Source: Streptomyces sp. NBC_00236
GTDB taxonomy: Bacteria; Actinomycetota; Actinomycetes; Streptomycetales; Streptomycetaceae
Direction: 5' to 3'
Assembly (NCBI RefSeq): GCF_036195045.1
Contig: NZ_CP108100.1
Location: forward strand, 7,626,001-7,690,000
DNA: 64,000 nucleotides
Each line of letters begins with the position of its first letter. Positions within the stretch are counted from its first letter, which is position 1. The position numbers and the translations under genes are program-made. Of this stretch, positions 1 through 64,000 are shown piece after piece. Under the pieces are notes generated by a model. That model saw only the letters and a list, made by a program, of their open reading frames with translations. It searched no databases and was not told the origin of the DNA.

Positions 1-1011
1 CCGACCGCCGATGTCCAGGACCTGGCCGGCTGCGACGCGGTGATCGAGGCCGTCTTCGAGGACACCGGCCTCAAGCACAAGGTGTTCCAGGAGGTCCAGG
101 AGGTGCTCGCCCCGGACGCACTGCTGTGCTCGAACACCTCCACCCTGCCCATCACCGTCCTCGCCGAAGGGGTCGAGCGGCCGCAGGACTTCATCGGCCT
201 GCACTTCTTCTCGCCGGTCGACAAGATGCCGCTGGTGGAGATCATCAAGGGCGGGAAGACGGCGGAGGCAACCCTGGCGCGCGCCTTCGACCTGGTGCGG
301 CAGATCCGCAAGACGCCGATCGTGGTCAACGACTCGCGCGGCTTCTTCACCTCCCGGGTCATCGGCCGCTTCATCGACGAGGGCGTCGCCATGGTCGGCG
401 AGGGCATCGCCCCGGCCTCAGTCGAGCAGGCCGCAGCCCAGGCCGGCTACCCGGCCAAGGTCCTCAACCTGATGGACGAGCTCACCCTGACGCTCCCTCG
501 CAGGATCCGCGAGGAGAGCCGCCGTGCGGTCGAGGCGGCGGGCGGGACCTGGAAGCCGCATCCGGCGGACGCCGTGGTGGACCGGATGATCGACGACTTC
601 GGCCGCCCCGGGCGCAGCGCCGGCGCCGGCTTCTACGAGTACGACGAGAACGGCAGGCGCACCCGCCTCTGGCCGGGACTGCGCGAACACTTCACGGATC
701 CCTCTCAGCAGCCTGCCGACCTGACCGAGATGGCGGAGCGGATGCTCTTCGTCGAGGCGCTGGACGCGGTGCGCTGCCTGGAGGAGGGTGTGCTGGTCTC
801 GGTGGTGGACGCCAACATCGGCTCGCTCCTCGGCATCGGCTTCCCGCCGTGGACCGGTGGCGTGCTGCAGTACATCAACGGCTACGAGGGCGGCCTGCCC
901 GGTTTCGTCGCCCGCGCGCGCGAGCTGGCCGGGAAGCACGGTGAGCGCTTCGCCCCGCCCGGACTGCTGCTGCGCAAGGCCGAGCAGGGCGAGACCTTCA
1001 CCGACGCCTGA
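1..1011 (+). CDS. 3-hydroxyacyl-CoA dehydrogenase / FadB-type multifunctional enzyme, C-terminal part (5' end outside window)
   Basis: The reading frame is open from base 1, so the gene begins before the window. The visible 336 residues contain the end of the NAD-binding 3-hydroxyacyl-CoA dehydrogenase domain (SNTSTLPIT, then HFFSPVDKMPLVEII, the conserved stretch holding the catalytic His) and the C-terminal helical domain (NDSRGFFTSRVIGRFIDEG). It ends in a second helical region (GIGFPPWTGGVLQYINGY) typical of bifunctional FadB/FadJ alpha chains. The enzyme oxidises L-3-hydroxyacyl-CoA to 3-ketoacyl-CoA in beta-oxidation. An acyl-CoA ligase follows 185 bases downstream on the same strand, which fits a fatty-acid degradation locus. 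Whether an N-terminal enoyl-CoA hydratase domain is present cannot be seen here. Confidence 0.93.
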   Translation, partial: PTADVQDLAGCDAVIEAVFEDTGLKHKVFQEVQEVLAPDALLCSNTSTLPITVLAEGVERPQDFIGLHFFSPVDKMPLVEIIKGGKTAEATLARAFDLVRQIRKTPIVVNDSRGFFTSRVIGRFIDEGVAMVGEGIAPASVEQAAAQAGYPAKVLNLMDELTLTLPRRIREESRRAVEAAGGTWKPHPADAVVDRMIDDFGRPGRSAGAGFYEYDENGRRTRLWPGLREHFTDPSQQPADLTEMAERMLFVEALDAVRCLEEGVLVSVVDANIGSLLGIGFPPWTGGVLQYINGYEGGLPGFVARARELAGKHGERFAPPGLLLRKAEQGETFTDA

Positions 1012-1196
1012 TCCCCCCGGGCCCACGGGGCCCACCCCGAATCCGCAGCTTCCGAGCACCGGCCGGGCCCCGCGGCCCGGACCGCGGGAGGCCATCAGGG
1101 CCTTCCGAAGCGCTCCGCCGGCACGCCCGCCGGGGCTCCCCACCGCCCCGGTCTCCTTTCCTCAGACGTTCTCTTCCGACCCGCAAGGAGGCCCCG

Positions 1197-3029
1197 ATGA
1201 CATCAGCGCCCCGCACCACCGGCGACCTGCCCGACGACCCTGCCGACCGGACCCTGCCGCAACTCCTGGCTCGTAACGCACATGAGTACCCCCAACTCCC
1301 CGGCCTCTCCTGGCAGTCGGCAGAGGCGGACGACGGCTGGTCGACACTCACCTGGTCGGAGATCCACGAGCGGACCCGGAGGCTCGCCGCCGGCTACCTG
1401 GCCCTCGGTGTGGGCCGGGGGGACCGCGTGCTGCTGTTGATGTCCAACCGGCCCGAGCACTGGCTGTCCGACCTGGCTCTGGTCCGGCTCGGCGCGGTCC
1501 CGGTGAGCGTCTACGGCACCGCGGCCCCCGAGCAGATCACCCACATCGCCCGCAACTGCCGGGCCCGCGTCGCCGTGGTGGAGGGAGCGGCCCAGGTGCC
1601 GGTGTGGGAGGCGCTGCTGGCCGACCCCGACACCCCGCTGGAGCGCCTGGTGGTGGCCGAACCAGGCGAGGAGGGCAGCCACTTCCCGTACGCCGCACTG
1701 CTCCCCGAGTCGGTGCCGGACGAACTGTCCGGGCAACTGGACGATGCCCGCCCCGAGGACACGCTGACCGTCGTCTACACCTCCGGCACCAGCGGCGAAC
1801 CCAAGGGCGTCGTCCTGACCCACCGGCAGGTGATGGCCAACGCCCTGGCGCTGGATGCCGTGGTGGAACTGCCCCCGCACGTCGAGCACATCTGCTACCT
1901 GCCCTTCGCGCACATCGCGGAGCGGATGCTGGGCATCTATCTGCCCTGCCACCGGGCCTCGCACGTCTACCTCTGCGCGGACCCGACGGGCGTCGCAGCG
2001 GTCGTGCGCAAGGTGCGCCCCGCACAGTTCTTCGGGGTGCCGAGGATCTGGGAGAAGCTGTCGGCCACCGTGCGGGGCATCCTCTCCCTGATGCCGGCCG
2101 AGCAGAGGGCGGTCATCGACCAGGCCTTCGAGATCGCCCGGGAGCACGTCGGGTACCGCGAGCAGGGCAAGACGCCGCCCGCCGAACTCGAAGAGCGCTA
2201 CGCGCGTGTCCGTGAGGACGTGCTGTTGCCCATGCTGGCCGCGGGCGGTCTGGACCGGGTGACCTGGTCGGCCAGCGCCTCCGCGCCGATGTCGGTCGAC
2301 GTGGTGAAGTTCTGGGCCGGCTTCGGCATCGTCATCATGGACGCCTGGGGGCTGACGGAGACCACGGGCGTGGCCACCAGCAACAGCCCGCGGGCCGGAT
2401 TCCGGCTCGGTTCGGTGGGGCGCCCGGTGGACTCCGTGGAGGTCCGCCTCGCCGAGGACGGCGAGATCCTGGTGCGGGGCTCGTCCGTCTTCTCCGGCTA
2501 CCTCCAGGCGGACGGCTCGGTGCTGTCCCCCGTGGACGCCGACGGCTGGCTGGCCACCGGCGACATCGGCCGGATGGACGAGGACGGCTACCTCTGGCTC
2601 ACCGACCGGAAGAAGGAGATGATCATTACCTCCACCGGCAAGAACGTCTCGCCGGCCCTGGTGGAGAACGCGCTCAAGGAACACCCGCTGATCGGCCAGG
2701 CGATGGTGCACGGCGACAACCGCTCCTACCTGGTCGCCCTGCTGGTGCTCGACGCGGAGGCCGCCCCCGCCTGGGCCGCGGCCAACGGCGTCGACACGAC
2801 GGGGGGACCGGCCGGGCTGGCGGAGCACCCCGCCGTCCGGGCAGAGGTGGAGCGGGCGGTCGCCGCGGCCAACTCCCGGCTCAACCGCACCGAGCAGATC
2901 AAACGGTACGAGGTGCTGTCGCAGGAGTGGGGCCCGGCGACCGGCGAGCTGACGCCGTCGCTGAAGATGCGGCGCCGGGTCATCCGGGACAAGTACGCCG
3001 ACGAACTGACCGGGCTCTACGAGGACTGA
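1197..3029 (+). CDS. Long-chain fatty acid-CoA ligase (AMP-forming)
   Basis: 610-residue member of the acyl/adenylate-forming superfamily. The P-loop-like AMP-binding signature YTSGTSGEPKGVVLTH lies near residue 195. Further motifs are the FACL-type linker (YLPFAHIAERM), WGLTETTG, the adenylate-binding TGDIGRMDEDGYLWLTDRKKE, and the C-terminal Lys-bearing tail LTPSLKMRRR. It activates a fatty acid with ATP and CoA, feeding the beta-oxidation enzymes next to it. The ATG at 1197 has an AAGGAGG ribosome site 6-7 bases upstream. Length is normal for FadD15-like bacterial long-chain ligases. Chain-length preference cannot be read from sequence. Confidence 0.93.
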   Translation: MTSAPRTTGDLPDDPADRTLPQLLARNAHEYPQLPGLSWQSAEADDGWSTLTWSEIHERTRRLAAGYLALGVGRGDRVLLLMSNRPEHWLSDLALVRLGAVPVSVYGTAAPEQITHIARNCRARVAVVEGAAQVPVWEALLADPDTPLERLVVAEPGEEGSHFPYAALLPESVPDELSGQLDDARPEDTLTVVYTSGTSGEPKGVVLTHRQVMANALALDAVVELPPHVEHICYLPFAHIAERMLGIYLPCHRASHVYLCADPTGVAAVVRKVRPAQFFGVPRIWEKLSATVRGILSLMPAEQRAVIDQAFEIAREHVGYREQGKTPPAELEERYARVREDVLLPMLAAGGLDRVTWSASASAPMSVDVVKFWAGFGIVIMDAWGLTETTGVATSNSPRAGFRLGSVGRPVDSVEVRLAEDGEILVRGSSVFSGYLQADGSVLSPVDADGWLATGDIGRMDEDGYLWLTDRKKEMIITSTGKNVSPALVENALKEHPLIGQAMVHGDNRSYLVALLVLDAEAAPAWAAANGVDTTGGPAGLAEHPAVRAEVERAVAAANSRLNRTEQIKRYEVLSQEWGPATGELTPSLKMRRRVIRDKYADELTGLYED

Positions 3030-3055
3030 GCCGGGGCGCCTGCTTCCTTCCCGCA

Positions 3056-3097
3056 TGCGACAGGGCGGTCACCCACCGGGGTGACCGCCCTGTCGCA
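3056..3097. terminator. Bidirectional hairpin terminator between convergent genes
   Basis: Perfect 19-bp inverted repeat with a 4-base loop (left arm 3056-3074, right arm 3079-3097). It sits between the 3' ends of the acyl-CoA ligase (+) and the acyl-CoA dehydrogenase (-). There is no long T tract, as usual in Streptomyces. Confidence 0.85.
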
Positions 3098-3107
3098 CAC
3101 GGCCTCC

Positions 3108-4247
3108 TCAGAGGCCGTAGCTCTTGCCGATGACGTCCCGCTGGATCTCGCTGGTCCCGCCGTAGACCGTAGAGACCACCGCGGCCCGCAGATGGCGTTC
3201 CATGTCGAACTCCGTGGTGTAGCCGTAACCACCCATCATCTGCATGCCCTCCAGCGCGGCTCGCTTGGCGATCTCGGTCGCCTTCAGCTTGGCCATCGAC
3301 GCCTCGCGCGGGAACAGCTTGTCCGGCTGGGCGTCGCAGTCCAGAGCCACCTCACGCACCAGCAGCCTGGTGCACTCGAGCTCGGTGGCGAGGTCGGCGA
3401 TCCGGTGCCGCAGCGCCTGGAAGGAGCCGACGGGCCGGCCGAACTGCTCGCGCTCGCGGACGTAGGTGACCGCGTCGTCGAAGGCGCGTCGCGCGAGGCC
3501 CAGCATGTTCGCGGCCAGGAAGAGCCGCTCGTGGTTCAGCCCGGCCATCAACTGCCGCCAGCCGTTGTCCACCTGGCCGACGACCGCGGCGGCGGGCAGC
3601 CGCACGCCGGTGAGGAAGACGTCGTTGACCTCCCGGCCGCCCATGGTGTCGATGCGCCGCACCTCCACTCCCGCGGTGCCGGCCGGCAGATGGAACATGG
3701 TCAGGCCGCCGTGCTTGTCCTCGCCGGTGCGGGCCACCAGCAGGATGTGCTTCGCGCAGTGCGCGTTGGAGATCCAGGTCTTCTGGCCGTCGATCACCCA
3801 CGTGCCGTCCGCCTCCTGCCGGGCCTGGCAGCGCAGCGCGCCGACGTCGGACCCGGCCCCCGGCTCCGACATGGCGATGGCCAGCACCTCACCGCTCACG
3901 GCGCCGGTCAGCACCTCCTGCCGCTGCTGCTCGGTGCCGAACTTCTCGTACGCCTTCGCGGCGATGACGGTGGTGATGAAACCCCCGGCCGGGACCATCC
4001 CGTACGAGGTCTCCTCCAGGAAGAGGCAGGAGTCGGCCAGCCCGCCGCCGGATCCTCCGTACTCCTCGGGCAGACACACCCCGAGCCAGCCCAGCTCGGC
4101 GAGCCTGCCGTACAGCTCGGGGTTGTGGGCTTCACGGCCGTGCGAGGTCAGCGCGTCCCGCTGCTCCCTGGTGCCGCACTCCCGCTTGGCGAAATCTCGG
4201 ACGGCCGCGACGAAATCGGCCTGCTCTTCGGTGAGGCGACTGCCCAT
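3108..4247 (-). CDS. Acyl-CoA dehydrogenase
   Basis: 379-residue flavoprotein covering all three acyl-CoA dehydrogenase domains. The N-terminal helical part has LPEEYGGSGGG. The middle beta domain has the FAD/substrate signature MSEPGAGSDVGAL and GQKTWISNA. The C-terminal helical domain has REQFGRPVGSFQALRH and MQMMGGYGYTTEF, and ends with VYGGTSEIQRDVIG, where the Glu is at the position of the catalytic base of many family members. It introduces the alpha-beta double bond in acyl-CoA and passes electrons to ETF. It converges on the ligase gene and diverges from a TetR gene, suggesting local control. Confidence 0.93.
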   Translation of the reverse strand: MGSRLTEEQADFVAAVRDFAKRECGTREQRDALTSHGREAHNPELYGRLAELGWLGVCLPEEYGGSGGGLADSCLFLEETSYGMVPAGGFITTVIAAKAYEKFGTEQQRQEVLTGAVSGEVLAIAMSEPGAGSDVGALRCQARQEADGTWVIDGQKTWISNAHCAKHILLVARTGEDKHGGLTMFHLPAGTAGVEVRRIDTMGGREVNDVFLTGVRLPAAAVVGQVDNGWRQLMAGLNHERLFLAANMLGLARRAFDDAVTYVREREQFGRPVGSFQALRHRIADLATELECTRLLVREVALDCDAQPDKLFPREASMAKLKATEIAKRAALEGMQMMGGYGYTTEFDMERHLRAAVVSTVYGGTSEIQRDVIGKSYGL

Positions 4248-4264
4248 CAGGTCCTCCGTGGTCC

Positions 4265-4277
4265 GTATGCGTGATAC
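4265..4277. promoter_or_regulatory. Candidate TetR operator
   Basis: GTAT-N5-ATAC imperfect palindrome in the 90-base gap between the divergent acyl-CoA dehydrogenase and TetR genes, just upstream of the dehydrogenase start. TetR proteins commonly bind such divergent gaps. Only the symmetry and position support it. Confidence 0.35.
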
Positions 4278-4337
4278 GAAGTTATGGTAAGCGTTTCATT
4301 ATCTCTACGGGAAGGGTTCGCCGGTATCGTGAGGGTC

Positions 4338-4964
4338 ATGAGAACTGACACGAACGACCCGGGGCTCACCCGGGCCATCGCCCAGCCGGAGACGGAGGAC
4401 CGTACGGCGCTGCGGATCCTCGACGCCGCACTGGAGCAGTTCACCCTTCTGGGCCTGCGCCGCTCCTCCGTGGACGATGTCGCCAAGCGCGCCGGGGTCT
4501 CCCGCGTCACCGTCTTCAGGCGGTTCCAGACGAAGGACAACCTGGTCGAGGCGACCCTGCTGCGCGAGCTCGACCGGTTCTTCCAGCGGCTGGACGCGGC
4601 GGTGGCGGCGCTGCCGACCATGGAGGAGCGGGTCGTCGAGGGCTTCGTGGTGGCCCTGCGCCACACCAGGGCCCATCCGCTCTTCGGTGGCCTGCTGCGT
4701 CTCGAACCCGAGGTCGTGCTGCCCTATCTGACCGTGCAGGGCGGTTTCTCGCTCTCCGCCACGGTCACCTACCTGACGGGCCACCTGCGCCGCGCCCAGC
4801 AGGCCGAGGGTCGCCGTGACGAGGACCCGCAGCCGGTCGCCGAGCTCATGGTGCGCGTCGCCGTCTCGTTCCTCCTCAACCCCGCAAGCTGCATCGAGAT
4901 GGACGACGAGGACCAGGCCCGGGCCTTCGCCCGCCGCTACCTGGCACCGCTGCTGGACGCCTGA
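4338..4964 (+). CDS. TetR/AcrR-family transcriptional regulator
   Basis: N-terminal TetR DNA-binding domain: ALRILDAALEQFTLLGLRRSSVDDVAKRAGVSRVTVFRRFQTKDNLV is the helix-turn-helix. A helical ligand-binding domain follows, for a total of 208 residues. I prefer the ATG at 4338, preceded by GAGGG, to the upstream in-frame ATG at 4284, which would add a poorly conserved 18-residue leader and leave almost no promoter room. It is divergent from the acyl-CoA dehydrogenase and probably represses it and itself, with an acyl-CoA or related ligand. The ligand is inference. Confidence 0.88.
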   Translation: MRTDTNDPGLTRAIAQPETEDRTALRILDAALEQFTLLGLRRSSVDDVAKRAGVSRVTVFRRFQTKDNLVEATLLRELDRFFQRLDAAVAALPTMEERVVEGFVVALRHTRAHPLFGGLLRLEPEVVLPYLTVQGGFSLSATVTYLTGHLRRAQQAEGRRDEDPQPVAELMVRVAVSFLLNPASCIEMDDEDQARAFARRYLAPLLDA

Positions 4965-4995
4965 CCGGCCGGACCCGCGCGGAGGGTCCGGCCGG
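4965..4995. terminator. Hairpin terminator between TetR and aldehyde dehydrogenase genes
   Basis: Perfect 12-bp inverted repeat (4965-4976 with 4984-4995, 7-base loop) starting directly after the TetR stop. The genes on either side converge, so it likely serves both. Confidence 0.75.
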
Positions 4996-5009
4996 CGGGG
5001 CGCAGCCGT

Positions 5010-6515
5010 TCAACGGCGTCGGTGCAGTGCCCGGGCCAGCCGCACCGCGCGCTCCCGCGTGGCGGCCGGAACGTCGAAGGAGGTCAGCGCGATCGGCGGG
5101 GTGAACCGCTGCACCGTGGTCGACTGCACGGAGGTGAAGGAACGCAGTCCTTCCTCGCCGTGGAGCCGCCCGAAGCCGGAGTCCTGCGAACCGCCGAACG
5201 GCAGCGCCGGCACCGCCGCGAAGCCCAGCACCGAGTTCACCGACACCGCCCCCGCGCGCAGCCGCGCCGCGATCGCCGCACCGGCGCGTCCGCTGCGGCA
5301 GAACACCGCGGCTCCCAGGGCGTAACGCGAGGCGTTCGCCCGCTCCACCGCCTCGTCCACGTCGGCCACCGCGTTGACCACCACGACCGGCCCGAAGGTC
5401 TCCTCCGTCATCGCCGCCGCGTCCTCCGGAACGCCGGTCAGCACGACCGGCGCGACGTACGGGGCGCGAATCGACTCGGGCCCGCCCAGCAGGGCACGCG
5501 CACCCGCCGAGACCGCACCGGTCACATGACGTTCGACGATCGCGACCTGGCCCGGCAGCGTCATCGGGCCGTACGCGGCGTCCGCCTCGGCGCCCGGCCG
5601 CAGCGCCTCGGCCCGCTTGACCACCCGTTCGCACAGCGCCGCGTGGATCTCACGCACCGCATAGACGCGCTCGACCCCCGCGCAGGTCTGGCCCGCGTTG
5701 CTCAGCGCACCCCACACGATCGCATCCGCCGCCGCGTCGAGGTCCGCGTCCGCGGTGACGATCACCGCGTCCTTCCCGCCGCACTCGGCGAGGAACGGCG
5801 TCAGCGTCTCGGCGCAGACCGCCATCACCTTGCGAGCGGTCCCCGGCGAACCGGTGAACGCCAGCTTGTCGACCCCGGACCGGGCCAGAGCATCCCCGGT
5901 GGACGCCGCTCCGGTGACGGTGGTGAGCAGCCCGGCGTGCTCGGGCACGGCGGCGTCGAAGAGCCCGGCCAGCAGGACGCCGGTGCCCGGGGTCAGCTCG
6001 GACGGCTTGAAGACCACGGCGTTTCCTGCGGCCAGCGCGTAGCCGATGGAGCCCATCGGGGTGTACAGGGGGTAGTTCCAGGGGCCGATCACGCCGATCA
6101 CGCCCAGCGGCCGGTGCACCAGCGAGGCCCGCTGGTGGACGGTGAACAGTCCGGTGCCCGCCTTCCTCCGGCGCAGCACGCGTCCGGCGTTGCGCGCGGC
6201 CCAGGCCAGGTGCTCCAGCGTGAGGACGACCTCCAGTGCGGCGTCGCCGGCCGGCTTGCCGGTCTCCTCGGCGATGGTGCGGGCCACCGCGTCCAGGTCG
6301 GTGGCGATGGCCTTCTTCCAGCGCAACAGGTGGTCACGGCGCCGGGACGCGGGCAGTGCCGCCCAGCCGGCCTGGGCGGCCCGGGCCCGGGCCGTGGCGC
6401 GGGAGACCTCTTCCGGCCCGTTCAGCGGGTGTTCGGCGATCGGCTCGCCGGTGGCGGGGGAGTGCGTGGTGAAGGTCGCGACGGACGGCGCTGCGACCGG
6501 GGTGGTGTCGGGCAT
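5010..6515 (-). CDS. Aldehyde dehydrogenase (succinate-semialdehyde dehydrogenase-like)
   Basis: 501-residue NAD(P)-dependent aldehyde dehydrogenase. The motifs are in order: VIGPWNYPLYTPMGSIGYALAAGNAVVFKPSE, FTGSPGTARKVM (cofactor loop), LAECGGKDAVIV (general-base Glu) and NAGQTCAGVERV (nucleophilic Cys). The C-terminal ETFGPVVVV and PFGGSQDSGFGR follow. The PWNYPL and CGGKD variants resemble the succinate-semialdehyde branch, but the substrate could also be a medium-chain fatty aldehyde, given the fatty-acid genes next door. It reads toward the TetR gene and stands alone. Confidence 0.9.
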   Translation of the reverse strand: MPDTTPVAAPSVATFTTHSPATGEPIAEHPLNGPEEVSRATARARAAQAGWAALPASRRRDHLLRWKKAIATDLDAVARTIAEETGKPAGDAALEVVLTLEHLAWAARNAGRVLRRRKAGTGLFTVHQRASLVHRPLGVIGVIGPWNYPLYTPMGSIGYALAAGNAVVFKPSELTPGTGVLLAGLFDAAVPEHAGLLTTVTGAASTGDALARSGVDKLAFTGSPGTARKVMAVCAETLTPFLAECGGKDAVIVTADADLDAAADAIVWGALSNAGQTCAGVERVYAVREIHAALCERVVKRAEALRPGAEADAAYGPMTLPGQVAIVERHVTGAVSAGARALLGGPESIRAPYVAPVVLTGVPEDAAAMTEETFGPVVVVNAVADVDEAVERANASRYALGAAVFCRSGRAGAAIAARLRAGAVSVNSVLGFAAVPALPFGGSQDSGFGRLHGEEGLRSFTSVQSTTVQRFTPPIALTSFDVPAATRERAVRLARALHRRR

Positions 6516-6689
6516 CGGGTCTCCTGACGGGGAACGCGAAGGGCGGACGACCGCTGTTCCTGATCTCGCGGGGAGTATCTCGTGAGTCGAAGATACTGAA
6601 ACTATTGAGTTGTTTCATCGGCCGTCAATACTCCCGACGTGATGGAGGCGCGGAAGGCGCCCCGGCGGCGCCTTCGCGCCCGTCCCCGC

Positions 6690-7613
6690 TCAGCCCGCCA
6701 GTTCCCCGAGCAGTTCCCAGGTCCGCCGCCGGTCGTCCTCTCCGGCCAGGTCCGTCCCCGAGAACACCACCTCGGTCGCCCCGGCGTCCCGGTAACGCCG
6801 GACCTCGGCGGCCACCGCCTTCTCGTCGCCGATCACGGCCACGTCACCGGCCCGTGCGGCGCCCGAGAGCTCGACGACCCGCGCGTACGACGGGAACTGT
6901 TCGTAGAACGCGAGCTGCTCCGTGGCAGTCCGGCGGGCGGCTTCGGTGTCGCCCGTGACCACGCCGTGCACCAGTGCCACGATCCGGGGCGCGGGGCGGC
7001 CCGCGGCCTCGGCGGCGGCGGTGACCGCCGGGACGATGTGCTCGGCGAGGGCCCGGGGACCCGCGAGGTAGGGCAGGATCCCGTCCGCCAGCTCGCCGCT
7101 GGCCCGCAGCGCCTGCGGGCCCATCGCGGCCACGAGCAGGGGGACGCCGCCCTCCGCCCCGGGCACGCGCGCGGGGAGCGGGGTCGTCGCCGTGAGCAGC
7201 TCGCCGTGGAAGTCGGCGCTGCCGGTCTCGGTGAGCTGCCGCAGCGCGGTGAGGAACTCGCGCAGGCGGGCGATGGGGCGCTCGTAGGGGATGCCGAAGC
7301 CGGCCTCGGTCAGCGGCTTCGTGCCGAGCGCGAGCCCGAGGTGGTAACGGCCGTGCGTGGCCGCCTGCGCGGTCTGGGCCTGGCTGGAGACCAGCAGCGG
7401 ATGGCGTCCGAAGACCGGGATCGCGGACGTGCCCACCTGGAGTCCGGGCACCTCGCGCCCGACGATCGCCGCGAGCTGGGGGGAATCCGCGCCGAAGGTC
7501 TGCCCGAACCAGGCGGACCGCAGCCCCGCGGCGGCGGCCTCCCCGGCGAGCTGCACGGTGGCGTCGATCTGGTTGGCGGATCCGGTCGCGCTGAGCGCTA
7601 CTCCCACAGTCAT
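6690..7613 (-). CDS. LLM-class (luciferase-like) F420-dependent oxidoreductase
   Basis: 307 residues with a bacterial-luciferase TIM-barrel pattern: early MTVGVALSATG, GTSAIPVFGRHPLL, the LALGTKPLTEAGFGIPYERPIARLREFLTAL segment, and PLLVAAMGPQALRASGELADGILPYLAGPRAL near the flavin phosphate site. Streptomyces homologues generally use coenzyme F420. I chose the ATG at 7613 over the ATG at 7646 because the family starts at MTVG; neither has a strong ribosome site. The substrate is unknown. It is a single gene, transcribed away from the GAPDH gene. Confidence 0.85.
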   Translation of the reverse strand: MTVGVALSATGSANQIDATVQLAGEAAAAGLRSAWFGQTFGADSPQLAAIVGREVPGLQVGTSAIPVFGRHPLLVSSQAQTAQAATHGRYHLGLALGTKPLTEAGFGIPYERPIARLREFLTALRQLTETGSADFHGELLTATTPLPARVPGAEGGVPLLVAAMGPQALRASGELADGILPYLAGPRALAEHIVPAVTAAAEAAGRPAPRIVALVHGVVTGDTEAARRTATEQLAFYEQFPSYARVVELSGAARAGDVAVIGDEKAVAAEVRRYRDAGATEVVFSGTDLAGEDDRRRTWELLGELAG

Positions 7614-7819
7614 GTCAGTGGAGAACCAGGGGTGTTGGCGGCACATTCCGGTTCCCGTATGACGACTTCATGTCCGCTGCGTGAACCCGGTCGAGCTCCG
7701 GCCGGCCCGCCCGCATCGCCTGGCTCCGCGCACTCCGTGACCGTCGGGCGGCACCGTTTGGAAGATCAAAAGACCGACGGGTTACCATATGAGCGCCGCC
7801 TAGCTCGAAAGATAAACCT

Positions 7820-9265
7820 GTGACTGTCAATGACGACTCGTTCACCAATTGGATGCACCGCGAAGAGATCGCGGAGTCGATGATCCCGATCATCGGGAAG
7901 CTGCACCGCGAGAGGGACGTCACCGTCCTTCTGCACAGCCGCTCCCTGGTGAACAAGTCGGTGGTGAGCATCCTCAAGACCCACCGATTCGCCCGGCAGA
8001 TCGACGGCGAGGAGCTCTCGGTCACCGAGACCCTGCCGTTCCTCCAGGCCCTCACCACCCTCGATCTCGGCCCCTCCCAGATCGACATCGGCATGCTCGC
8101 CGCGACGTACAAGGCCGATGACCGCGGCCTTTCCGAGGCGGAGTTCACCGCCGGTGCGGTCGCGGGCGCCACGGGTGCCAACAAGATCGAGCGCCGCGAG
8201 TCCCGTGACGTCGTGCTGTACGGCTTCGGCCGCATCGGCCGTCTGCTGGCCCGGCTGCTCATCGAGAAGGCCGGTTCCGGCAACGGTCTGCGGCTGCGCG
8301 CCATCGTCGTCCGCAAGGGTGCGGGCCAGGACATCGTGAAGCGCGCCTCGCTGCTGCGCCGTGACTCCATCCACGGTCAGTTCCAGGGCACGATCACCGT
8401 CGACGAGGCGAACAACAAGATCATCGCCAATGGCAACGAGATCCAGGTGATCTACTCCGACGACCCGACGTCGGTGGACTACACGGCGTACGGCATCAAC
8501 GACGCCATCCTGATCGACAACACCGGCAAGTGGCGTGACCGCGAGGGCCTCTCGAACCACCTGCGCCCGGGCATCGACAAGGTCGTCCTGACCGCGCCGG
8601 GCAAGGGCGACGTCCTCAACGTCGTGCACGGCGTCAACCACGACATGATCAAGCCGGACGAGCAGATCATCTCGTGCGCCTCGTGCACCACCAACGCGAT
8701 CGTCCCGCCGCTCAAGGCGATGGCGGACGAGTACGGCGTCCTGCGCGGGCACGTGGAGACGATCCACTCGTTCACCAACGACCAGAACCTGCTGGACAAC
8801 TACCACAACTCCGACCGCCGCGGCCGCTCCGCGCCGCTCAACATGGTGATCACCGAGACCGGTGCCGCCTCCGCCGTCGCCAAGGCCCTTCCCGACCTCG
8901 AAGCGACGATCACGGGCAGCTCCATCCGGGTGCCGGTGCCGGACGTCTCGATCGCCATCCTGAGCCTGAAGCTCGGCCGCGAGACGAACCGCGAAGAGGT
9001 CCTGGACTACCTCCGCGACGTGTCGCTCACCTCGCCGCTCAAGCGTCAGATCGACTTCACGACCGCTCCCGACGCGGTGTCGAGCGACTTCATCGGCTCA
9101 CGCCACGCCTCCATCGTCGACGCGGGCCCCACCCAGGTCGACGGCGACAACGCGATCCTCTACCTCTGGTACGACAACGAGTTCGGCTACTCCTGCCAGG
9201 TCATCCGGGTCGTGCAGTACGTCTCCGGCGTGGAGTACCCCACGTACCCCGAACCGGTCCACTGA
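7820..9265 (+). CDS. gap: Glyceraldehyde-3-phosphate dehydrogenase, long form
   Basis: 481 residues: a standard GAPDH core preceded by about 128 extra residues. The core starts with the NAD-binding GFGRIGR (135-141). It contains the active-site SCASCTTN with nucleophilic Cys289, TIHSFTNDQ, DRRGRSAPLNMVITETGAA and the C-terminal WYDNEFGYS. It interconverts glyceraldehyde-3-phosphate and 1,3-bisphosphoglycerate. The N-terminal extension is helical and unrelated to the NAD domain. This long form occurs alongside the classical 330-residue enzyme in actinobacteria and may serve the gluconeogenic direction or a different cofactor (inference). The start is GTG at 7820 with only a weak ribosome site. 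Confidence 0.92.
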   Translation: MTVNDDSFTNWMHREEIAESMIPIIGKLHRERDVTVLLHSRSLVNKSVVSILKTHRFARQIDGEELSVTETLPFLQALTTLDLGPSQIDIGMLAATYKADDRGLSEAEFTAGAVAGATGANKIERRESRDVVLYGFGRIGRLLARLLIEKAGSGNGLRLRAIVVRKGAGQDIVKRASLLRRDSIHGQFQGTITVDEANNKIIANGNEIQVIYSDDPTSVDYTAYGINDAILIDNTGKWRDREGLSNHLRPGIDKVVLTAPGKGDVLNVVHGVNHDMIKPDEQIISCASCTTNAIVPPLKAMADEYGVLRGHVETIHSFTNDQNLLDNYHNSDRRGRSAPLNMVITETGAASAVAKALPDLEATITGSSIRVPVPDVSIAILSLKLGRETNREEVLDYLRDVSLTSPLKRQIDFTTAPDAVSSDFIGSRHASIVDAGPTQVDGDNAILYLWYDNEFGYSCQVIRVVQYVSGVEYPTYPEPVH

Positions 9266-9287
9266 TCCCGGCGCTTCGCCGACACCA

Positions 9288-9331
9288 CGAGGACCGGCCC
9301 CACCCGCATCGACGGATGGGACCGGCCCTCG
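9288..9331 (+). terminator. Probable terminator of the GAPDH gene
   Basis: Long inverted repeat with a few mismatches (CGAGG...CCTCG arms around a 10-base loop), just after the GAPDH stop and before the convergent EF-G-like gene. Confidence 0.55.
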
Positions 9332-9337
9332 TGTGCG

Positions 9338-11419
9338 TCAGCCGGACACCGGGGCCGGTGCCGGGGCGTAGCCGGTGGCCCGTGTGGTGAACGTGCCCCG
9401 GCCCTGCGTCCGGCTGCGCAGCCGCGTCGCGTAGCCGAACAGCTCGGCCAGGGGCACGGTCGCCGTGATCACCGCCGCACCTGCGCGTGCCGTGGAGCCG
9501 GACACCCGGCCGCGCCGCGCGGCCAGATCGCCGAGCACCCCGCCGACGGCCTCGTCGGGCACCGTCGCCGTGAGTTCGACCACCGGCTCCAGCAGCACCA
9601 TCGCACTGGAGCGCAGCGCCTCGCGCAGCGCGAACCGTCCGGCGGTACGGAAGGCCATCTCCGAGGAGTCCTTCGGATGGGTGGCGCCATCGGTCAGCGT
9701 CACACGCACCCCGGTCACCGGATGCCCGCCGACGGGCCCCTCCAGCAGGGCGTCCCGGCAGCCGGCCTCGACCGCCCGCACGTACTCCTGCGGAACCCGT
9801 CCCCCGACGACAGCCGAACGGAACGCGAACTCCACCGCGCCGGCGGCGCCGCCGGTCTCGTCCTCCCACGGCTCGACGTCGATGACCACATGGGCGAACT
9901 GTCCGGCTCCGCCGTCCTGTTTGACGTGCCGGTAGACCAGACCGGAGACGCCACGGGTGACCGTCTCCCGGTAGGCGACCTGCGGCCGGCCGACCCGGAC
10001 CTCCAGGCCGTGGGCGCGGCGGATCTTCTCCGCCGCCACCTCCAGATGCAGTTCGCCCATGCCCGAGAGCACCGTTTGACCCGTCTCGGAGTCCGTCCGT
10101 ACGGCAAGCGACGGATCCTCCTCCACCAGCCGGACGAGCGCCGCCATCAGCCGTTCCGTGTCGGTGCTCCGACTCGCCTCCACGGCCACCGACACGACCG
10201 GATCGGCCACCGTCGGCGGTTCCAGGACGAGCGGGGCGTCCGGTGCGCACAGGGTGGCACCGGCCCGGGCCGCCTTGGGGCCGATGACCGCGACGATGTC
10301 CCCGGCCACTGCCGTGTCGACGTCGACGTGCCGGTCCGCCCGGACCCGCAGGATCCGGCCGATGCGTTCGTTGCGCCGCGCCCCGACGTCCAGCACCGTC
10401 TCCCCCTTCCTGATCGTTCCCGAGTACACCCGCAGATAGGTCAGCCGGCCCGTCGCGGTCGCGTTGACCTTGAAGGCGAGCGCGGCGAACGGTGCCGCCG
10501 GATCGGCGGCCCGCTCCTGCACCGCCTCGCCGAGCGTGCCCCGTACCGGCGGCACGTCCAGCGGGGAGGGGAGATACGCCACGACGGCCTCCAACAGCGG
10601 TTCGACACCGCGGTTGCGGTAGGCCGAACCGCACAGCACCACGACACCCTCACCGGTACGGGTCAGCTCACGCAGCGCGCCGGCCAGTGTCCGCCCGGAG
10701 AGCTCCGACCGGGCGCAGAACTCCTCCAGTGCGCCCGGGTGGAGCTCCGCCACCGTCTCCTCAAGGAGCCGCCGGCGACGCTGCGCATCGTCCCGCAGCT
10801 CATCGGGTACGTCCCCTTCCTCGTACGTGCCACTGCCGTCCGCCCAGGTGAGCGCCCGCATGCGGAGCAGATCCACCACTCCCGTGAACCCGTCCTCGTG
10901 CCCGATCGGCAGCTGCACCACGAGCGGAATCACGTGCAGCCGCTCCCGGATCGACGCGACCGCCGTGTCGAGGTCCGCACCGGCCCGGTCGAGCTTGTTG
11001 ACGAACGCGATGCGCGGCACGGCGTATCGGTCGGCCTGGCGCCACACGGACTCGCTCTGCGGTTCCACTCCCGCGACCGCGTCGAACACGGCGATCGCAC
11101 CGTCCAGTACCCGGAGCGAACGCTCGACCTCGTCGGCGAAGTCGACGTGCCCCGGAGTGTCGATCAGATTGATCCGGTGCCCCGCCCAGGTGCAGCTCAC
11201 GGCGGCGGCGAAGATGGTGATGCCGCGGTCGCGTTCCTGGGAGTCGAAGTCGGTGATGGTCGTGCCGTCGTGAACCTCGCCGCGCTTGTGGGTGGTTCCC
11301 GTCGCATAGAGGATCCGCTCGGTGACGGTGGTCTTGCCGGCGTCGACGTGGGCGAGGATGCCCAGATTGCGAACGTCGGCGAGTGCGCTGGTGTGTTGAC
11401 GGTGCAGTTCGGTACGCAC
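9338..11419 (-). CDS. Elongation factor G paralogue (EF-G2 / FusB-like translational GTPase)
   Basis: 693-residue five-domain translational GTPase. The GTP motifs are complete: G1 AHVDAGKT (23-30), RGITI (switch region), G3 DTPGH (87-91) and G4 NKLD (141-144). Domain II and the C-terminal EF-G domains IV-V follow ([25 protein letters not shown]). The EF-G-type stretch [19 protein letters not shown] argues against a true Tet(M)/OtrA protein, but the [14 protein letters not shown] start is like ribosome-protection proteins. It probably acts on the ribosome in translocation, recycling or drug relief. Start: GTG at 11419 with GAAAGG upstream. An ATG at 11509 would run through the leader hairpin. 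A leader ORF and promoter lie upstream. Confidence 0.9.
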
Positions 11420-11472
11420 GGTCCGTGGCCTTTCGGGTGATCCGGAAGAAGACGGCGCGATGCCCGGACGAA

Positions 11473-11491
11473 GCGGCCCGCACAGGGCCGC
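11473..11491 (-). promoter_or_regulatory. Hairpin in the EF-G2 leader (possible attenuator)
   Basis: On the minus strand GCGGCCC-TGTGC-GGGCCGC forms a perfect 7-bp G/C stem with a 5-base loop. It lies between the leader ORF (ending 11563) and the EF-G2 start (11419). No T-run follows. Its place fits an attenuator or translational control element; function is inference. Confidence 0.45.
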
Positions 11492-11562
11492 GGAACCCTT
11501 CCCGCCCACGGCGCGACGCGCAGGGACGGTCCGTCAAGAAGCGGACAGGGCTCAGGAGTTCG

Positions 11563-11667
11563 TCAGGGAGTCCGGGGCCGGCCGCGCAGCCGGCGCCGGG
11601 CGGAGGTAGACACCAGGATCACCTCGTACCGCGACAGGGGAACGACGACAGCGGTGCGGTAGCGCAC
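11563..11667 (-). CDS. Putative 34-residue leader peptide upstream of the EF-G paralogue
   Basis: A 35-codon ORF (GTG to TGA), beginning V-R-Y-R-T-A-V-V-V-P and ending Arg/Pro-rich. It has an excellent ribosome site, GAGGGGAG, spaced 7 bases from the GTG (minus-strand site at 11675-11682). It lies between a TAGACT -10 box (11734-11739) and the EF-G2 gene, with a G/C hairpin in between. Short leader peptides that sense stalled ribosomes precede many actinobacterial translation-stress and resistance genes. I have no homologue to cite for this peptide, so it rests on the ribosome site, position and layout. Confidence 0.5.
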   Translation of the reverse strand: MRYRTAVVVPLSRYEVILVSTSARRRLRGRPRTP

Positions 11668-11733
11668 GGCAGGTCTCCCCTCGACGGTCACGGCGCGTGC
11701 CGCGGCGGAGTGCCGGGGCGCGATTGCGGTGCG

Positions 11734-11739
11734 AGTCTA
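11734..11739 (-). promoter_or_regulatory. -10 box of the EF-G2/leader promoter
   Basis: TAGACT on the minus strand, 52 bases upstream of the leader ORF's ribosome site. About 18 bases further upstream is a poor -35 (TTCCCC), with an AAAA tract four bases beyond it. An A/T block just upstream of a poor -35 is the layout of WhiB7/WblC-activated promoters; that link is inference. Confidence 0.4.
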
Positions 11740-11887
11740 GGGAACGGGGCGCGGGTGGGGGAACCGGTTTTCGGGCCGGTGCGACGCCGTGGCGGATCGG
11801 GGACGGACCCGTGACGCATCGCGTGCAACCATCCGGCATCGTCGGCCGTCACCCCTGACACACCGCGTGCGGGAGGAGGGGAGTGCC

Positions 11888-13600
11888 GTGAGAGCTGTCC
11901 GGATGCTTCTGCCGGTGCTTCGGCCGGTGGCCGGACGGGACGGACACCGGCGAGGTGGGATGCTGCTCGCGGCCGCGCTGCTCCGGTGCTCCTCGCCGCA
12001 TGGCGCGCCGCGCCGGCCGCAGCCGCTGGAGCGACGGCTGGCCTGGGGCGCAGAGGCCGTTGCCCTGTCCCGGACCGCCGTGTTCCATGCGCGGTCCGGT
12101 GCTCCTGGCCTGCTCGCCCGTTCGCTTGCCCTGAAAGCCCAACTGCTGCTCGAGGCAGGCAGGTACGAGGAGGCGCTCGCCGCGGCCGAGGATTCTCTGA
12201 CGGTCCCGGACGCCCGCGTTCACTCGCAGCGGACCGCGTTCGGCCACCTCATGAAGACCCACGCACTGGCCCGGCTGGACCGGGCCGACGAGGCGCTCGT
12301 GGCCGCCCGCCACAGCGTGGCCGCCTACCGGCTCGCCGGGCCCCGGCGAGCCGGCCTGTCCCTGGGCACCACAGCCGCCGCTCTGCGTGCGCAGGCATGG
12401 GTCCTGGGCCGGGCCGGCCGCACAGCAGAGTCCGTCACGGTCTACTTCGAGTGTGCCGAACTGCTGCGGGCGCTGTCCGTGTGGCGGCAGGCACGGCTGG
12501 TCGTGCTCCAGACCAGGGTGCTGGCCGAACTGATCGGCGGACTGCGCGAGCTCGGCCGTTTCGGGGACGCGGTGGCAGTGGGCGACGACTTCAGGGAGCG
12601 CGTCCCTCCCTTCGTTCCGTGGCTCTACCCGGAAGCCCGGCTGCTGCGTGCCGCGTTGCTCATCGACCTGGCATGGTGCCTCGGTGCGGGCGGCGACCTT
12701 CCGGGCGGGCGTGCCACTGCCGAAGAGGCCGTGGCATGTGGCCGGGCACTGTGCGTCAGCGACCCGGCAGTGGGCGAGTCGGTCCTCGTGCTCGCCTTGG
12801 ACTGTCTCGCCCACCACCTCGACCGACTGGACGACCACGTCGAGGAGAGGTCGGTGAGTGAGGAACTGGTGCGAATACATGAGAAGTTGGCCGTGACGGA
12901 CCCGGCCGCGCACGGGCCCGGGCTCGCCGCCGCCCTCGACTCGCTCGCACGGTGCCGCGCACGCGACGGCGAGGGCTCCGAGTCCGTTGCCGCCACCGAA
13001 CGAGGTGTGGAGCTCTGTCGTCGTGCCGTCGGGCGCGATCCCCTCCGGTACGAGGGAGAGCTGGCCCGGATGCTGTCCAACCTCAGTGTCCGGCGACGTA
13101 TGACGGACGATGTCACCGGCGCGACGGCCGCTGGGGAGGAGGGGCTGGCGATCACCCGTCGCCTTGCCGAGTCCGGCGGGGAAGGGGTCCGCCCGCTGCT
13201 CGCCGACCGGCTGCGGATCCTCGGCCGGGCCCGCTACCGGGCGGAGGACGACGAAGGGGCCGCGGCCTGCTTCGAGGAGGCCGAGACGGTGCTGCGGGAA
13301 CTCATGGGGGCCGGAGACCCGAGAGCGCACGAGGCCGGGCTCGCCGCCGCACAGTCCGCGCTCTGCGAGGCACTGGGCGCGGCGGCCGCCGGCCACCTCG
13401 ACGCCGGCCGTACCGACGAGGCGGTGGCTGCCCTGCGCCGGCTCAAGGAACTCACCGGGCGCACCGCGCTGACCGACGTGCACGCGGGATGTGTCAGCGC
13501 CTTCGCGCGGTCGCGCGACCGGGATGCCGAAGGGGCGGCGGCGGCCTGGCGGCGGATGACGGGGGAGCCGTGGCCGTCCTTCGTCTACCGGCCGGGCTGA
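11888..13600 (+). CDS. Unassigned TPR-like repeat protein
   Basis: 570 residues. Alanine/leucine-rich helical pairs repeat throughout, for example ARSLALKAQLLLEAGRYEEALAAAEDSL and RYRAEDDEGAAACFEEAETVLREL. They resemble tetratricopeptide repeats, so a protein-binding role is likely. No catalytic motif and no convincing transmembrane segment is seen. The GTG at 11888 follows GGAGGAGGGG at good spacing; the upstream in-frame ATG at 11789 lacks one. The neighbours (EF-G paralogue, DUF2510 protein) do not point to a pathway. Codon use is ordinary for the window. Confidence 0.75.
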   Translation: MRAVRMLLPVLRPVAGRDGHRRGGMLLAAALLRCSSPHGAPRRPQPLERRLAWGAEAVALSRTAVFHARSGAPGLLARSLALKAQLLLEAGRYEEALAAAEDSLTVPDARVHSQRTAFGHLMKTHALARLDRADEALVAARHSVAAYRLAGPRRAGLSLGTTAAALRAQAWVLGRAGRTAESVTVYFECAELLRALSVWRQARLVVLQTRVLAELIGGLRELGRFGDAVAVGDDFRERVPPFVPWLYPEARLLRAALLIDLAWCLGAGGDLPGGRATAEEAVACGRALCVSDPAVGESVLVLALDCLAHHLDRLDDHVEERSVSEELVRIHEKLAVTDPAAHGPGLAAALDSLARCRARDGEGSESVAATERGVELCRRAVGRDPLRYEGELARMLSNLSVRRRMTDDVTGATAAGEEGLAITRRLAESGGEGVRPLLADRLRILGRARYRAEDDEGAAACFEEAETVLRELMGAGDPRAHEAGLAAAQSALCEALGAAAAGHLDAGRTDEAVAALRRLKELTGRTALTDVHAGCVSAFARSRDRDAEGAAAAWRRMTGEPWPSFVYRPG

Positions 13601-13887
13601 GCGAGACCGCGGACCGCGCCCGCTGTCCGGTGCACGCCGCTCCGGGCCCGGGGCGGCAACGTCCTGCACCGGCGCAGCGCGCTCCTGCCGCAGCCGCGCC
13701 ACTCGGCGGGCGAGACGCCCGGGCCGTGACCGGTGCGGGTGAGCAGCGCGTTCACGGGGCCCATCGGGTCCAGCGCCATGGTGCGGGCCAGCAGGACGCC
13801 GATCACCAGAGGGGCGAAGGTGACGGCCAGTGTGGTGCCGGTGCTGGTCACCTGCTGGATGCGGGGGCGCGGTGCGTCGGGAGCCAT
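13585..13887 (-). CDS. Small hypothetical protein, possible single transmembrane helix
   Basis: 100-residue ORF, convergent with and overlapping the last 16 bases of the TPR-like gene. One hydrophobic stretch (TLAVTFAPLVIGVLLARTMAL, residues about 19-39) could span the membrane; the C-terminal half is Arg/Gly-rich and unlike a folded domain. The ribosome site is weak. It may be a real small membrane protein with an overlong tail, or a chance ORF. Confidence 0.35.
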   Translation of the reverse strand: MAPDAPRPRIQQVTSTGTTLAVTFAPLVIGVLLARTMALDPMGPVNALLTRTGHGPGVSPAEWRGCGRSALRRCRTLPPRARSGVHRTAGAVRGLAQPGR

Positions 13888-13941
13888 GACCCCATTCCAG
13901 CAACGGCCGAGCGGTGCGGGATCGGGTGACGTACTCAGAGC

Positions 13942-13971
13942 GCACGGCCCGGGTACTCACCCGGGCCGTGC
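13942..13971. terminator. Hairpin terminator downstream of the DUF2510 gene
   Basis: Perfect 13-bp inverted repeat (13942-13954 with 13959-13971) with a 4-base loop, 21 bases past the stop of the minus-strand DUF2510 gene. Confidence 0.8.
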
Positions 13972-13992
13972 GGGCAGCCCGCGCGGCGCGCT

Positions 13993-14886
13993 CTACGCGT
14001 TGGTGCCCGGGCCGGAACCCGTGCCCGAGGCGGCCTTGATGCCCTTGGTGATGGTGTCCAGCACGGAGAGGCCGGGGGCCTTGGGATTGATGTCGAAGCC
14101 GGAGCGGACGACGATCAGCAGGTCCGGGGAATGGGGAGAGGGGAACGCGAGGGATTCGACGTAGCCGTCGTCGCCGGTCTTCGTGACGACCTTCCAGCGC
14201 ACCCGGTAGCCCTGCTGACCGGCCACCGTGACCGCCTCGGACTTCAGCTGCTCGTGCGAAGTGATGCCGCCGTAGATCTTCTCGCCGTACGATTCCTCGG
14301 CGTTGGCCGCGATGTCCTTCTCGGCCGTGGCCTTCGCGGTCTTCGTGGTCAGCTTCAGTGCGCCGGCCGGTACGGAGAACACTCCGCCGCGCACGCACTT
14401 CTCCCCGGTGGCGCCGGGGCAGGCGTACGTACCGGTGGTCACGCCGGCCCCCATGCCCGACTCGCCCGTCCAGCCGTCGGGGACCGGGATGCTGATCCCG
14501 CTGGCCATGTCCGTCGCGTAGCCGTCCTCGGTCTGAGGCTGCTGCTGCTCGGGGGACGGTTCACCGCCGCCGTTGCCTCCGCTGCCGCCCGGTGCGCCGG
14601 GTTGACGGCTGGGGGCCGGGGACGGCGAGGCGGACGGTGCCGTCGCGGAGTTGCCGGTCGAACCGGAGTCGTCGTTCAGCAGGTACACGCCGCCGCCGAT
14701 GGCGGCGAGGACCACCACGGCGGCCGTGACACCGGCGCCGATGCGTATGCGCCGGCTGCGGAGGGCTGCGGGCGGGACCCGGAGCTGATCGGTCCACTGA
14801 GTGCCGTCCCACCAGCGTTCCTGGATGGGGCCAAATCCTGTGTACCCGGGGTCTGGATGCCAGCCGGGCGGGCTCGTCTGCGTCAC
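13993..14886 (-). CDS. DUF2510-domain membrane-anchored protein
   Basis: 297 residues. The N-terminus PPGWHPDPGYTG...ERWWDGTQWTDQ is the DUF2510 signature found at the front of many actinobacterial membrane proteins. One transmembrane helix follows (IGAGVTAAVVVLAAIGGGVYLL, about residues 50-71), then a Ser/Pro/Gly-rich linker. The extracytoplasmic domain of about 160 residues carries MASGISIPVPDGW and a single CPGATGEKC Cys pair that could form a disulfide. I chose the GTG at 14886 because a TAGGAT -10 box lies at 14916-14921, which would fall inside the gene if the ATG at 15015 were used. Function unknown. Confidence 0.8.
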   Translation of the reverse strand: MTQTSPPGWHPDPGYTGFGPIQERWWDGTQWTDQLRVPPAALRSRRIRIGAGVTAAVVVLAAIGGGVYLLNDDSGSTGNSATAPSASPSPAPSRQPGAPGGSGGNGGGEPSPEQQQPQTEDGYATDMASGISIPVPDGWTGESGMGAGVTTGTYACPGATGEKCVRGGVFSVPAGALKLTTKTAKATAEKDIAANAEESYGEKIYGGITSHEQLKSEAVTVAGQQGYRVRWKVVTKTGDDGYVESLAFPSPHSPDLLIVVRSGFDINPKAPGLSVLDTITKGIKAASGTGSGPGTNA

Positions 14887-15386
14887 GGCAGCCACCGTAG
14901 TCGGACTGCGTGAGAATCCTATGAACCGGATGGAGTCACGCCGTCCGACATAGGGGGCATGGGCGGGCTTGGGGCGCTTCCTGTGATCGATATCTTCAGC
15001 ATTTTGCTCGTTCATATTGCTATCAATGCCTGGTCATGAGCATGCTTGTACATAGTCACCACGCGTGTGCGCACATTGCTCAGCGTGGCCGGCGACCCCC
15101 GAAGCGCCGATCCACCGATCCGCCCGCCCCGCGTGCTGCCCAGGAAGATGTCGCGATGTCCCGCCCCGAGTTGTGCCGACCGTCCCTGCCGGGGACCCGG
15201 TGAACAACCCGACGGGACTCCTCTCCCGGCCGCGAGGCGCCGCTCTTCGCTCCAGCGAACTCCCGTACCCGTACGCCGTTTCGGCGTTCCGCCGGGTGGG
15301 TGGTCGGTGCTGCCGCCGATGCGCGGCCGAACACGTCCTCGTGGACGCCCTGTTACCCCCTCCCTCTGCTCCCGTTCGAGGAACCG
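14887..15386. other. Intergenic region between DUF2510 gene and conservon
   Basis: About 500 bases between divergent genes. The part nearest the DUF2510 gene is comparatively A/T-rich and holds its TAGGAT -10 box (14916-14921). Further right there are only G/C-rich frames without ribosome sites. A promoter for the conservon must lie here, but I could not identify a convincing -10/-35 pair. I see no conserved ORF, tRNA or clear hairpin. Confidence 0.5.
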
Positions 15387-16766
15387 ATGACCCCATATCT
15401 GCCGGACGTGGCCGCTTGGCTGCTGTTCGCGGCCCTCGTAGCCGTCGGAGCCCTGGCGCTCCGTTACCGCGCTGCCGCCGCCCGTCGCGCCGAACGTGTC
15501 GCCTCCCTCGAACAGGCCCTGCGCGCACAGGACGAGGAGGCCCGGCACCTGCTTGAGCGGCGGCTACCGGCCCTCCAGGACGTGCTCTCCCAGGGCAGGC
15601 CCGGCGACATCCCCGGGCCGCTGCACCCGGACCTGACCGGGACACCTTTCGTGCAGGCCCAGGACGGCGTGCTCGACCTCTTCCGGCAGGTCGCCGAGGA
15701 CGCCGAACAGGCCTCCCAGGGACTGTTGTTGGCCGTGGCCCGCAAGCTCCAGGGGCTGGCGAACAACCAGCAGATGAAGATCACCGAGATGAACCAGCGC
15801 CATGACGCGCCGGAGTTCCTCCAGGATCTGATGGACATCGACCACACCAACGCCCAGATCCTGCGCCGGGCCGTCGGCATGGCCGTCATCTGCAAGGCGT
15901 GGCCCGGACGCCAGCACAACGACACCCCGCTGTACGACGTCGTACGCGGCGCCGTCGGCCGGATCCTCGACTACAAACGGGTGCAGATCGTCCGCATCGA
16001 GGACTCCCGGGCCGTGTCGGGCCGTGCGGTGGAAGCCCTCGTGGTGACCCTCGCCGAACTCCTGGAGAACGCCACTCGTTCGTCCAGCCCGAGCACCCCC
16101 GTCCAGGTGCACGTCCAGCTCACGCACGGCGGCGTGGCCGTGGTGATCGAGGACGCCGGTGTGGGGCTGAACGCCGCCGAGCGCGAGAAGGCGTCCCGGC
16201 TGCTGCACGACGAGGCGCTCGGCGTCGCCGGCCTCGGCAGCCCGCCGAGGTTCGGACTCGCCGCCTGCGGCGCGCTCGCCCGGCGCTACGGCTTCAAGGT
16301 CTCGGTGGACTCCGCCTCCGCCTTCGGCGGCATGCGGGCCGTCGTCAACATCCCCACCGCGCTGCTCACCGACGCGACCAGGGCCCCGAGGACGCCCGCC
16401 GTGACCATGGTTCCCGCCGCGGTGGCTCCGGTGGACGCACCCGCGGCACAGGCGGTCGCCGCCGAGCCCTCCGGGATCACCGCCGCCCCGGCCGCGCCCG
16501 CGGTGGCTCCCGCGCCTGCCGCCCCCGCTGCCGCGGCAGCCGAGGCAGAGCAGGCCAGGCCGACCACCGTCGGCGGACTGCCCAAGCGGGTACGGCAGAG
16601 GGCCGCCGCCCCGCCCGCCGCCCCGGCGGCGACGGCCGGCGCCCCGGCGCCCGGCGCCGCACGCCGCACCCCGCGCGAGGCCGCCGCCCCGCTCGACGCC
16701 TTCCTGCGCGGCAGCCAGGCCGCCGCGCACCATCGACCGACCACCGAGGGGAACCCCGAGGCATGA
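15387..16766 (+). CDS. cvnA: Conservon sensor protein CvnA (histidine-kinase-like ATPase)
   Basis: 459 residues. One N-terminal transmembrane helix (VAAWLLFAALVAVGALAL) is followed by a coiled-coil-like stretch and a dimerisation-like region (MDIDHTNAQILRRAVGMAVI). The GHKL ATPase domain has the N-box ELLENATRSSSPSTPV, G1 EDAGVGL and G2-like GLGSPPRFGLA. The tail of about 120 residues is Ala/Pro-rich and low-complexity. Conservon A proteins are membrane-attached and thought to work with B-D like a G-protein-coupled receptor complex. The ATG at 15387 follows GAGGA. The stop overlaps cvnB by 4 bases (ATGA). It begins the cvnABCD-P450-P450 operon. Confidence 0.92.
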   Translation: MTPYLPDVAAWLLFAALVAVGALALRYRAAAARRAERVASLEQALRAQDEEARHLLERRLPALQDVLSQGRPGDIPGPLHPDLTGTPFVQAQDGVLDLFRQVAEDAEQASQGLLLAVARKLQGLANNQQMKITEMNQRHDAPEFLQDLMDIDHTNAQILRRAVGMAVICKAWPGRQHNDTPLYDVVRGAVGRILDYKRVQIVRIEDSRAVSGRAVEALVVTLAELLENATRSSSPSTPVQVHVQLTHGGVAVVIEDAGVGLNAAEREKASRLLHDEALGVAGLGSPPRFGLAACGALARRYGFKVSVDSASAFGGMRAVVNIPTALLTDATRAPRTPAVTMVPAAVAPVDAPAAQAVAAEPSGITAAPAAPAVAPAPAAPAAAAAEAEQARPTTVGGLPKRVRQRAAAPPAAPAATAGAPAPGAARRTPREAAAPLDAFLRGSQAAAHHRPTTEGNPEA

Positions 16767-17167
16767 CCCAGAACCGCGACGCCTGGATGCTCAATCAGGT
16801 GATCGACCAGCCCGAGGTCTACGACGCGATCCTGGTCGCGGCGGACGGTCTGGTGATGGCCTTCTCGCCAGGGCTCGACCGCGACCAGGCCGACCGCATC
16901 GCGGCTGCCCTGTCCGGGGTGCAGGCCACCAGCAGCGCCACCGCGATGTTCTGCCGGGCCCCCGCCGACTCCTGGCGTCAGAGCCTGGTCGAGTTCGACG
17001 GCGGCTTCGTGATCACCATCCACGCCGGCGACTCGACCTATCTGTCCGTGGCCACCTCGGGGGCCGCCGACGTCGGCCAGGTCGCGTTCCGCATGCACGA
17101 GGTGGTCGACCAGCTCGGCCGGGAGATGGGCAGCGAGCCCCGCCAGGACGTCGGCAGTCCGAGGTGA
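16763..17167 (+). CDS. cvnB: Conservon roadblock/LC7 protein CvnB
   Basis: 134 residues of roadblock/LC7 fold, starting MTQNRDAWMLNQVIDQPEVYDAILVAADGLVM, with the typical beta strand pattern and a central FVITIHAGDSTYLSVATS. In conservons this small protein pairs with the CvnD GTPase, by analogy with MglB and its GTPase MglA. It is translationally coupled on both sides: it shares ATGA with cvnA and GTGA with cvnC. No unusual features. Confidence 0.92.
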   Translation: MTQNRDAWMLNQVIDQPEVYDAILVAADGLVMAFSPGLDRDQADRIAAALSGVQATSSATAMFCRAPADSWRQSLVEFDGGFVITIHAGDSTYLSVATSGAADVGQVAFRMHEVVDQLGREMGSEPRQDVGSPR

Positions 17168-17547
17168 CCCCGCGGCGCAGGCGCGACCTGGTGCGCTCGT
17201 TCGTCCTCACCGGCGGACGGGCGCGGCCCACCCGCAACACCCATGTCCTGGACGTGATCACGATGGTGACCAGCGTCCCGGACCGGTCCGTGGCCGGACT
17301 GCTGCCCGAACAGCTGGCCGTGGTCGAACTGTGCCGCGGCGGCTATCTGTCGGTCATCGAGGTCGCGGGCCATCTCGGCCAGCCCCTCACCGTCACCCGC
17401 GTCCTGCTCGGCGACCTGCTCGACACCGGCCACATCGTCACCCGGGTCCCCGCGCCCGCCGTGCCCGCCGCGAACTCCGCGGCGGGAGAGCGGGCCGCCA
17501 CCGCACACATCTTGGAGAAGTTGCTGCATGGCCTCCAGGCTCTTTGA
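17164..17547 (+). CDS. cvnC: Conservon DUF742 protein CvnC
   Basis: 127-residue DUF742 protein. The signature RSFVLTGGRARPTRNTHVLDVITMV, followed by EQLAVVELCRGGYLSVIEVAGHLGQPLTVTRVLLGDL, has a winged-helix-like look, although DNA binding has not been shown for the family as far as I know. It starts with GTG inside the cvnB stop (GTGA) and overlaps the 5' end of cvnD by 20 bases, so all four conservon proteins are probably made in fixed ratio. Confidence 0.92.
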   Translation: MTPRRRRDLVRSFVLTGGRARPTRNTHVLDVITMVTSVPDRSVAGLLPEQLAVVELCRGGYLSVIEVAGHLGQPLTVTRVLLGDLLDTGHIVTRVPAPAVPAANSAAGERAATAHILEKLLHGLQAL

Positions 17548-18121
17548 CGGTATCTACGTCCGCGACACGGTGCAGCTGACCGCCAAACTCATGGTGGTCG
17601 GACCGTTCGGCGTGGGCAAGACCACTCTGATCGGCGCCGTCAGCGAGATCGAGCCGCTGCGGACCGAGGAGGTCATGACCCAGGCCGGCGCGGCGGTCGA
17701 CGACATCAGCGGCGTACCCGGCAAGACCACCACCACGGTCGCCATGGACTTCGGCCGGGTCACGCTCGCCGACGACCTGGCCCTGTACCTCTTCGGCACC
17801 CCCGGCCAGCAGCGGTTCGCCCAGATCTGGCAGGACCTGGCCCGCGGGGCCTACGGAGCCCTCGTCATCGGTGACTCCCGCAGCCTCGACCAGTCCTTCG
17901 AGGCGCTCGCCATGGTCGAGAGCTACGGGCTGCCGTACATCGTCGCCCTCAACCGCTTCCCCGACACCCCGCAGTATCCGGAGGCCGAGCTGCGCGAAGC
18001 CCTGGACCTCGACCCCGGTACGCCGCTGATCATGTGCGACGCCCGGGACCGCGAGTCCGCGAAGAACGCGCTGATCGAGCTCGTCAGGTATCTGTTCGCC
18101 CGCCACCAGGAGATGTCGTGA
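17528..18121 (+). CDS. cvnD: Conservon small GTPase CvnD
   Basis: 197-residue Ras-like GTPase. P-loop GPFGVGKTT (about residues 25-33), a Thr-rich switch I (GKTTTTVAMDFG), and switch II GTPGQQRF in place of the usual DxxGQ. The G4 motif is NRF rather than NKxD, and the MCDARD near the C-terminus is a G5-like stretch. These deviations are usual for the conservon/MglA-like branch. It likely cycles GTP/GDP on the membrane complex with CvnA and CvnB. It overlaps the P450 gene by 4 bases (GTGA). Confidence 0.92.
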   Translation: MASRLFDGIYVRDTVQLTAKLMVVGPFGVGKTTLIGAVSEIEPLRTEEVMTQAGAAVDDISGVPGKTTTTVAMDFGRVTLADDLALYLFGTPGQQRFAQIWQDLARGAYGALVIGDSRSLDQSFEALAMVESYGLPYIVALNRFPDTPQYPEAELREALDLDPGTPLIMCDARDRESAKNALIELVRYLFARHQEMS

Positions 18122-19578
18122 CCTCGCTGCCCACCGATACCGGTACCGGCTCGGCCCCACCGCCGGGCTGCCCCGCCCACCAGCCCACCCGGGAGGCGAC
18201 GGCATCGGGTCTTCCCGTTCTGTACGGGGCGGAGTTCGCCGCGGACCCGCACGCCACCTACGACCGGCTGCGGGCCGACGGCGTCGCCCACCGGGTCGAG
18301 CTGGCCCCCGGCGTCGAGGCCGTGCTCGTCACCGGCTACGACGCGGCCCTCGAGGTGCTGCGCAGCCCGTACTTCAGCAAGGACGCCCGGCGCTGGACCG
18401 CGCTGGCCGAGGGCAAGGTCCCGGCCGACAACCAGGTCGTCCCCATGATGGGCTGGCGGCCCAGCCTCTGGTTCGCCGACGGCGAGCGCCACCTGCGGCT
18501 GCGGGCCTCGGTCGACGACGCGCTCGGCCGCGTCAACCCGCACCAGCTGCGCACCTACGTGCAGCGCAGCGCCGCCCAGCTCATCGACAGGTTCGCCGGT
18601 GACGGCGAGGCCGACCTGGTCGCCCAGTACGCCGACCCGATCCCGGCCCTCGTCTTCGCCCAGCTCTTCGGCTGCCCGGACGGACTCACCGCGCGGATGG
18701 CCTCGGCCTGCAGCCGGATGATGGACGCCGAACCGGCCGTCGCCCATGCCGGTGGCGGTGAACTCGCCATGTTTCTGGGTGAGTTGATCGGAGTGAAGCG
18801 GCAGAAGCCGGGTGCGGACCTCACCACCTGGCTGCTGAACCACCCGTCCGCGCTGACCGACGAGGAGATGATCCACCAGCTGGTCGTGCTGATCGGTGCC
18901 GGGACGGTGCCGCAGACCGCCTGGATCTCCACCGGCACGATGATGCTGCTCGCCGACGAGCGCTTCGCCAGCGACCTGACCGGCGGCAGCCTCACGGTGG
19001 CCGACGCACTCAACGAAGTGCTGTGGCTGCACTCGCCGTTGTCGAACTTCTCGTTCGTCTACGCGGTCCACGACCACACCCTGCGCGACCAGCGCACCGG
19101 CGCCGAGACCCACATCCCGGCAGGCGTGCCGGTCCTGATCAGCCACGCGGCGGCGAACACCGACCCGACGCTGGACGTGGACTCCGGGCAGCGCGCGGCG
19201 AACACCTCGCACCTGGCCTTCGGGGCGGGCCCGCACGCCTGCCCCGCCCGGGACACCGCCGGTGTCATCGCAGAGGTCGCCATCGAGATGCTGCTCGACC
19301 GCCTCCCCGACATGGCGCTCGCCGTCAATGCCACGGAACTGGCGTGGCGCCCGGGCCCGTTCCACCGCGCGCTCACCGCCCTCCCGGTGACGTTCGCCCC
19401 CGCTCGTACGTCGTCCACCGAACCGTCCGACGCCTCCGTAGGAGAATCATGGAATCCAGCCGATGCCCCGTCCTCGACTCGTCCGGCGCCGATCTCCACG
19501 CCGAGGCCGCCCGGCTCCGCGCCGAAGGCTCCGCGACGCTGGTGGAGCTTCCTGGTGAGGTCACGGCCTGGTCGGTGA
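18118..19578 (+). CDS. Cytochrome P450, CYP157-like, lacking the ExxR motif
   Basis: 486 residues starting at a GTG inside the cvnD stop. The heme-binding loop is present (FGAGPHACPAR, Cys375). The K-helix shows ALNEVLWLHSPL, so the usual ExxR reads E300-V-L-W303 with Trp for Arg. The I-helix (LIGAGTVPQTAW) has no AGxxT acid-alcohol pair. Loss of ExxR is a described hallmark of the CYP157 family, members of which sit in Streptomyces conservons. Beyond the normal end (ALTALPVTFAP, about residue 428) there is a Pro/Ser-rich tail of about 58 residues. That tail overlaps the next P450 gene by 130 bases. Function unknown; it may be redox-inactive or structural. Confidence 0.9.
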   Translation: MTSLPTDTGTGSAPPPGCPAHQPTREATASGLPVLYGAEFAADPHATYDRLRADGVAHRVELAPGVEAVLVTGYDAALEVLRSPYFSKDARRWTALAEGKVPADNQVVPMMGWRPSLWFADGERHLRLRASVDDALGRVNPHQLRTYVQRSAAQLIDRFAGDGEADLVAQYADPIPALVFAQLFGCPDGLTARMASACSRMMDAEPAVAHAGGGELAMFLGELIGVKRQKPGADLTTWLLNHPSALTDEEMIHQLVVLIGAGTVPQTAWISTGTMMLLADERFASDLTGGSLTVADALNEVLWLHSPLSNFSFVYAVHDHTLRDQRTGAETHIPAGVPVLISHAAANTDPTLDVDSGQRAANTSHLAFGAGPHACPARDTAGVIAEVAIEMLLDRLPDMALAVNATELAWRPGPFHRALTALPVTFAPARTSSTEPSDASVGESWNPADAPSSTRPAPISTPRPPGSAPKAPRRWWSFLVRSRPGR

Positions 19579-20681
19579 CCCGGCACGACGTCATCAGGGA
19601 ACTCGCTGCCGACCGTCGCGTCTCCCGCGACCCCCGGCAGCACTGGCCCGCCCTCGAATCCGTTCCGCAGGACTGGTCGCTGAACGTCTGGGTCCGGGTG
19701 GTGAGCGCCTTCACCTCCTACGGTGCCGACCACCGCCGGCTGCGCAACCTGATCTCCACGGCGTTCACCCCGCGCCGCACCGAGGCGCTGCGCCCGCTGG
19801 TCCAGGCGCTCGTCGACCGGCTGATCGCGGAGCTGAAGGAGGCCGCCCCCGGCGAGAGCGTCGACCTGCGCGCGCGGTTCGCCTACGTCATCCCCACCGA
19901 GGTCATCTGCGACCTGTTCGGTGTGCCGGCGGACATGCGGTCCTGGATGAGGCGGGTCATCGACGCGGCGCTGAACACGGGGGCCAGCCCCGAGCAGGCG
20001 GCGGCCGACTACGGGGACCTGTTCGGCTGCATGGCGGCCCTGATCGCGGCCAAGCGCGCCGAGCCCGGCGAGGACATGACCAGTGACCTCATCGCGGCCC
20101 GTGACGGCGAGGCCAAGCTGGACGAGGAACAGCTCGTCTCCACGCTGATCCTCATGATCGGCGCCGGGTCCGAGACCGCAGTGAACCTCATCTCCCACGC
20201 CGCCATCGCCCTGGTCACCCACCCGGAGCAGCTGGCACTCGTGCGGGCCGGCGAGATCGGCTGGGACGCCGTGATCGAGGAGACCCTCCGCCGCGATGCG
20301 CCGATCATGCACATGCCCCTGCGCTACGCGGTCGAGGACATCGACCTCGGTGACGTCGTGATCAAGAAGGGTGATGCGATCCTCCTCGCCTTCGGCGCCG
20401 CGGGCCGTGACCCCGCCGTCCACGGGGATGGTGCCTGCGAGTTCGACGCCACCCGCGAGTCCATGGACCACCTGGCCTTCGGCCACGGCGTCCACTTCTG
20501 CCTGGGCGCGCCGCTGGGCCGGATGGAGGCCGACATCGCGCTCCGGGCACTGTTCGGCGCCTTCCCGGACCTCGCCCTCGCCGTGCCCGAGAGCGAACTC
20601 GTCCCGCAGGCCTCCTTCATCGCCCACGGCTACCAGCAGCTGCCGGTGATCCTGCGGCCCGCAGAGGTCGCGGCCGTCTGA
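19449..20681 (+). CDS. Cytochrome P450, CYP154-like
   Basis: 410 residues with canonical motifs: I-helix GAGSETAVNL (oxygen-activating A/G-x-x-T), K-helix E278-T-L-R281 (ExxR intact), and heme loop FGHGVHFCLGAPLGR with Cys351. The start is ATG at 19449 with TAGGAGA upstream. Because of that it lies within the 3' end of the preceding P450 in another frame. CYP157/CYP154 gene pairs next to conservons are known from Streptomyces; CYP154A1 of S. coelicolor cyclises a cellular dipentaenone. The substrate here is open. Confidence 0.92.
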   Translation: MESSRCPVLDSSGADLHAEAARLRAEGSATLVELPGEVTAWSVTRHDVIRELAADRRVSRDPRQHWPALESVPQDWSLNVWVRVVSAFTSYGADHRRLRNLISTAFTPRRTEALRPLVQALVDRLIAELKEAAPGESVDLRARFAYVIPTEVICDLFGVPADMRSWMRRVIDAALNTGASPEQAAADYGDLFGCMAALIAAKRAEPGEDMTSDLIAARDGEAKLDEEQLVSTLILMIGAGSETAVNLISHAAIALVTHPEQLALVRAGEIGWDAVIEETLRRDAPIMHMPLRYAVEDIDLGDVVIKKGDAILLAFGAAGRDPAVHGDGACEFDATRESMDHLAFGHGVHFCLGAPLGRMEADIALRALFGAFPDLALAVPESELVPQASFIAHGYQQLPVILRPAEVAAV

Positions 20682-20887
20682 TTCACGCGCGGCGCAGACC
20701 GTACGAGGGAGGGGTGCGGCCGGGCGTCGCCAGGCCGGTCCGGGAGGCGGCACGACGGCGCTCGCTGTGCCCGGGAGCGGTACGCCCGGAGCCCACTGTG
20801 CCCCTTCCCGTACGGTTCGCGGGAGCGGGGCACAGCGGAGGCATGGCCCTTCGCCGTGCCCGACCGAAACCCGTGGGAAGGCGAACG

Positions 20888-21667
20888 ATGAGCGAGAGCC
20901 CCGCCGTACGGATCGAGCGCGACGGCCCCGTGTTCACGGTGGTCCTGTCCCGGCCCGGGGTCCGCAACGCGGTCGACGGCCCGACCGCACGCCAACTCGC
21001 CGAAGCCTTCCGCGCGTTCGACCACGAACCCGACGCGGCGGTAGCGGTGCTGTGGGGTGAGGGCGGGACGTTCTGCTCGGGCGCCGACCTCAAGGGGATC
21101 GGCACCGAGCGTGGCAACACCGTTGCCGCCGACGGGGACGGTCCGATGGGTCCCACCCGGATGCGGCTCGGCAAGCCCGTCATCGCCGCGGTCGCCGGGC
21201 ACGCCGTGGCCGGCGGCCTGGAACTGGCCGCCTGGTGCGACCTGCGCGTCGCCGAAAAGGACGCGGTCTTCGGGGTCTTCTGCCGCCGATGGGGTGTGCC
21301 GCTGGTGGACGGCGGCACGGTGAGACTGCCGCGCCTCATCGGCGAGAGCCGGGCCATGGACATGATCCTGACCGGACGGCCCGTACCGGCTGAGGAAGCG
21401 TACGCGATGGGGCTCGTCAACCGGCTCGTCCCCACGGGTGAATCACGACGGGCCGCCGAGCAACTCGCCCGGGAGATCGCCGCGTTCCCGCAGCTCTGCC
21501 TGCGCCACGACCGGCTCTCCGTGCGAGAGCAGCACGGTCTGGGCGAGTCCGACGCACTTGCCGCGGAGTACCGCCACGGTCTGGTGCCGCTGACGGCGGG
21601 GGAGACGCGGGCGGGCGCCGACCGGTTCAGCGGGGGAGCCGGCCGGCACGGTGCCTTCGGCAACTGA
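20888..21667 (+). CDS. Enoyl-CoA hydratase/isomerase family protein
   Basis: 259-residue crotonase-fold protein. The oxyanion-hole segments are GTFCSGADLKGIG and VAGHAVAGGLELAAWCDLRVAEKDAVFGVFCRRWGVPLVDGGTVRLPRLIG. In the second active-site region the usual catalytic Glu positions are not both obvious, so hydratase versus isomerase or another acyl-CoA activity stays open. The ATG at 20888 follows GGGAAGG. It is on the same strand as the P450 genes but 206 bases away, so probably separate. It does not sit with the fatty-acid genes at the left edge. Confidence 0.88.
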   Translation: MSESPAVRIERDGPVFTVVLSRPGVRNAVDGPTARQLAEAFRAFDHEPDAAVAVLWGEGGTFCSGADLKGIGTERGNTVAADGDGPMGPTRMRLGKPVIAAVAGHAVAGGLELAAWCDLRVAEKDAVFGVFCRRWGVPLVDGGTVRLPRLIGESRAMDMILTGRPVPAEEAYAMGLVNRLVPTGESRRAAEQLAREIAAFPQLCLRHDRLSVREQHGLGESDALAAEYRHGLVPLTAGETRAGADRFSGGAGRHGAFGN

Positions 21668-21766
21668 CACCTCACGACGGCGGGTGAGAGGTTGCTGCCG
21701 GTCCCGCGTCCGTACCGCGGGGGCGGGGTCCGTGCGCGGCCGACGGTCTTCCCCTAGGGTCCACGC

Positions 21767-22189
21767 ATGAACGGATGCGCTGAGGAGGAACGGTCCGTGC
21801 GAGCCGCCGTCGAGGGTGAAATGAGGCTGCTCGATCCGGGCGTGCGCGCCTCGCCCGACGAGGTCACCGCACTCCTCGACCCCGAGTTCACCGAGTTCGG
21901 CGCCTCGGGGCGGCGCTACGACAGGACGTCGGTCCTGGCCGTCACGTCCGCCCTCGACGAGAGCACCCCCGAGCCGAGTGCCGTCACCGGGATGTCCGGT
22001 GTGCTGCTGGCGCCGGGCCTGGTCCACCTGACGTACATCTCGGAGAGCAACGGCAGGCGGGTCAGGCGCAGTTCGCTGTGGCGCCGGTCGGATTCCGGCT
22101 GGCGGATGTACTTCCATCAGGGCACCCCGGCCGGCCCGCCGCAGCCCGGCGCCGAATATCCGGCAGACACTCCGCAGGCGGCTGATTAG
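21767..22189 (+). CDS. NTF2-like / DUF4440 (SnoaL-type fold) protein
   Basis: 140 residues with the pattern of DUF4440: an N-terminal helix (EERSVRAAVEGEMRLLDPGVRASPDEVTALLDPEFTEFGASGRRYDR), then curved beta strands and the closing SLWRRSDSGWRMYFHQGTPA. The NTF2-like fold can be an enzyme or a ligand-binding domain; no specific catalytic residue can be named. It lies 9 bases upstream of the S66 peptidase gene, so the two are probably co-transcribed. Confidence 0.82.
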   Translation: MNGCAEEERSVRAAVEGEMRLLDPGVRASPDEVTALLDPEFTEFGASGRRYDRTSVLAVTSALDESTPEPSAVTGMSGVLLAPGLVHLTYISESNGRRVRRSSLWRRSDSGWRMYFHQGTPAGPPQPGAEYPADTPQAAD

Positions 22190-22198
22190 GCTCAACGA

Positions 22199-23242
22199 AT
22201 GACGGAATCCCGCTACCCCTCCAAGCCCCGGCCCGGCGACCGCGTCGCCGTGCTGTCCCCCTCGTCCGGTCTCCCTGGCATCCTTCCGCTGCCGTACGAA
22301 CTGGGGCTGCGCAGGCTCCGCGACGACTTCGGGCTGGAACCCGTGGAGTACCCGGCGACCCGGAAGATGGGGTCCACACCGCAGGAACGCGCCGCCGACA
22401 TCCACGCGGCCTTCGCCGACCCGACGATCAAGGCGGTCATCGCCAGCATCGGCGGGGACGACCAGATCACCGTGCTGCCGCACCTGGACCGTGAGCTGCT
22501 GCGTGCCCATCCGAAGCCGTTCTTCGGCTACAGCGACAACACCAACCTGCTGGTGTTCCTCGACCGCCTCGGCATCATCGGCTACCACGGCGGATCCGTG
22601 ATGGTCGAGCTCGGACGCCCCGGTGCCATGCACCCCCAGACGGCCGCGTCCCTGCGGGCGGCGCTGTTCACCCATGACGACCACGAACTGACCCCCGCGA
22701 AGGACACCGGCAGCATCAACGGCCGGTGGGAGGACCCGCACACCTTCGACCACGAACCCGGCATGCTGCCCGCCGACGCGTGGATCTGGCACCGGGCCGA
22801 CAGGGTGGTCGAGGGGGCGAGCTGGGGCGGCAACCTGGAGATCCTGTCCTGGATGCTCATGGCCGACCGGGAGATCCACCCGGCGGCCGAGTACGAGGGG
22901 AGGGTGCTGTTCCTCGAAACCTCGGAGGAGATGATCAGTGCCGACGAGGTGTACCGGATCCTGCGGAACATGGGGGAGCGCGGGCTTCTGCGCCGCTTCC
23001 CCGCACTCCTGATGGCCCGCGCCAAGAACTGGTCCTTCGAGCAGCCCCTCGACGCCGCCGGCGGGGAGCTGTATCGCGAACAGCAGCGCGCGGCCGTGCT
23101 GAGGGCCCTGAACGAGTACGCCCCTGACACGATGGCCGTCCTCGACGTCGACCTCGGCCACACGGACCCGCAGATGATCATCCCGTACGGCGGACGGATA
23201 CGGGTGGACGGCGTGGCCCGCCGGATCGTGGTGACGTACTAG
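22199..23242 (+). CDS. S66-family peptidase (LD-carboxypeptidase / MccF-like)
   Basis: 347 residues. The S66 hallmarks are RPGDRVAVLSPSS at the N-terminus, AVIASIGGDDQITVLPHLD, and FFGYSDNTNLL with nucleophile Ser112. The C-terminal region includes GASWGGNLEILSWML and LFLETSEEMISADEVYRIL. The Ser-Glu-His triad enzymes either cut L,D bonds in recycled cell-wall peptides or cleave peptide-nucleotide antibiotics (MccF). The GYSDNT and long insertions are closer to MccF-like S66 members than to LdcA (impression, not computed). It is cytoplasmic; no signal peptide. Confidence 0.88.
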   Translation: MTESRYPSKPRPGDRVAVLSPSSGLPGILPLPYELGLRRLRDDFGLEPVEYPATRKMGSTPQERAADIHAAFADPTIKAVIASIGGDDQITVLPHLDRELLRAHPKPFFGYSDNTNLLVFLDRLGIIGYHGGSVMVELGRPGAMHPQTAASLRAALFTHDDHELTPAKDTGSINGRWEDPHTFDHEPGMLPADAWIWHRADRVVEGASWGGNLEILSWMLMADREIHPAAEYEGRVLFLETSEEMISADEVYRILRNMGERGLLRRFPALLMARAKNWSFEQPLDAAGGELYREQQRAAVLRALNEYAPDTMAVLDVDLGHTDPQMIIPYGGRIRVDGVARRIVVTY

Positions 23243-23274
23243 AGGGCTTCGCCCGGAACCGTCCGCCCTTTTTC

Positions 23275-23285
23275 TGGTCCGACCA
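23275..23285. promoter_or_regulatory. FadR/LldR-type operator upstream of the GntR regulator
   Basis: TGGTCCGACCA: TGGTC-N-GACCA palindrome just upstream of the regulator gene. The same element occurs at 26043-26053 and, with one change, at 25911-25921 in front of the lactate genes. It matches the TGGTN-type half-sites of FadR-subfamily GntR regulators, so it is probably the regulator's own operator. Confidence 0.7.
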
Positions 23286-23369
23286 CATGCCATGTGTGAC
23301 ATAGTGGGAGATTCGGAAGAAGACGAGGCCGGAAACGGAACGGCTCCGGCCCGGGGCAGGGGGTGGCGG

Positions 23370-24128
23370 ATGCCCGTCGAATGGCAACCCGTACGGCAGT
23401 CGCGGACGCATGAACTGGTGCTTCAGAGCATCGAGGAGCAGGTCTTCGCCGGAAAGCTCAGGGCCGGCGACCGGCTGCCGCCCGAGCGTGAACTCGCCCC
23501 GGTCTTCGGGGTGAGCCGCTCGGCCCTGCGCGAGGCGCTCCGCGTCCTGGAGACCATCGGCGTACTGGTCGCGCAGCCCGGCCGGGGGCCCGACTCGGGG
23601 GCCCGGATCGTGCGCAACCCGGACGACGCGCTCGGGCGGCTGCTGCGCCTGCATTTCGCCCTCGGCAGCTACAGCCTGCACGACGTGATGGAGGCCCGGG
23701 TCGCCCTGGAGCGCGCCAGTTTCGCCGCCGCCGCGACGCACGCTTCCGAGGAGGACCTGGACGAGGCGGGTGCGGTGGTCCACCGGATGTCGCAGCCGGG
23801 CATCCTGCCGGAGGAGTTCAACGAACTCGACACCCAGTTCCACGTCAAGGTGGCCAGCAGTTCCGGCAACGCGCTCACCTCGACGCTGACCGCGGCGGTC
23901 CGGGAGTCGGTGCGACCCCTCATCCTGCGAGCCCTCGAAGAGGTGGACGACTGGCCGGCCACCCAGGCGCACCTCAACCGTCAGCACGCCGAGATGCTGA
24001 GGCTGGTGCGCGTCGACCAGGGTGACGAGGCGGCCGACCTCGCCGAGCTCCACATCCGCGGGTTCCACGGAACGCTGGTCGACGAGGACCGGACCGGCGG
24101 GAACGACGTGGACGGCGCCACCGCGTAG
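23370..24128 (+). CDS. GntR/FadR-family regulator, probable L-lactate regulator (LldR-like)
   Basis: 252 residues. N-terminal GntR winged helix (HELVLQSIEEQVFAGKLRAGDRLPPERELAPVFGVSRSALREALRVLETIGVL), then an all-helical FCD ligand domain with the metal/carboxylate motif residues spread over LDTQFHVKVASSSGN and HLNRQHAEMLRLV. FCD regulators near lldP/lutABC usually respond to lactate. I chose the ATG at 23370; an upstream in-frame ATG at 23292 adds 26 residues lacking similarity. It lies just upstream of the convergent lldP gene and shares its operator sequence with the promoters of lldP and lutA. Confidence 0.87.
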   Translation: MPVEWQPVRQSRTHELVLQSIEEQVFAGKLRAGDRLPPERELAPVFGVSRSALREALRVLETIGVLVAQPGRGPDSGARIVRNPDDALGRLLRLHFALGSYSLHDVMEARVALERASFAAAATHASEEDLDEAGAVVHRMSQPGILPEEFNELDTQFHVKVASSSGNALTSTLTAAVRESVRPLILRALEEVDDWPATQAHLNRQHAEMLRLVRVDQGDEAADLAELHIRGFHGTLVDEDRTGGNDVDGATA

Positions 24129-24136
24129 GAGAGGCC

Positions 24137-25813
24137 TCAGGGCAGCATCCAGGAGAGCGCCGACGTGGACTGGAGGTAGACCAGGACACACAGGACGGCC
24201 AGCATGCCGATGCTGTACCCGGCCACCTTGCGCAGCAGGATGCGTTCCGCGCCCGGCATCCGTACGGCGGTGGCGGCGATGGTCAGGTTCTGCGGACTCA
24301 CCAGCTTGGCCACCACGCCGCCGGAGGTGTTCGCGGCGACCAGCAGCGTCGGGTCGATGCCGGCGGTCTGGCCGGCCGTCTGCTGGAGGTTGGCGAAGAG
24401 CGCGTTGGCCGAGGTGTCGGAACCCGTCACCGCGGTGCCCAGCCAGCCGAGGATCGGCGAGAGCAGGGCGAACAGCCCGCCTGCCGTCGCCAGCCAGGTG
24501 CCGATGGCCACGGTCTGGCCCGACTGGTTCATCACGTAGCTCAGCGCGAGCACGGTGGCCACCGTCATGATGGCGACCCGCATGTTCTTCAGGGTGCGCC
24601 CTGCCGCGGACAGCGCCATGGACCCGGTCATCGGGTAGGCGTCGCGGTCCTTGGCGTAGCGGTAGATCAGCGTGACCAGGATGCCCGAGATGATCAGCAG
24701 GGTGCCCGGGTTGCCCAGCACCTCCAGCTTGTAGATCGCGCTGGACGAGGGTTCGCCACTCGGTGTGAGCAGCTCGCCGTACAGGCCCGGCCACTCGATG
24801 GTGAGGTTCAGGTGCCCGAGGAGTTCGGGTACGTCGAGCGCTCCGATGTTCAGTTTGGCGAGGGCGAAGATGGCGATCACCAGGATGTACGGGAGTACGG
24901 CGTAGGTGACCCGGCGCGGCGTGAGGGCCTCGTTCTCCACCTGGGAGTGCTGGTCCTCGGGCGTGCGCGGCTTCCAGAGGCGCAGCATCAGCACGGCGGC
25001 GCCGAAGCCGGCGAGCGAGGCGACCACATCGGTGAGTTCGTACGCGAAGTGGCTGGAACACCAGTACTGGGCCACGGCGAAGACGCCTCCGGTGACCAGC
25101 GCGATCGGCCACAGCTGGCGGATGCCACGGGTGCCGTCCACGACGAAGAGCAGCAGCAGCGGCACGAAGAGCGCGAGCAGCGGGGACTGGCGGCCGATGA
25201 CCGCGGCGATGTCCTCGGCCGGGATGCCGGTCAGGTTGCCCGCCGTGGTGACCGGGATGGCCATGGCGCCGAACGCGACGGGTGCGGTGTTGGCCAGCAG
25301 GACCGTCACGGCCGCCTTGACCGGCGGCAGGCCGAGGGCCATCAGCATCACGGCCGTGATGGCGACGGGTGCGCCGAAGCCCGCGAGCGCCTCCAGCAGA
25401 CCGCCGAAGCAGAACGCGATGAGCATCGCCTGGACGCGCAGGTCACCCCGGCCGACGGCACTGAACGAGCGGCGCAGGTCCTCGAACCTGCCACTGACGA
25501 CCGTGAGTTCGTAGAACCAGATGGCCGCCACGACGATCAGCATCACCGGGAACAGGCCGAACACCAGGCCCTGGGACGCCGAGAGCAGACCGAGCTCGAC
25601 GGGCATCCGGAACCCGATCACCGCCACGAGCAGGGCTGTGAGGACCGAGCCCAGCGCGGACACCAGCGCCGAGCGCTTCGCCACCATCAGGAGCAGGAAG
25701 AACACGGCGAGCGGGATGAGGCTCACCAGGGCGGTGGCCAGAAGGCTGTCGCCGACGGCATGCACGTCCGGTGTGTACGAAGCGAGCGTGGTGGCGGATG
25801 GTGCGGAGGCCAC
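24137..25813 (-). CDS. lldP: L-lactate permease LldP
   Basis: 558 residues with about 14 hydrophobic segments spread over the whole length. Typical lactate permease stretches are LIPLAVFFLLLMVAKRSALVSALGSVLTALLVAVIGFRM, GLLEALAGFGAPVAITAVMLMALGLPPVKA and LGWLGTAVTGSDTSANALFANLQQTAGQTAGIDPTLLVAANTSGGVVAKLVSPQNLTIAATAV. It is a proton symporter for lactate (and possibly glycolate) in the cytoplasmic membrane. The GTG at 25813 follows GAGGAG; the frame stays open for 109 further codons upstream, but that stretch contains the promoter. It is divergent from lutABC. Confidence 0.93.
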   Translation of the reverse strand: MASAPSATTLASYTPDVHAVGDSLLATALVSLIPLAVFFLLLMVAKRSALVSALGSVLTALLVAVIGFRMPVELGLLSASQGLVFGLFPVMLIVVAAIWFYELTVVSGRFEDLRRSFSAVGRGDLRVQAMLIAFCFGGLLEALAGFGAPVAITAVMLMALGLPPVKAAVTVLLANTAPVAFGAMAIPVTTAGNLTGIPAEDIAAVIGRQSPLLALFVPLLLLFVVDGTRGIRQLWPIALVTGGVFAVAQYWCSSHFAYELTDVVASLAGFGAAVLMLRLWKPRTPEDQHSQVENEALTPRRVTYAVLPYILVIAIFALAKLNIGALDVPELLGHLNLTIEWPGLYGELLTPSGEPSSSAIYKLEVLGNPGTLLIISGILVTLIYRYAKDRDAYPMTGSMALSAAGRTLKNMRVAIMTVATVLALSYVMNQSGQTVAIGTWLATAGGLFALLSPILGWLGTAVTGSDTSANALFANLQQTAGQTAGIDPTLLVAANTSGGVVAKLVSPQNLTIAATAVRMPGAERILLRKVAGYSIGMLAVLCVLVYLQSTSALSWMLP

Positions 25814-25902
25814 GAAAGTACTCCTCGTCGAGTGGTGCGGGGCAGATCGAACCGCGTGCCGACAGCTGGTTCGGCGATCAGTAGGACACCGCATATGTCG
25901 TA

Positions 25903-25908
25903 TGTCAA
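25903..25908 (-). promoter_or_regulatory. -35 box of the lldP promoter
   Basis: TTGACA on the minus strand in the lldP-lutA gap. The -10 is less clear (TACTGA about 19 bases downstream). The operator at 25911-25921 sits directly upstream of this box. Confidence 0.45.
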
Positions 25909-25910
25909 TA

Positions 25911-25921
25911 AGGTCGGACCA
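25911..25921. promoter_or_regulatory. Second lactate operator (lldP side)
   Basis: AGGTCGGACCA, one base from the TGGTC-N-GACCA palindrome, two bases from the lldP -35 box. Its position would let a bound regulator block lldP transcription. Confidence 0.6.
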
Positions 25922-25966
25922 AGTGCTGGGTAGGTCACTTCCCGGGGCGGTAAGGGTGGATGTGTA

Positions 25967-25984
25967 CGAGAAAGCGCTTTCTCG
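25967..25984. promoter_or_regulatory. Perfect 18-bp palindrome, LacI-type operator candidate
   Basis: CGAGAAAGCGCTTTCTCG, fully symmetric, midway between divergent lldP and lutA. The AAAGCGCTTT core resembles LacI/GalR-family (and cre-like) operators, so carbon-catabolite or sugar control of lactate use is possible. No LacI gene is next to it. Confidence 0.5.
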
Positions 25985-26042
25985 CGTCGCCCGAAAGGGT
26001 CTTCGTGTGCGAGCCTCTCCTCGAATCGGACCGAGGGTAGTA

Positions 26043-26053
26043 TGGTCGGACCA
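26043..26053. promoter_or_regulatory. Third lactate operator (lutA side)
   Basis: TGGTCGGACCA palindrome overlapping a TAGTAT -10 box (26038-26043) just before lutA. A regulator bound here would block lutABC. Confidence 0.65.
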
Positions 26054-26075
26054 CAAAATCGATCGGGGAGGCCCC

Positions 26076-26843
26076 ATGCGTATCGGACTCTTCGCCACCT
26101 GTCTGGGAGACACGCTCTTCCCGGGGGCGGTGAAATCCACGGCGGTGCTGCTGGCGCGCCTGGGGCACGACGTGGTGTTCCCGCCGGGGCAGACCTGCTG
26201 CGGTCAGATGCACGTCAACACCGGCTACCAGCGTGAACCCGTCCCGCTGGTACGGAACTTCGCCGAGCAGTTCGGCGACGCCTCGATCGACGCGGTCGTC
26301 ATGCCGTCCGGATCGTGCGCCGGTTCCGTCCGCCACCAGCACGAGATCATCGCCGAGCGCTACGGCGACGCGGCGCTGCGTTCGGGCGTCGCCACGGTGA
26401 AGGCCAAGACGTACGAGCTCTCCGAGTTCCTGGTCGACGTGCTGGACGCCACCGACGTCGGCGCGTACTTCCCGCACCGCGTCACGTACCACCCCACCTG
26501 TCACTCCCTGCGGATGCTGCGCGTCGGTGACAAGCCGCTGCGGCTGCTGCGGGCCGTCGACTCGATCGACCTGGTCGAGCTGCCCGAGGCCGACGCCTGC
26601 TGCGGATTCGGCGGCACCTTCGCCGTGAAGAACGCCGACACGTCGACCGCGATGCTCCAGGACAAGATGCGCAACGTCGCCACCACCGGCGCCGCCGTGT
26701 GCACCGCCGGCGACTCGTCCTGTCTGATGCACATCGGCGGCGGGCTCTCCCGGATCAGGTCCGGCACCCGCACCCTGCACCTGGCCCAGATCCTCTCCTC
26801 CACCCGCACCGCGCCGCACGTCCTGACGGAGGCCGCCCGATGA
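26076..26843 (+). CDS. lutA: LutA, lactate utilisation Fe-S protein
   Basis: 255 residues with two CCG-type cysteine-rich motifs: the first in GQTCCGQMHVNTGYQREP, the second in ACCGFGGTFAVKNADTS, separated by about 140 residues, plus a conserved HPTCHSLR. These CCG domains bind Fe-S clusters and pass electrons in the LutABC lactate oxidase complex. The ATG at 26076 has GGGGAGG ahead. It shares ATGA with lutB. The upstream operator puts it under the GntR regulator. Confidence 0.92.
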   Translation: MRIGLFATCLGDTLFPGAVKSTAVLLARLGHDVVFPPGQTCCGQMHVNTGYQREPVPLVRNFAEQFGDASIDAVVMPSGSCAGSVRHQHEIIAERYGDAALRSGVATVKAKTYELSEFLVDVLDATDVGAYFPHRVTYHPTCHSLRMLRVGDKPLRLLRAVDSIDLVELPEADACCGFGGTFAVKNADTSTAMLQDKMRNVATTGAAVCTAGDSSCLMHIGGGLSRIRSGTRTLHLAQILSSTRTAPHVLTEAAR

Positions 26844-28381
26844 GCAGCACCTTTCTCGGCATGCCCGCGACCCCGCCCCGCTCCCCGTACGGGACCGGCA
26901 ATCTGCGCGGCGACCGGAAGTTCCCCGCGGCCGCGCACGACGACCTGGGCAACGAACAGCTGCGCCGCAACCTCGGCAGGGCCACCCACACCATCCGCGC
27001 CAAACGCCTCCACGTCACCGGCGAGCTGCCCGACTGGGAGGAGCTGCGCGACGCGGGATCGGCCATCAAGACCGACACCATGAACCGGCTCCCCGAACTG
27101 CTGGAGGAGCTGGAGCGCAGGGTCACCGAACGCGGCGGCACCGTCCACTGGGCGCGGGACGGCGGCGAGGCCAACGAGATCGTCGCGCGGCTGATCAAGG
27201 AGACCGGCAGCAAGGAGGTCATCAAGGTCAAGTCGATGGCCACCCAGGAGATCGGCCTCAACGAACACCTCGAATCGATCGGCATCACCCCGTACGAGAC
27301 GGACCTCGCCGAGCTCATCGTGCAGCTCGCCCACGACAAGCCCTCGCACATCCTGGTGCCCGCCATCCACCGCAACCGCGACGAGATCCGGGAGATCTTC
27401 CTCAAGGAGATCCCGGGCGTGGACCCGTCCCTGGACAACGTCCCCGCGCACCTGGCCGCCGCGGCCCGCGCCTATCTGCGCGAGAAGTTCATGACGACGA
27501 AGGTCGCCGTGTCCGGAGCCAACTTCGGCATCGCCGAGACCGGCACCCTGTCCGTCGTCGAGTCGGAGGGCAACGGCCGCATGTGCCTGACGCTGCCCGA
27601 CACCCTGATCACGGTCATGGGCATCGAGAAGGTGCTCCCGCGCTACCAGGACCTGGAGGTCTTCCTCCAGCTGCTGCCGCGCTCCTCCACCGGCGAGCGG
27701 ATGAATCCGTACACCTCGATGTGGACCGGGGTCACCCCCGGCGACGGACCGCAGACCTTCCACCTGGTCCTGCTCGACAATGGCCGGACCGCTGCTCTCG
27801 CCGACAGGATCGGCCGCGAGGCACTCAACTGCATCCGCTGCTCGGCATGTCTCAACGTCTGCCCGGTGTACGAACGCGCGGGCGGCCACGCCTACGGATC
27901 GACGTACCCCGGACCTATCGGCGCCGTGCTCACCCCGCAGCTCGCCGGCATGCACGCGGCCAAGGACGATCCCAACAGCTCACTGCCCTTCGCCTCCAGC
28001 CTGTGCGGCGCCTGCTTCGACGCCTGCCCGGTGAAGATCGACATTCCTTCGTTGCTGGTCGAGCTGCGCCACCAGCACACCGAGCAGTCGGGCACCACGG
28101 CCGAGAAGCTCGCCATGAAGGCGGCGGCCGGAGTGATGAAGAACCCGAAGCTGTTCACGGCCGCGCAGAAGGCATCCGGGCTCGGCCGCGTCATCGCCGG
28201 ACGGGACGGGAGGATCTCGCATCTGCCCCCGCCCTTCAACGGCTGGAGCGACAGCCGCGACACGCCCGCCCCGCCCAAGGAGACCTTCCGCTCCTGGCTG
28301 GCATCGGCCGAGGGAGCCGCGACCATGCGGGCCGCCGCCGACACGTACACGCAGAACCAGCAGCAGGAGGAGGAGAAGTGA
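26840..28381 (+). CDS. lutB: LutB, ferredoxin-like lactate oxidation subunit
   Basis: 513 residues. The LUD domain is large (SMATQEIGLNEHLESIGITPYETDLAE; SGANFGIAETGTLSVVESEGNGR). It is followed by a double 4Fe-4S ferredoxin module, CIRCSACLNVCPVYERAGGH and LCGACFDACPVKIDIP, near residues 330-400. It is the core subunit of lactate oxidation to pyruvate, using FAD-free electron transfer to the quinone pool. It overlaps both neighbours by 4 bases and is followed directly by lutC. Confidence 0.93.
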   Translation: MSSTFLGMPATPPRSPYGTGNLRGDRKFPAAAHDDLGNEQLRRNLGRATHTIRAKRLHVTGELPDWEELRDAGSAIKTDTMNRLPELLEELERRVTERGGTVHWARDGGEANEIVARLIKETGSKEVIKVKSMATQEIGLNEHLESIGITPYETDLAELIVQLAHDKPSHILVPAIHRNRDEIREIFLKEIPGVDPSLDNVPAHLAAAARAYLREKFMTTKVAVSGANFGIAETGTLSVVESEGNGRMCLTLPDTLITVMGIEKVLPRYQDLEVFLQLLPRSSTGERMNPYTSMWTGVTPGDGPQTFHLVLLDNGRTAALADRIGREALNCIRCSACLNVCPVYERAGGHAYGSTYPGPIGAVLTPQLAGMHAAKDDPNSSLPFASSLCGACFDACPVKIDIPSLLVELRHQHTEQSGTTAEKLAMKAAAGVMKNPKLFTAAQKASGLGRVIAGRDGRISHLPPPFNGWSDSRDTPAPPKETFRSWLASAEGAATMRAAADTYTQNQQQEEEK

Positions 28382-29010
28382 CGACCGCTCGCGAAACGGT
28401 GCTCGGCCGCGTCCGGGACGCCCTGGCCCTGGCACCCGCAGCCGACACCCCGATCCCGCGCGCCTACCGCACCGGGCGCTCCCTCCCCGACGAGGAACGC
28501 CTGGCGCTGTTCACCGACCGGCTCGTCGACTACAAGGCCCGGGTCCACCTCTGCACCGCCGACCGCACGGCCGAGGTCGTCGCCGAGGTGCTGCGGGAGC
28601 GCGGAGCCGGCCGGATCGGCGTACCCGAGGGCCTCGACCCGCAGTGGCTCAGCGCCTACGACGGTGAGATCCGGCAGGACTCCGCCGATATCCCCGCACC
28701 GCGGCTGGACTCGCTGGACGGGGTCGTCACGGCATCGGCCGTCAGCTGCGCCGAGACGGGCACGATCTTCCTGGACGGATCGCCCGACCAGGGGCGGCGG
28801 GCGTTGTCCCTGGTGCCCGACCTGCACGTCTGCGTCGTCGATCTGTCGACCGTGGAGGTGGGCGTACCCGAGGCGGTGGCCCGTCTGGTGCCGGAGCGGC
28901 CGACGACGCTGATCAGCGGTCCCTCGGCCACGTCCGACATCGAACTGGAACGGGTCGAGGGCGTGCACGGACCGCGCACCCTCGCGGTCGTGATCCGCAC
29001 CGACGTGTAA
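28378..29010 (+). CDS. lutC: LutC, LUD-domain lactate utilisation protein
   Basis: 210-residue LUD-domain protein starting at GTG inside the lutB stop. Typical stretches are AETGTIFLDGSPDQGRRALSLVPDLHVCVVDLSTVEVGVPEAVARL and TLISGPSATSDIELERVEGVHGPRTLAVVI near the C-terminus. Part of the L-lactate to pyruvate complex with LutA and LutB. Its frame ends the operon; a G/C hairpin follows. Confidence 0.92.
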   Translation: MTTARETVLGRVRDALALAPAADTPIPRAYRTGRSLPDEERLALFTDRLVDYKARVHLCTADRTAEVVAEVLRERGAGRIGVPEGLDPQWLSAYDGEIRQDSADIPAPRLDSLDGVVTASAVSCAETGTIFLDGSPDQGRRALSLVPDLHVCVVDLSTVEVGVPEAVARLVPERPTTLISGPSATSDIELERVEGVHGPRTLAVVIRTDV

Positions 29011-29016
29011 CGGGAA

Positions 29017-29058
29017 GCGGGGCGGGGGCGCCGCCGGAAGGCGCGCACCCCCGTCCGC
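29017..29058. terminator. G/C hairpin terminator after lutC
   Basis: Imperfect inverted repeat (GCGGGGCGGGGGCGC with GCGCACCCCCGTCCGC) between the convergent ends of lutC and the DUF2264 gene. Confidence 0.6.
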
Positions 29059-29065
29059 TACCGGC

Positions 29066-30967
29066 TCACCCGTGGGTGACCGTCACCGGGCCGAAGGCGA
29101 TCCGGGTCGTCGCCGAGTCCTCGGCCCAGCACACCTCGACGCTGTCCCCGTCGACGTTGACCCCGCTCACCACTCCGTCCAGTGCGTCCGCTCCCGGCTC
29201 CGCGCTCAGCGAGGCGAGCGCCACCAGGACCACCGTGCCCTCGGCGTCCGCGCCCAGCCGGGGCAGCACCGCCCACGGGGTGTACGCCGTGCCCTGCGGG
29301 GCGCGTACCTCGTCCCGCGACTCCCAGCCGTGCAGACCGTGCAGCGCGGAAGTGACCGGTGACTCGGGACCGGTCGCCCAGCCGGTCTGCTCCACCCGGG
29401 CCCCGTGCGGGGCGCCGAGCACCCGGTGCACCCGGAGCTCGTACCGGCCACGGACCACCGTCACGCTCTCCACCCGGAGACCCGGCACCATCGGCGCCCC
29501 ACCCGCGAAGACCGGCAGGTGCCAGGAGGCGGCCCAGCCCCAGCCGTCGCCGCCCCCGGCGCCCAGTGGGCGGATGGCGCGGCGGCCGCTGCGGGTTCCG
29601 GCGACGACCACGGAAAGGTGGTTGTCGGCCGTGTTCGCCCGCGCGGTGGGTCCGGTGACCGTCGAGTACGCCTGACGGTTGTACAGCGGGTCGTCGGCCA
29701 CGGACGATTCGCCCTCGTGCGGCCGGACATGGTCGCTGCCGTGGTTGTGCAGCCGGACGATCCCGTCCGCCCGCGTCGACTGGACGAGCAGCCCGGGGGC
29801 GGGCAGCGCGAGCACCCGGTCCGGCCCCTCGCTCGGTGCCGGCTCCTCGGCCGCCGTCCACAGCGGGTGGTCGGCGGGGGCCAGCAGGGAGACGAAGGCC
29901 TTGGACGCCCAGTAGGGGGAGGCCGGACCCGAGTAGGGCTGGAGGGTCGCGTCGTGCGGACCGTGCCAGCCCAGGCTCAGCAGGCCGTCGGTGCCCGTCG
30001 CGCCACGGTCCAGGAAGTAGCGCAGCGACCCGCTGATCACCCGGCGGGACGCGCCCGGTGTGAGCGGGGTGTCTCCGGTGAGCGCGCCCAGCCCGACCGC
30101 CGCACCGGCGGCGAACCGGTAGGTCAGCGAACGGCCGAAGTGGATCGGCGCCCCGTCCCCGCCGAACAGCAGGGCGAAGCTCTCCAGGTGCTCGCGCAGC
30201 CGCGCCCCGTAGTGCGCGGAGAGTTCGGCGTCACCGGAGAGGCGGGCGTCGAGCACGGGGTAGAGGTGCAGGGCCCAGCCGTTGTAGTGGTCGAAGGCGC
30301 GGCCGTCACCGTCCGCGTACCAGCCCTGACCGCGGTACCAGCTCTCCATGAGGTCCTGTGCCCGCTCGCGTGCCCGCGCGGTCTCCGCGTCCCCGCGGCC
30401 CACCGATTCGAGGAATCCGGCCACCGAGTAGGGGAACAGGTACCAGTTGTTCGGTGCGGGGATGTGGCGAAGCGCGCCGCGCAGCCACTCCTCCGCGCGG
30501 TCCTGCACGGCCGGGTCCAGCCGGTCCCAGAGCCACGGCCGGGTGAGCCGCAGCCCGATGGCGACCGAGGCGGACTCCACCATGGGCTGGCCGAAGACGG
30601 TGTGGTCCAGGATCAGCGGCCAGGACTCGGCGTCGTCCCGGCCCGGCGTACGGGTACCGGCCGCGAGCCCGTCCGCGTACCGGTCGAGCCAGCCGTGCGG
30701 GTCCTTGCCGTCCGCGCCGGCGACCCGGAACGCCGCGGCGAGGAACGTGCGCGCGTAGCCCTCCAGACCGTCGGACCGGACACCGGACGCGGACGGGCGT
30801 CCGGGCAGGTCGAGGAGCGCGCTGCCGGGGGTGGCCCACTGCCAGGCGGCCCGCAGCAGACCGTCGGCCGCCGCCTCCCAGTGCGCGCGGGTGTAGCCGG
30901 TGTACGGGCTCGCCGCCCGGTCGTCGGCGGGAAGCTCCAGCGGGGAGTTCGGGTGCGGACGGTTCAT
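29066..30967 (-). CDS. DUF2264-domain protein (polysaccharide-degrading-like)
   Basis: 633 residues. The N-terminal half is an (alpha/alpha)6-like helical domain with Trp/Tyr-rich motifs such as NWYLFPYSVAGFLESVGRGD, AFDHYNGWALHLYPVL and APIHFGRSLTYRFAAGAAVGLG. A beta-rich C-terminal domain follows. DUF2264 proteins sit in sugar-uptake loci, and several are thought to act on uronic-acid-containing or pectin-like oligosaccharides; enzymatic role is inference. The ATG at 30967 overlaps the stop of the 2-hydroxyacid dehydrogenase (ATGA). No signal peptide, so it probably acts on imported sugars. Confidence 0.85.
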   Translation of the reverse strand: MNRPHPNSPLELPADDRAASPYTGYTRAHWEAAADGLLRAAWQWATPGSALLDLPGRPSASGVRSDGLEGYARTFLAAAFRVAGADGKDPHGWLDRYADGLAAGTRTPGRDDAESWPLILDHTVFGQPMVESASVAIGLRLTRPWLWDRLDPAVQDRAEEWLRGALRHIPAPNNWYLFPYSVAGFLESVGRGDAETARARERAQDLMESWYRGQGWYADGDGRAFDHYNGWALHLYPVLDARLSGDAELSAHYGARLREHLESFALLFGGDGAPIHFGRSLTYRFAAGAAVGLGALTGDTPLTPGASRRVISGSLRYFLDRGATGTDGLLSLGWHGPHDATLQPYSGPASPYWASKAFVSLLAPADHPLWTAAEEPAPSEGPDRVLALPAPGLLVQSTRADGIVRLHNHGSDHVRPHEGESSVADDPLYNRQAYSTVTGPTARANTADNHLSVVVAGTRSGRRAIRPLGAGGGDGWGWAASWHLPVFAGGAPMVPGLRVESVTVVRGRYELRVHRVLGAPHGARVEQTGWATGPESPVTSALHGLHGWESRDEVRAPQGTAYTPWAVLPRLGADAEGTVVLVALASLSAEPGADALDGVVSGVNVDGDSVEVCWAEDSATTRIAFGPVTVTHG

Positions 30968-32004
30968 GCGAGGAAGGCCAGCCTTTCGCGTCGTACGGGA
31001 TGGGCGAATCCGTCGCCCGCGGCCCAGCGCTCCGCCTCGCCCACCGCCAGGTCGACGAGCCGTTGCCACTCATTGCCCTGCGAGCCCGCCAGATGAGGGG
31101 TGATCAGGGCGTTCTCGCACTCCCACAGCGGGTGGCCGGGCGGCAGCCGGTCGGGGTCGGTGACGTCGAGGACCGCCCGGATGCGACCGAGACGCAGGAC
31201 GTCGACGAGCGCGTCCTGGTCGACGACGGCGCCCCGCGCGGTGTTGAGGAGCACGCCGTCCGGGCGCATCGACATGAGCAGGTCCCGGCTGACGAGTCCG
31301 CGCGTCGCGGGCAGCAGCGGGGTGTGGACGCTCACCACATCGCTCCGCGCGAACAGTTCGCCGAGCCCGACGGGCCGGACGCCGAGCTCGGCCGCCTCCT
31401 CGTCGGAGACGTACGGATCGTGCAGCAGCACCCGCAGGTCGTAGGGGCGCAGGAGCTCGATGACCCGGCGGCCGATGAGCGAGGCGGACAGGATGCCCAC
31501 GGTCCGGCCGTAGTTGCCCAGGGCCGGCGAGGTGGTCAGCGAGTCCTCGCGGCCTCGCTCCGAGCGGTAGGCGTGCGCCCGCTCCAGGACTCGTTTGCCG
31601 GAGAGCAGGATCATCGCGACGGTGTACTCCGCGACCGGGAGCGCGTTGGCGGCCGCGGCCGACGACACCTCGATGCCGCGCTCCCAGCAGGCGTCCGTGA
31701 TGTGCCCGCGGACGCTGCCCGCGGTGTGCACCACCGCCCGCAGCCGGGGCGCGGAGGCGAGCGCCGCCGCGTCGAGGGGCGGACAGCCCCAGCCGGTGAC
31801 CAGGAGTTCCGTGTCCGCGAGCACGGCACGGGCCCGGTCGGTGGTGAAGTCGTCGAGTACGGGCGGTGGCGCGAGGTCGCACACCTGGGAGAGTGCGGCC
31901 ATCGACCGGGTGTTCAGCAGCGCGGCCGCGGTGCCCGGCTGCATGGCGACGGCGGCGCGCGGCCGTCGTCGTCCGGTGGGCGTGAGGGGGATGGTGCCGG
32001 TCAT
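30964..32004 (-). CDS. D-isomer-specific 2-hydroxyacid dehydrogenase
   Basis: 346 residues. The NAD-binding Rossmann motif GNYGRTVGILSASLIGRRVIELLRPYDLRVLLHDP differs slightly from GxGxxG (G-I-L-S-A-S-L-I-G). The catalytic Arg/Glu/His set is in ARGAVVDQDALVDVLRLGRIRAVLDVTDPDRLPPGHPLWE...ITPHLAGS. It probably reduces or oxidises a keto/hydroxy acid from sugar breakdown. The gene follows the second ABC permease by 36 bases and couples to the DUF2264 gene. An early hydrophobic stretch is part of the substrate domain, not a membrane anchor. Confidence 0.88.
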   Translation of the reverse strand: MTGTIPLTPTGRRRPRAAVAMQPGTAAALLNTRSMAALSQVCDLAPPPVLDDFTTDRARAVLADTELLVTGWGCPPLDAAALASAPRLRAVVHTAGSVRGHITDACWERGIEVSSAAAANALPVAEYTVAMILLSGKRVLERAHAYRSERGREDSLTTSPALGNYGRTVGILSASLIGRRVIELLRPYDLRVLLHDPYVSDEEAAELGVRPVGLGELFARSDVVSVHTPLLPATRGLVSRDLLMSMRPDGVLLNTARGAVVDQDALVDVLRLGRIRAVLDVTDPDRLPPGHPLWECENALITPHLAGSQGNEWQRLVDLAVGEAERWAAGDGFAHPVRRERLAFLA

Positions 32005-32040
32005 TCTTCTCCTGATTCCGGGACGGGGTGCGGGGTACGG

Positions 32041-32916
32041 CTACTTCACGGCGCCCGCGGTGAGCCCCGACTTCCAGAAGCGCTGGAGCAACGCGAAGGC
32101 GAGGATCAACGGCAGGACCGCGAGCAGCGAACCCATGATCACCACGGGGTAGTACTCGGGCGACACGGTGGCGGCGCTGTTCCACGTGTACAGGCCGAGG
32201 CTGACGGGATAGAGGTCCTGGTCGGAGAGCATGACCATGGGCAGGAAGAAGTTGTTCCAGATCGCGGTGAGCTGGAAGAGGAACACGGTGACGAGACCGG
32301 GGCCCAGCATCCGCATGGCGACCCGGAAGTACGTGGTCAGTTCGCCGGCCCCGTCGACCCGGGCTGCTTCCAGTACCTCGTTCGGTACGTAGCCCTGGCT
32401 GAAGATCCGGCCGAGGTACACACCGAACGGATTGAAGAGCACCGGTATGAAGACCGACCAGAACGTGTTCACCAGACCGGTGCCCGACGCCATCAGATAC
32501 AGCGGCAGCGCCAGCACGGTCTGCGGCACCATCACCGCGGCGAGCACGAGGCCGAACAGCTTCTCCTTGTGCGCGAAGCGGTACTTGTCGAAGGCGTACC
32601 CGCAGGCGATGCTGATCAGCGCCCCGAGTCCGGCGCCGAGGACCGCGTACAGCAGGCTGTTGCCGTACCACCGGGTGTACAGACCGCCGTCCGTCGCGAA
32701 CAGGTCCTTGAGGTTCTGCGCGAAGGAGAAGTGGTCGAGCGACAGCACATCGCTGCCGAACAGGGCGTCCCGGTCCTTCGACGCGGCGAGCACCAGCCAC
32801 AGCACCGGCAGCAGCGTGTACAGCACGGAGATGCCGACGACCAGGTTGACGACGGAGCGCCCGAGAAGCCGGGGCCGCAGGACGGCGGCGGTGCGGGTGG
32901 GAGCGGCCTGGCTCAT
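32041..32916 (-). CDS. Carbohydrate ABC transporter permease (MalG-like)
   Basis: 291 residues with six membrane helices. The EAA loop is NEVLEAARVDGAGELTTYFRVAMRMLGP, which docks to the ATPase. It pairs with the permease at 32913. ATG at 32916 overlaps that gene's stop by 4 bases (ATGA). No ATPase gene is seen in the operon, so it likely shares MsiK, as common in Streptomyces. Family: CUT1 sugar importers. Confidence 0.92.
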   Translation of the reverse strand: MSQAAPTRTAAVLRPRLLGRSVVNLVVGISVLYTLLPVLWLVLAASKDRDALFGSDVLSLDHFSFAQNLKDLFATDGGLYTRWYGNSLLYAVLGAGLGALISIACGYAFDKYRFAHKEKLFGLVLAAVMVPQTVLALPLYLMASGTGLVNTFWSVFIPVLFNPFGVYLGRIFSQGYVPNEVLEAARVDGAGELTTYFRVAMRMLGPGLVTVFLFQLTAIWNNFFLPMVMLSDQDLYPVSLGLYTWNSAATVSPEYYPVVIMGSLLAVLPLILAFALLQRFWKSGLTAGAVK

Positions 32917-33908
32917 CGGGCGTCCTCCTCGGCGGCGTTGGAGCGGTTGGTCCAGCGGGTCACGCCGTACGAGAGCGCGATCGTGCACACCAGCAGTACC
33001 ACCGAGGCGGCCGCCGCCAGACCGTAGTTGTTACGGGTGAACGCGGCGTCGTAGATGTACATGCTGGGCGAGAAGCGCGAGCTGATCATCGGGGTCGACT
33101 GGCTCAGCAGCATCGGCTCGGTGAAGAGCTGGAGCGCGAAGATCAGGGTGAACATCGCGACCATCACGACGGAGGAACGCACCAGGGGCGTCTTGATCTG
33201 GAGCGCGGTGCGGACGGGTCCGGCGCCGTCGACGACGGACGCCTCGATGACCTCGCGCGGCACCGCCTGCAGGGCGGCGTAGAAGACCACCATGTTGTAG
33301 CCCAGGTTGCTCCACAGAGCGATGTTCACGATCGAGGGCACCACCGTGTGCACCCCGAGGAAGTCGATCGTGATGTCGGCCTTGCCGAGCAGGTCGATCA
33401 CCGGGCTCAGCCCCGGTGTGTAGAGGTAGAGCCAGATGACGGCGGCGATGATGCCGGGCACGGCGTGCGGCAGGAAGAGTCCGAGCTGCGCCCAGGAGCG
33501 TAGCCGTACCACGCCGGAGTCCAGCAGCAGCGCCAGTGCCAGCGCGCCGACGACCATCAGCGGGATGTAGATCACGCAGTACAGGACGACGGTGCCCAGA
33601 CCGCTGAGGAACGTCGGGTCGGTCAGGACGGCGGTGTAGCTGCGCAGGCCGACGAAGACCGTGCGCTCCGGGCCGAAGCCGAGCCCCGGCTGGTCGTCGC
33701 TGAAGAAGCTGAGCCAGACGGCGGTGCCGACCGGGATCAGGAAGACCGTCACCAGAAGGATGAAGAAGGGGGTCATCAGGGCGCCGGCCGCGCCGAGTTC
33801 ACGGCGGCGGGCCGACTTTCGGGCGGTGCGCGGGGACGTGGTGGGTGCCGGCGCCGCCGCGGAGACGCTCACGGGGGCGGAAGCCGGCGTGGTGACCGGG
33901 CTGGTCAT
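32913..33908 (-). CDS. Carbohydrate ABC transporter permease (MalF-like)
   Basis: 331 residues. A Ser/Pro/Ala-rich cytoplasmic N-terminus of about 40 residues is followed by six membrane helices. The EAA loop is REVIEASVVDGAGPVRTALQIKTPLV. Start ATG 33908 has AGGTGA in front; the frame stays open for 131 codons upstream but runs into the solute-binding protein gene. It forms the membrane channel with the next gene. Confidence 0.92.
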   Translation of the reverse strand: MTSPVTTPASAPVSVSAAAPAPTTSPRTARKSARRRELGAAGALMTPFFILLVTVFLIPVGTAVWLSFFSDDQPGLGFGPERTVFVGLRSYTAVLTDPTFLSGLGTVVLYCVIYIPLMVVGALALALLLDSGVVRLRSWAQLGLFLPHAVPGIIAAVIWLYLYTPGLSPVIDLLGKADITIDFLGVHTVVPSIVNIALWSNLGYNMVVFYAALQAVPREVIEASVVDGAGPVRTALQIKTPLVRSSVVMVAMFTLIFALQLFTEPMLLSQSTPMISSRFSPSMYIYDAAFTRNNYGLAAAASVVLLVCTIALSYGVTRWTNRSNAAEEDAR

Positions 33909-33955
33909 CGGTGTCACCTGCCTCTCTGCTGCAGGGAAGGGGGGCGGATCACGGT

Positions 33956-35314
33956 TCAGCTGCTGTGCTCGGTGGTGGACAGGCCCAGCGCCTTGAGGTC
34001 GGGCATGGTGCCCCGCTGGGCCGCGCGCACGGATTCGAGCAACGAGCCCTGGCCGCCGCCCACCCGGGCGAAACCGTCCTGCATCACCTTCTGCGTGGCG
34101 GTCATCCGCGGCCCCCAGGTCCAGCCCTCCCGGATCTTGTCCGCCTCCTGCTCGAACAGGGTGTAGATGTCCTGGCCGTTGTAGTAGGCGCGGTCGAAAG
34201 CCTTGCGGCCGACGGCGACGAGACCGGGGGCGGCCGGGTACTGGCTGCTGGCGCCGCTGGAGAGCCGGGCCCTCAGCGCGTCGGGATGCGAGACCTGCCA
34301 CTCGATGAACTCAAGTGCTGCCTCGGGGTGTTCGCTGTCCTTCGTGACCGCGAAGGTCGAGCCGCCATGGGTGCCGACCGAGGCGTCCCCCGCGCTCCAC
34401 TGGGGGAGCGGTGCGACGGCCCACTGGCCCTTCTGGCCGGGGCGGGCCTTCATCTGCGCGCCGGCGTCCCAGGCGCCGCTGAGCCGGACCAGGATCTTGC
34501 CGGCGCTGAGCAGGGCGTCGTAACCCCTGCTGTCCACGGGGGTCATGGAGACCAGGTCCTGGTCGATCATCCGTTGCCAGTACGCCGCGACGCGCCGGCT
34601 CGGCTCGTCGGCCAGCGACACGTTCCAGGCGCCGCCGCGGGTGTCGAACCACTGGGCACCGGCCTGCCAGGCGAACGCGGCGAACTGGAACCCGCCGTCC
34701 GTGGCGAAGGCCGACAACCTGCGGTCGGGGGCCCTGCGGCGCACGGTGCGGGACGCCTTCTCGAACTCGTCCCAGGTACCCGGGACTTCGATCCCGTACT
34801 GCTCGAAGAGGTCGGTGCGGTAGTGCATCACCATCGGCTCCACGTCCAGCGGAAGGCTGAAGACGCGCTTGTCGAAGGTGGTCAGGTCCAGTGCCTGCGG
34901 CAGCAGTTTGGACCGCAGCGAGTCGCTCACCAGGTCCGTGAGGTCCCGGGCGACGCCGTCGATGGCGAACCCGGGGAGCTGGGGGTACTCGATCGTCGCG
35001 ATGTCCGGGCCGTTGCCGGCCCGGGAGGCGTTGCTGAGTTTCGCATAGCCGCCCTGAGGTCCCGACGGGATCTGCTGGAAGTCGACCTGGATCGTCTCGT
35101 GCGTCCGGTTGAACGCGTCCACGACTTCCTGGCTCCCGCGCAGGGCGGACCAGAAGGTGATGTGCGTCGTGTTCCGGCCCTTGTTGCTGACGGTGCTGGT
35201 CCTGCTCGTGCTGTCCGCCCCCGATGTGCCACCGCTGCAGGCGCTCAGCGCGCCCGCCAGCGGTAGTGCGGTCATCGTGGCGAGCACGGATCGACGGCTG
35301 TGTCGACCGGGCAT
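33956..35314 (-). CDS. Sugar ABC transporter solute-binding lipoprotein
   Basis: 452 residues. N-terminal lipoprotein signal (RRSVLATMTALPLAGALSAC) with the lipobox LSAC and modified Cys26, preceded by Arg-Arg, so a Tat-type export is possible. The mature part is a family 1 periplasmic-binding fold with ITFWSALRGSQEVVDAFNRTHETIQVDF, PDIATIEYPQLPGFA and VEPMVMHYRTDLFEQYG. It captures an unknown oligosaccharide. ATG 35314 follows GGGAGG. First gene of the five-gene operon that continues leftward to the DUF2264 gene. Confidence 0.9.
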   Translation of the reverse strand: MPGRHSRRSVLATMTALPLAGALSACSGGTSGADSTSRTSTVSNKGRNTTHITFWSALRGSQEVVDAFNRTHETIQVDFQQIPSGPQGGYAKLSNASRAGNGPDIATIEYPQLPGFAIDGVARDLTDLVSDSLRSKLLPQALDLTTFDKRVFSLPLDVEPMVMHYRTDLFEQYGIEVPGTWDEFEKASRTVRRRAPDRRLSAFATDGGFQFAAFAWQAGAQWFDTRGGAWNVSLADEPSRRVAAYWQRMIDQDLVSMTPVDSRGYDALLSAGKILVRLSGAWDAGAQMKARPGQKGQWAVAPLPQWSAGDASVGTHGGSTFAVTKDSEHPEAALEFIEWQVSHPDALRARLSSGASSQYPAAPGLVAVGRKAFDRAYYNGQDIYTLFEQEADKIREGWTWGPRMTATQKVMQDGFARVGGGQGSLLESVRAAQRGTMPDLKALGLSTTEHSS

Positions 35315-35350
35315 GGGCGCCTCCCGCGGCTCCTGAATGAAGACACGGGG

Positions 35351-35380
35351 AATACTGATCGGCTGATCGGTACCGGTCAA
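35351..35380 (-). promoter_or_regulatory. Promoter of the sugar ABC operon
   Basis: On the minus strand TTGACC (35375-35380) and AGTATT (35351-35356), 18 bases apart, 37 bases upstream of the solute-binding protein start. The CTGATCGG repeat (35355-35370) overlaps it and may be part of an operator. Confidence 0.45.
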
Positions 35381-35416
35381 TAGATCGATCAGAAGAAGAG
35401 TGAAGCGGTCAAACGA

Positions 35417-36604
35417 TCAGGTCGTGGTGAGGGCGATCCTCTGTGCCGATCCCCGCACCTTCAACTCGGGCAGCACCTGCGTCCGGCGCACGGGGCCGAG
35501 CGCTCCGGCCGCTCCGGACAGCCGGTGGAGCAGAAGCTCGGCGGCCGCCCTGCCGATCTCCGCCCTGGGCGGCGCCACCGCTGTCAGCGGGGTGCTGCCC
35601 AGGGCCGCGACCACATCGTCGTACGCCACCACGGAGCAGTCCCGGGGCACCTGCACCCCGCTCTCGGCCAGGCGCTGGACCAGCATCAGCGCGTCCACGT
35701 CCCCATGGAGTACCGCGGCCGTGGCCCCGCGTTCGCGCAGCAGCTCCGTCAGATCGAGATCGGGGGCGTCGTCCCTGGTCCCGTCCCCTTTCCCATGCCT
35801 GTCCCCGGACGGGGCGCCGGGCAGCGGTCCCGCCCCGGACGGGCCGGGGCCGGGCACCGCGTCCGGCGAACTCAGCACCACCGTCCAGTCGTCGACGTCG
35901 GGGTGGGCGGCCGCGATCTCGGCGAACGCGGCGCGTACGGTGCGTGCCGTCGGGCTGTCGTCCCGGGCGGCCAGCACGATCCGGCGGTGGCCCAGTGACA
36001 CCAGGTGCTCCACGGCGAGATGCGTCCCGTACCAGTGGTCGGAACAGACGGAGTCCAGGGCGTGCAGGGTGCTGCCCGGCCGGGGCCGCCGCTCCATCAG
36101 CACGGTCGGCACCCCCGTCTCCGCCAGCCAGTCGTAGTCCAGCTCCTCGGAGAGCACGCTGCGCCACCGGGGGGCGATCAGCAGTCCGCGCGCCCCGTCC
36201 GCCAGCGCCCGCTCCACCAGGGGCCGTTCGGCGTCGGCCGACTGCGGCGCGAGGTACAGCGCGATGCGGATCCCGGCCTCCTCCAGCACGGTCCGGGCGC
36301 CGTGCAGTGTCTCGTACAGATACGAATGCCGCTCCGGTACGACCAGGGCGACCGCACCCCCGTCGCCGGCGGGATCGGCGCCCCGAGGGGCGGGCACCGC
36401 CGGCGGCCCCGCCGGATCGCGCACCGGCCGGGCCACGCCGTGCCCGCGCCGCAGCCGCCCCGCCCGCGCCAGCTCCTCGACGTCCCGCCGCACCGTGACC
36501 ACGGAGACGGCCAGTTCGTCCGCGAGCGCGCTGACCTTGACCGCACCGCGCGACTCCACCACCGCCAGGATTCGCTGACGCCTGAGTTCAACCGGCTCCC
36601 GCAT
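35417..36604 (-). CDS. DeoR-HTH/LacI-sensor hybrid transcriptional regulator
   Basis: 395 residues. Instead of the LacI headpiece, the N-terminus is a DeoR-type winged helix (LRRQRILAVVESRGAVKVSALADELAVSVVTVRRDVEELARAG). A Pro/Ala-rich linker leads to a LacI/GalR-type sugar-binding domain (VALVVPERHSYLYETLHGARTVLEEAGI...VEHLVSLGHRRIVLAARDD...). A Gly/Asp-rich insertion of about 40 residues (about 245-285) interrupts the domain. It is located upstream of and in the same direction as the ABC operon, which it probably controls. ATG 36604. Confidence 0.88.
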   Translation of the reverse strand: MREPVELRRQRILAVVESRGAVKVSALADELAVSVVTVRRDVEELARAGRLRRGHGVARPVRDPAGPPAVPAPRGADPAGDGGAVALVVPERHSYLYETLHGARTVLEEAGIRIALYLAPQSADAERPLVERALADGARGLLIAPRWRSVLSEELDYDWLAETGVPTVLMERRPRPGSTLHALDSVCSDHWYGTHLAVEHLVSLGHRRIVLAARDDSPTARTVRAAFAEIAAAHPDVDDWTVVLSSPDAVPGPGPSGAGPLPGAPSGDRHGKGDGTRDDAPDLDLTELLRERGATAAVLHGDVDALMLVQRLAESGVQVPRDCSVVAYDDVVAALGSTPLTAVAPPRAEIGRAAAELLLHRLSGAAGALGPVRRTQVLPELKVRGSAQRIALTTT

Positions 36605-36632
36605 GCTGCTCGCCCCCTGTGCGTTGTGCGTT

Positions 36633-36654
36633 TGAGCGCTTTGCGTGAGCGCTT
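36633..36654. promoter_or_regulatory. Paired TGAGCGCTT direct repeats (operator candidate)
   Basis: Two copies of TGAGCGCTT, 13 bases apart (36633-36641, 36646-36654), between the divergent DeoR/LacI-like regulator and the TauE gene. AGCGCT is itself a palindrome typical of LacI-family sites. Probable autoregulation site. Confidence 0.45.
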
Positions 36655-36730
36655 GGAGCGCAGCATAGCCATGCGGCACTGAGGGCTGGTTCAAGGTCGA
36701 ACATCAGGGGGATTACGATCTGTCCCTGGC

Positions 36731-37501
36731 ATGGACACCCTCACACTCTGGCAACTGGCGGCGCTGGCCGCGGCAACCGCACTCGTCGGCTTCTCCAAGA
36801 CGGCCGTCAGCGGTGCCAACACGATCAGCCTCGCGGTCTTCGCGGCGGTCCTGCCCGCCCGTGAGTCGACCGGAGTGCTGCTCCCGATCCTCATCGCCGG
36901 TGATGTGCTCGCCGTGCTCACCTACCGGCGCCACGCGCACTGGCCGACCCTGCTCCGGCTCTTCCCCGCCGTCGCCGTGGGCGTGGTGGCGGGCACGCTG
37001 TTCATGATGTGGGCCGGCGACGCCGCCGTACGGACGTCCATCGGCGCGATCCTGATCTTCATGGCGGGCGTCACGGTCTGGCGGCGCCGCACCGCGAACG
37101 CGGCCGGGGAACCGGCCGCCGAGGCAGGTGCTCCCACGCCCGCCGAGCGGCTCAAGGCGCGTTCGTACGGGGTGCTCGGCGGCTTCACCACCATGGTCGC
37201 CAACGCGGGCGGCCCGGTCATGTCGCTCTACCTGCTCTCCGCGGGGTTCCGCAAGCTCGGCTTCCTCGGCACGTCCGCGTGGTTCTTCCTCATCGTCAAC
37301 TCGTCCAAGGTGCCGTTCAGCGTGGGCCTCGGACTGATCGACGCGCAGTCGCTGCTGCTGGACGCCTGCCTGCTCCTGTTCGTCCTCCCGGGCGCCTGGA
37401 TCGGCCGGAAGTGCGTGGACCGCATCAACCAGCGGCTCTTCGAACGCCTGGTCATCGCCGCCACCGTGCTCGGCGGTCTGCAACTGCTCCTGAATCCGTA
37501 G
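36731..37501 (+). CDS. Sulfite exporter TauE/SafE family membrane protein
   Basis: 256 residues with about eight hydrophobic segments. Family features: GFSKTAVSGANTISLAVFAAVLPARESTGVLLPILIAGDVLA, and the repeat in the second half LGGFTTMVANAGGPVMSLYLLSAGFRKLGFLGTSAWFFLIVNSSKVPF. The family exports sulfite, sulfoacetate or other organic anions; the substrate here is unknown. It is divergent from the sugar regulator and ends in a perfect hairpin. Confidence 0.88.
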   Translation: MDTLTLWQLAALAAATALVGFSKTAVSGANTISLAVFAAVLPARESTGVLLPILIAGDVLAVLTYRRHAHWPTLLRLFPAVAVGVVAGTLFMMWAGDAAVRTSIGAILIFMAGVTVWRRRTANAAGEPAAEAGAPTPAERLKARSYGVLGGFTTMVANAGGPVMSLYLLSAGFRKLGFLGTSAWFFLIVNSSKVPFSVGLGLIDAQSLLLDACLLLFVLPGAWIGRKCVDRINQRLFERLVIAATVLGGLQLLLNP

Positions 37502-37536
37502 CGGCCCTTCCGGATCGCGGTGATCCGGAAGGGCCG
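37502..37536. terminator. Bidirectional hairpin terminator
   Basis: Perfect 15-bp inverted repeat (37502-37516 with 37522-37536, loop of 5) between the convergent TauE and amino acid permease genes. Confidence 0.85.
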
Positions 37537-37559
37537 GGGGATGAGCGGGACACCGTCCG

Positions 37560-39089
37560 TCAGACGATGCCCTCCTCGATCTCCGCCTGCTCGCGCGCGT
37601 TTCCGTACGCCGACGGCGTGCCGTACGAACCACGGGCGACGAACCACCACACGGTGGCCAGGACCAGCACGGCGACCAGGGCGACGGAGGCGTAGTTCAT
37701 CGAGTCGATCGTCACCGGGGACCTCTGCGGCAGCAGGAACAGCACGGTCACGAAGACGACCCACACCACGGCGATCCAGCCGACCGGCTTCGACCAGCGG
37801 CCCAGGTGCCAGGGCCCGCGCTCGAAGCGGCCGCCCGCACGCAGCTTCAAGTAGATCGGGATCGCGTAGGCGGGCGTGATGCCGATGACGTTGATGGCGG
37901 TCACCGCCCCGTACGCGGTCGCCGAGTACAGCGACGGCAGGGCGAGCACTCCGGCGACGACGACCGACAGCCACACCGCGTTGACCGGTGTCTGTGTGCG
38001 GGCGCTCACCTTGCGCCACACCGAGGACCCCGGCAGTGCGTTGTCCCGGCTGAAGGCGAACACCATCCGGCTGGTGGCGGCGACCTCGGCGTTGCCGCAG
38101 AACAGCTGCGCGGCGATCACGATCAGCAGCATCGCCGTGGCGCCCGAGGTCCCGAGCGCGTCGATCAGGATCTGGGCCGGCGGTACTCCGGTCGCGCTCC
38201 CCTGGGTGCCCGCGTAGTCCTGGATCGCGAAGGTCAGCCCCGCGAGCAGCACGAATCCGGCCAGCCACGAGACCCAGATCGAACGGACGATGCCACGTGG
38301 CGCCGAGACCGAGGCGTCCGAGGTCTCCTCCGAAAGGTGAGCGGAGGCGTCGTAGCCGCAGAACGTGTACTGCGCCAGCAGCAGGCCGATCGCCGCCACG
38401 TAGAGCGGATTCTCCCAGCCGGTGTCATTGACGAACTCGGTGAAGACGAACGACGGCGACTGGTGGTGGTCGGGCACGATCGCCAGCACGGACACGATCA
38501 CCGCGACACCGGCCAGATGCCACCACACACTGATCGAGTTGAGCACGCTGACGAGACGGACACCGAAGAGGTTCAGCACGGCGTGCAGCAGCAGGATGCA
38601 GACGAATATGATCATTGTCTTGCCGGGCGTGGGGGTGAACCCCCACTGCAGGTTCATCAGCGCACCGGTGAACAGCGCGGCGCCGTAGTCGATGCCGGCG
38701 ATCGCACCGAGCAGCCCGAGCAGGTTCAGCCAGCCGGTGTACCAGCCCCACTTGCGGCCGCCGAGCCGGTCCGCCATGTAGTACAGGGCCCCGGAGGTCG
38801 GGTAGGCGCTGGTGACCTCGGCGAGCGCCATGCCGACGCAGAGTACGAACAGACCGACGCCGGCCCAGCCCCACAGCATCACCGACGGCCCGCCGGTGGA
38901 CATGCCGAATCCGTACAGGGTCATGCAGCCGGACAGGATCGAGATGACGGAGAAGCTGATGGCGAAGTTGCCGAAGCCGCCCATACGGCGGGCCAGCACC
39001 GGCTGGTAGCCGAGTTCGCGCAGCCGCTGCTCCTCGTCCTTGGGCGGGGTGGCGGCGGCGCCCTTCCGGTTCGAGGTGGATAGGGACAT
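37560..39089 (-). CDS. APC-family amino acid permease
   Basis: 509 residues with about 12 membrane helices. N-terminus LGYQPVLARRMGGFGNFAISFSVISILSGCMTLYGFGMSTGGP is typical of the GABA/choline-type amino acid permeases (APC superfamily). Other segments: AEVTSAYPTSGALYYMADRLGG, LLLAQYTFCGYDASAHLSEETSDASVSAPRGIV. ATG 39089 follows GGAGG. Substrate probably an amino acid or polyamine. It lies 71 bases downstream of the hypothetical gene that runs from 40168 and in the same direction, so they may be co-transcribed. Confidence 0.9.
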   Translation of the reverse strand: MSLSTSNRKGAAATPPKDEEQRLRELGYQPVLARRMGGFGNFAISFSVISILSGCMTLYGFGMSTGGPSVMLWGWAGVGLFVLCVGMALAEVTSAYPTSGALYYMADRLGGRKWGWYTGWLNLLGLLGAIAGIDYGAALFTGALMNLQWGFTPTPGKTMIIFVCILLLHAVLNLFGVRLVSVLNSISVWWHLAGVAVIVSVLAIVPDHHQSPSFVFTEFVNDTGWENPLYVAAIGLLLAQYTFCGYDASAHLSEETSDASVSAPRGIVRSIWVSWLAGFVLLAGLTFAIQDYAGTQGSATGVPPAQILIDALGTSGATAMLLIVIAAQLFCGNAEVAATSRMVFAFSRDNALPGSSVWRKVSARTQTPVNAVWLSVVVAGVLALPSLYSATAYGAVTAINVIGITPAYAIPIYLKLRAGGRFERGPWHLGRWSKPVGWIAVVWVVFVTVLFLLPQRSPVTIDSMNYASVALVAVLVLATVWWFVARGSYGTPSAYGNAREQAEIEEGIV

Positions 39090-39160
39090 GGGGAGACCTC
39101 CGTGAGCGGAAACAAGGGGGAAACGGGACACAAGGACAGGGAAGGGGGGCGGTTTCACGC

Positions 39161-40168
39161 TCAGCCGTGCGGCCCCCGGCCGGGATCGCGGGCGGCGGCG
39201 AGGGCGCGGCTGCGGGCCCGCAGGAAGACCTCCTCGGCGCCGCCGGGGTCCTTGGGCGTGCGGGTGCGGTACGCCCAGGGCAGCGAGGTGAAGTAAGGGC
39301 CGAGCTCCTGGAACACGGGAGCCGCCTCGACGAACTGGAGTGACCCCCACAGCGCGTGGGCCAGATGGTTGAGATCGAGCAGGGTGTGCGCGGCCGGCGG
39401 GGTCCGGTGGAACCAGATCTCCAGGGCGCGCAGGGCCTCGCGCTCCGCGTCCTCGGTGACCCAGTGCAGGTCGAGCGCCTTCTCATGGCCGCGCTCGCGG
39501 CGGTAGCGCTCCACCCTCACGTACAGCGGCAGCACATGGAGCGCCGATCCGTCGGGCGCCGAGGACGCCGCCCACTGGACGAAGTTGACCGCCTCGGAGA
39601 GAGAACCACCGGCCCGGCGCGCGTAGACGAACTGCAGCATGCGGTGGTAGGCCTCGCGGTTGTACGGATCGCGTTTGTCCGCCTCCGCCAGCAGACCCCA
39701 CGGCCCGGGGAAGAGCATGGGCCCAGGGGGGTGCAGCCGGTGTTCCTCCAGCCGCTGGCGCTCGTCCAGTTGGGCGAGGGCCAGCAGACACACCCAGGGC
39801 ACCGGGTCGGCGGGCGAGGCGTGGGCGGCCGAGCGGCACGCCTCCCAGGCCTCCTGCCACAGTTCCTGCCCGCTGGGATGGTCCGAACGGCGGGCGCGGA
39901 CCGCCCGCTCCACGGCGACCCGGGCGTGCATCACGGCGGCCGCGACACTGCGGGGCTCCTCGGTCAGCCAGGCCTGTACCGCGTCCGATCCCGCGGCGAC
40001 CGCACCGAGTACCTGGGTCCGCTGGGTCCACAGGGGCCAGTCAGGGGTGCTCTCCAGCAGGTCGCGCATGGAGAGCCAGCGCCCGGTGCGCAAGTCCTGT
40101 AACGCGCTGCGCAGTTCGTTGTCGTGGCCGGCCGGATGGTAGACCGGCCGGAAGTCACTGTTGGCCAT
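39161..40168 (-). CDS. Conserved hypothetical protein (helical, TPR-like)
   Basis: 335 residues. Mostly alpha-helical with many Trp (RTGRWLSMRDLLESTPDWPLWTQRTQVLGAVAAG; ELWQEAWEACRSAAHASPADPVPWVCLLALAQLDERQR). Resembles tetratricopeptide-type arrays, no catalytic motif. Related proteins are widely seen in Streptomyces without an assigned role (impression). Located upstream of the amino acid permease. The ATG 40168 has no strong ribosome site. An inverted repeat sits about 60 bases upstream. Confidence 0.75.
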   Translation of the reverse strand: MANSDFRPVYHPAGHDNELRSALQDLRTGRWLSMRDLLESTPDWPLWTQRTQVLGAVAAGSDAVQAWLTEEPRSVAAAVMHARVAVERAVRARRSDHPSGQELWQEAWEACRSAAHASPADPVPWVCLLALAQLDERQRLEEHRLHPPGPMLFPGPWGLLAEADKRDPYNREAYHRMLQFVYARRAGGSLSEAVNFVQWAASSAPDGSALHVLPLYVRVERYRRERGHEKALDLHWVTEDAEREALRALEIWFHRTPPAAHTLLDLNHLAHALWGSLQFVEAAPVFQELGPYFTSLPWAYRTRTPKDPGGAEEVFLRARSRALAAARDPGRGPHG

Positions 40169-40487
40169 GGATGTGCTCGGCGCATGGTGTCGGTCTCATC
40201 GGTCCTCGGTGCGTGGGGGGTGAAGCAGCAGTTGAAACATGAACTGCTGTGAAGCGTCCGGTTGTTGCTCGGCGGTGAGTGTAGAGCCCTGCGCGCCTCT
40301 CTCCTGGACGAATCGTGGATCTTCCTCAAGTCGCGTGTGCAAACAGGAGGTTGAACTCCGGGTCCGGGTTCCGGGCGCACGCCTTGCGGGCGCTTGACGT
40401 AGCCGCCGGGCTGCACCACCCTGAGATTCCGCGACCGAAGATCACGATTCCGTTCAAGCCCCGTGCTTGCGTACTGCTGGAGACCCG
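40169..40487. other. Intergenic region, divergent genes
   Basis: 319 bases between the hypothetical gene (-) and the FGGY kinase (+). The only structure seen is the inverted repeat at 40226-40249. A TTGACG occurs near 40395 but without a good -10. No ORF with a ribosome site. Confidence 0.5.
40226..40249. repeat. 8-bp inverted repeat (operator or hairpin)
   Basis: CAGCAGTT-N8-AACTGCTG, perfect arms, about 58-81 bases upstream of the minus-strand gene at 40168. Could be an operator or a leader hairpin. Confidence 0.45.
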
Positions 40488-41921
40488 ATGACAGGCCCGG
40501 TACTCGCCGTGGACCAGGGCACCTCCGGGACGAAGGCGTTGGTGATCTGTCCCGAGCGGGGTGTGATCGGTTCCGGTTCTGCTCCGGTGCGTCCGCGCTA
40601 CGGACCCGGGGGAGCGGTCGAGGCGGACCCCGCCGAGCTCCTCGGCTCGGTCCTCGACGCCGGGGCGCAGGCCCTGGCTGCCGCCGCCGAACCCGTGGTC
40701 GCCGTCGGCCTCGCCAACCAGGGTGAGACCGTGCTCGCCTGGGATCCGGACACGGGGAGACCGCTCACCGACGCGATCGTCTGGCAGGACCGCCGGGCCG
40801 AACGGATCTGCGGTGAACTCGCGGCACAAGAAGAAGAGTTGAAGCGGATCACCGGGCTGCCGCTGGATCCGTACTTCGCCGCTCCCAAGATGGCCTGGAT
40901 CCGCCGCGAACTGACCAGGGAGGGCGTCGTCACGACCAGCGACGCCTGGCTCGTCCACCGACTCACCGGCGCGTTCGTGACGGACGCGGCCACGGCCGGC
41001 CGGACCCAGCTGCTCGATCTCGACGACGTCGGCTGGTCACCCGCCGCCCTGGACGTCTTCGGACTGGGCGGTGAACGGCTGCCGGCCGTGGTCGACGCCG
41101 CCGGCCCGTTCGGCACCACCCGCGCGTTCGGCGGCGAACTCCCGCTCACCGGCCTCCTCGTCGACCAGCAGGCCGCGCTCCTGGCCCAGGGCGCCCTGGA
41201 GCCGGGAGCCGCCAAGTGCACCTACGGCACCGGTGCGTTCCTCCTCGCCCAGACCGGTGCCGTACCGCGCCGGGGCCCCTCCGGACTCGTCAGCTGCGTG
41301 GCCTGGCGGCTCGGCGGACGTACCAGCTACTGCCTGGACGGACAGGTCTACACAGCCGCCTCCGCGGTCCGCTGGCTGACCGACCTCAACGTGATCTCCG
41401 GCGCCGCCGACCTCGACCCCGTCGGCGGCAGTGTCCCCGACTCCGGTGGCGTCACCTTCGTACCGGCGCTCGCCGGACTCGCCGCCCCCTGGTGGCGCGG
41501 CGACCTGCGCGGCTCGGTGACCGGTCTGAGCCTGGACACGACCGCCGGCCATCTGGTGCGGGCGCTGTGCGAAGGCATCGCCGCACAGGTCGTGGAGCTC
41601 GCCGACGCGGTGGCGGCCGACCTCGGCTCGCCCCTGACCACGCTGCGCGTCGACGGCGGTCTCACCCGCTCCGCACTTCTCATGCAGACCCAGGCCGACC
41701 TGCTGCAACGGCCCGTCGAGGTCTCCGCGCTGCCCGACGTGACCGCACTCGGCGTCGGCGCCGTGGCCCGGCTGGGCATCGACCCCGGGCTCTCCCTCGC
41801 CGAGGCCGTCCCCGCCTGGCAGCCGGCGGCGGTGTACGAACCACGGATCGGCCCCGCGGAGGCGGCCGAGCGCCTCGCCGGATTCCGCGCGGCCGTCGGG
41901 ACCCTCCTGGAACGGTCATGA
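40488..41921 (+). CDS. FGGY-family carbohydrate kinase (glycerol kinase-like)
   Basis: 477 residues. N-terminal AVDQGTSGTKALVI (phosphate 1) and the substrate region VGLANQGETVLAWDPDTGRPLTDAIVWQDRR are like glycerol kinase, as is KCTYGTGAFLLAQTG. C-terminal LRVDGGLTRSALLMQTQADLLQRPVEV binds adenosine. Probably phosphorylates glycerol or a related polyol. ATG 40488 follows GGAGACC. It is followed 19 bases later by a GlpA-like dehydrogenase gene, so the substrate is likely used as its 3-phosphate. It is about 20 residues shorter than typical GlpK. Confidence 0.9.
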   Translation: MTGPVLAVDQGTSGTKALVICPERGVIGSGSAPVRPRYGPGGAVEADPAELLGSVLDAGAQALAAAAEPVVAVGLANQGETVLAWDPDTGRPLTDAIVWQDRRAERICGELAAQEEELKRITGLPLDPYFAAPKMAWIRRELTREGVVTTSDAWLVHRLTGAFVTDAATAGRTQLLDLDDVGWSPAALDVFGLGGERLPAVVDAAGPFGTTRAFGGELPLTGLLVDQQAALLAQGALEPGAAKCTYGTGAFLLAQTGAVPRRGPSGLVSCVAWRLGGRTSYCLDGQVYTAASAVRWLTDLNVISGAADLDPVGGSVPDSGGVTFVPALAGLAAPWWRGDLRGSVTGLSLDTTAGHLVRALCEGIAAQVVELADAVAADLGSPLTTLRVDGGLTRSALLMQTQADLLQRPVEVSALPDVTALGVGAVARLGIDPGLSLAEAVPAWQPAAVYEPRIGPAEAAERLAGFRAAVGTLLERS

Positions 41922-41940
41922 GCCCTGCCGGAGCGGCCCG

Positions 41941-43362
41941 ATGACGCCCACCGTCACGACTGCCGGTGATCCGCTTTCCACGCCGCCCGGCGGAGCCCCG
42001 TACGACGTCACGGTCATCGGAGCGGGCGTGGTCGGCACCGCCATCGCCCGCGAACTGTCCCGCCACCCCCTGCGCACCGCCCTCGTCGAGGCCTCGGACG
42101 ACATCGGCGACGGCACGTCCAAGGCCAACACCGCGATCCTGCACACCGGTTTCGACGCCGTACCCGGCTCACTGGAGGCCCGTCTCGTACGCGAAGGGCA
42201 GCGCAGGCTCTCCGCGTACGCCGCACGGACCGGGATCCCCGTCGAACGCGTCGGCGCCCTCCTCGTCGCCTGGGACGCGGAACAACTCGCCGCGCTGCCC
42301 GCCCTGCTGGCCAAGGCGGAAGCCAACGGCTACCACGCTGCCCGGCTGCTGGACGCCGACGAGGTCGCCGAACGGGAACCCCATCTCGGCCCGGGAGCAC
42401 TCGGCGGTCTCGAGGTCCCCGACGAAGCCGTCATCTGCCCCTGGACCACCCCCCTCGCCTTCGCCACCGAGGCCGTCCGTGCGGGCGTCCACCTGCACCT
42501 GGACTGCCCGGTCCTCGGCATCGAGACCGGGGACGCGGTCCACACCCTGACCACCGGCCGCGGGCCGCTGCGCACCCGCTTTTTGATCAACGCCGCGGGA
42601 CTGCACGCCGACGTGATCGACCGCCTGCTCGGCCACGACGTCTTCACCGTCACCCCGCGCCGCGGCCAGCTGATCGTGTTCGACAAACTCGCCCGGGACC
42701 TCGTCCGCCACATCCTGCTCCCCGTCCCCACGGCGGCGGGCAAGGGCGTCCTGGTCGCACCGACGGTCTTCGGCAACGTCCTCCTCGGCCCCACCGCCGA
42801 GGAACTCGACGACAAGACCGCCACCGGGTCGACACAGGAGGGCATCGACCGGCTGAGGGAGAAGGGCCGCAGGATCCTGCCCCGGCTCCTCGACGAGGAG
42901 GTCACCGCCGTCTACGCGGGGCTGCGGGCAGCCACCGGCCAGGAGGACTACCGGATCCAGGAGTACCCCGGCCTCCGCTACGTCGCCGTCGGCGGAATCC
43001 GCTCCACCGGGCTGACCGCCTCCATGGCCATCGCCGACCACGTCACCACCCTCCTGGCCCGGACCGGACTCGACCTGGGCGAGCCCGTCGAACCGGCCCC
43101 CCTCACCATGCCCGGCCTCGGCGAGGCGGGCCGGCGCCCGTACCTGGACGCGGAACTCATCGGCCGGGACGCGGCGTACGGCACCCTGGTCTGCCACTGC
43201 GAACGCGTCACCGCGGGCGAGCTCCGCGACGCACTCGCCTCCACCCTCCCGCCGCGCTCCGTGGCGGGTCTGGCCCGCAGGACCAGGGCCGGCAACGGAC
43301 GCTGCCAGGGCTTCCACTGCGGAGCCGCGCTCCGCGCACTGATCGAGGGGAGCCGGCCATGA
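41941..43362 (+). CDS. FAD-dependent glycerol-3-phosphate dehydrogenase-like oxidoreductase with BFD-type [2Fe-2S] domain
   Basis: 473 residues. FAD-binding GAGVVGTAIARELS at the N-terminus, DAO fold with CPWTTPLAFATEAVRAGVHL and YAGLRAATGQEDYRI. The C-terminal about 60 residues form a BFD-like Fe-S module with Cys418, Cys420, Cys455 and Cys460 (CHCERVT and CQGFHC). This domain set is that of GlpA-like anaerobic glycerol-3-phosphate dehydrogenases. It is coupled to the next gene (ATGA) and likely works together with it. Confidence 0.9.
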   Translation: MTPTVTTAGDPLSTPPGGAPYDVTVIGAGVVGTAIARELSRHPLRTALVEASDDIGDGTSKANTAILHTGFDAVPGSLEARLVREGQRRLSAYAARTGIPVERVGALLVAWDAEQLAALPALLAKAEANGYHAARLLDADEVAEREPHLGPGALGGLEVPDEAVICPWTTPLAFATEAVRAGVHLHLDCPVLGIETGDAVHTLTTGRGPLRTRFLINAAGLHADVIDRLLGHDVFTVTPRRGQLIVFDKLARDLVRHILLPVPTAAGKGVLVAPTVFGNVLLGPTAEELDDKTATGSTQEGIDRLREKGRRILPRLLDEEVTAVYAGLRAATGQEDYRIQEYPGLRYVAVGGIRSTGLTASMAIADHVTTLLARTGLDLGEPVEPAPLTMPGLGEAGRRPYLDAELIGRDAAYGTLVCHCERVTAGELRDALASTLPPRSVAGLARRTRAGNGRCQGFHCGAALRALIEGSRP

Positions 43363-44588
43363 CCCGACGCGAACGGACCGTCGACGTGCTGGTCGTCGGA
43401 GCGGGACCCGCCGGACTGGGCGCCGCCGCCGAACTCGCCGCATCCGGCGTACGACGCGTCGAGGTCCTGGAACGCGAGCAGACCGCAGGCGGAATCCCGC
43501 GCCACTGCCACCACACCGGATTCGGCAGCGGCCGCCTCGGCGGCGGAACGGACGGCCCCGAGTACGCCCGCCGCTGCACGGCCGCGGCCACCCGGGCCGG
43601 CGCCACCCTGCGCACCGGCATCACCGTCACCGGCTGGGCCGGCCCCCTCACCCTCGACGCCACCGGACCCGGCGGGCTCGAACGGATCACCGCACGCGCC
43701 GTCGTCCTCGCCACCGGAGCCCGCGAACGCCCGCGCAGCGCCCGGCTCGTCCCCGGCACCCGCCCCGCGGGCGTCTACACCACCGGAGAACTCCAGCAGG
43801 CCGTCCACCTCCACCACCAGCACATAGGCACCCGTGCCGTGATCATCGGCGACGAACCGGTCAGCATTGCCGCGGCCGCCACCCTGCGCACCGCCGGAGT
43901 CGAGGTCGTCGCCCGGGTCACCGACCGCCCGCCGGCCCTCCCCGCCGCCCTGGCACCGCGCCACGCGGCCCCGCTGCTCACCCGCACCACCGTCACCGCT
44001 CTGACAGGCCGGGGCCGGCTCACCGGGGTCACGGTGCGCCACCAGGACGGCCGTGCGACGACCCTGCCGTGCGACACCGTGGTGTTCACCGGCGACTGGA
44101 TCCCCGAACACGAACTGGCGCGCCGCGGCGACGTGCCCCTGGACGCCGGTACCGGCGGCCCCGCGTACGACTCCGTGTACCGCACCCACGCCCCCGGGGT
44201 CTTCGCCGCGGGCAATCTGCTCCACGCGGTGGAGAGCGCCGGCACCGCCGCGGCGGAGGGCCGGGCCCTCGCCGCCCCCGTACGACGCCACCTGACCACC
44301 GGCGGCTGGCCGACCGGGCGGCCCGTGCTGGCCGTCGCGGCACCACTGGAGTGGATCGCCCCCAACCTGCTCTGCCCCGAAGGCCACCGGCCGCTGAACA
44401 ACCGCTTCACCCTGCGCACCGCCCGTCCGTTGACGGCCCCGCTGCTCGTGGCCCGTCAGGACGGGCGCGAACTGTACCGCCGGCGCCTGCTGCGCACCGC
44501 CCGGCCGGGACGCCCCTTCCACCTGCCCGCCGACTGGCTCGACCGGGCCGATCCGCACGGTGGCACGGTGTGCGTCTGTGTCGGCTGA
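43359..44588 (+). CDS. FAD/NAD(P)-dependent oxidoreductase, partner of the GlpA-like enzyme
   Basis: 409 residues. FAD Rossmann motif VVGAGPAGLGAAAELAASG at the start, GGIPRHCHHTGFG after it, AVVLATGARERPR and an NAD-like second site (AVIIGDEPVSIAAAATLRTAG). FAD-closing DSVYRTHAPGVFAAGNLLHAVESAG. In other bacteria a similar protein plus a small DUF1667 protein sits behind the GlpA-like enzyme. No DUF1667 gene is present here; the C-terminal VCVCVG may be a remnant of a Cys-rich end (speculative). Its last bases are duplicated downstream. Confidence 0.88.
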   Translation: MTRRERTVDVLVVGAGPAGLGAAAELAASGVRRVEVLEREQTAGGIPRHCHHTGFGSGRLGGGTDGPEYARRCTAAATRAGATLRTGITVTGWAGPLTLDATGPGGLERITARAVVLATGARERPRSARLVPGTRPAGVYTTGELQQAVHLHHQHIGTRAVIIGDEPVSIAAAATLRTAGVEVVARVTDRPPALPAALAPRHAAPLLTRTTVTALTGRGRLTGVTVRHQDGRATTLPCDTVVFTGDWIPEHELARRGDVPLDAGTGGPAYDSVYRTHAPGVFAAGNLLHAVESAGTAAAEGRALAAPVRRHLTTGGWPTGRPVLAVAAPLEWIAPNLLCPEGHRPLNNRFTLRTARPLTAPLLVARQDGRELYRRRLLRTARPGRPFHLPADWLDRADPHGGTVCVCVG

Positions 44589-44632
44589 CCGGGCCGATCC
44601 GCACGGTGGCACGGTAGGCGTCTGCGTGCGTC
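44541..44632 (+). repeat. 46-bp tandem duplication at a gene end
   Basis: Copy 1 44541-44586 (last codons of the oxidoreductase), copy 2 44587-44632. The first 29 bases are identical, the rest nearly so. The stop codon lies at the junction. 46 is not a multiple of 3, so copy 2 is out of frame. Confidence 0.75.
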
Positions 44633-44666
44633 GGCCGACCGGCCCGGCGCGGGACCGGCCGGGTTC

Positions 44667-44999
44667 TCAGGGGATCAGCAGCCAGTCCGCACCGATCGCC
44701 GCCACCAGCCCGACCCCCAGCAGCCAGCTGCCCAGCCGGGTCCGGCCGTTCCTGCTGAGCTCGATGACGATCCCGCACAGGATCAGCGCGAGCCCGTACA
44801 CCCCGACCACCAGGACCGAGGACCGGCTCGCGATCCGCAGCCCGAGCACGACAGCCATCGCGGCCATCCCGACCGAGGAGAGGACGATCCGCAGCCGTCT
44901 CGCCTGCCGCGGCGTCAGCCGCCGGTCCTCGGCCTCCGCCGTCTCCCCGGGTACGGCTATCGGTGCGTCCACGGCCTGGTCCTGGTCAGAAGTGCTCAT
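44667..44999 (-). CDS. Small membrane protein, function unknown
   Basis: 110 residues with three hydrophobic segments (IVLSSVGMAAMAVVLGLRIA; VLVVGVYGLALILCGIVIEL; LGSWLLGVGLVAAIGADWLL) after a charged N-terminus. No recognised domain. It starts at ATG 44999, though the ribosome site is weak; an in-frame upstream ATG at 45050 gives a less likely start. It reads toward the oxidoreductase, possibly as a separate transcript. Confidence 0.65.
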   Translation of the reverse strand: MSTSDQDQAVDAPIAVPGETAEAEDRRLTPRQARRLRIVLSSVGMAAMAVVLGLRIASRSSVLVVGVYGLALILCGIVIELSRNGRTRLGSWLLGVGLVAAIGADWLLIP

Positions 45000-45108
45000 G
45001 ACGCCGGATGGTAATGGTTTCGCACGGCACTGTTCACCGCTCTCGGTCAAGGGGAGGGAAAGTAAGCCGAGTTCGCCGCCCCGGGCCGCCCGGGGCGGCG
45101 GCCCGCCG

Positions 45109-45636
45109 TCAGCTGTCCGCCCGCAGCCGCGGCGCCTCGGCTGCCGCGTCCACGACAGGGGCGCCCGCGTCCTCGACCCGTGCCGCGAGTGCCAGGGCCC
45201 AGCCGCTCAGCGGCCCGATGCCGATCCCGTACGCCGTGACCACCGGCGTCCCGGCGCTTGCCCCGGCTCCGCCGGACGCGGCGAACTCCGTCAGCGCCGC
45301 CGCCCCGCGCCGCAGCAGCCGCGCCCCGCCCGTCGCGTTCCCCCGGGCCGCGTGCGTCAGCCCGACGGCCAGCTGGGCCAGCCCCCGCCACAACTCCCGC
45401 TCCGCGTCGGGGCCCGATTTCCACGCGTCCTCGAAGACCTCGTGCGCATGGAACGGCATGCCCGCGTCCAGCAGCCGCTGCGCCTCCCGTACGGTCTCCT
45501 CCGGGGTGCGGACCACCCCCTCGGGCTGCCGCTCGACCCCCACCGTGCCGTACGGCAGGGGGCGCCCCAGCCCGTCCCGGGGGCGCGCATTGTGCGCCCG
45601 GCCCTCGATGTCACGGTCCCTGCGAGTCTCGTCCAC
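45109..45636 (-). CDS. DUF309-domain protein
   Basis: 175 residues. The DUF309 signature is clear: EAQRLLDAGMPFHAHEVFEDAWKSGPDAERELWRGLAQLAVGLTHAARGNATGGARLLRRG, with conserved His and Glu that may bind metal or a small ligand. Function unknown, cytoplasmic. Gene is divergent from the large ATPase gene. Confidence 0.82.
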   Translation of the reverse strand: MDETRRDRDIEGRAHNARPRDGLGRPLPYGTVGVERQPEGVVRTPEETVREAQRLLDAGMPFHAHEVFEDAWKSGPDAERELWRGLAQLAVGLTHAARGNATGGARLLRRGAAALTEFAASGGAGASAGTPVVTAYGIGIGPLSGWALALAARVEDAGAPVVDAAAEAPRLRADS

Positions 45637-45745
45637 TCCTCGATTGTGCCTCGCACCTGCGACGAACTGCCCGAACCACTGTCGGTGGGCCCCCGCGCAC
45701 GACTAGTCTCGACTGTCATCCAATCGACTTTGGGGGAGGGTAGGC

Positions 45746-48379
45746 ATGAAGCCGTCCCGGCCGCTGTACGAGCGCGAACCGGAACTCGCCGCTGCCGCAG
45801 ACGCCGTTGACGCGCTGTGCGGCGCGCAGGCGACCGGCGGGCTGCTGGTCTTCAGTGGCGAAGCAGGCATCGGCAAGACCGCGCTACTGGGCGAGATCCG
45901 GGCCATGGCGGAGGACCGTTGCACGGTCTGGTCCGCACGCGGTGGCGAGACGGTCACCTCGGTGCCGTTCCACGTCGTACGCCAACTGCTCCAGCCCGCA
46001 CTGGACCAGTTCCCCGCCGACGACGTGAAGGCGCTGTTCGGGTCCTGGTACGAGATCGCCGCACCCGCCCTCGGCCTCTCCGAGCCGACCGGACCGCAGC
46101 CCGACCCGCAGGGTGTGCGCGACGGCCTCGACTGGGTCGTCTCCCGGCTCGCGTCCCGGCTGAGCCACCGCCCGCTGCTGCTCATCATCGACGACGCGCA
46201 CTGGGCGGACGGCGAATCCCTCGCCTGGCTCGCCTCGTTCACCGCCCGGCTCGGCGAAGTGAAGGTCCTCGTCGTCCAGGCACACCGCCCCGAGGAGCTC
46301 GCGGCCCGCGAGGCCGAGCGCACGCCCGCCGGCAGTCACCCGGCGCAGGTCCGGGTCGCCCTGCGCGCGCTCACCCCCGACGCCACCGCCGAACTGGTCC
46401 GGGCCACCCTCGGGGACCACGCGGACGACCCGTTCTGCCGCGAGGTGTGGGCCGTCACGGGTGGCAACCCCTACGAGGCGGTCGAACTCGTCGCCAAGGT
46501 CCAGGACCGCGAGCTGCCCCCACTGGAGGAGTCCGCCGGACTGCTGCGCGAACTCGGCGCATCCGCCCGGGGCAGCGGCCTCGTCGCCCGGCTCGAACGG
46601 CTCGGCACCAACGCCAACCGGTTCGCCTGGGCCGCGGCCGTCCTCGGTACGGACATCTCCCAGGACCTCGCCGCCACCCTGGCAGGAATGAGCCCCGCCG
46701 AAGCGGCGGACTGCACGGCCCGGCTGCGCGAGGCCCGCATCGTCAGCGGCTTCGACCCGCTGGAGTTCGTGCACCCCCTGATCGCCACCGCCGTGTACCG
46801 CTCCATCCCGCCTGCCACCCGCACCGCCATGCACGGCAGGGCCGCCTGGGCGATCACCCGGGCCGGGCTAGGCCCGGCCGCCGCCTCCCGCCACCTGCTC
46901 GAAGTCCACCCCGACGACGACCAGGAGCTGGTCGAACAGCTGCGGGCGGCGGCCAACCAGCACCTCGCGGTCGGCGCCCCCGAGGCTGCCCGCCGCTGCC
47001 TGGAGCGGGCCCTCCAGGAACCTCCGCGCCACGACGTGCGCGCCACCCTGCTCTACGAACTGGGCTGCGCCACGCTCCTCAGCTCGCCGCCCACCACCGT
47101 GCAGCATCTGAGGGCCGCCCTCGACCTGCCGGGCCTGGCCGACGAACTGCGGGTCGACGCCACCTTCCGGCTCGCGGCCGCGCTGTCGCACAACAACCAG
47201 CTGAAGGAAGCGGCGCTCGCCCTGGCCGCCGAGGCCGAACGCACGGCGCCCGGCCCGGGCCTGATGCGTCTGCAGGCCGCCCACTTCCTCTGGGAGGGCA
47301 TGCAGGCCACCGAGCAGGACGGCCACGGCCGCTCCCGCCGGCTCGCCGCCAACGCCGACCACCTCACCGGCCGGGACAACGCCGAACGGGCGCTGCTCAC
47401 GCTGCGCGCCTTCGACGCGATGCTGCGCGGCGAGAACGCCCAGCTGATCGTCGACCTGTGCGAACGCGCCCTGGTCAACGGCCACCCCGCCCGCGGCCTC
47501 GGCTGGACCGACACCGAATGGGGCTTCGAACTCCCGACCCTGCTCGGCATCACCTACGCCTTCACCGACCAACTCGACCGGGCCGAGGAACTCTTCGGCG
47601 AGGCCGTGCGTGCCTTCGAGATCTCCGGCTGGAGCGGTGCACACCTGGCCTTCGCCCACACCCTGCTGGGCCTGGTCCACCGCCGTCGCGGCCGTCTGGC
47701 CGAGGCGGAGGGCTTCCTGCGCGAGGGGCTCCGGCTCGCCGACCGGGTGGGCAGCGGTCTGCCCGTCCACTGGGACGCCGCCTGTCTGCTCATCGACACG
47801 CTGCTGGCCCGTGGCCGGGTCACCGAGGCCCGCAAGATCGCCGACCAGTACGACTTCGGGCTGCCCTACCCCAGCGCCATGGTGCTGCCCGACGCCCCGT
47901 GCGTCCGTGGCCGCCTGCTGCTCGCCGAAGGCCGTACGAAGGAAGCCGTCACGGAGCTGGAGGCCGCCGGCCACGCCCTCGAACCCCGTGGCAGGTTCAA
48001 CGGCATCTGGGGCCCGTGGGCCGGCGACCTGGCCCGGGCCCTGATCGACGACGACCCGGGCCGCGCCGCCCAGCTCGCCAACTCCGCCCGGGTGCATGCC
48101 GAGCGATTCGGTACGGAAACGGCGATCGGTGAGGCGCTGCGCTGTGTCGCCCTCTTCGCCCGCCCGGACGAGGCCGCTCATCTCCTGGGCGAGGCGGTCC
48201 GCCACCTGGAGGCTTCGCCGTCCGGCTACGAACGCGCGCTCGCCCTGTTCGACCACGGCGTCGCCACCCGCTCACCGCGCGAGCTCGCCCGGGCGCACAA
48301 GCTGGCCACGGCCTGCGGCGCCGAGGGACTGGCAGCCCGCGCCCAGCAGGCACGGGCGTCGATGCGGTCCACGGAGTGA
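45746..48379 (+). CDS. Large STAND/LAL-like AAA ATPase without LuxR domain
   Basis: 877 residues. N-terminal ATPase domain with Walker A SGEAGIGKTAL (about 37-47) and Walker B LLLIIDDAHWAD (about 145-156), then HTGGNPYEAVEL-like sensor stretch (VTGGNPYEAVEL) and a long C-terminal TPR-like half. This is the architecture of LAL (large ATP-binding LuxR) regulators such as MalT-type proteins, but the usual C-terminal LuxR helix-turn-helix is absent; the protein ends in TPR-like helices (RASMRSTE). It may regulate through protein contacts only. ATG 45746 follows GGGGGAGGG. The tRNA follows 50 bases later. Confidence 0.88.
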   Translation: MKPSRPLYEREPELAAAADAVDALCGAQATGGLLVFSGEAGIGKTALLGEIRAMAEDRCTVWSARGGETVTSVPFHVVRQLLQPALDQFPADDVKALFGSWYEIAAPALGLSEPTGPQPDPQGVRDGLDWVVSRLASRLSHRPLLLIIDDAHWADGESLAWLASFTARLGEVKVLVVQAHRPEELAAREAERTPAGSHPAQVRVALRALTPDATAELVRATLGDHADDPFCREVWAVTGGNPYEAVELVAKVQDRELPPLEESAGLLRELGASARGSGLVARLERLGTNANRFAWAAAVLGTDISQDLAATLAGMSPAEAADCTARLREARIVSGFDPLEFVHPLIATAVYRSIPPATRTAMHGRAAWAITRAGLGPAAASRHLLEVHPDDDQELVEQLRAAANQHLAVGAPEAARRCLERALQEPPRHDVRATLLYELGCATLLSSPPTTVQHLRAALDLPGLADELRVDATFRLAAALSHNNQLKEAALALAAEAERTAPGPGLMRLQAAHFLWEGMQATEQDGHGRSRRLAANADHLTGRDNAERALLTLRAFDAMLRGENAQLIVDLCERALVNGHPARGLGWTDTEWGFELPTLLGITYAFTDQLDRAEELFGEAVRAFEISGWSGAHLAFAHTLLGLVHRRRGRLAEAEGFLREGLRLADRVGSGLPVHWDAACLLIDTLLARGRVTEARKIADQYDFGLPYPSAMVLPDAPCVRGRLLLAEGRTKEAVTELEAAGHALEPRGRFNGIWGPWAGDLARALIDDDPGRAAQLANSARVHAERFGTETAIGEALRCVALFARPDEAAHLLGEAVRHLEASPSGYERALALFDHGVATRSPRELARAHKLATACGAEGLAARAQQARASMRSTE

Positions 48380-48428
48380 GGTAATGTTTGTCCTGCGCAG
48401 CCGCCCGGCAGGACCGGGGGACTGGCAG

Positions 48429-48502
<74 letters not shown>

Positions 48503-48520
48503 CTCGAGGGAGTCGTAGAT

Positions 48521-48558
48521 CGAGGGCCGGTACCGGAGAAATCCGGTACCGGCCCTCG
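48521..48558. terminator. Terminator hairpin downstream of tRNA-Pro
   Basis: Perfect 16-bp inverted repeat (48521-48536 with 48543-48558) with a 6-base loop AGAAAT, 18 bases past the tRNA and 40 bases before the end of the convergent giant gene. Serves both directions. Confidence 0.9.
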
Positions 48559-48598
48559 ACCGTTGGGGCGTGAGCCACCTCTGACGCCGGGCTGTGAC

Positions 48599-51500
48599 CT
48601 ACGTCTGAGCCCGCCCGGTCCACGGCTCGATGCCGGGCGGTTCCTGGAATCCGGCGACCGAGATCCAGGCTTGTACGACGTCCTCCTTCGTCGTGACGTA
48701 GACCGGGCGAAACGTACTGGCCAGGGGCCCGCCGTCGGGGAAGGCGACACCGAACAGCTCCGCCGACATCACCGCGGCCACCGGCGAGCGGCCCCCCGCG
48801 TCGAGAGCGGCACGCAGCGCCGGGGAGTCCACCAGGCGGGCAGCTGTCGCGAGCGCCCGGCCGCGCCAGCCCTGCTCGTCGCTGCCGACCTCGGCAGCGT
48901 GCAGGGCGACACGCAGCCTCAGCCCTCCGGTCACGGCGTGTTCGTGCAGAGCGCTTTCCATGGTCCGGAGCAGATCCCGGACGAGCCCGGCGCGACGGGT
49001 CTCGTGGGGGAAGAAGAGGAGCATCTCGCCGTCCCCTGCGCGGCGGCTTTCGCAGTGCACGTCGGACACGCCGGTCAGCACGGTGACGAGGACGCCGTGC
49101 AGGGCGTGCTGGCGGTCGGCCTGGACGGCCGCCTCGGCGTCGGAGTAGCCCGCGATCTCGGCGGCGAGAACGACACAGCTCCGCACGGGGCCCGGATCGC
49201 CGGCGCGCTGACTCAGCAGCTGCTGGACACCTCCGTCCGATTCCCCACGGTCGAAACGGGCGCGGCTCCACTCCGCCGCGACCTCCACGGCCCACGGCGG
49301 CAGTTCCCGGCTCAGGTCGGTGCGTTCCAGCAGGGGGCGGAGTACATAGCGGGCGGAGCTGTCGCGGCCGTGGGCCAGCAACCAGTCGAGCGCCACCTTT
49401 CCGGCCTCTCCTGTCTCTTCCCGGGTGAGGTCCTGCCTGTACAGCAGGGCATTGAGGACGAACTGGGCGTCGCTCGTGGTGCCGTGGCGCCGCAGCCACC
49501 GCATCGTCCGCTCCACGGCCGCCCGCACCTCCTCGGGGCTGAGGTCGGGGCGTTGCAGCAAGGGGCGCAGGACGAACTTGGCCGACGCGTCCGTGCCGAC
49601 CGACCGGAGCCATGCGAGGCCCAGGGCGACGAACCGGGGCGTCAGCTCCGGCGGCAGGTCGTTCCTGCGCAGCGCGGCACTCAGCACGAACTGGTTCGCG
49701 TGGTCGCCGCCGTGCAGGTCCAGCCAGTTCAACGCGTGGTCCGCCACGCTGTGGACCTGGCCATCCGACAGTTCGGGGCGCTGGAGGAGGGGGCGAAGCA
49801 CGAACTGTGCCGACGTGTCCTCACCGTGGATGTCGAGCCACCGTACGGCGCGCTCCACGACCCGGCGCGCCTCGCGCTCGTCCAAGGCGGCAAGCGGGAG
49901 AAGGGGAGCCACGACGAACGTAGCGTCCTGGATTTCTCCATACACGGAGAGCCAGTTCAGCGCGTGGTGCACGGCCTCTGCCGTCTGCTCCCCGGACAGG
50001 CCGGTGCGCGGCAGCAGACCGTTGAGAACGTACTGGGCGCTCTCGGTACCGCTGTCGGCGCGCAGCCAGGCCAGGGCCTCGTCGGCGGCGGCCCGCGCCT
50101 CCACCGGTGACAGGTCGGTGCGCTGGAGCAGCTTGCGCAGAGCGGGAGCCGACCTCTCCTGGCCGGTGGGCCCTCCGTGGCCCGCCTGCGCGGAATCGGC
50201 GAGAGCGCGGAAGCGCTCGGCATGCTCCAAGTCGCCGCGTTCGTGCGCGGCCCGGGCGATGGCCTCCAGGTCCGGCGCGGACGCGTGGCCGGCCAGGGCG
50301 TTCCACAGGCTTTCGGGTGGGGCGAGACGGCTGCGGCGCTCACGTCCGAACCGCACGATGTCCTCCGAGAGCCGGAAGTACAGCTGGGAGCCGGACCCCG
50401 GTGACACGAGGGACAGGCCCAGGCCCGCCAGGGCGGCGACCGGGACATCCCCCGGAATGGACAGGACCGATCCGGTGCCGAGGTAGTCCCTGGCCGCCTC
50501 GGAGAGGAACGTGCCGGACATCAGCGGGCCGTGTCCGCAGCGGCCGGCATCGAGCGCGGCGTCCACGACGGCGCGAACGGCACCCGTCCCGGACAGATAC
50601 CTCTCGATCACGTCACTGGCCTGCGGCGCCTGCACTTCGAGGATCAGGTTCTCCTCGCACAGGGTGCGCGCCTGGGCGTGGGCATCGTCGGCGGCGGCCA
50701 GGGGGACGGTCGTCAGATCGGTCCATTCCTCGGTCCTCAGCGATCCCAGCACGAGGACGGGTCCGCGGTCGGCCGCGTGCAGAAGTGTTCTCAGTCCGGC
50801 CGCGACGCGCTCGCCCCGGCCGCCGTCCGACCGGTCCAGGAGGTAGCGGTCCGCATTGTCCAGCCAGACCACCGTGCGCGGGCGGATCGTGGACGGGCTG
50901 TCCAAGGCCGCTTCCAACTCGGCGACGGAGTCCGGTTCCCACAGCCACCAGTCGCCCGGCAGCAGGCGCGCGGCCTCCACGCTCGACCGGCTCTTGCCGG
51001 AGCCGGGCGGTCCCACGAGGAGCGCCATCATGCTCGCCCCGGCGGCGCAGTCCCGCACGACGTCCCGGAACCGCAGATCGGTGTCGCGGACGTGGAACGG
51101 GGCGAGGCTCAGTCGCTCGGCGCCCGCGACGAGTTCGGCGACCGGGCGGCCGAGCCGTGAGCGTCCGCCCGACGCCCCGCTGCCTCGCCGCTTCTCCGCC
51201 GCGGCGGCGTGATGCCGCAGCGCGGCGAGCCGGAACAGTGAGCGGCCGGCGTCGACCTCCGGATCCGCCCGTCCGACGAGATGGCGAGTCAGCCAGTCGA
51301 ACGCCTCTGTGTCCTTCGGAACGCTCTGCCCGGTGAACCACTCGTACAGGGTGGTGGACCGAAGGATCACGGGAGGCGATTCCCGGGCGGCCTGCCCGAT
51401 CAGCTCCGAGTGTGTCGGACTGCCGGCCCGCCTGTGCAGTGCCCGCAGGGCGTCGGCGAGCTCGGCCGGGCTGTCGGGCGGAGCGGCTCCGTACAGGGTC

Positions 51501-53668
51501 TGGAGACGGATCACGATGACCACACCCGGCTGAGGACCCTCCCGCTCGACCACCGTGACGCACCTGTCCAGAGGCGCGAGACCGTCGGGCTTGTCCGACT
51601 CGTCGAGCACCACCACGAACTCGACGGCAGAGGGGACCGCGGGCCTGTCCGCCAGCGCCACTTCCACGGCGCGCGCATCCGACGGCGCCGCGGCCAGGGC
51701 GGCCGTGACGTACAGAGGCCCGCCGGGGGAGTGCCACCGCATGTCCCTCCCGGTCACGTCGTCCGCCGGGAGGATTTCCATGTTGATGCGCCCGGTGGGG
51801 TTGTACTCCAGGGCGAGGGTTCCGAATACATCGGCGGGCGTGAGAGGGCCGCCGTGCAGCTCACGGAGGTGGTCAAAGACCGTTTCCTGTCGCGGCCGGA
51901 GTCCCAGGGGAACCGGCAGATACGCGCGCGCGTGGTCGAGAAGCTCCCGCAGCACGGTTTCGGCGTCCTGGAGCGTGCCGTCGGCCGCAGGGCCCAGCAC
52001 AGCCCGTACGTTCTCCCGGACGTTCTGCACGACGGCCGACCAGTCGTCCGCCGGACCTGCCGGAACAGTCGCACGGTCCTCGTCGGTGACCGGGCGCGCT
52101 GCCGCCCTCCCGCCCCCGGCCGGGCGTGCGGGAACCGCGACGGAGTCCGCCAACGGCGATTCCTCCACCGGGAGTTCGGTCGTCGACCACACGTCGTGCA
52201 GGACGGCCGCGATGCCCTGCGGGGCATACGGCTGCGCTGCGGCATGCCGGCCGAAGGCGGCCCGGGCCTGCCATGCGTCGTGGGTCGTCAGATGCGTCCG
52301 CAGATACGTCCGGGCGGGCGTGTGCAGGGCCAGCACCGGATCACCGTCCGGGACGCGTCGTACCGCGAACAGGCCGCTGGTCAGGACCTCGGCGAGATCG
52401 GCGTACGCGGCCTCGGGCACCGCCTGGTCGCGCAGTACGTGCAACAGGGGAAGGGGCAGTTGCCGCACCACGGAGCAGAGGACGACCAGGCGTACGGCGG
52501 GCGCCGGTGCCGTACGGACGAACGCCTCCGCCAGCAGGGCGGGATCGGACGGCCGGGCCGGAGCCGGGCCGGTCCGCCCCCGGGGGAGGCGGCCGGTGGC
52601 GGGGACGAGGACGGCGCCGCAGCCGGCGGGGTCGGCGCGCATGAGCGTGTTCGCCCAGGCGCCCAAGGAGTGCGGGGTGCACGACACGACGGGCAGAGCG
52701 GACCAGGGCCCGGACGACTGCTCCTCGTCCTCGCGGGGTCTCAGCCGGGGCGGCACCGTGAAGCGGAGGGAGCCGTTGTGACCGCCGGCCCGGCCACCGG
52801 CCACGCGTACAGCGGGAAGGTTCAGGGCGGAGCGGCGCCACAGACGCGGGGGCAGCGGGTCGAGCAGGGCCACCGGGACCTGCCGGCCCCACTCGCGCAG
52901 GAGCAGCCACGGCGCCGGGGTGTGCCAGCCGCGGGCCGCGCAGTCGGAGAGCACCAGGACGAGTCTCCTGCCCTGGGTGCCGCTGCCGTGGTGGGGGACG
53001 CGCGTACCCAGGACCTCGCGGCCGTGGTGGTCGAGCACGCGAGGCTCGGTGCCCTGCCACTCCAGACGCCAGGTGTGGACGGCGCGGAAGCCTCCCAGAG
53101 TGTTCAGGAGCCGGATCACCGCGTGTGAGGTCTCCTCCCACACGCTCATGCTCAGGGAGGAGTCCACGACGACGACTGCCTCGAACCAGGGCTCCGGAGC
53201 AGGGCGGAACAGCGGCACCAGGGGACCGCCGCGCGCGTAATGCTCCACGGTGGCCTCGATATCCAGCCTGTTCCGCCCGCCACGCCGCCATGGCCGGCGG
53301 AACGGCTGGATCGCACGACCGACAGCGAGGGCGTCCGGCAGCGGATCGGCACGTGCCAGGGACAGCGGCACACCCCGCACCGTGGTGTCCGACCCGGACC
53401 GGCGCAGGGACAACTCCGTCCTCCCCGTGCTCGGTGCACCGGCCGTCCGCACGTCCTGCGGAGTGTCCCCGTCAGCAGCCACCGCCTCTCCGGGTGCCGG
53501 GTCCGGTGCTGTCTCGTCGGCCACCGAGGCGGTCGACGGTTCGGTGTTTTCTCCGACGACACCGGAGGCCGCCAGCCACACCGCGTCGGCGAGCGTGCTC
53601 GCGTCGGCCCCGTCCGGCAGCGGCACCCGGCTCAGCGCCCGGAGAAGGCGGGCCAGGGAGTCAGACAC
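48599..53668 (-). CDS. Giant SAV_2336/vWA - HTH - P-loop NTPase - 38-aa repeat - cyclase-like protein of a vWA-MoxR conflict system
   Basis: 1689 residues, by far the longest gene here. In order: SAV_2336-like N-terminus (SLARLLRALSRVPLPDGADASTLADAVWLAASG). vWA-like domain with the MIDAS-type DSSLSMS (169-175) and VLVLSDCAARGW. Middle region with an HTH-like segment (735-780, ALRALHRRAGSPTHSEL...LYEWFTG). P-loop NTPase with Walker A GPPGSGKS (886-893) and Walker B VVWLDNAD (933-940). Eight helical units with an exact 38-residue pitch (about 1173-1475). C-terminal nucleotidyl-cyclase-like domain (about 1496-1640; AEIAGYSD, RAGDGEM, GRALATAARLVD) that looks degenerate. GTG at 53668 overlaps the MoxR stop by 8 bases. 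Role proposed: sensor/scaffold of the conflict system; each domain call is by motif only. Confidence 0.85.
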   Translation of the reverse strand: MSDSLARLLRALSRVPLPDGADASTLADAVWLAASGVVGENTEPSTASVADETAPDPAPGEAVAADGDTPQDVRTAGAPSTGRTELSLRRSGSDTTVRGVPLSLARADPLPDALAVGRAIQPFRRPWRRGGRNRLDIEATVEHYARGGPLVPLFRPAPEPWFEAVVVVDSSLSMSVWEETSHAVIRLLNTLGGFRAVHTWRLEWQGTEPRVLDHHGREVLGTRVPHHGSGTQGRRLVLVLSDCAARGWHTPAPWLLLREWGRQVPVALLDPLPPRLWRRSALNLPAVRVAGGRAGGHNGSLRFTVPPRLRPREDEEQSSGPWSALPVVSCTPHSLGAWANTLMRADPAGCGAVLVPATGRLPRGRTGPAPARPSDPALLAEAFVRTAPAPAVRLVVLCSVVRQLPLPLLHVLRDQAVPEAAYADLAEVLTSGLFAVRRVPDGDPVLALHTPARTYLRTHLTTHDAWQARAAFGRHAAAQPYAPQGIAAVLHDVWSTTELPVEESPLADSVAVPARPAGGGRAAARPVTDEDRATVPAGPADDWSAVVQNVRENVRAVLGPAADGTLQDAETVLRELLDHARAYLPVPLGLRPRQETVFDHLRELHGGPLTPADVFGTLALEYNPTGRINMEILPADDVTGRDMRWHSPGGPLYVTAALAAAPSDARAVEVALADRPAVPSAVEFVVVLDESDKPDGLAPLDRCVTVVEREGPQPGVVIVIRLQTLYGAAPPDSPAELADALRALHRRAGSPTHSELIGQAARESPPVILRSTTLYEWFTGQSVPKDTEAFDWLTRHLVGRADPEVDAGRSLFRLAALRHHAAAAEKRRGSGASGGRSRLGRPVAELVAGAERLSLAPFHVRDTDLRFRDVVRDCAAGASMMALLVGPPGSGKSRSSVEAARLLPGDWWLWEPDSVAELEAALDSPSTIRPRTVVWLDNADRYLLDRSDGGRGERVAAGLRTLLHAADRGPVLVLGSLRTEEWTDLTTVPLAAADDAHAQARTLCEENLILEVQAPQASDVIERYLSGTGAVRAVVDAALDAGRCGHGPLMSGTFLSEAARDYLGTGSVLSIPGDVPVAALAGLGLSLVSPGSGSQLYFRLSEDIVRFGRERRSRLAPPESLWNALAGHASAPDLEAIARAAHERGDLEHAERFRALADSAQAGHGGPTGQERSAPALRKLLQRTDLSPVEARAAADEALAWLRADSGTESAQYVLNGLLPRTGLSGEQTAEAVHHALNWLSVYGEIQDATFVVAPLLPLAALDEREARRVVERAVRWLDIHGEDTSAQFVLRPLLQRPELSDGQVHSVADHALNWLDLHGGDHANQFVLSAALRRNDLPPELTPRFVALGLAWLRSVGTDASAKFVLRPLLQRPDLSPEEVRAAVERTMRWLRRHGTTSDAQFVLNALLYRQDLTREETGEAGKVALDWLLAHGRDSSARYVLRPLLERTDLSRELPPWAVEVAAEWSRARFDRGESDGGVQQLLSQRAGDPGPVRSCVVLAAEIAGYSDAEAAVQADRQHALHGVLVTVLTGVSDVHCESRRAGDGEMLLFFPHETRRAGLVRDLLRTMESALHEHAVTGGLRLRVALHAAEVGSDEQGWRGRALATAARLVDSPALRAALDAGGRSPVAAVMSAELFGVAFPDGGPLASTFRPVYVTTKEDVVQAWISVAGFQEPPGIEPWTGRAQT
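49279..50152 (-). repeat. 38-residue (114-bp) helical repeat array inside the giant gene
   Basis: The signature A-Q-F-V-L-x-P-L-L-x-R-x-x-L-S recurs at residues 1211, 1249, 1287, 1325, 1363, 1401 and 1439, exactly 38 apart, with one further unit before. Each also has A-L-x-W-L..HG. A solenoid, probably for ligand or partner sensing. Confidence 0.85.
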
Positions 53669-54617
53669 GGGAGAGTTCACGCAGGACCAGCTTGCGCAGC
53701 TCCTTGTACTGGTCCGGCCCGGGCGCGTGGCTGCCGGTGAGCAGGGCCACGGCGTTGAGCAACTGGTCGATGGCCAGGTGCTCGCCGGACCTGACACGAT
53801 CGGCGAACAGGGTGATGACCTCTTCGGAACCGCTCGGCAACTCGGCGAAGTGAGCCCTGACGATGCCTTCGAGCAGGTCGTCGTCCAGCGGACGCATGGT
53901 GAAGCGGATGCACCGCCGCAGAAAGGCCGGTGAGAAGTCCCGCTCGTTGTTGCTGGTCAGAAGGATGAACGGGAACTGTGTGCACCGCACCCGACCACGC
54001 TCGACGGAGTGCTCCTCGTCGCTGTGCCACTGCCGGACCCGGACCCGGGGGCGGCGGTACCGCACGAGTTCGGGGATCTCGAACTCTCCGCGCTCCAGCA
54101 CTTCCAGCAGGTCGCTGGGGAGATCCAGGTCGCTCTTGTCGATCTCGTCGATGAGCAGCGCGCGCGGCCGGTCCCCGGGCAGCAGAGCGGTGCCCAGCGG
54201 GCCCAGTTGGAGGAAGGGGGAGATGTCGTCCCTGCTACGGGCGTGCCCCGCCCGGCCCGCGCGGCCCTGCGGCATCGCCGCGCGCAGGCTCTGGGCGTGG
54301 ATGCGCCCCAACGCGTCGTAACGGTACAGGGCTTCGGTCAGCGAGCTGCGGGACGTGATGTGCCAGCGCAGCACGGGGCCGAGGTCCAGCTCGTGAGCCA
54401 CCTGCTCGATCACGGTGGACTTGCCCGATCCCGCAGGCCCGCTGACGAGGAGCGGCCGGCGCAGGTGCAGGGCGGTGTTGACCGCGTCGGTCAGACCGGG
54501 CGGTGGCTGATACTGCCGGTGCTGCGGCGTACGGGGGAACGTGCGCCACGGGGGCGGATCGGCCAGCGGAGTGTCCCGCTGCTCGCCGTCACCACGGTAA
54601 TAGGGCTTCCAGCTCAC
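53661..54617 (-). CDS. MoxR-type AAA+ ATPase of the conflict system
   Basis: 318 residues. Walker A SGPAGSGKST (59-68), Walker B LLIDEIDK (154-161), sensor 1 LLTSNNE (219-225), arginine finger RRC (234-236). MoxR ATPases act as chaperones on vWA proteins. The GTG at 54617 (four bases after AGGAGG, and GTGA-coupled to the previous gene) is preferred to the ATG at 54620, which is only one base from the ribosome site. It overlaps the giant gene start by 8 bases. In this position it should remodel or activate the vWA protein downstream (inference from known vWA-MoxR pairs). Confidence 0.9.
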   Translation of the reverse strand: MSWKPYYRGDGEQRDTPLADPPPWRTFPRTPQHRQYQPPPGLTDAVNTALHLRRPLLVSGPAGSGKSTVIEQVAHELDLGPVLRWHITSRSSLTEALYRYDALGRIHAQSLRAAMPQGRAGRAGHARSRDDISPFLQLGPLGTALLPGDRPRALLIDEIDKSDLDLPSDLLEVLERGEFEIPELVRYRRPRVRVRQWHSDEEHSVERGRVRCTQFPFILLTSNNERDFSPAFLRRCIRFTMRPLDDDLLEGIVRAHFAELPSGSEEVITLFADRVRSGEHLAIDQLLNAVALLTGSHAPGPDQYKELRKLVLRELSRV

Positions 54618-56677
54618 CATTCCTCCTCGGGGCCGACCACGATGCGTTGTTCGAAGGGTCGGCAGAACTCCAGCCAGGCCTCGTCGTGCCAGACGGCGCG
54701 TACGTCGCCCAGACATGTCCCGCAGCCCTCGTGCTCCGGGGACCACCGCTGCCGGTAGGCGGCGGGCAGGCCGTCCGGAAGGCTGTGCCAGTGCTGCCGC
54801 ACCAGGGACGGCAGCGCTCCGGCCGCCCGGGTGCCCGGGCGCGGCCACAGGATGATCGGAGCGTAGGGCAGCAGCTGCTCCAGGGCGTCCTGCAGGGTGT
54901 CGGGATGGTGGTCGAGTCCGACGGCGGTGTCGTACCGGCCGGTCATGAGCCCCCGTTCGAGGCCTTTTCGGTCGTCCAGGACGGACACTCCGATCCACTC
55001 CACCGACACGGCGCCGCAGGAGGCCATGGTGCGCAGCGCCTTGCGGGCGGCGTCGTTCATTTCGGCGTTCTCCTCGGCCGGGTCCATCCGGCCGCTCCAC
55101 CGGACCACGACGTCATGGTTGACCCCGAGCAGCCGGCGACCGACCTGCTCCTCCTCGGGCTGCCAGCGTGCCAGCAGGTGAGCGGGGGCAGCGACATCCA
55201 CGTTGACCAGCTGTTCCGGCGACGGGAGCCGGCCACGCGCCCACGCGAGCACGGCGCCGATCGCCCGGCCCGTGCCCAGGCGGTCCGCGGACTCGCAGCG
55301 GAAGCGGTGGTGTACGGGCAGCCGCTCCCCGGTACCGACCAGCCAGGCGTCCACCTCCTCCGGCCAGTCGGTCAGCGCACCGGCCAGGCTGACGACGAGT
55401 CGGAGCTCCCCCTGCTGCCGCTTCCGCGTCAGTTCCGTCCGGGCGTCGTTGAATTCGGTGACGGCGCCGAGGTCACCCGCCCAACCCCGCAGCTGCGCAA
55501 CGACGTCGGCACTGCCGGACAGTTCGGCCAGCGCCGCGACGAAACGCGCGGGCGCCTTCCAGCGTGGATCATCGACGCCCGACGCACGCAGTGCCGCGTA
55601 CTCGACCAGGCCACGCAGCAGCTCGGAACCCTCCGCCTCGGGGGGCAGCCCCGCCAACTGGCGTGCCTCACGCAGCAGATCACTGGTGAGGACGTCGGCC
55701 AGCACCGTGTTGAGGAGCGACACCGTATCGGCGCACGTGAGGAGCGTTTCCACCACCTGGATGACCCGGTCGCGCCAGTGCGGGTCGGCCGAGTCGTCGA
55801 CCTGGCCCTCCCGGGCGAACGTGTACAGCTCATCGAGGTCCCCGCGGGTGCGGGGGGTCGGCAGCCGCATATCGGCTCGCCACATGGACACGGCTTGTTC
55901 GAGGTCCCCCATGCCTGCCGGCCCGACCACGCCGCCTCCGGCGCCGGGAGCGGAGCGCACGTTGCGGGCCAGCCAGAGCCCCTCGGCGACGAAGGGGTCG
56001 TTGTCGTACTCGAATCTCCCGATGGCCTGCCCCTTGACCCGGCCGCGCAGGTTCTCGATGAGCAGTGCGTCCGCGTACACCGTGGTGTGCGCCCCGGCGA
56101 GGCCCTCCCGCAACGCCGCGACCAGAGCGAAGCTCAGGCGCATGTCACGGGCTTCCTGGCCGGCGGCCGCGGCGGTGACGACGGACATCCTCGTACGGCC
56201 GGCCCGGACCCCGCCCGTGATCCGGCGCATGTCCGGCATCCCGCCGGTGGCATGGCAGGTGTCGACGAGGGCGATCACGCCCTCGACCCCGGGCTCGTCC
56301 ACGGCGTCCGTGAGCAACTGGCCCACGTTCAATGCCGAGATGGTGCTTCCGGTCGTGGAACCGGCGACCATGAAATACAGGTCGGCCTGGAGCGGAGGGG
56401 TGAAGCCGTGGCCGAGCAGTGCCAGGACCAGCACCGCGTTGTCCTCCCGCGCGCACCGGACCGCCTCGCGCACAGCGGCGCGGACATCCTCGGTGGTGAG
56501 CGCCGAACCGAGCAGGAGGGAGCCATGGGCGCCGTTGCGGGGGGTGCACGCCCCGAGCGCCGGGTTCGTCAGCACGCCGTGCAGAGCACGGGCGGCCTCC
56601 TCCAGCCGGGACAGCTTGCGCATGGCCGTGCACTGCGCACCGACGACCAGCACATGCCGGCGTTGCCCGTCGGTCAC
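54614..56677 (-). CDS. Caspase-like protease with VMAP-like C-terminus (vWA-MoxR associated conflict protein)
   Basis: 687 residues. The N-terminal caspase/metacaspase-type domain (about 8-235) has the His motif LALLGHGF (His90) and the Cys motif GVIALVDTCHATGG (Cys141), plus SVVTAAAAGQEARDM as a substrate-pocket-like loop. A linker helical domain (about 255-345) and a C-terminal domain of about 290 residues follow, with Trp-rich motifs (WPEEVDAWLVG; VNHDVVVRWSGRMDP; WGAPIILWPRP-like PIILWPRPG). The C-terminal domain matches what I know of VMAP-C. GTG at 56677 overlaps the hydrolase stop (GTGA). Probably the effector that is held off until sensing. Confidence 0.85.
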   Translation of the reverse strand: MTDGQRRHVLVVGAQCTAMRKLSRLEEAARALHGVLTNPALGACTPRNGAHGSLLLGSALTTEDVRAAVREAVRCAREDNAVLVLALLGHGFTPPLQADLYFMVAGSTTGSTISALNVGQLLTDAVDEPGVEGVIALVDTCHATGGMPDMRRITGGVRAGRTRMSVVTAAAAGQEARDMRLSFALVAALREGLAGAHTTVYADALLIENLRGRVKGQAIGRFEYDNDPFVAEGLWLARNVRSAPGAGGGVVGPAGMGDLEQAVSMWRADMRLPTPRTRGDLDELYTFAREGQVDDSADPHWRDRVIQVVETLLTCADTVSLLNTVLADVLTSDLLREARQLAGLPPEAEGSELLRGLVEYAALRASGVDDPRWKAPARFVAALAELSGSADVVAQLRGWAGDLGAVTEFNDARTELTRKRQQGELRLVVSLAGALTDWPEEVDAWLVGTGERLPVHHRFRCESADRLGTGRAIGAVLAWARGRLPSPEQLVNVDVAAPAHLLARWQPEEEQVGRRLLGVNHDVVVRWSGRMDPAEENAEMNDAARKALRTMASCGAVSVEWIGVSVLDDRKGLERGLMTGRYDTAVGLDHHPDTLQDALEQLLPYAPIILWPRPGTRAAGALPSLVRQHWHSLPDGLPAAYRQRWSPEHEGCGTCLGDVRAVWHDEAWLEFCRPFEQRIVVGPEEEW

Positions 56678-57651
56678 CTCTTCAGCGCTTCGACCAAGGG
56701 ACCGGCGACCTCCGCCTGCCGGAGGTACTTCGTCGCGGTGTGGACCCACAGTCCGTCGGAGTCCACCCGGCTGGTCACCGGCACGACCCCCGCCGCGTTG
56801 GGCAGCATCCACTTGTCGAGGCGCGGCCGGCCCACCACCACGTCGTCGCGGTCCCAGAAGTTCAGCCACCGCTCGACGCGGTTGGGGGTACGGGGCGGCT
56901 GCGGAACCAGCCGCTGCAGGACCGCCGCCCCGGTGGCCAGCGGGGACCCCAGCGTCATCAGCAGCGGAACCGGCCCCTTGTGCCGGCGCAGCGCCTCGAA
57001 CGCGACCACGGTGCCCAGCGAGTGGCTCACCACGATCAGCGGCCGGCCGGGATCCGTCCCCTTCAGCACCTGTTCGCGGATCCGGACGTCCAGGGTGCGC
57101 CCCCTGTCGTCGGCCTCCCGCCTGCGGAGGTAGCGTCCGACCTGGGCCAGGTGCCACAGCAGCGGCGTGCCGCTCGCCCACTGTGCGCATCCCCGCAGCC
57201 CCGGCATCTGCAACAAGGTCGTCAGAACCTGCCCGAGGACCCGGAACGGCTCCCCGGCGCCCTGCTCCTCGCTGTCGTCGGCGCCTGGCAGTTGCGCACG
57301 GGCGTCCTCGGCCACGGCCGCCGTCCGCCGGTCCCCCCGCTCCGCGGCCTGCCGGGCGAGCTCGTCGACCAGAGACGCGACGAACGCGGTCATGAAGGCG
57401 GCGTCCTCCTGCTCCTCGAGCGTCCAGGGTCCGTCGCCCTGGGCCTCGGAGTCCGTGAAGAGGTCGCTGTAGTCGGCGAAGCGCACCTCCGCCAGCCAGC
57501 CCTGCGTCAGCCCGGAGACCGCGTCGGCGTGCCCGGCTGCGCGTGCTCCCTCGGCGAGAGCCACGAGCCACTCACGTCGTTCGTTCGCGGCGTCCCGCAG
57601 ACCGCCGATCCCGTGGACGAACACCAGTTGAGGAGTGCCCGAAACGCTCAC
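56674..57651 (-). CDS. Alpha/beta hydrolase, first gene of the conflict operon
   Basis: 325 residues. Oxyanion-type HGIGG (13-17), nucleophile elbow VVSHSLGTVV with Ser211, Asp candidates in FWDRDDVV (267-270), His304 in VHTATKYL. A long variable helical insertion (about 60-185) forms a lid-like region, as in bacterial lipase/PGAP1-like proteins. No signal peptide. GTG at 57651 follows GGGGGCACGA; an ATG at 57702 is possible. It is translationally coupled to the caspase gene and may be a second effector, e.g. a phospholipase. Confidence 0.83.
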   Translation of the reverse strand: MSVSGTPQLVFVHGIGGLRDAANERREWLVALAEGARAAGHADAVSGLTQGWLAEVRFADYSDLFTDSEAQGDGPWTLEEQEDAAFMTAFVASLVDELARQAAERGDRRTAAVAEDARAQLPGADDSEEQGAGEPFRVLGQVLTTLLQMPGLRGCAQWASGTPLLWHLAQVGRYLRRREADDRGRTLDVRIREQVLKGTDPGRPLIVVSHSLGTVVAFEALRRHKGPVPLLMTLGSPLATGAAVLQRLVPQPPRTPNRVERWLNFWDRDDVVVGRPRLDKWMLPNAAGVVPVTSRVDSDGLWVHTATKYLRQAEVAGPLVEALKR

Positions 57652-57723
57652 TCGTGCCCCCGAAGTCCTTTGCGCCGACCTTCGGATGAACCCTAGCGAC
57701 AACTCGCGGGCCCGGGGCGTGAA

Positions 57724-58164
57724 TCAGTCAGCTGACGGGTGCAGGGACGGTTGCTCGTTCGTGAGCGACTTCACCCGGCGCAGGGTGAGCACGGTCTCTG
57801 CCGTGGACACGTCGCCCGGCGCGCCGATCCTCCCGGTGAGGAAGCCGTAGAGGTCGTCGGTCGTACGGCAGAGCACGGACACGACGAGGTTGGTCCGCCC
57901 GGTCACGGCTGCGGCGAACCGCACCTCGGGGTGGTCCGCGACGCCCCGGCCGGTGCGCTCCAGCGCATGAGGAGGGACGGTCAGCCAGCACAGGGCCTCG
58001 ATGCCTTGCCCGAGCGGCTCGTGGTCGTATCCGACGGCCAGATTCAGCACACCGGAGGCGCGCAGACGTTCCAGGCGGCGTTTGGCCGCGGTCTCGTGCA
58101 GGCCGCCGGCGGCCTGCAGCTGGGCGAGCGATGCCCTGCCGTCGCGCCGCAGTACGTTCAGCAT
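57724..58164 (-). CDS. Lrp/AsnC-family regulator, probably lacking its N-terminal half
   Basis: 146 residues: HTH (MLNVLRRDGRASLAQLQAAGGLHETAAKRRLERLRASGVLNLAVGY) and an AsnC ligand domain (CWLTVPPHALERTGRGVADHPEVRFAAAVTGRTNLVVSVLCRTTDDLYGFLTGRIGAPGDVSTAETVLTLRRVK). The frame continues upstream without a start (DEANAL..PADLA) to a stop near 58270. Another frame (about 58270-58350) resembles the end of a first AsnC domain. So it looks like the second half of a two-domain AsnC protein with a frameshift. It may still be expressed from 58164. Confidence 0.6.
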   Translation of the reverse strand: MLNVLRRDGRASLAQLQAAGGLHETAAKRRLERLRASGVLNLAVGYDHEPLGQGIEALCWLTVPPHALERTGRGVADHPEVRFAAAVTGRTNLVVSVLCRTTDDLYGFLTGRIGAPGDVSTAETVLTLRRVKSLTNEQPSLHPSAD

Positions 58165-58344
58165 GGCCAGATCGGCGGGGTCCGGAGCGGCGGGTGCCGG
58201 GAGCGGCGCGGCGGCCGGGGCGCGCAGGGCGTTCGCTTCGTCGGGATCGAGCGCCGATGCCGATGAACAGGTCGGGCACCACGAAGGCGCTCAGGTCGAG
58301 GTCGGTGACGTCGAGCCGGGTGCAGAGGAAGCAGCCGGAGCCCA

Positions 58345-58669
58345 TTGAGAGGAGGCGACGCACCCGAAGCCGCTATCGTCGGTACGGGAATAGCCTTCTC
58401 TCCCGTCGAGGGGTTGGCCCCCGCCCTGGAGGCCATCGGCCGGCCCGTCGAGGACGTGCGCTGGATCCTGCTGACCCGCGGTCACATCGACCACATCGGC
58501 GGGGCGCACGCCCTGTGGGAGCTCACCGGCCGCCGCGCGAAGGTGGTCATCCACGAGGCCGACGCACCGATGCTCCGCTCACGGCGGGCGCACGTCGACG
58601 AGTACCTCGCCGGGCGGGGCCGGTACCTCGGCGATCCCGAGGGCGAGGCGAAGGCCGCGGCGGCCACGC
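58345..58669 (+). pseudogene. N-terminal fragment of an MBL-fold metallo-hydrolase
   Basis: About 108 residues resemble the start of a metallo-beta-lactamase-fold protein (GLAPALEAIGRPVEDVRWILLTRGHIDHIGGAHALWELTGRRAKVVIHEADAPMLRSR...). The metal motif HxHxDH reads R-G-H-I-D-H, so the first His is lost, and the DTG ahead is GTG. Homology stops at about 58669, where the CocE-like fragment begins. Non-functional remnant. Confidence 0.65.
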
Positions 58670-58672
58670 AGC

Positions 58673-59458
58673 CCGTACGGCAAGGAGCGCCAGGCACTCG
58701 CGCTCACCACTCCGCCGCAGCCGCGCCCGCTCAAGGGCATCGACAACGGGATCATGGACGAGCCTTCCGTCACCGTCCACATCGAGGGCTCGCGCGAGAC
58801 CGTCACCGGCGCGCAGTGGCCGCCGAAGGACGTGACGTACGCGTCGCTCTATCTGCGTCCGCTCCGCAAGCGCTCCTTCGAACCGGAGCTCATGGGCTCC
58901 GAGCACGCCGCACCCGACGGCTTCTACGAGGTGCCGCTGACGGTGACGGACAAGGTGGAGATCCTCAACCGGAGCACCGAACCCTTCACCGAGCCCACCG
59001 AGATGATCGGCCAGGGCGCGGCGCATATCTTCGCGGAGATCGACCAGCCGGACACCAACTTTATCCTGCGCATGTGGGACGAGTCCCCGTCCGGCAGGCG
59101 TCAGCTCATCACGACCGCCTACCTCAAGGCCTCGCACCGCGAGCTGGACGAGGAGCGCACCACGGAGGGCGACCCCCACCACCCGCACACCCGCGCGGTG
59201 CCGGTCGAGCCGGGGAAGATTGAGGAGTACGTCCTGCGCGTCTATCCGTTCGCGGCGACGTTCCTGCCCGAGCACAAACTGGTCGTGGAGCTGTCCAACG
59301 ACGAGCCGCCGGCCGACGAGCACAACGCCCTGCTGCCGTCGGACGCCTTCCACCTGCCGGTGGGACGCCCTGTCACGCACAAGATCTACCGTGACGCCGC
59401 GCACCCGTCGCGGCCGGTGCTTCCCTTCACGAATGGCCCCGCGCCCTCCCGACGGTGA
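58673..59458 (+). pseudogene. C-terminal fragment of a CocE/NonD-family hydrolase (X-Pro dipeptidyl-peptidase C-terminal domain)
   Basis: About 261 residues. KGIDNGIMDEPSVTVHIEGS is the linker that normally follows the alpha/beta hydrolase domain. The rest is the beta-sandwich PepX_C-type domain (YASLYLRPL; EVPLTVTDKVEILNRSTEPF; HIFAEIDQPDTNFILRMWD; YVLRVYPFAATFLPEHKLVVELSNDEPP). The catalytic domain of about 350 residues is missing. An ATG at 58754 could start a short product. It follows the MBL remnant with no gap, marking a deletion join. Confidence 0.7.
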
Positions 59459-60422
59459 CCGCGCAGCGGAAGCCCCCGTGCCCGGTCGTGCTGTCGGGCG
59501 TGTTGGAGGTCCGCGCGGCGACCCGGTAGCGGTTGCAGTACGAGCGGTGGCACAGGTACGAGCCGCCGCGCAGCACACGGCTCTCGCCGTGCGGCGGCCC
59601 GGCCGGGTCCGAGCGGGTCTCCGGCCGGGCTTCGGCGTGCCAGTCGGCGCTGAACCGGTCGGCGCACCACTCCCACACGTTGCCCGAGGTGTTGTGGAGG
59701 CCGAAGCCGTTGGGGGCGTACGCCTTGGCGGGTGCGGTGCCCGTGAAGCCGTCCTCGCGCGTGTTGCGTACGGGGAAGTCGCCCTGCCAGATGTTGCAGC
59801 GGTGCCGGCCGTTCGGCGTCAGTTCGTCGCCCCAGGGGAAGCGCGCCCGGACGAGTCCGCCGCGGGCCGCCTTCTCCCACTCCGCCTCGGTCGGCAGCCG
59901 CTTGCCCGCCCAGCGGGCGTAGGCCGTCGCGTCGTTCCACGACATGTGGACCACCGGATGGTCGCGGCGGTCTCCGACCGAGGTGCCCGGCCCCTCGGGG
60001 GCACGCCAGTGCGCGCCGGCCACCGCACGCCACCAGGGGGTGCCGGGCACGGTGCCCGGCAGTACGGCGTGGCGGGCCTCGGGCGGTACGAAGGAGCCGA
60101 ACACATAGGACCAGCCGATGAGTTCGGCCTCGGTGCGATAGCCGGTGGCCTTGACGAAGACGGCGAACCGGGCGTTGGTGACACAGGCCGCGTCGATGTG
60201 GAACGGGGCGAGCGTCACCTCCCGTACGGGCCCCTCACCGTCGGCCGGGAAGGCGTCCTCGTCCTCGCCGCCCATCAGGAAAGGACCGCCGGGCACCGCC
60301 ACCATGCCGCGCAGCAGCTCGGCGGGGTGGCGCTCCGGGACGGCGAAGTCCGCCGGGGGAGCGGCCGTGACGGTCGTGGGGGGCGCGGCGTTTTCGCGGG
60401 CGGGTCCGCAGCAGGCGCTCAC
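59427..60422 (-). CDS. Formylglycine-generating enzyme (sulfatase-modifying factor)
   Basis: 331 residues of FGE-sulfatase fold. VAVPGGPFLMGGEDEDAFPADGEGPVREV, KRLPTEAEWEKAARGG and NVWEWCADRF are present. The active-site loop GGSYLCHRSYCNRYRVAAR holds Cys291 and Cys296, the copper-binding pair of active FGE, and NTPDS...GGFRCA. It converts the Cys of CxPxR in sulfatases to formylglycine; a target (the sulfatase) is in the same locus. GTG 60422 overlaps the ROK gene stop by 4 bases. It is transcribed with the ROK gene. Confidence 0.93.
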   Translation of the reverse strand: MSACCGPARENAAPPTTVTAAPPADFAVPERHPAELLRGMVAVPGGPFLMGGEDEDAFPADGEGPVREVTLAPFHIDAACVTNARFAVFVKATGYRTEAELIGWSYVFGSFVPPEARHAVLPGTVPGTPWWRAVAGAHWRAPEGPGTSVGDRRDHPVVHMSWNDATAYARWAGKRLPTEAEWEKAARGGLVRARFPWGDELTPNGRHRCNIWQGDFPVRNTREDGFTGTAPAKAYAPNGFGLHNTSGNVWEWCADRFSADWHAEARPETRSDPAGPPHGESRVLRGGSYLCHRSYCNRYRVAARTSNTPDSTTGHGGFRCAVTVGRARGHS

Positions 60423-61618
60423 CGTGAGACCCCCGGGTCCAGCAGCTCCGCCAGGTCCTGTCCGGTGGTGCGCAGCAGCAGGGCGACCCCGCCGAGCGCG
60501 GCGGCGTCGCCGCCCAGCGTCGAGCCGCGCACCTCGATCGTGCGGGGGGCCGACGGCAGGGAGAGCGCGGCCAGTTGTTCGCGGATCGGTGCGAGGACGA
60601 GCGCGTCGAGGGCCGCCGGTTCTCCGTAGACGACGATGCACTCGGGGTCGACCTGTGCGGCCAGTGCGGCGAGCACCCGGCCCGCGATGACGGCTGCGTC
60701 GCGGATCACCTCCGCCGTCTCCGGACTGCCCTCGGCCGCGAGCGCGACGAGTTCCGCGGCGTCCGAGGCCGTCACCCCGCGATCGGCGCAGGCGGCGAGC
60801 AGGGCCGGGATGGAGATGAGCCCCTCCAGACAGCCCCGGCCCCCGCAGTGGCAGGGCTTTCCGTCGGGGTCGCAGCTGGTGTGGCCGATCTCCCCGGCGG
60901 TGCCGTGGGCGCCGTGCACCAGTGCGCCGTTGACGACGAGTCCGCCGCCGACCCCTTCGGACCAGCGCAGATAGACCGCGTTGTCGATTCCGCGTGCCGC
61001 TCCCCAGGTCACCTCGGCGAGGGCCGCGAGCCGGGAGTTGTTGTCCGTGAGCACCGGGGCGTCGAAGTGCCGGCCCAGCTCCTCGGCGACGTGGCCCGCG
61101 AACGGCGTCATGGTGTGCGGGTCGCCGGAGGCCGGGTTCTGCACGAAGCCGGGAAGGCCGAGACCGATGCCCGCGACGGGGGCGAGGCTGATGTTCTCGC
61201 GCCGCACCAGGTCCTCGACGGCGCGGATCGCCTGTGAGGCCCGTTCGGCCGCGCCGCTGTCCGCCGGGACGGGGGCGCTGTGGCGGCCGACGATCTCGTG
61301 GGCGCAGTTGGCCACCACCACATGGATGTGGTGGCGCTGGAGGTCGATGCCGATCAGTTCGGCGCCGCGGGAGTTGAGCGAGATCTCCAGGGCCGGCCTG
61401 CCGCGCCCGCGCGGCTGCTCGGAGTCGGGGGCCGGCTGCTCGACGACGGCCTTGCGTTCCAGCAGATCGGACACGATCGCGAACAGCGTGGTGCGGGAGA
61501 GACCGACCCGCGCCTTCAGCTCGCCGCGGCTCAGCGCGCCCGACCTGCGCAGTTCACCGAGTACGGCGGCTTCGTTGGCCCTGCGCAGGCGCTGGAGGGC
61601 ATCGGTGCGTTCCGTCAT
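60419..61618 (-). CDS. ROK-family transcriptional regulator
   Basis: 399 residues. N-terminal winged helix (RANEAAVLGELRRSGALSRGELKARVGLSRTTLFAIVSDLLERKAVV), then a sugar-kinase-like ROK domain with the ATP-like GIDLQRHHIHVVV, DNNSRLAALAEVTWGAARG and the Cys-rich Zn site CHCGGRGCLEGLIS. Regulates by binding a sugar. Divergent from the sulfatase gene; likely represses both directions until a sulfated sugar product is present (inference). Confidence 0.9.
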   Translation of the reverse strand: MTERTDALQRLRRANEAAVLGELRRSGALSRGELKARVGLSRTTLFAIVSDLLERKAVVEQPAPDSEQPRGRGRPALEISLNSRGAELIGIDLQRHHIHVVVANCAHEIVGRHSAPVPADSGAAERASQAIRAVEDLVRRENISLAPVAGIGLGLPGFVQNPASGDPHTMTPFAGHVAEELGRHFDAPVLTDNNSRLAALAEVTWGAARGIDNAVYLRWSEGVGGGLVVNGALVHGAHGTAGEIGHTSCDPDGKPCHCGGRGCLEGLISIPALLAACADRGVTASDAAELVALAAEGSPETAEVIRDAAVIAGRVLAALAAQVDPECIVVYGEPAALDALVLAPIREQLAALSLPSAPRTIEVRGSTLGGDAAALGGVALLLRTTGQDLAELLDPGVSR

Positions 61619-61692
61619 GGACGCATGGTCGATCGGTCAAGGGGTTTCTGTCAACGCATCGGACGAATTCACACAATGTTTATTCCCAAGGG

Positions 61693-61722
61693 TTGACGTA
61701 AAAAAGGAGCCGTCCCTACAGT
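61693..61722 (+). promoter_or_regulatory. Promoter of the sulfatase operon
   Basis: TTGACG (61693-61698) and TACAGT (61717-61722) 18 bases apart, about 100 bases upstream of the sulfatase start, in an unusually A-rich stretch of the ROK-sulfatase gap. Confidence 0.55.
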
Positions 61723-61824
61723 TCCGGTCAATTGCCAGCACCGGCACGCGTCGAGGCATCGCCGGACCGCGTGCCGGCCGGCTCCACGGCAGCACCGTGA
61801 GCGACCACCGAAAGGGCGGCCCGA

Positions 61825-63312
61825 GTGGCTCCGCGCAACGTCCTGTTCCTGATGACCGACCAGCACCGGGTCGACACCCTGGGCTGTTACGGCAACCCGC
61901 TCGTCGACACCCCCGCCCTGGACGCCCTGGCGGCCGAGGGGACCCGCTTCGACCGCTTCTACACCCCGACCGCGATCTGCACCCCGGCCCGCGCCTCGCT
62001 CGCCACCGGACTCCACCCCTTCCGCCACGGCATGCTGAACAACCCCGAGCGCAACGGCGGGAGCAAGGACGAACTCTCCGACGACGACCCCATGCTCTGG
62101 AGCCAGTTGACGGACCGGGGCTACTCGGTCGGCCATGTCGGCAAGTGGCACATCGGCCGCGAACGCGGACCCGAGTTCTACGGCCTGGACGGCGAGCACC
62201 TGCCCGGCGCCCTCAACCCCGTCCACCACCCCTCGTACGAGAAGTGGCTGGAGGAGAACGGCTTCCCGCCCTTCTCGGTGAGCGAACCCGTCTTCGGAAC
62301 CGCGGCCAACGACACCGGCCGCGGCCACCTCATCGCCGGACGGCTCCAGCAGCCCGCCGAAGCCACCATCGAGGCCTTCCTCACCGACCGCACACTCGGC
62401 CTTCTCGACCGCTACGCCGCCGAGTGGAAGGCGAACGGCACCCCGTTCATGCTCTCCTGCCACTGGTACGGCCCCCACCTGCCCTACCTGATCCCCGACA
62501 GCTACTACGACCTGTACGACCCCGACGACGTACCCCTGCCCGCCTCGATGGCCGAGACCTTCGCCGGGAAGCCCGAGGTGCAGCGCCAGTACAGCGCCTA
62601 CTGGTCCTCGGACGACTTCGACGCCGCCGCCTGGCGCAAGCTCATCGCCGTCTACTGGGGCTACGTCACGATGATCGACCACCAGGCCGGCCGGCTGATC
62701 GAAGCGCTCAAGGGCCACGGGCTGTGGGACGACACGGCGGTCTTCTTCACCGCCGACCACGGCGAGTTCACCGGCGCCCACCGGCTGAACGACAAGGGCC
62801 CGGCCATGTACGAGGACATCTACAACATCCCCGGCATCGCCCGCATCCCCGGCGCCCCCGCCCAGGTCAGCGACGACTTCGCCTCACTCATCGACCTCAA
62901 TCCGACCATCCTCGAAATGGCCGGGGCGCCCGTGCCCGAGCTGTGCGACGGCACCAGTCTGCTGCCCCTGCTGCACGGGGCCGACTCCGGGAGCACCCGC
63001 GACGAGATCGTCGCCGAGTTCCACGGCCACCACTTCCCGTACTCCCAGCGCATGCTCCGCGACCGGCGCCACAAGCTGGTGCACAACCCGGAGAGCGTCC
63101 ACGAGCTGTACGACCTGGAGACCGACCCGCACGAACTGCACAACGTGTACGACGCGCCCGCCTACGCCGAGGTCCGGCGCGACCTCACCGTCCGGCTCTA
63201 CCGCGAACTGCTGCGCCGCGGTGACCCGGCCTACACGTGGATGAGCTACATGGCCGACATCGGCGGCGACCGGGCCGCGGACGTCGACGGCGTCGCGGAG
63301 GAAGTGGCATGA
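61825..63312 (+). CDS. Type I sulfatase
   Basis: 495 residues. Metal-binding [16 protein letters not shown] at the N-terminus, signature [11 protein letters not shown] (Cys52, formylglycine site; C-T-P-A-R), GKWHIGRER after it, [15 protein letters not shown] near residue 310. Removes sulfate from an organic ester. No signal peptide, so cytoplasmic and modified by the local FGE before folding. GTG 61825 follows GAAAGG. The stop overlaps the permease start (ATGA). Confidence 0.94.
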
Positions 63313-64000
63313 AGGCACCCGTCGACGCTCCGGCGGAGCACCGGTCCGAGCGCGCGGACCCGGAAGACGCGAAAGGCCCGAAGCGCACGGGCAGTGCCAG
63401 GAAGAAGGCGCGGAAGACGGGCCGGCTCGCCGCCGTCCTGCTCGGCCTCGCTTCCGCCGCGCTGGGACTGCTCGTCTGGGTGGTGCTCGCCAACAGCGGC
63501 ATCGAGGGCTTCCCCGGTCCGGTCGTCGTGGCCCGTCGCGCGGGTGAACTCATCGCCGACGGCACGCTCTTCGAGGACGCGGGCGCCAGCCTGAAGCGCG
63601 TCCTCATCGGCTATGTCCTCGGTGTCGTTCTGGCCGTCCCCGTCGGCTTCGTCATGGGCTGGTACCCCGTCGTCCGCAGGCTGATCGAGCCGTGGCTGCA
63701 GTTCTTCCGCATGGTGCCGCCGCTCGCGATCATCCCGCTCGCCATCGTCCTCATGGGCATCGACGAGACCCCGAAGATCTTCGTGATCTTCCTGGCCTCG
63801 TTCCTTTCCTCGGTCGTCTCCACCTTCCAGGGCGTCGTCGCCGTCGACGTCACCCTCGTCAACGCGGCCCGGGTGCTCGGCGCCCGCGACCCGCAGGTCT
63901 TCCTCGGCGTCGTCGTGCCGGCCTCCACCCCCTTCATCCTGGTCGGCATGCGGATCGGGCTCGGCGCCTCCTGGGCGACCGTCGTCGCCGCCGAACTCAT
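63309..64000 (+). CDS. ABC transporter permease, sulfonate/taurine/nitrate type (3' end outside window)
   Basis: 230 residues visible; the frame is open to the window edge. After a charged N-terminus of about 40 residues come membrane helices: [58 protein letters not shown], and the BPD-type EAA region [35 protein letters not shown]. This is the SsuC/TauC family. It is translationally coupled with the sulfatase, which suggests import of a sulfur-containing compound (organosulfate or sulfonate). Missing from any list that needs a stop codon. Confidence 0.9.

Follow-up and report, generated by a model that had tools for sequence, protein, structure and literature searches.

An intact vWA-MoxR-VMAP operon of a predicted immune system in Streptomyces sp. 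NBC_00236, with a constant caspase and chaperone motor and a variable giant tail

The analysed stretch of Streptomyces sp. NBC_00236 DNA (64,000 nucleotides; hereafter the window) carries an intact four-gene operon. It represents a type of predicted immune system that has been described before: the caspase-like protease and the chaperone motor are constant, whereas strains exchange the tail of a giant partner protein. As the earlier note had proposed, the operon can almost certainly be placed among the vWA-MoxR-VMAP ternary conflict systems: its second protein matches Pfam VMAP-M2 (PF19965) with an E-value of 6.4e-56, and its fourth matches the SAV_2336 N-terminal domain model (NF041121, SAV_2336_NTERM) at 288.6 bits against a cut-off of 200. 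In multicellular bacteria, VMAP systems are predicted to provide an immunity linked to caspases or trypsins; two published models conflict over which component senses and which kills. Since the operon is compact and intact, with a ~84% identical plasmid relative and other-tailed relatives on related chassis, it renders this sensor-versus-killer question testable.

All four genes lie on the minus strand and run from window position 57651 to 48599 in the order hydrolase, VMAP, MoxR, giant:

56674..57651, minus strand: alpha/beta-hydrolase gene, 325 aa, with S211, D267/D270 and H304 (triad assigned by eye) and the nucleophile elbow SHSLG
54614..56677, minus strand: caspase-VMAP gene, 687 aa
53661..54620, minus strand: MoxR-type AAA+ ATPase gene, 319 aa from its ATG
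48599..53668, minus strand: vWA giant gene, 1689 aa

The short overlaps between all four genes, noted previously, are confirmed. The hydrolase and VMAP genes share a GTGA overlap of 4 nt, the VMAP/MoxR junction consists of an ATGGTGA overlap of 7 nt (or a GTGA overlap of 4 nt with the later, alternative GTG start of MoxR at 54617), and the MoxR and giant genes overlap by 8 nt in GTGTCTGA. Third-codon-position GC reaches 0.87-0.91 in the four genes; the three long antisense reading frames used for comparison give 0.77-0.79. The arrangement is kept on the plasmid relative L079, with annotated overlaps of 4, 4 and 8 nt, and the last two junctions of the plasmid relative L078 (the ~84% identical DNA) overlap by 4 and 8 nt, the L078 VMAP annotation beginning at a later start. 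The claim that these neighbours are conserved together also stands: besides both plasmids, the hydrolase-VMAP-MoxR-vWA order is kept by 15 of the 19 genus relatives in which VMAP-M2 was matched. The distribution is patchy (20 of 150 genus genomes). Two genomes (L040:10947-12655 and L075:8673-10384) have a hydrolase-caspase pair with only the start of VMAP-M2, and the fetched sequence there shows neither a MoxR nor a vWA match.

The caspase-VMAP protein comprises three regions:

55958..56674, minus strand: caspase domain, residues 2-240, with His90 and Cys141
55442..56083, minus strand: VMAP-M2 middle region (PF19965), residues 199-412
54614..55441, minus strand: VMAP-C region

The protein displays a caspase fold with a His-Cys dyad, adjoined by the alpha/beta-hydrolase gene. 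The proposed dyad residues, His90 and Cys141, are invariant in 86 of 86 aligned VMAP sequences (the window protein and 85 of the best 120 homologues, of at least 155 found), and many homologues among the matches listed are entered in the database as 'vWA-MoxR associated conflict system protein'. In a scan set of 56 sequences (the window protein and 55 of the best 120 homologues), PF19965 matched 56/56, Pfam Peptidase_C14 16/56 and the VMAP-C profile PF20028 4/56, the last at 6.1e-10 at best; PF20028 gave no match in the window protein. The EACC1-type caspase model NF047832 matched the window protein at 1e-10, below its cut-off. In the AlphaFold2 model (mean pLDDT 86.9), the strand and helix order of the VMAP-C region resembles an RNase H-like arrangement, which is not established; Foldseek returned weak RNase HI rows (E 0.17 and worse) without an aligned range, a second Foldseek look covered residues 2-240 only, and an RNase H-like VMAP-C is not claimed. 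The same genome harbors a second VMAP system, different in type (G000:C1:5738937-5742640, L041), with VMAP-C over cut-off, a MoxR protein and a SAV_2336 protein, and with no hydrolase or caspase match to the window operon genes. An hhalign comparison of the 86-sequence alignment with this other VMAP-C gave no match.

The serine hydrolase and MoxR AAA+ motifs recognized earlier hold across the aligned sets. Hydrolase residues S211, D267, D270 and H304, from which we take the Ser-Asp-His set to be drawn, are invariant in 17/17 sequences, and matches to Abhydrolase profiles are weak and under cut-off. The MoxR protein matches AAA_5 (3.9e-8), and its W4, Y8, G10, PPWR, GKS, DE, TSN and RRC residues are invariant in 16/16 sequences, as are the Walker A, Walker B and Arg-finger residues; the roles given to the MoxR and vWA motifs are those usual for such proteins. 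At the MoxR N-terminus lie WxxYYxG and PPWR: the stretch PPWRTF fits the published PsWRxa motif, and WxxYYxG is one residue longer than the published WxhapG pattern. Among the PADLOC models, MoxR alone was matched, weakly, with no match for the hydrolase, VMAP protein or giant.

The giant is built from an N-terminal chassis and a multidomain tail:

52247..53602, minus strand: vWA chassis (SAV_2336 N-terminal domain, NF041121), residues 23-474, with MIDAS residues D169, S171, S173 and D242
52190..52200, minus strand: chassis/tail boundary by blastn, codons ~491-492
51119..52033, minus strand: alpha/beta domain of unknown class, residues ~546-850 (modelled; limits approximate)
50168..51118, minus strand: STAND-like NTPase, residues ~851-1167, with Walker A GPPGSGKS and Walker B VVWLD
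49205..50167, minus strand: alpha-solenoid of two-helix repeats of ~38 aa, residues ~1168-1488
48602..49204, minus strand: class III cyclase-like domain

The vWA-MIDAS assignment is upheld by D169, S173 and D242, present in 33/33 giants, and by S171, present in 31/33. This alignment holds 33 of at least 42 proteins found (P0037 and P0039-P0046 were left out as partial or distant) and counts the window's own copy; its reference row, P0005, is the copy in the database and departs from the window giant at residues 318 and 1299 as well as at the start residue. Across the 33, median identity to the window giant falls from 0.77 in the vWA chassis to 0.41-0.52 in the tail domains and 0.30 in the linker, and blastn homology to four relatives (L030, L034, L036 and L079) stops at 52193-52196. 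Within the linker a short ELP...PFAE-like stretch recurs, and inspection by eye of the 33 giants revealed no basic cleavage site conserved in position.

The NTPase and cyclase-like parts named in the earlier note are likewise recovered by model and fold matches, the NTPase mainly by sequence. No Pfam match falls in residues ~546-850, and AAA_16 matches the NTPase at 6.6e-3, below cut-off. Both Walker motifs are intact in the window giant; across the 33, the Walker A consensus is found in 20, the Walker B Asp in 20 and both in 17. One full-length relative, P0032, is annotated with nSTAND_NTPase5, and the distant P0039 and P0040 match nSTAND_NTPase5 and share the solenoid, not the NTPase, with the giant. 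The giant's NTPase also occurs in the TIR-, HTH- and TPR-bearing proteins P0044-P0046, and its solenoid in trypsin-nSTAND5 proteins, so the tail is put together from circulating modules.

The C-terminal domain adopts a cyclase fold; active class III cyclases carry two metal-binding Asp residues and an Asn/Arg pair. In the window, Glu occupies the first metal position and Ala the Asn position, while the second metal Asp and the Arg are kept. Among the 32 rows with a cyclase region (P0019 being a gap in these counts), the first position is E in 15, D in 14, R in 2 and N in 1, all 32 have the second Asp and the Arg, and the Asn is replaced in 31/32. The residues thus point to a domain that is probably non-catalytic, and an active cyclase in the window giant was rejected on the Glu at metal site 1 and the lost Asn. 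The exception, P0038, retains Asp, GDG and Asn, so some members, or an ancestor, may be active.

Tails vary among 15 relatives. Seven relatives carry TIR tails in which the presumed catalytic Glu is present in 7/7 by eye. A tail can therefore also be an enzyme, and in these TIR-tailed branches it probably acts as an enzymatic effector. The giant of L028, interrupted by a frame break, was excluded from Pfam tail scans, the tail classes of L028 and L030 derive from tblastn, and the second G049 copy (L021) lies outside the full-length comparison.

On its downstream side the operon is bordered by a conserved edge:

48429..48503, plus strand: tRNA-Pro(ggg), which with a hairpin reaching to 48564 forms the conserved edge beside the operon

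Homology to four relatives stops at the hairpin end, 48564, 35 bases from the operon end, and directly beyond it these relatives share little nucleotide homology with each other, which marks the site as variable. Searching the window genome for the next genes of the relative G005 gave scattered partial matches only, and no empty site was defined. In one relative, part of the tRNA-Pro 3' end occurs a second time at L074:8480-8544, ~6.6 kb past the tRNA, as an integrated element would give. An integrated element with att repeats round the present operon is not supported: the last 60 bases of the tRNA have one other full copy in the genome, 76 kb away, and the 84 bases ending at that copy are 98% identical, so it is probably another tRNA gene.

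VMAP relatives occur on 11 Streptomyces plasmid records, and a search of 50,697 phage records gave no match. The closest plasmid relative resides on a MOBP-typed plasmid and is homologous to window positions 58254-57885 and 57746-48494, a span that covers the hairpin and approximately the last ten tRNA bases; ARAGORN found no tRNA in 18 kb of this plasmid copy. Because the plasmid stretch includes the hairpin and tRNA end without a tRNA, the sequences suggest past exchange between the chromosomal tRNA-Pro site and a plasmid. Directly upstream of the operon (57724-59458) lie apparent fragments of other genes (AsnC-type regulator, metallo-beta-lactamase, PepX C-terminal domain), the AsnC fragment being found also on the plasmid copy L078. 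Beside these, 59427-63312 holds an FGE-type sulfatase-activating gene, a ROK regulator and a sulfatase.

Alongside the gene order, folds and kept or lost catalytic residues observed here, we infer a complex, a trigger, a direction of signalling and an outcome, in an order of events that we hold at a probability of roughly one half: the tail would be the receptor, and the caspase and hydrolase the output. Specifically, the MoxR ring and the vWA/MIDAS co-chaperone would hold the VMAP complex in an off state, with the tail (STAND-like NTPase, alpha-solenoid and degenerate cyclase-like domain) acting in the window's branch as a receptor and assembly platform rather than an enzyme. Once a ligand or nucleotide is bound by the tail or by VMAP-M2, MoxR would remodel the complex and switch on the VMAP caspase and the coupled hydrolase; these two enzymes may go on to harm the infected cell or to process partner proteins. 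The operon may be viewed as a candidate defence or regulated-death system. This receptor reading is favored by the STAND-type sensor-oligomeriser layout that an NTPase and a solenoid form together, and by the invariant caspase, hydrolase, MoxR and MIDAS sites as opposed to the eroded and diverged tail sites, a contrast that is qualitative because the compared sets differ in size and divergence. Counting against it are the TIR tails with their Glu, the intact Walker A and B of the window, P0038, and the lack of a direct VMAP-C match.

The strongest competitor, over which the receptor reading is only somewhat ahead, is the model of Kaur et al., in which VMAP-M2 senses the invader, MoxR-vWA sets a threshold, and the caspase cuts the disordered linker of the giant to free a tail that is effector or decoy. 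We regard that sequence of events as a real if lesser possibility for this operon, with the 33 linkers, in which no positionally conserved basic site was visible by eye, and the unconserved enzymatic sites of the tail in the window's branch arguing against it. A bolder form of the receptor reading, put forward tentatively and on balance unlikely, is that the window's branch runs opposite to the published order: the conserved caspase and hydrolase would kill, and the exchangeable tail would be a pseudo-enzyme receptor whose degenerate cyclase fold, set on a STAND-solenoid, reads a nucleotide signal. On this view tails would be exchanged at one boundary (codons ~491-492), so that a single chassis could take either sensors or effectors.

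It is improbable that the operon serves not phage or plasmid defence but signalling in development or stress, through regulated cell death or as a proteolytic checkpoint. The weak PADLOC match limited to MoxR would fit such a role, as would the enrichment of these systems in multicellular bacteria stated in the accessible text of PMC7159879; the literature searched yielded neither an experimental test of a VMAP operon nor a test showing phage resistance. Against it stand the patchy distribution (20/150), the plasmid copies, the variable tRNA site, the differing tails, and the VMAP systems near type III CRISPR loci described in the accessible part of PMC10910872. A chance set of neighbouring housekeeping genes has a negligible likelihood: hydrolase and AAA domains are widespread, but the order kept in 15/19 relatives and on two plasmids, the overlapping reading frames and the VMAP-specific domains speak against it.

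Comparison with known systems places the operon close to published ternary systems and at a greater distance from two other families. With EACC1-associated caspase systems it shares the caspase domain (NF047832, 1e-10), but the score is 41.5 bits against a cut-off of 140 and the window operon has MoxR and vWA genes; with the MadB-family AAA ATPase (NF047784) it shares the AAA core (3.4e-17), but at 62.6 bits against a cut-off of 475. The DGR-linked VMAP systems in the available portion of PMC10907252, where the vWA tail is the proposed sensor and the VMAP peptidase the proposed effector, have the same chassis, and differ in that the Pfam scan of the window giant's tail gave no C-type lectin domain match. 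PMC8195603 repeats the ternary scheme.

The closest counterpart is the caspase/alpha-beta-hydrolase subtype of the VMAP-ternary systems (vWA-MoxR subsystem 1) of Kaur et al. 2020 (PMC7159879). Relative to it, the window VMAP-C appears to have diverged below Pfam detection, and the tail order alpha/beta-NTPase-38-aa solenoid-degenerate cyclase is not named in the accessible text of that paper. Shared are the gene order, the adjoining hydrolase, VMAP-M2, the PsWRxa motif and a variable tail, for which cyclases, STAND NTPases and repeats are known modules. As far as that text goes, VMAP, MoxR and vWA genes stand in strict order, an alpha/beta-hydrolase gene always adjoins that of a caspase VMAP, WxhapG and PsWRxa typify the MoxR proteins of VMAP-ternary systems, and an NTPase with a solenoid is the sensor-oligomeriser layout of STAND proteins. 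Among the 86 kinds of vWA tail domain that it describes are cNMP cyclases, several of which are inactive, as well as STAND NTPases and HEAT/TPR repeats. The hydrolase and fused cyclase, which the earlier note had placed outside the standard layout, are therefore both part of it; the layout was rejected as novel and is the published one, since the same order, hydrolase rule and tail modules are described there.
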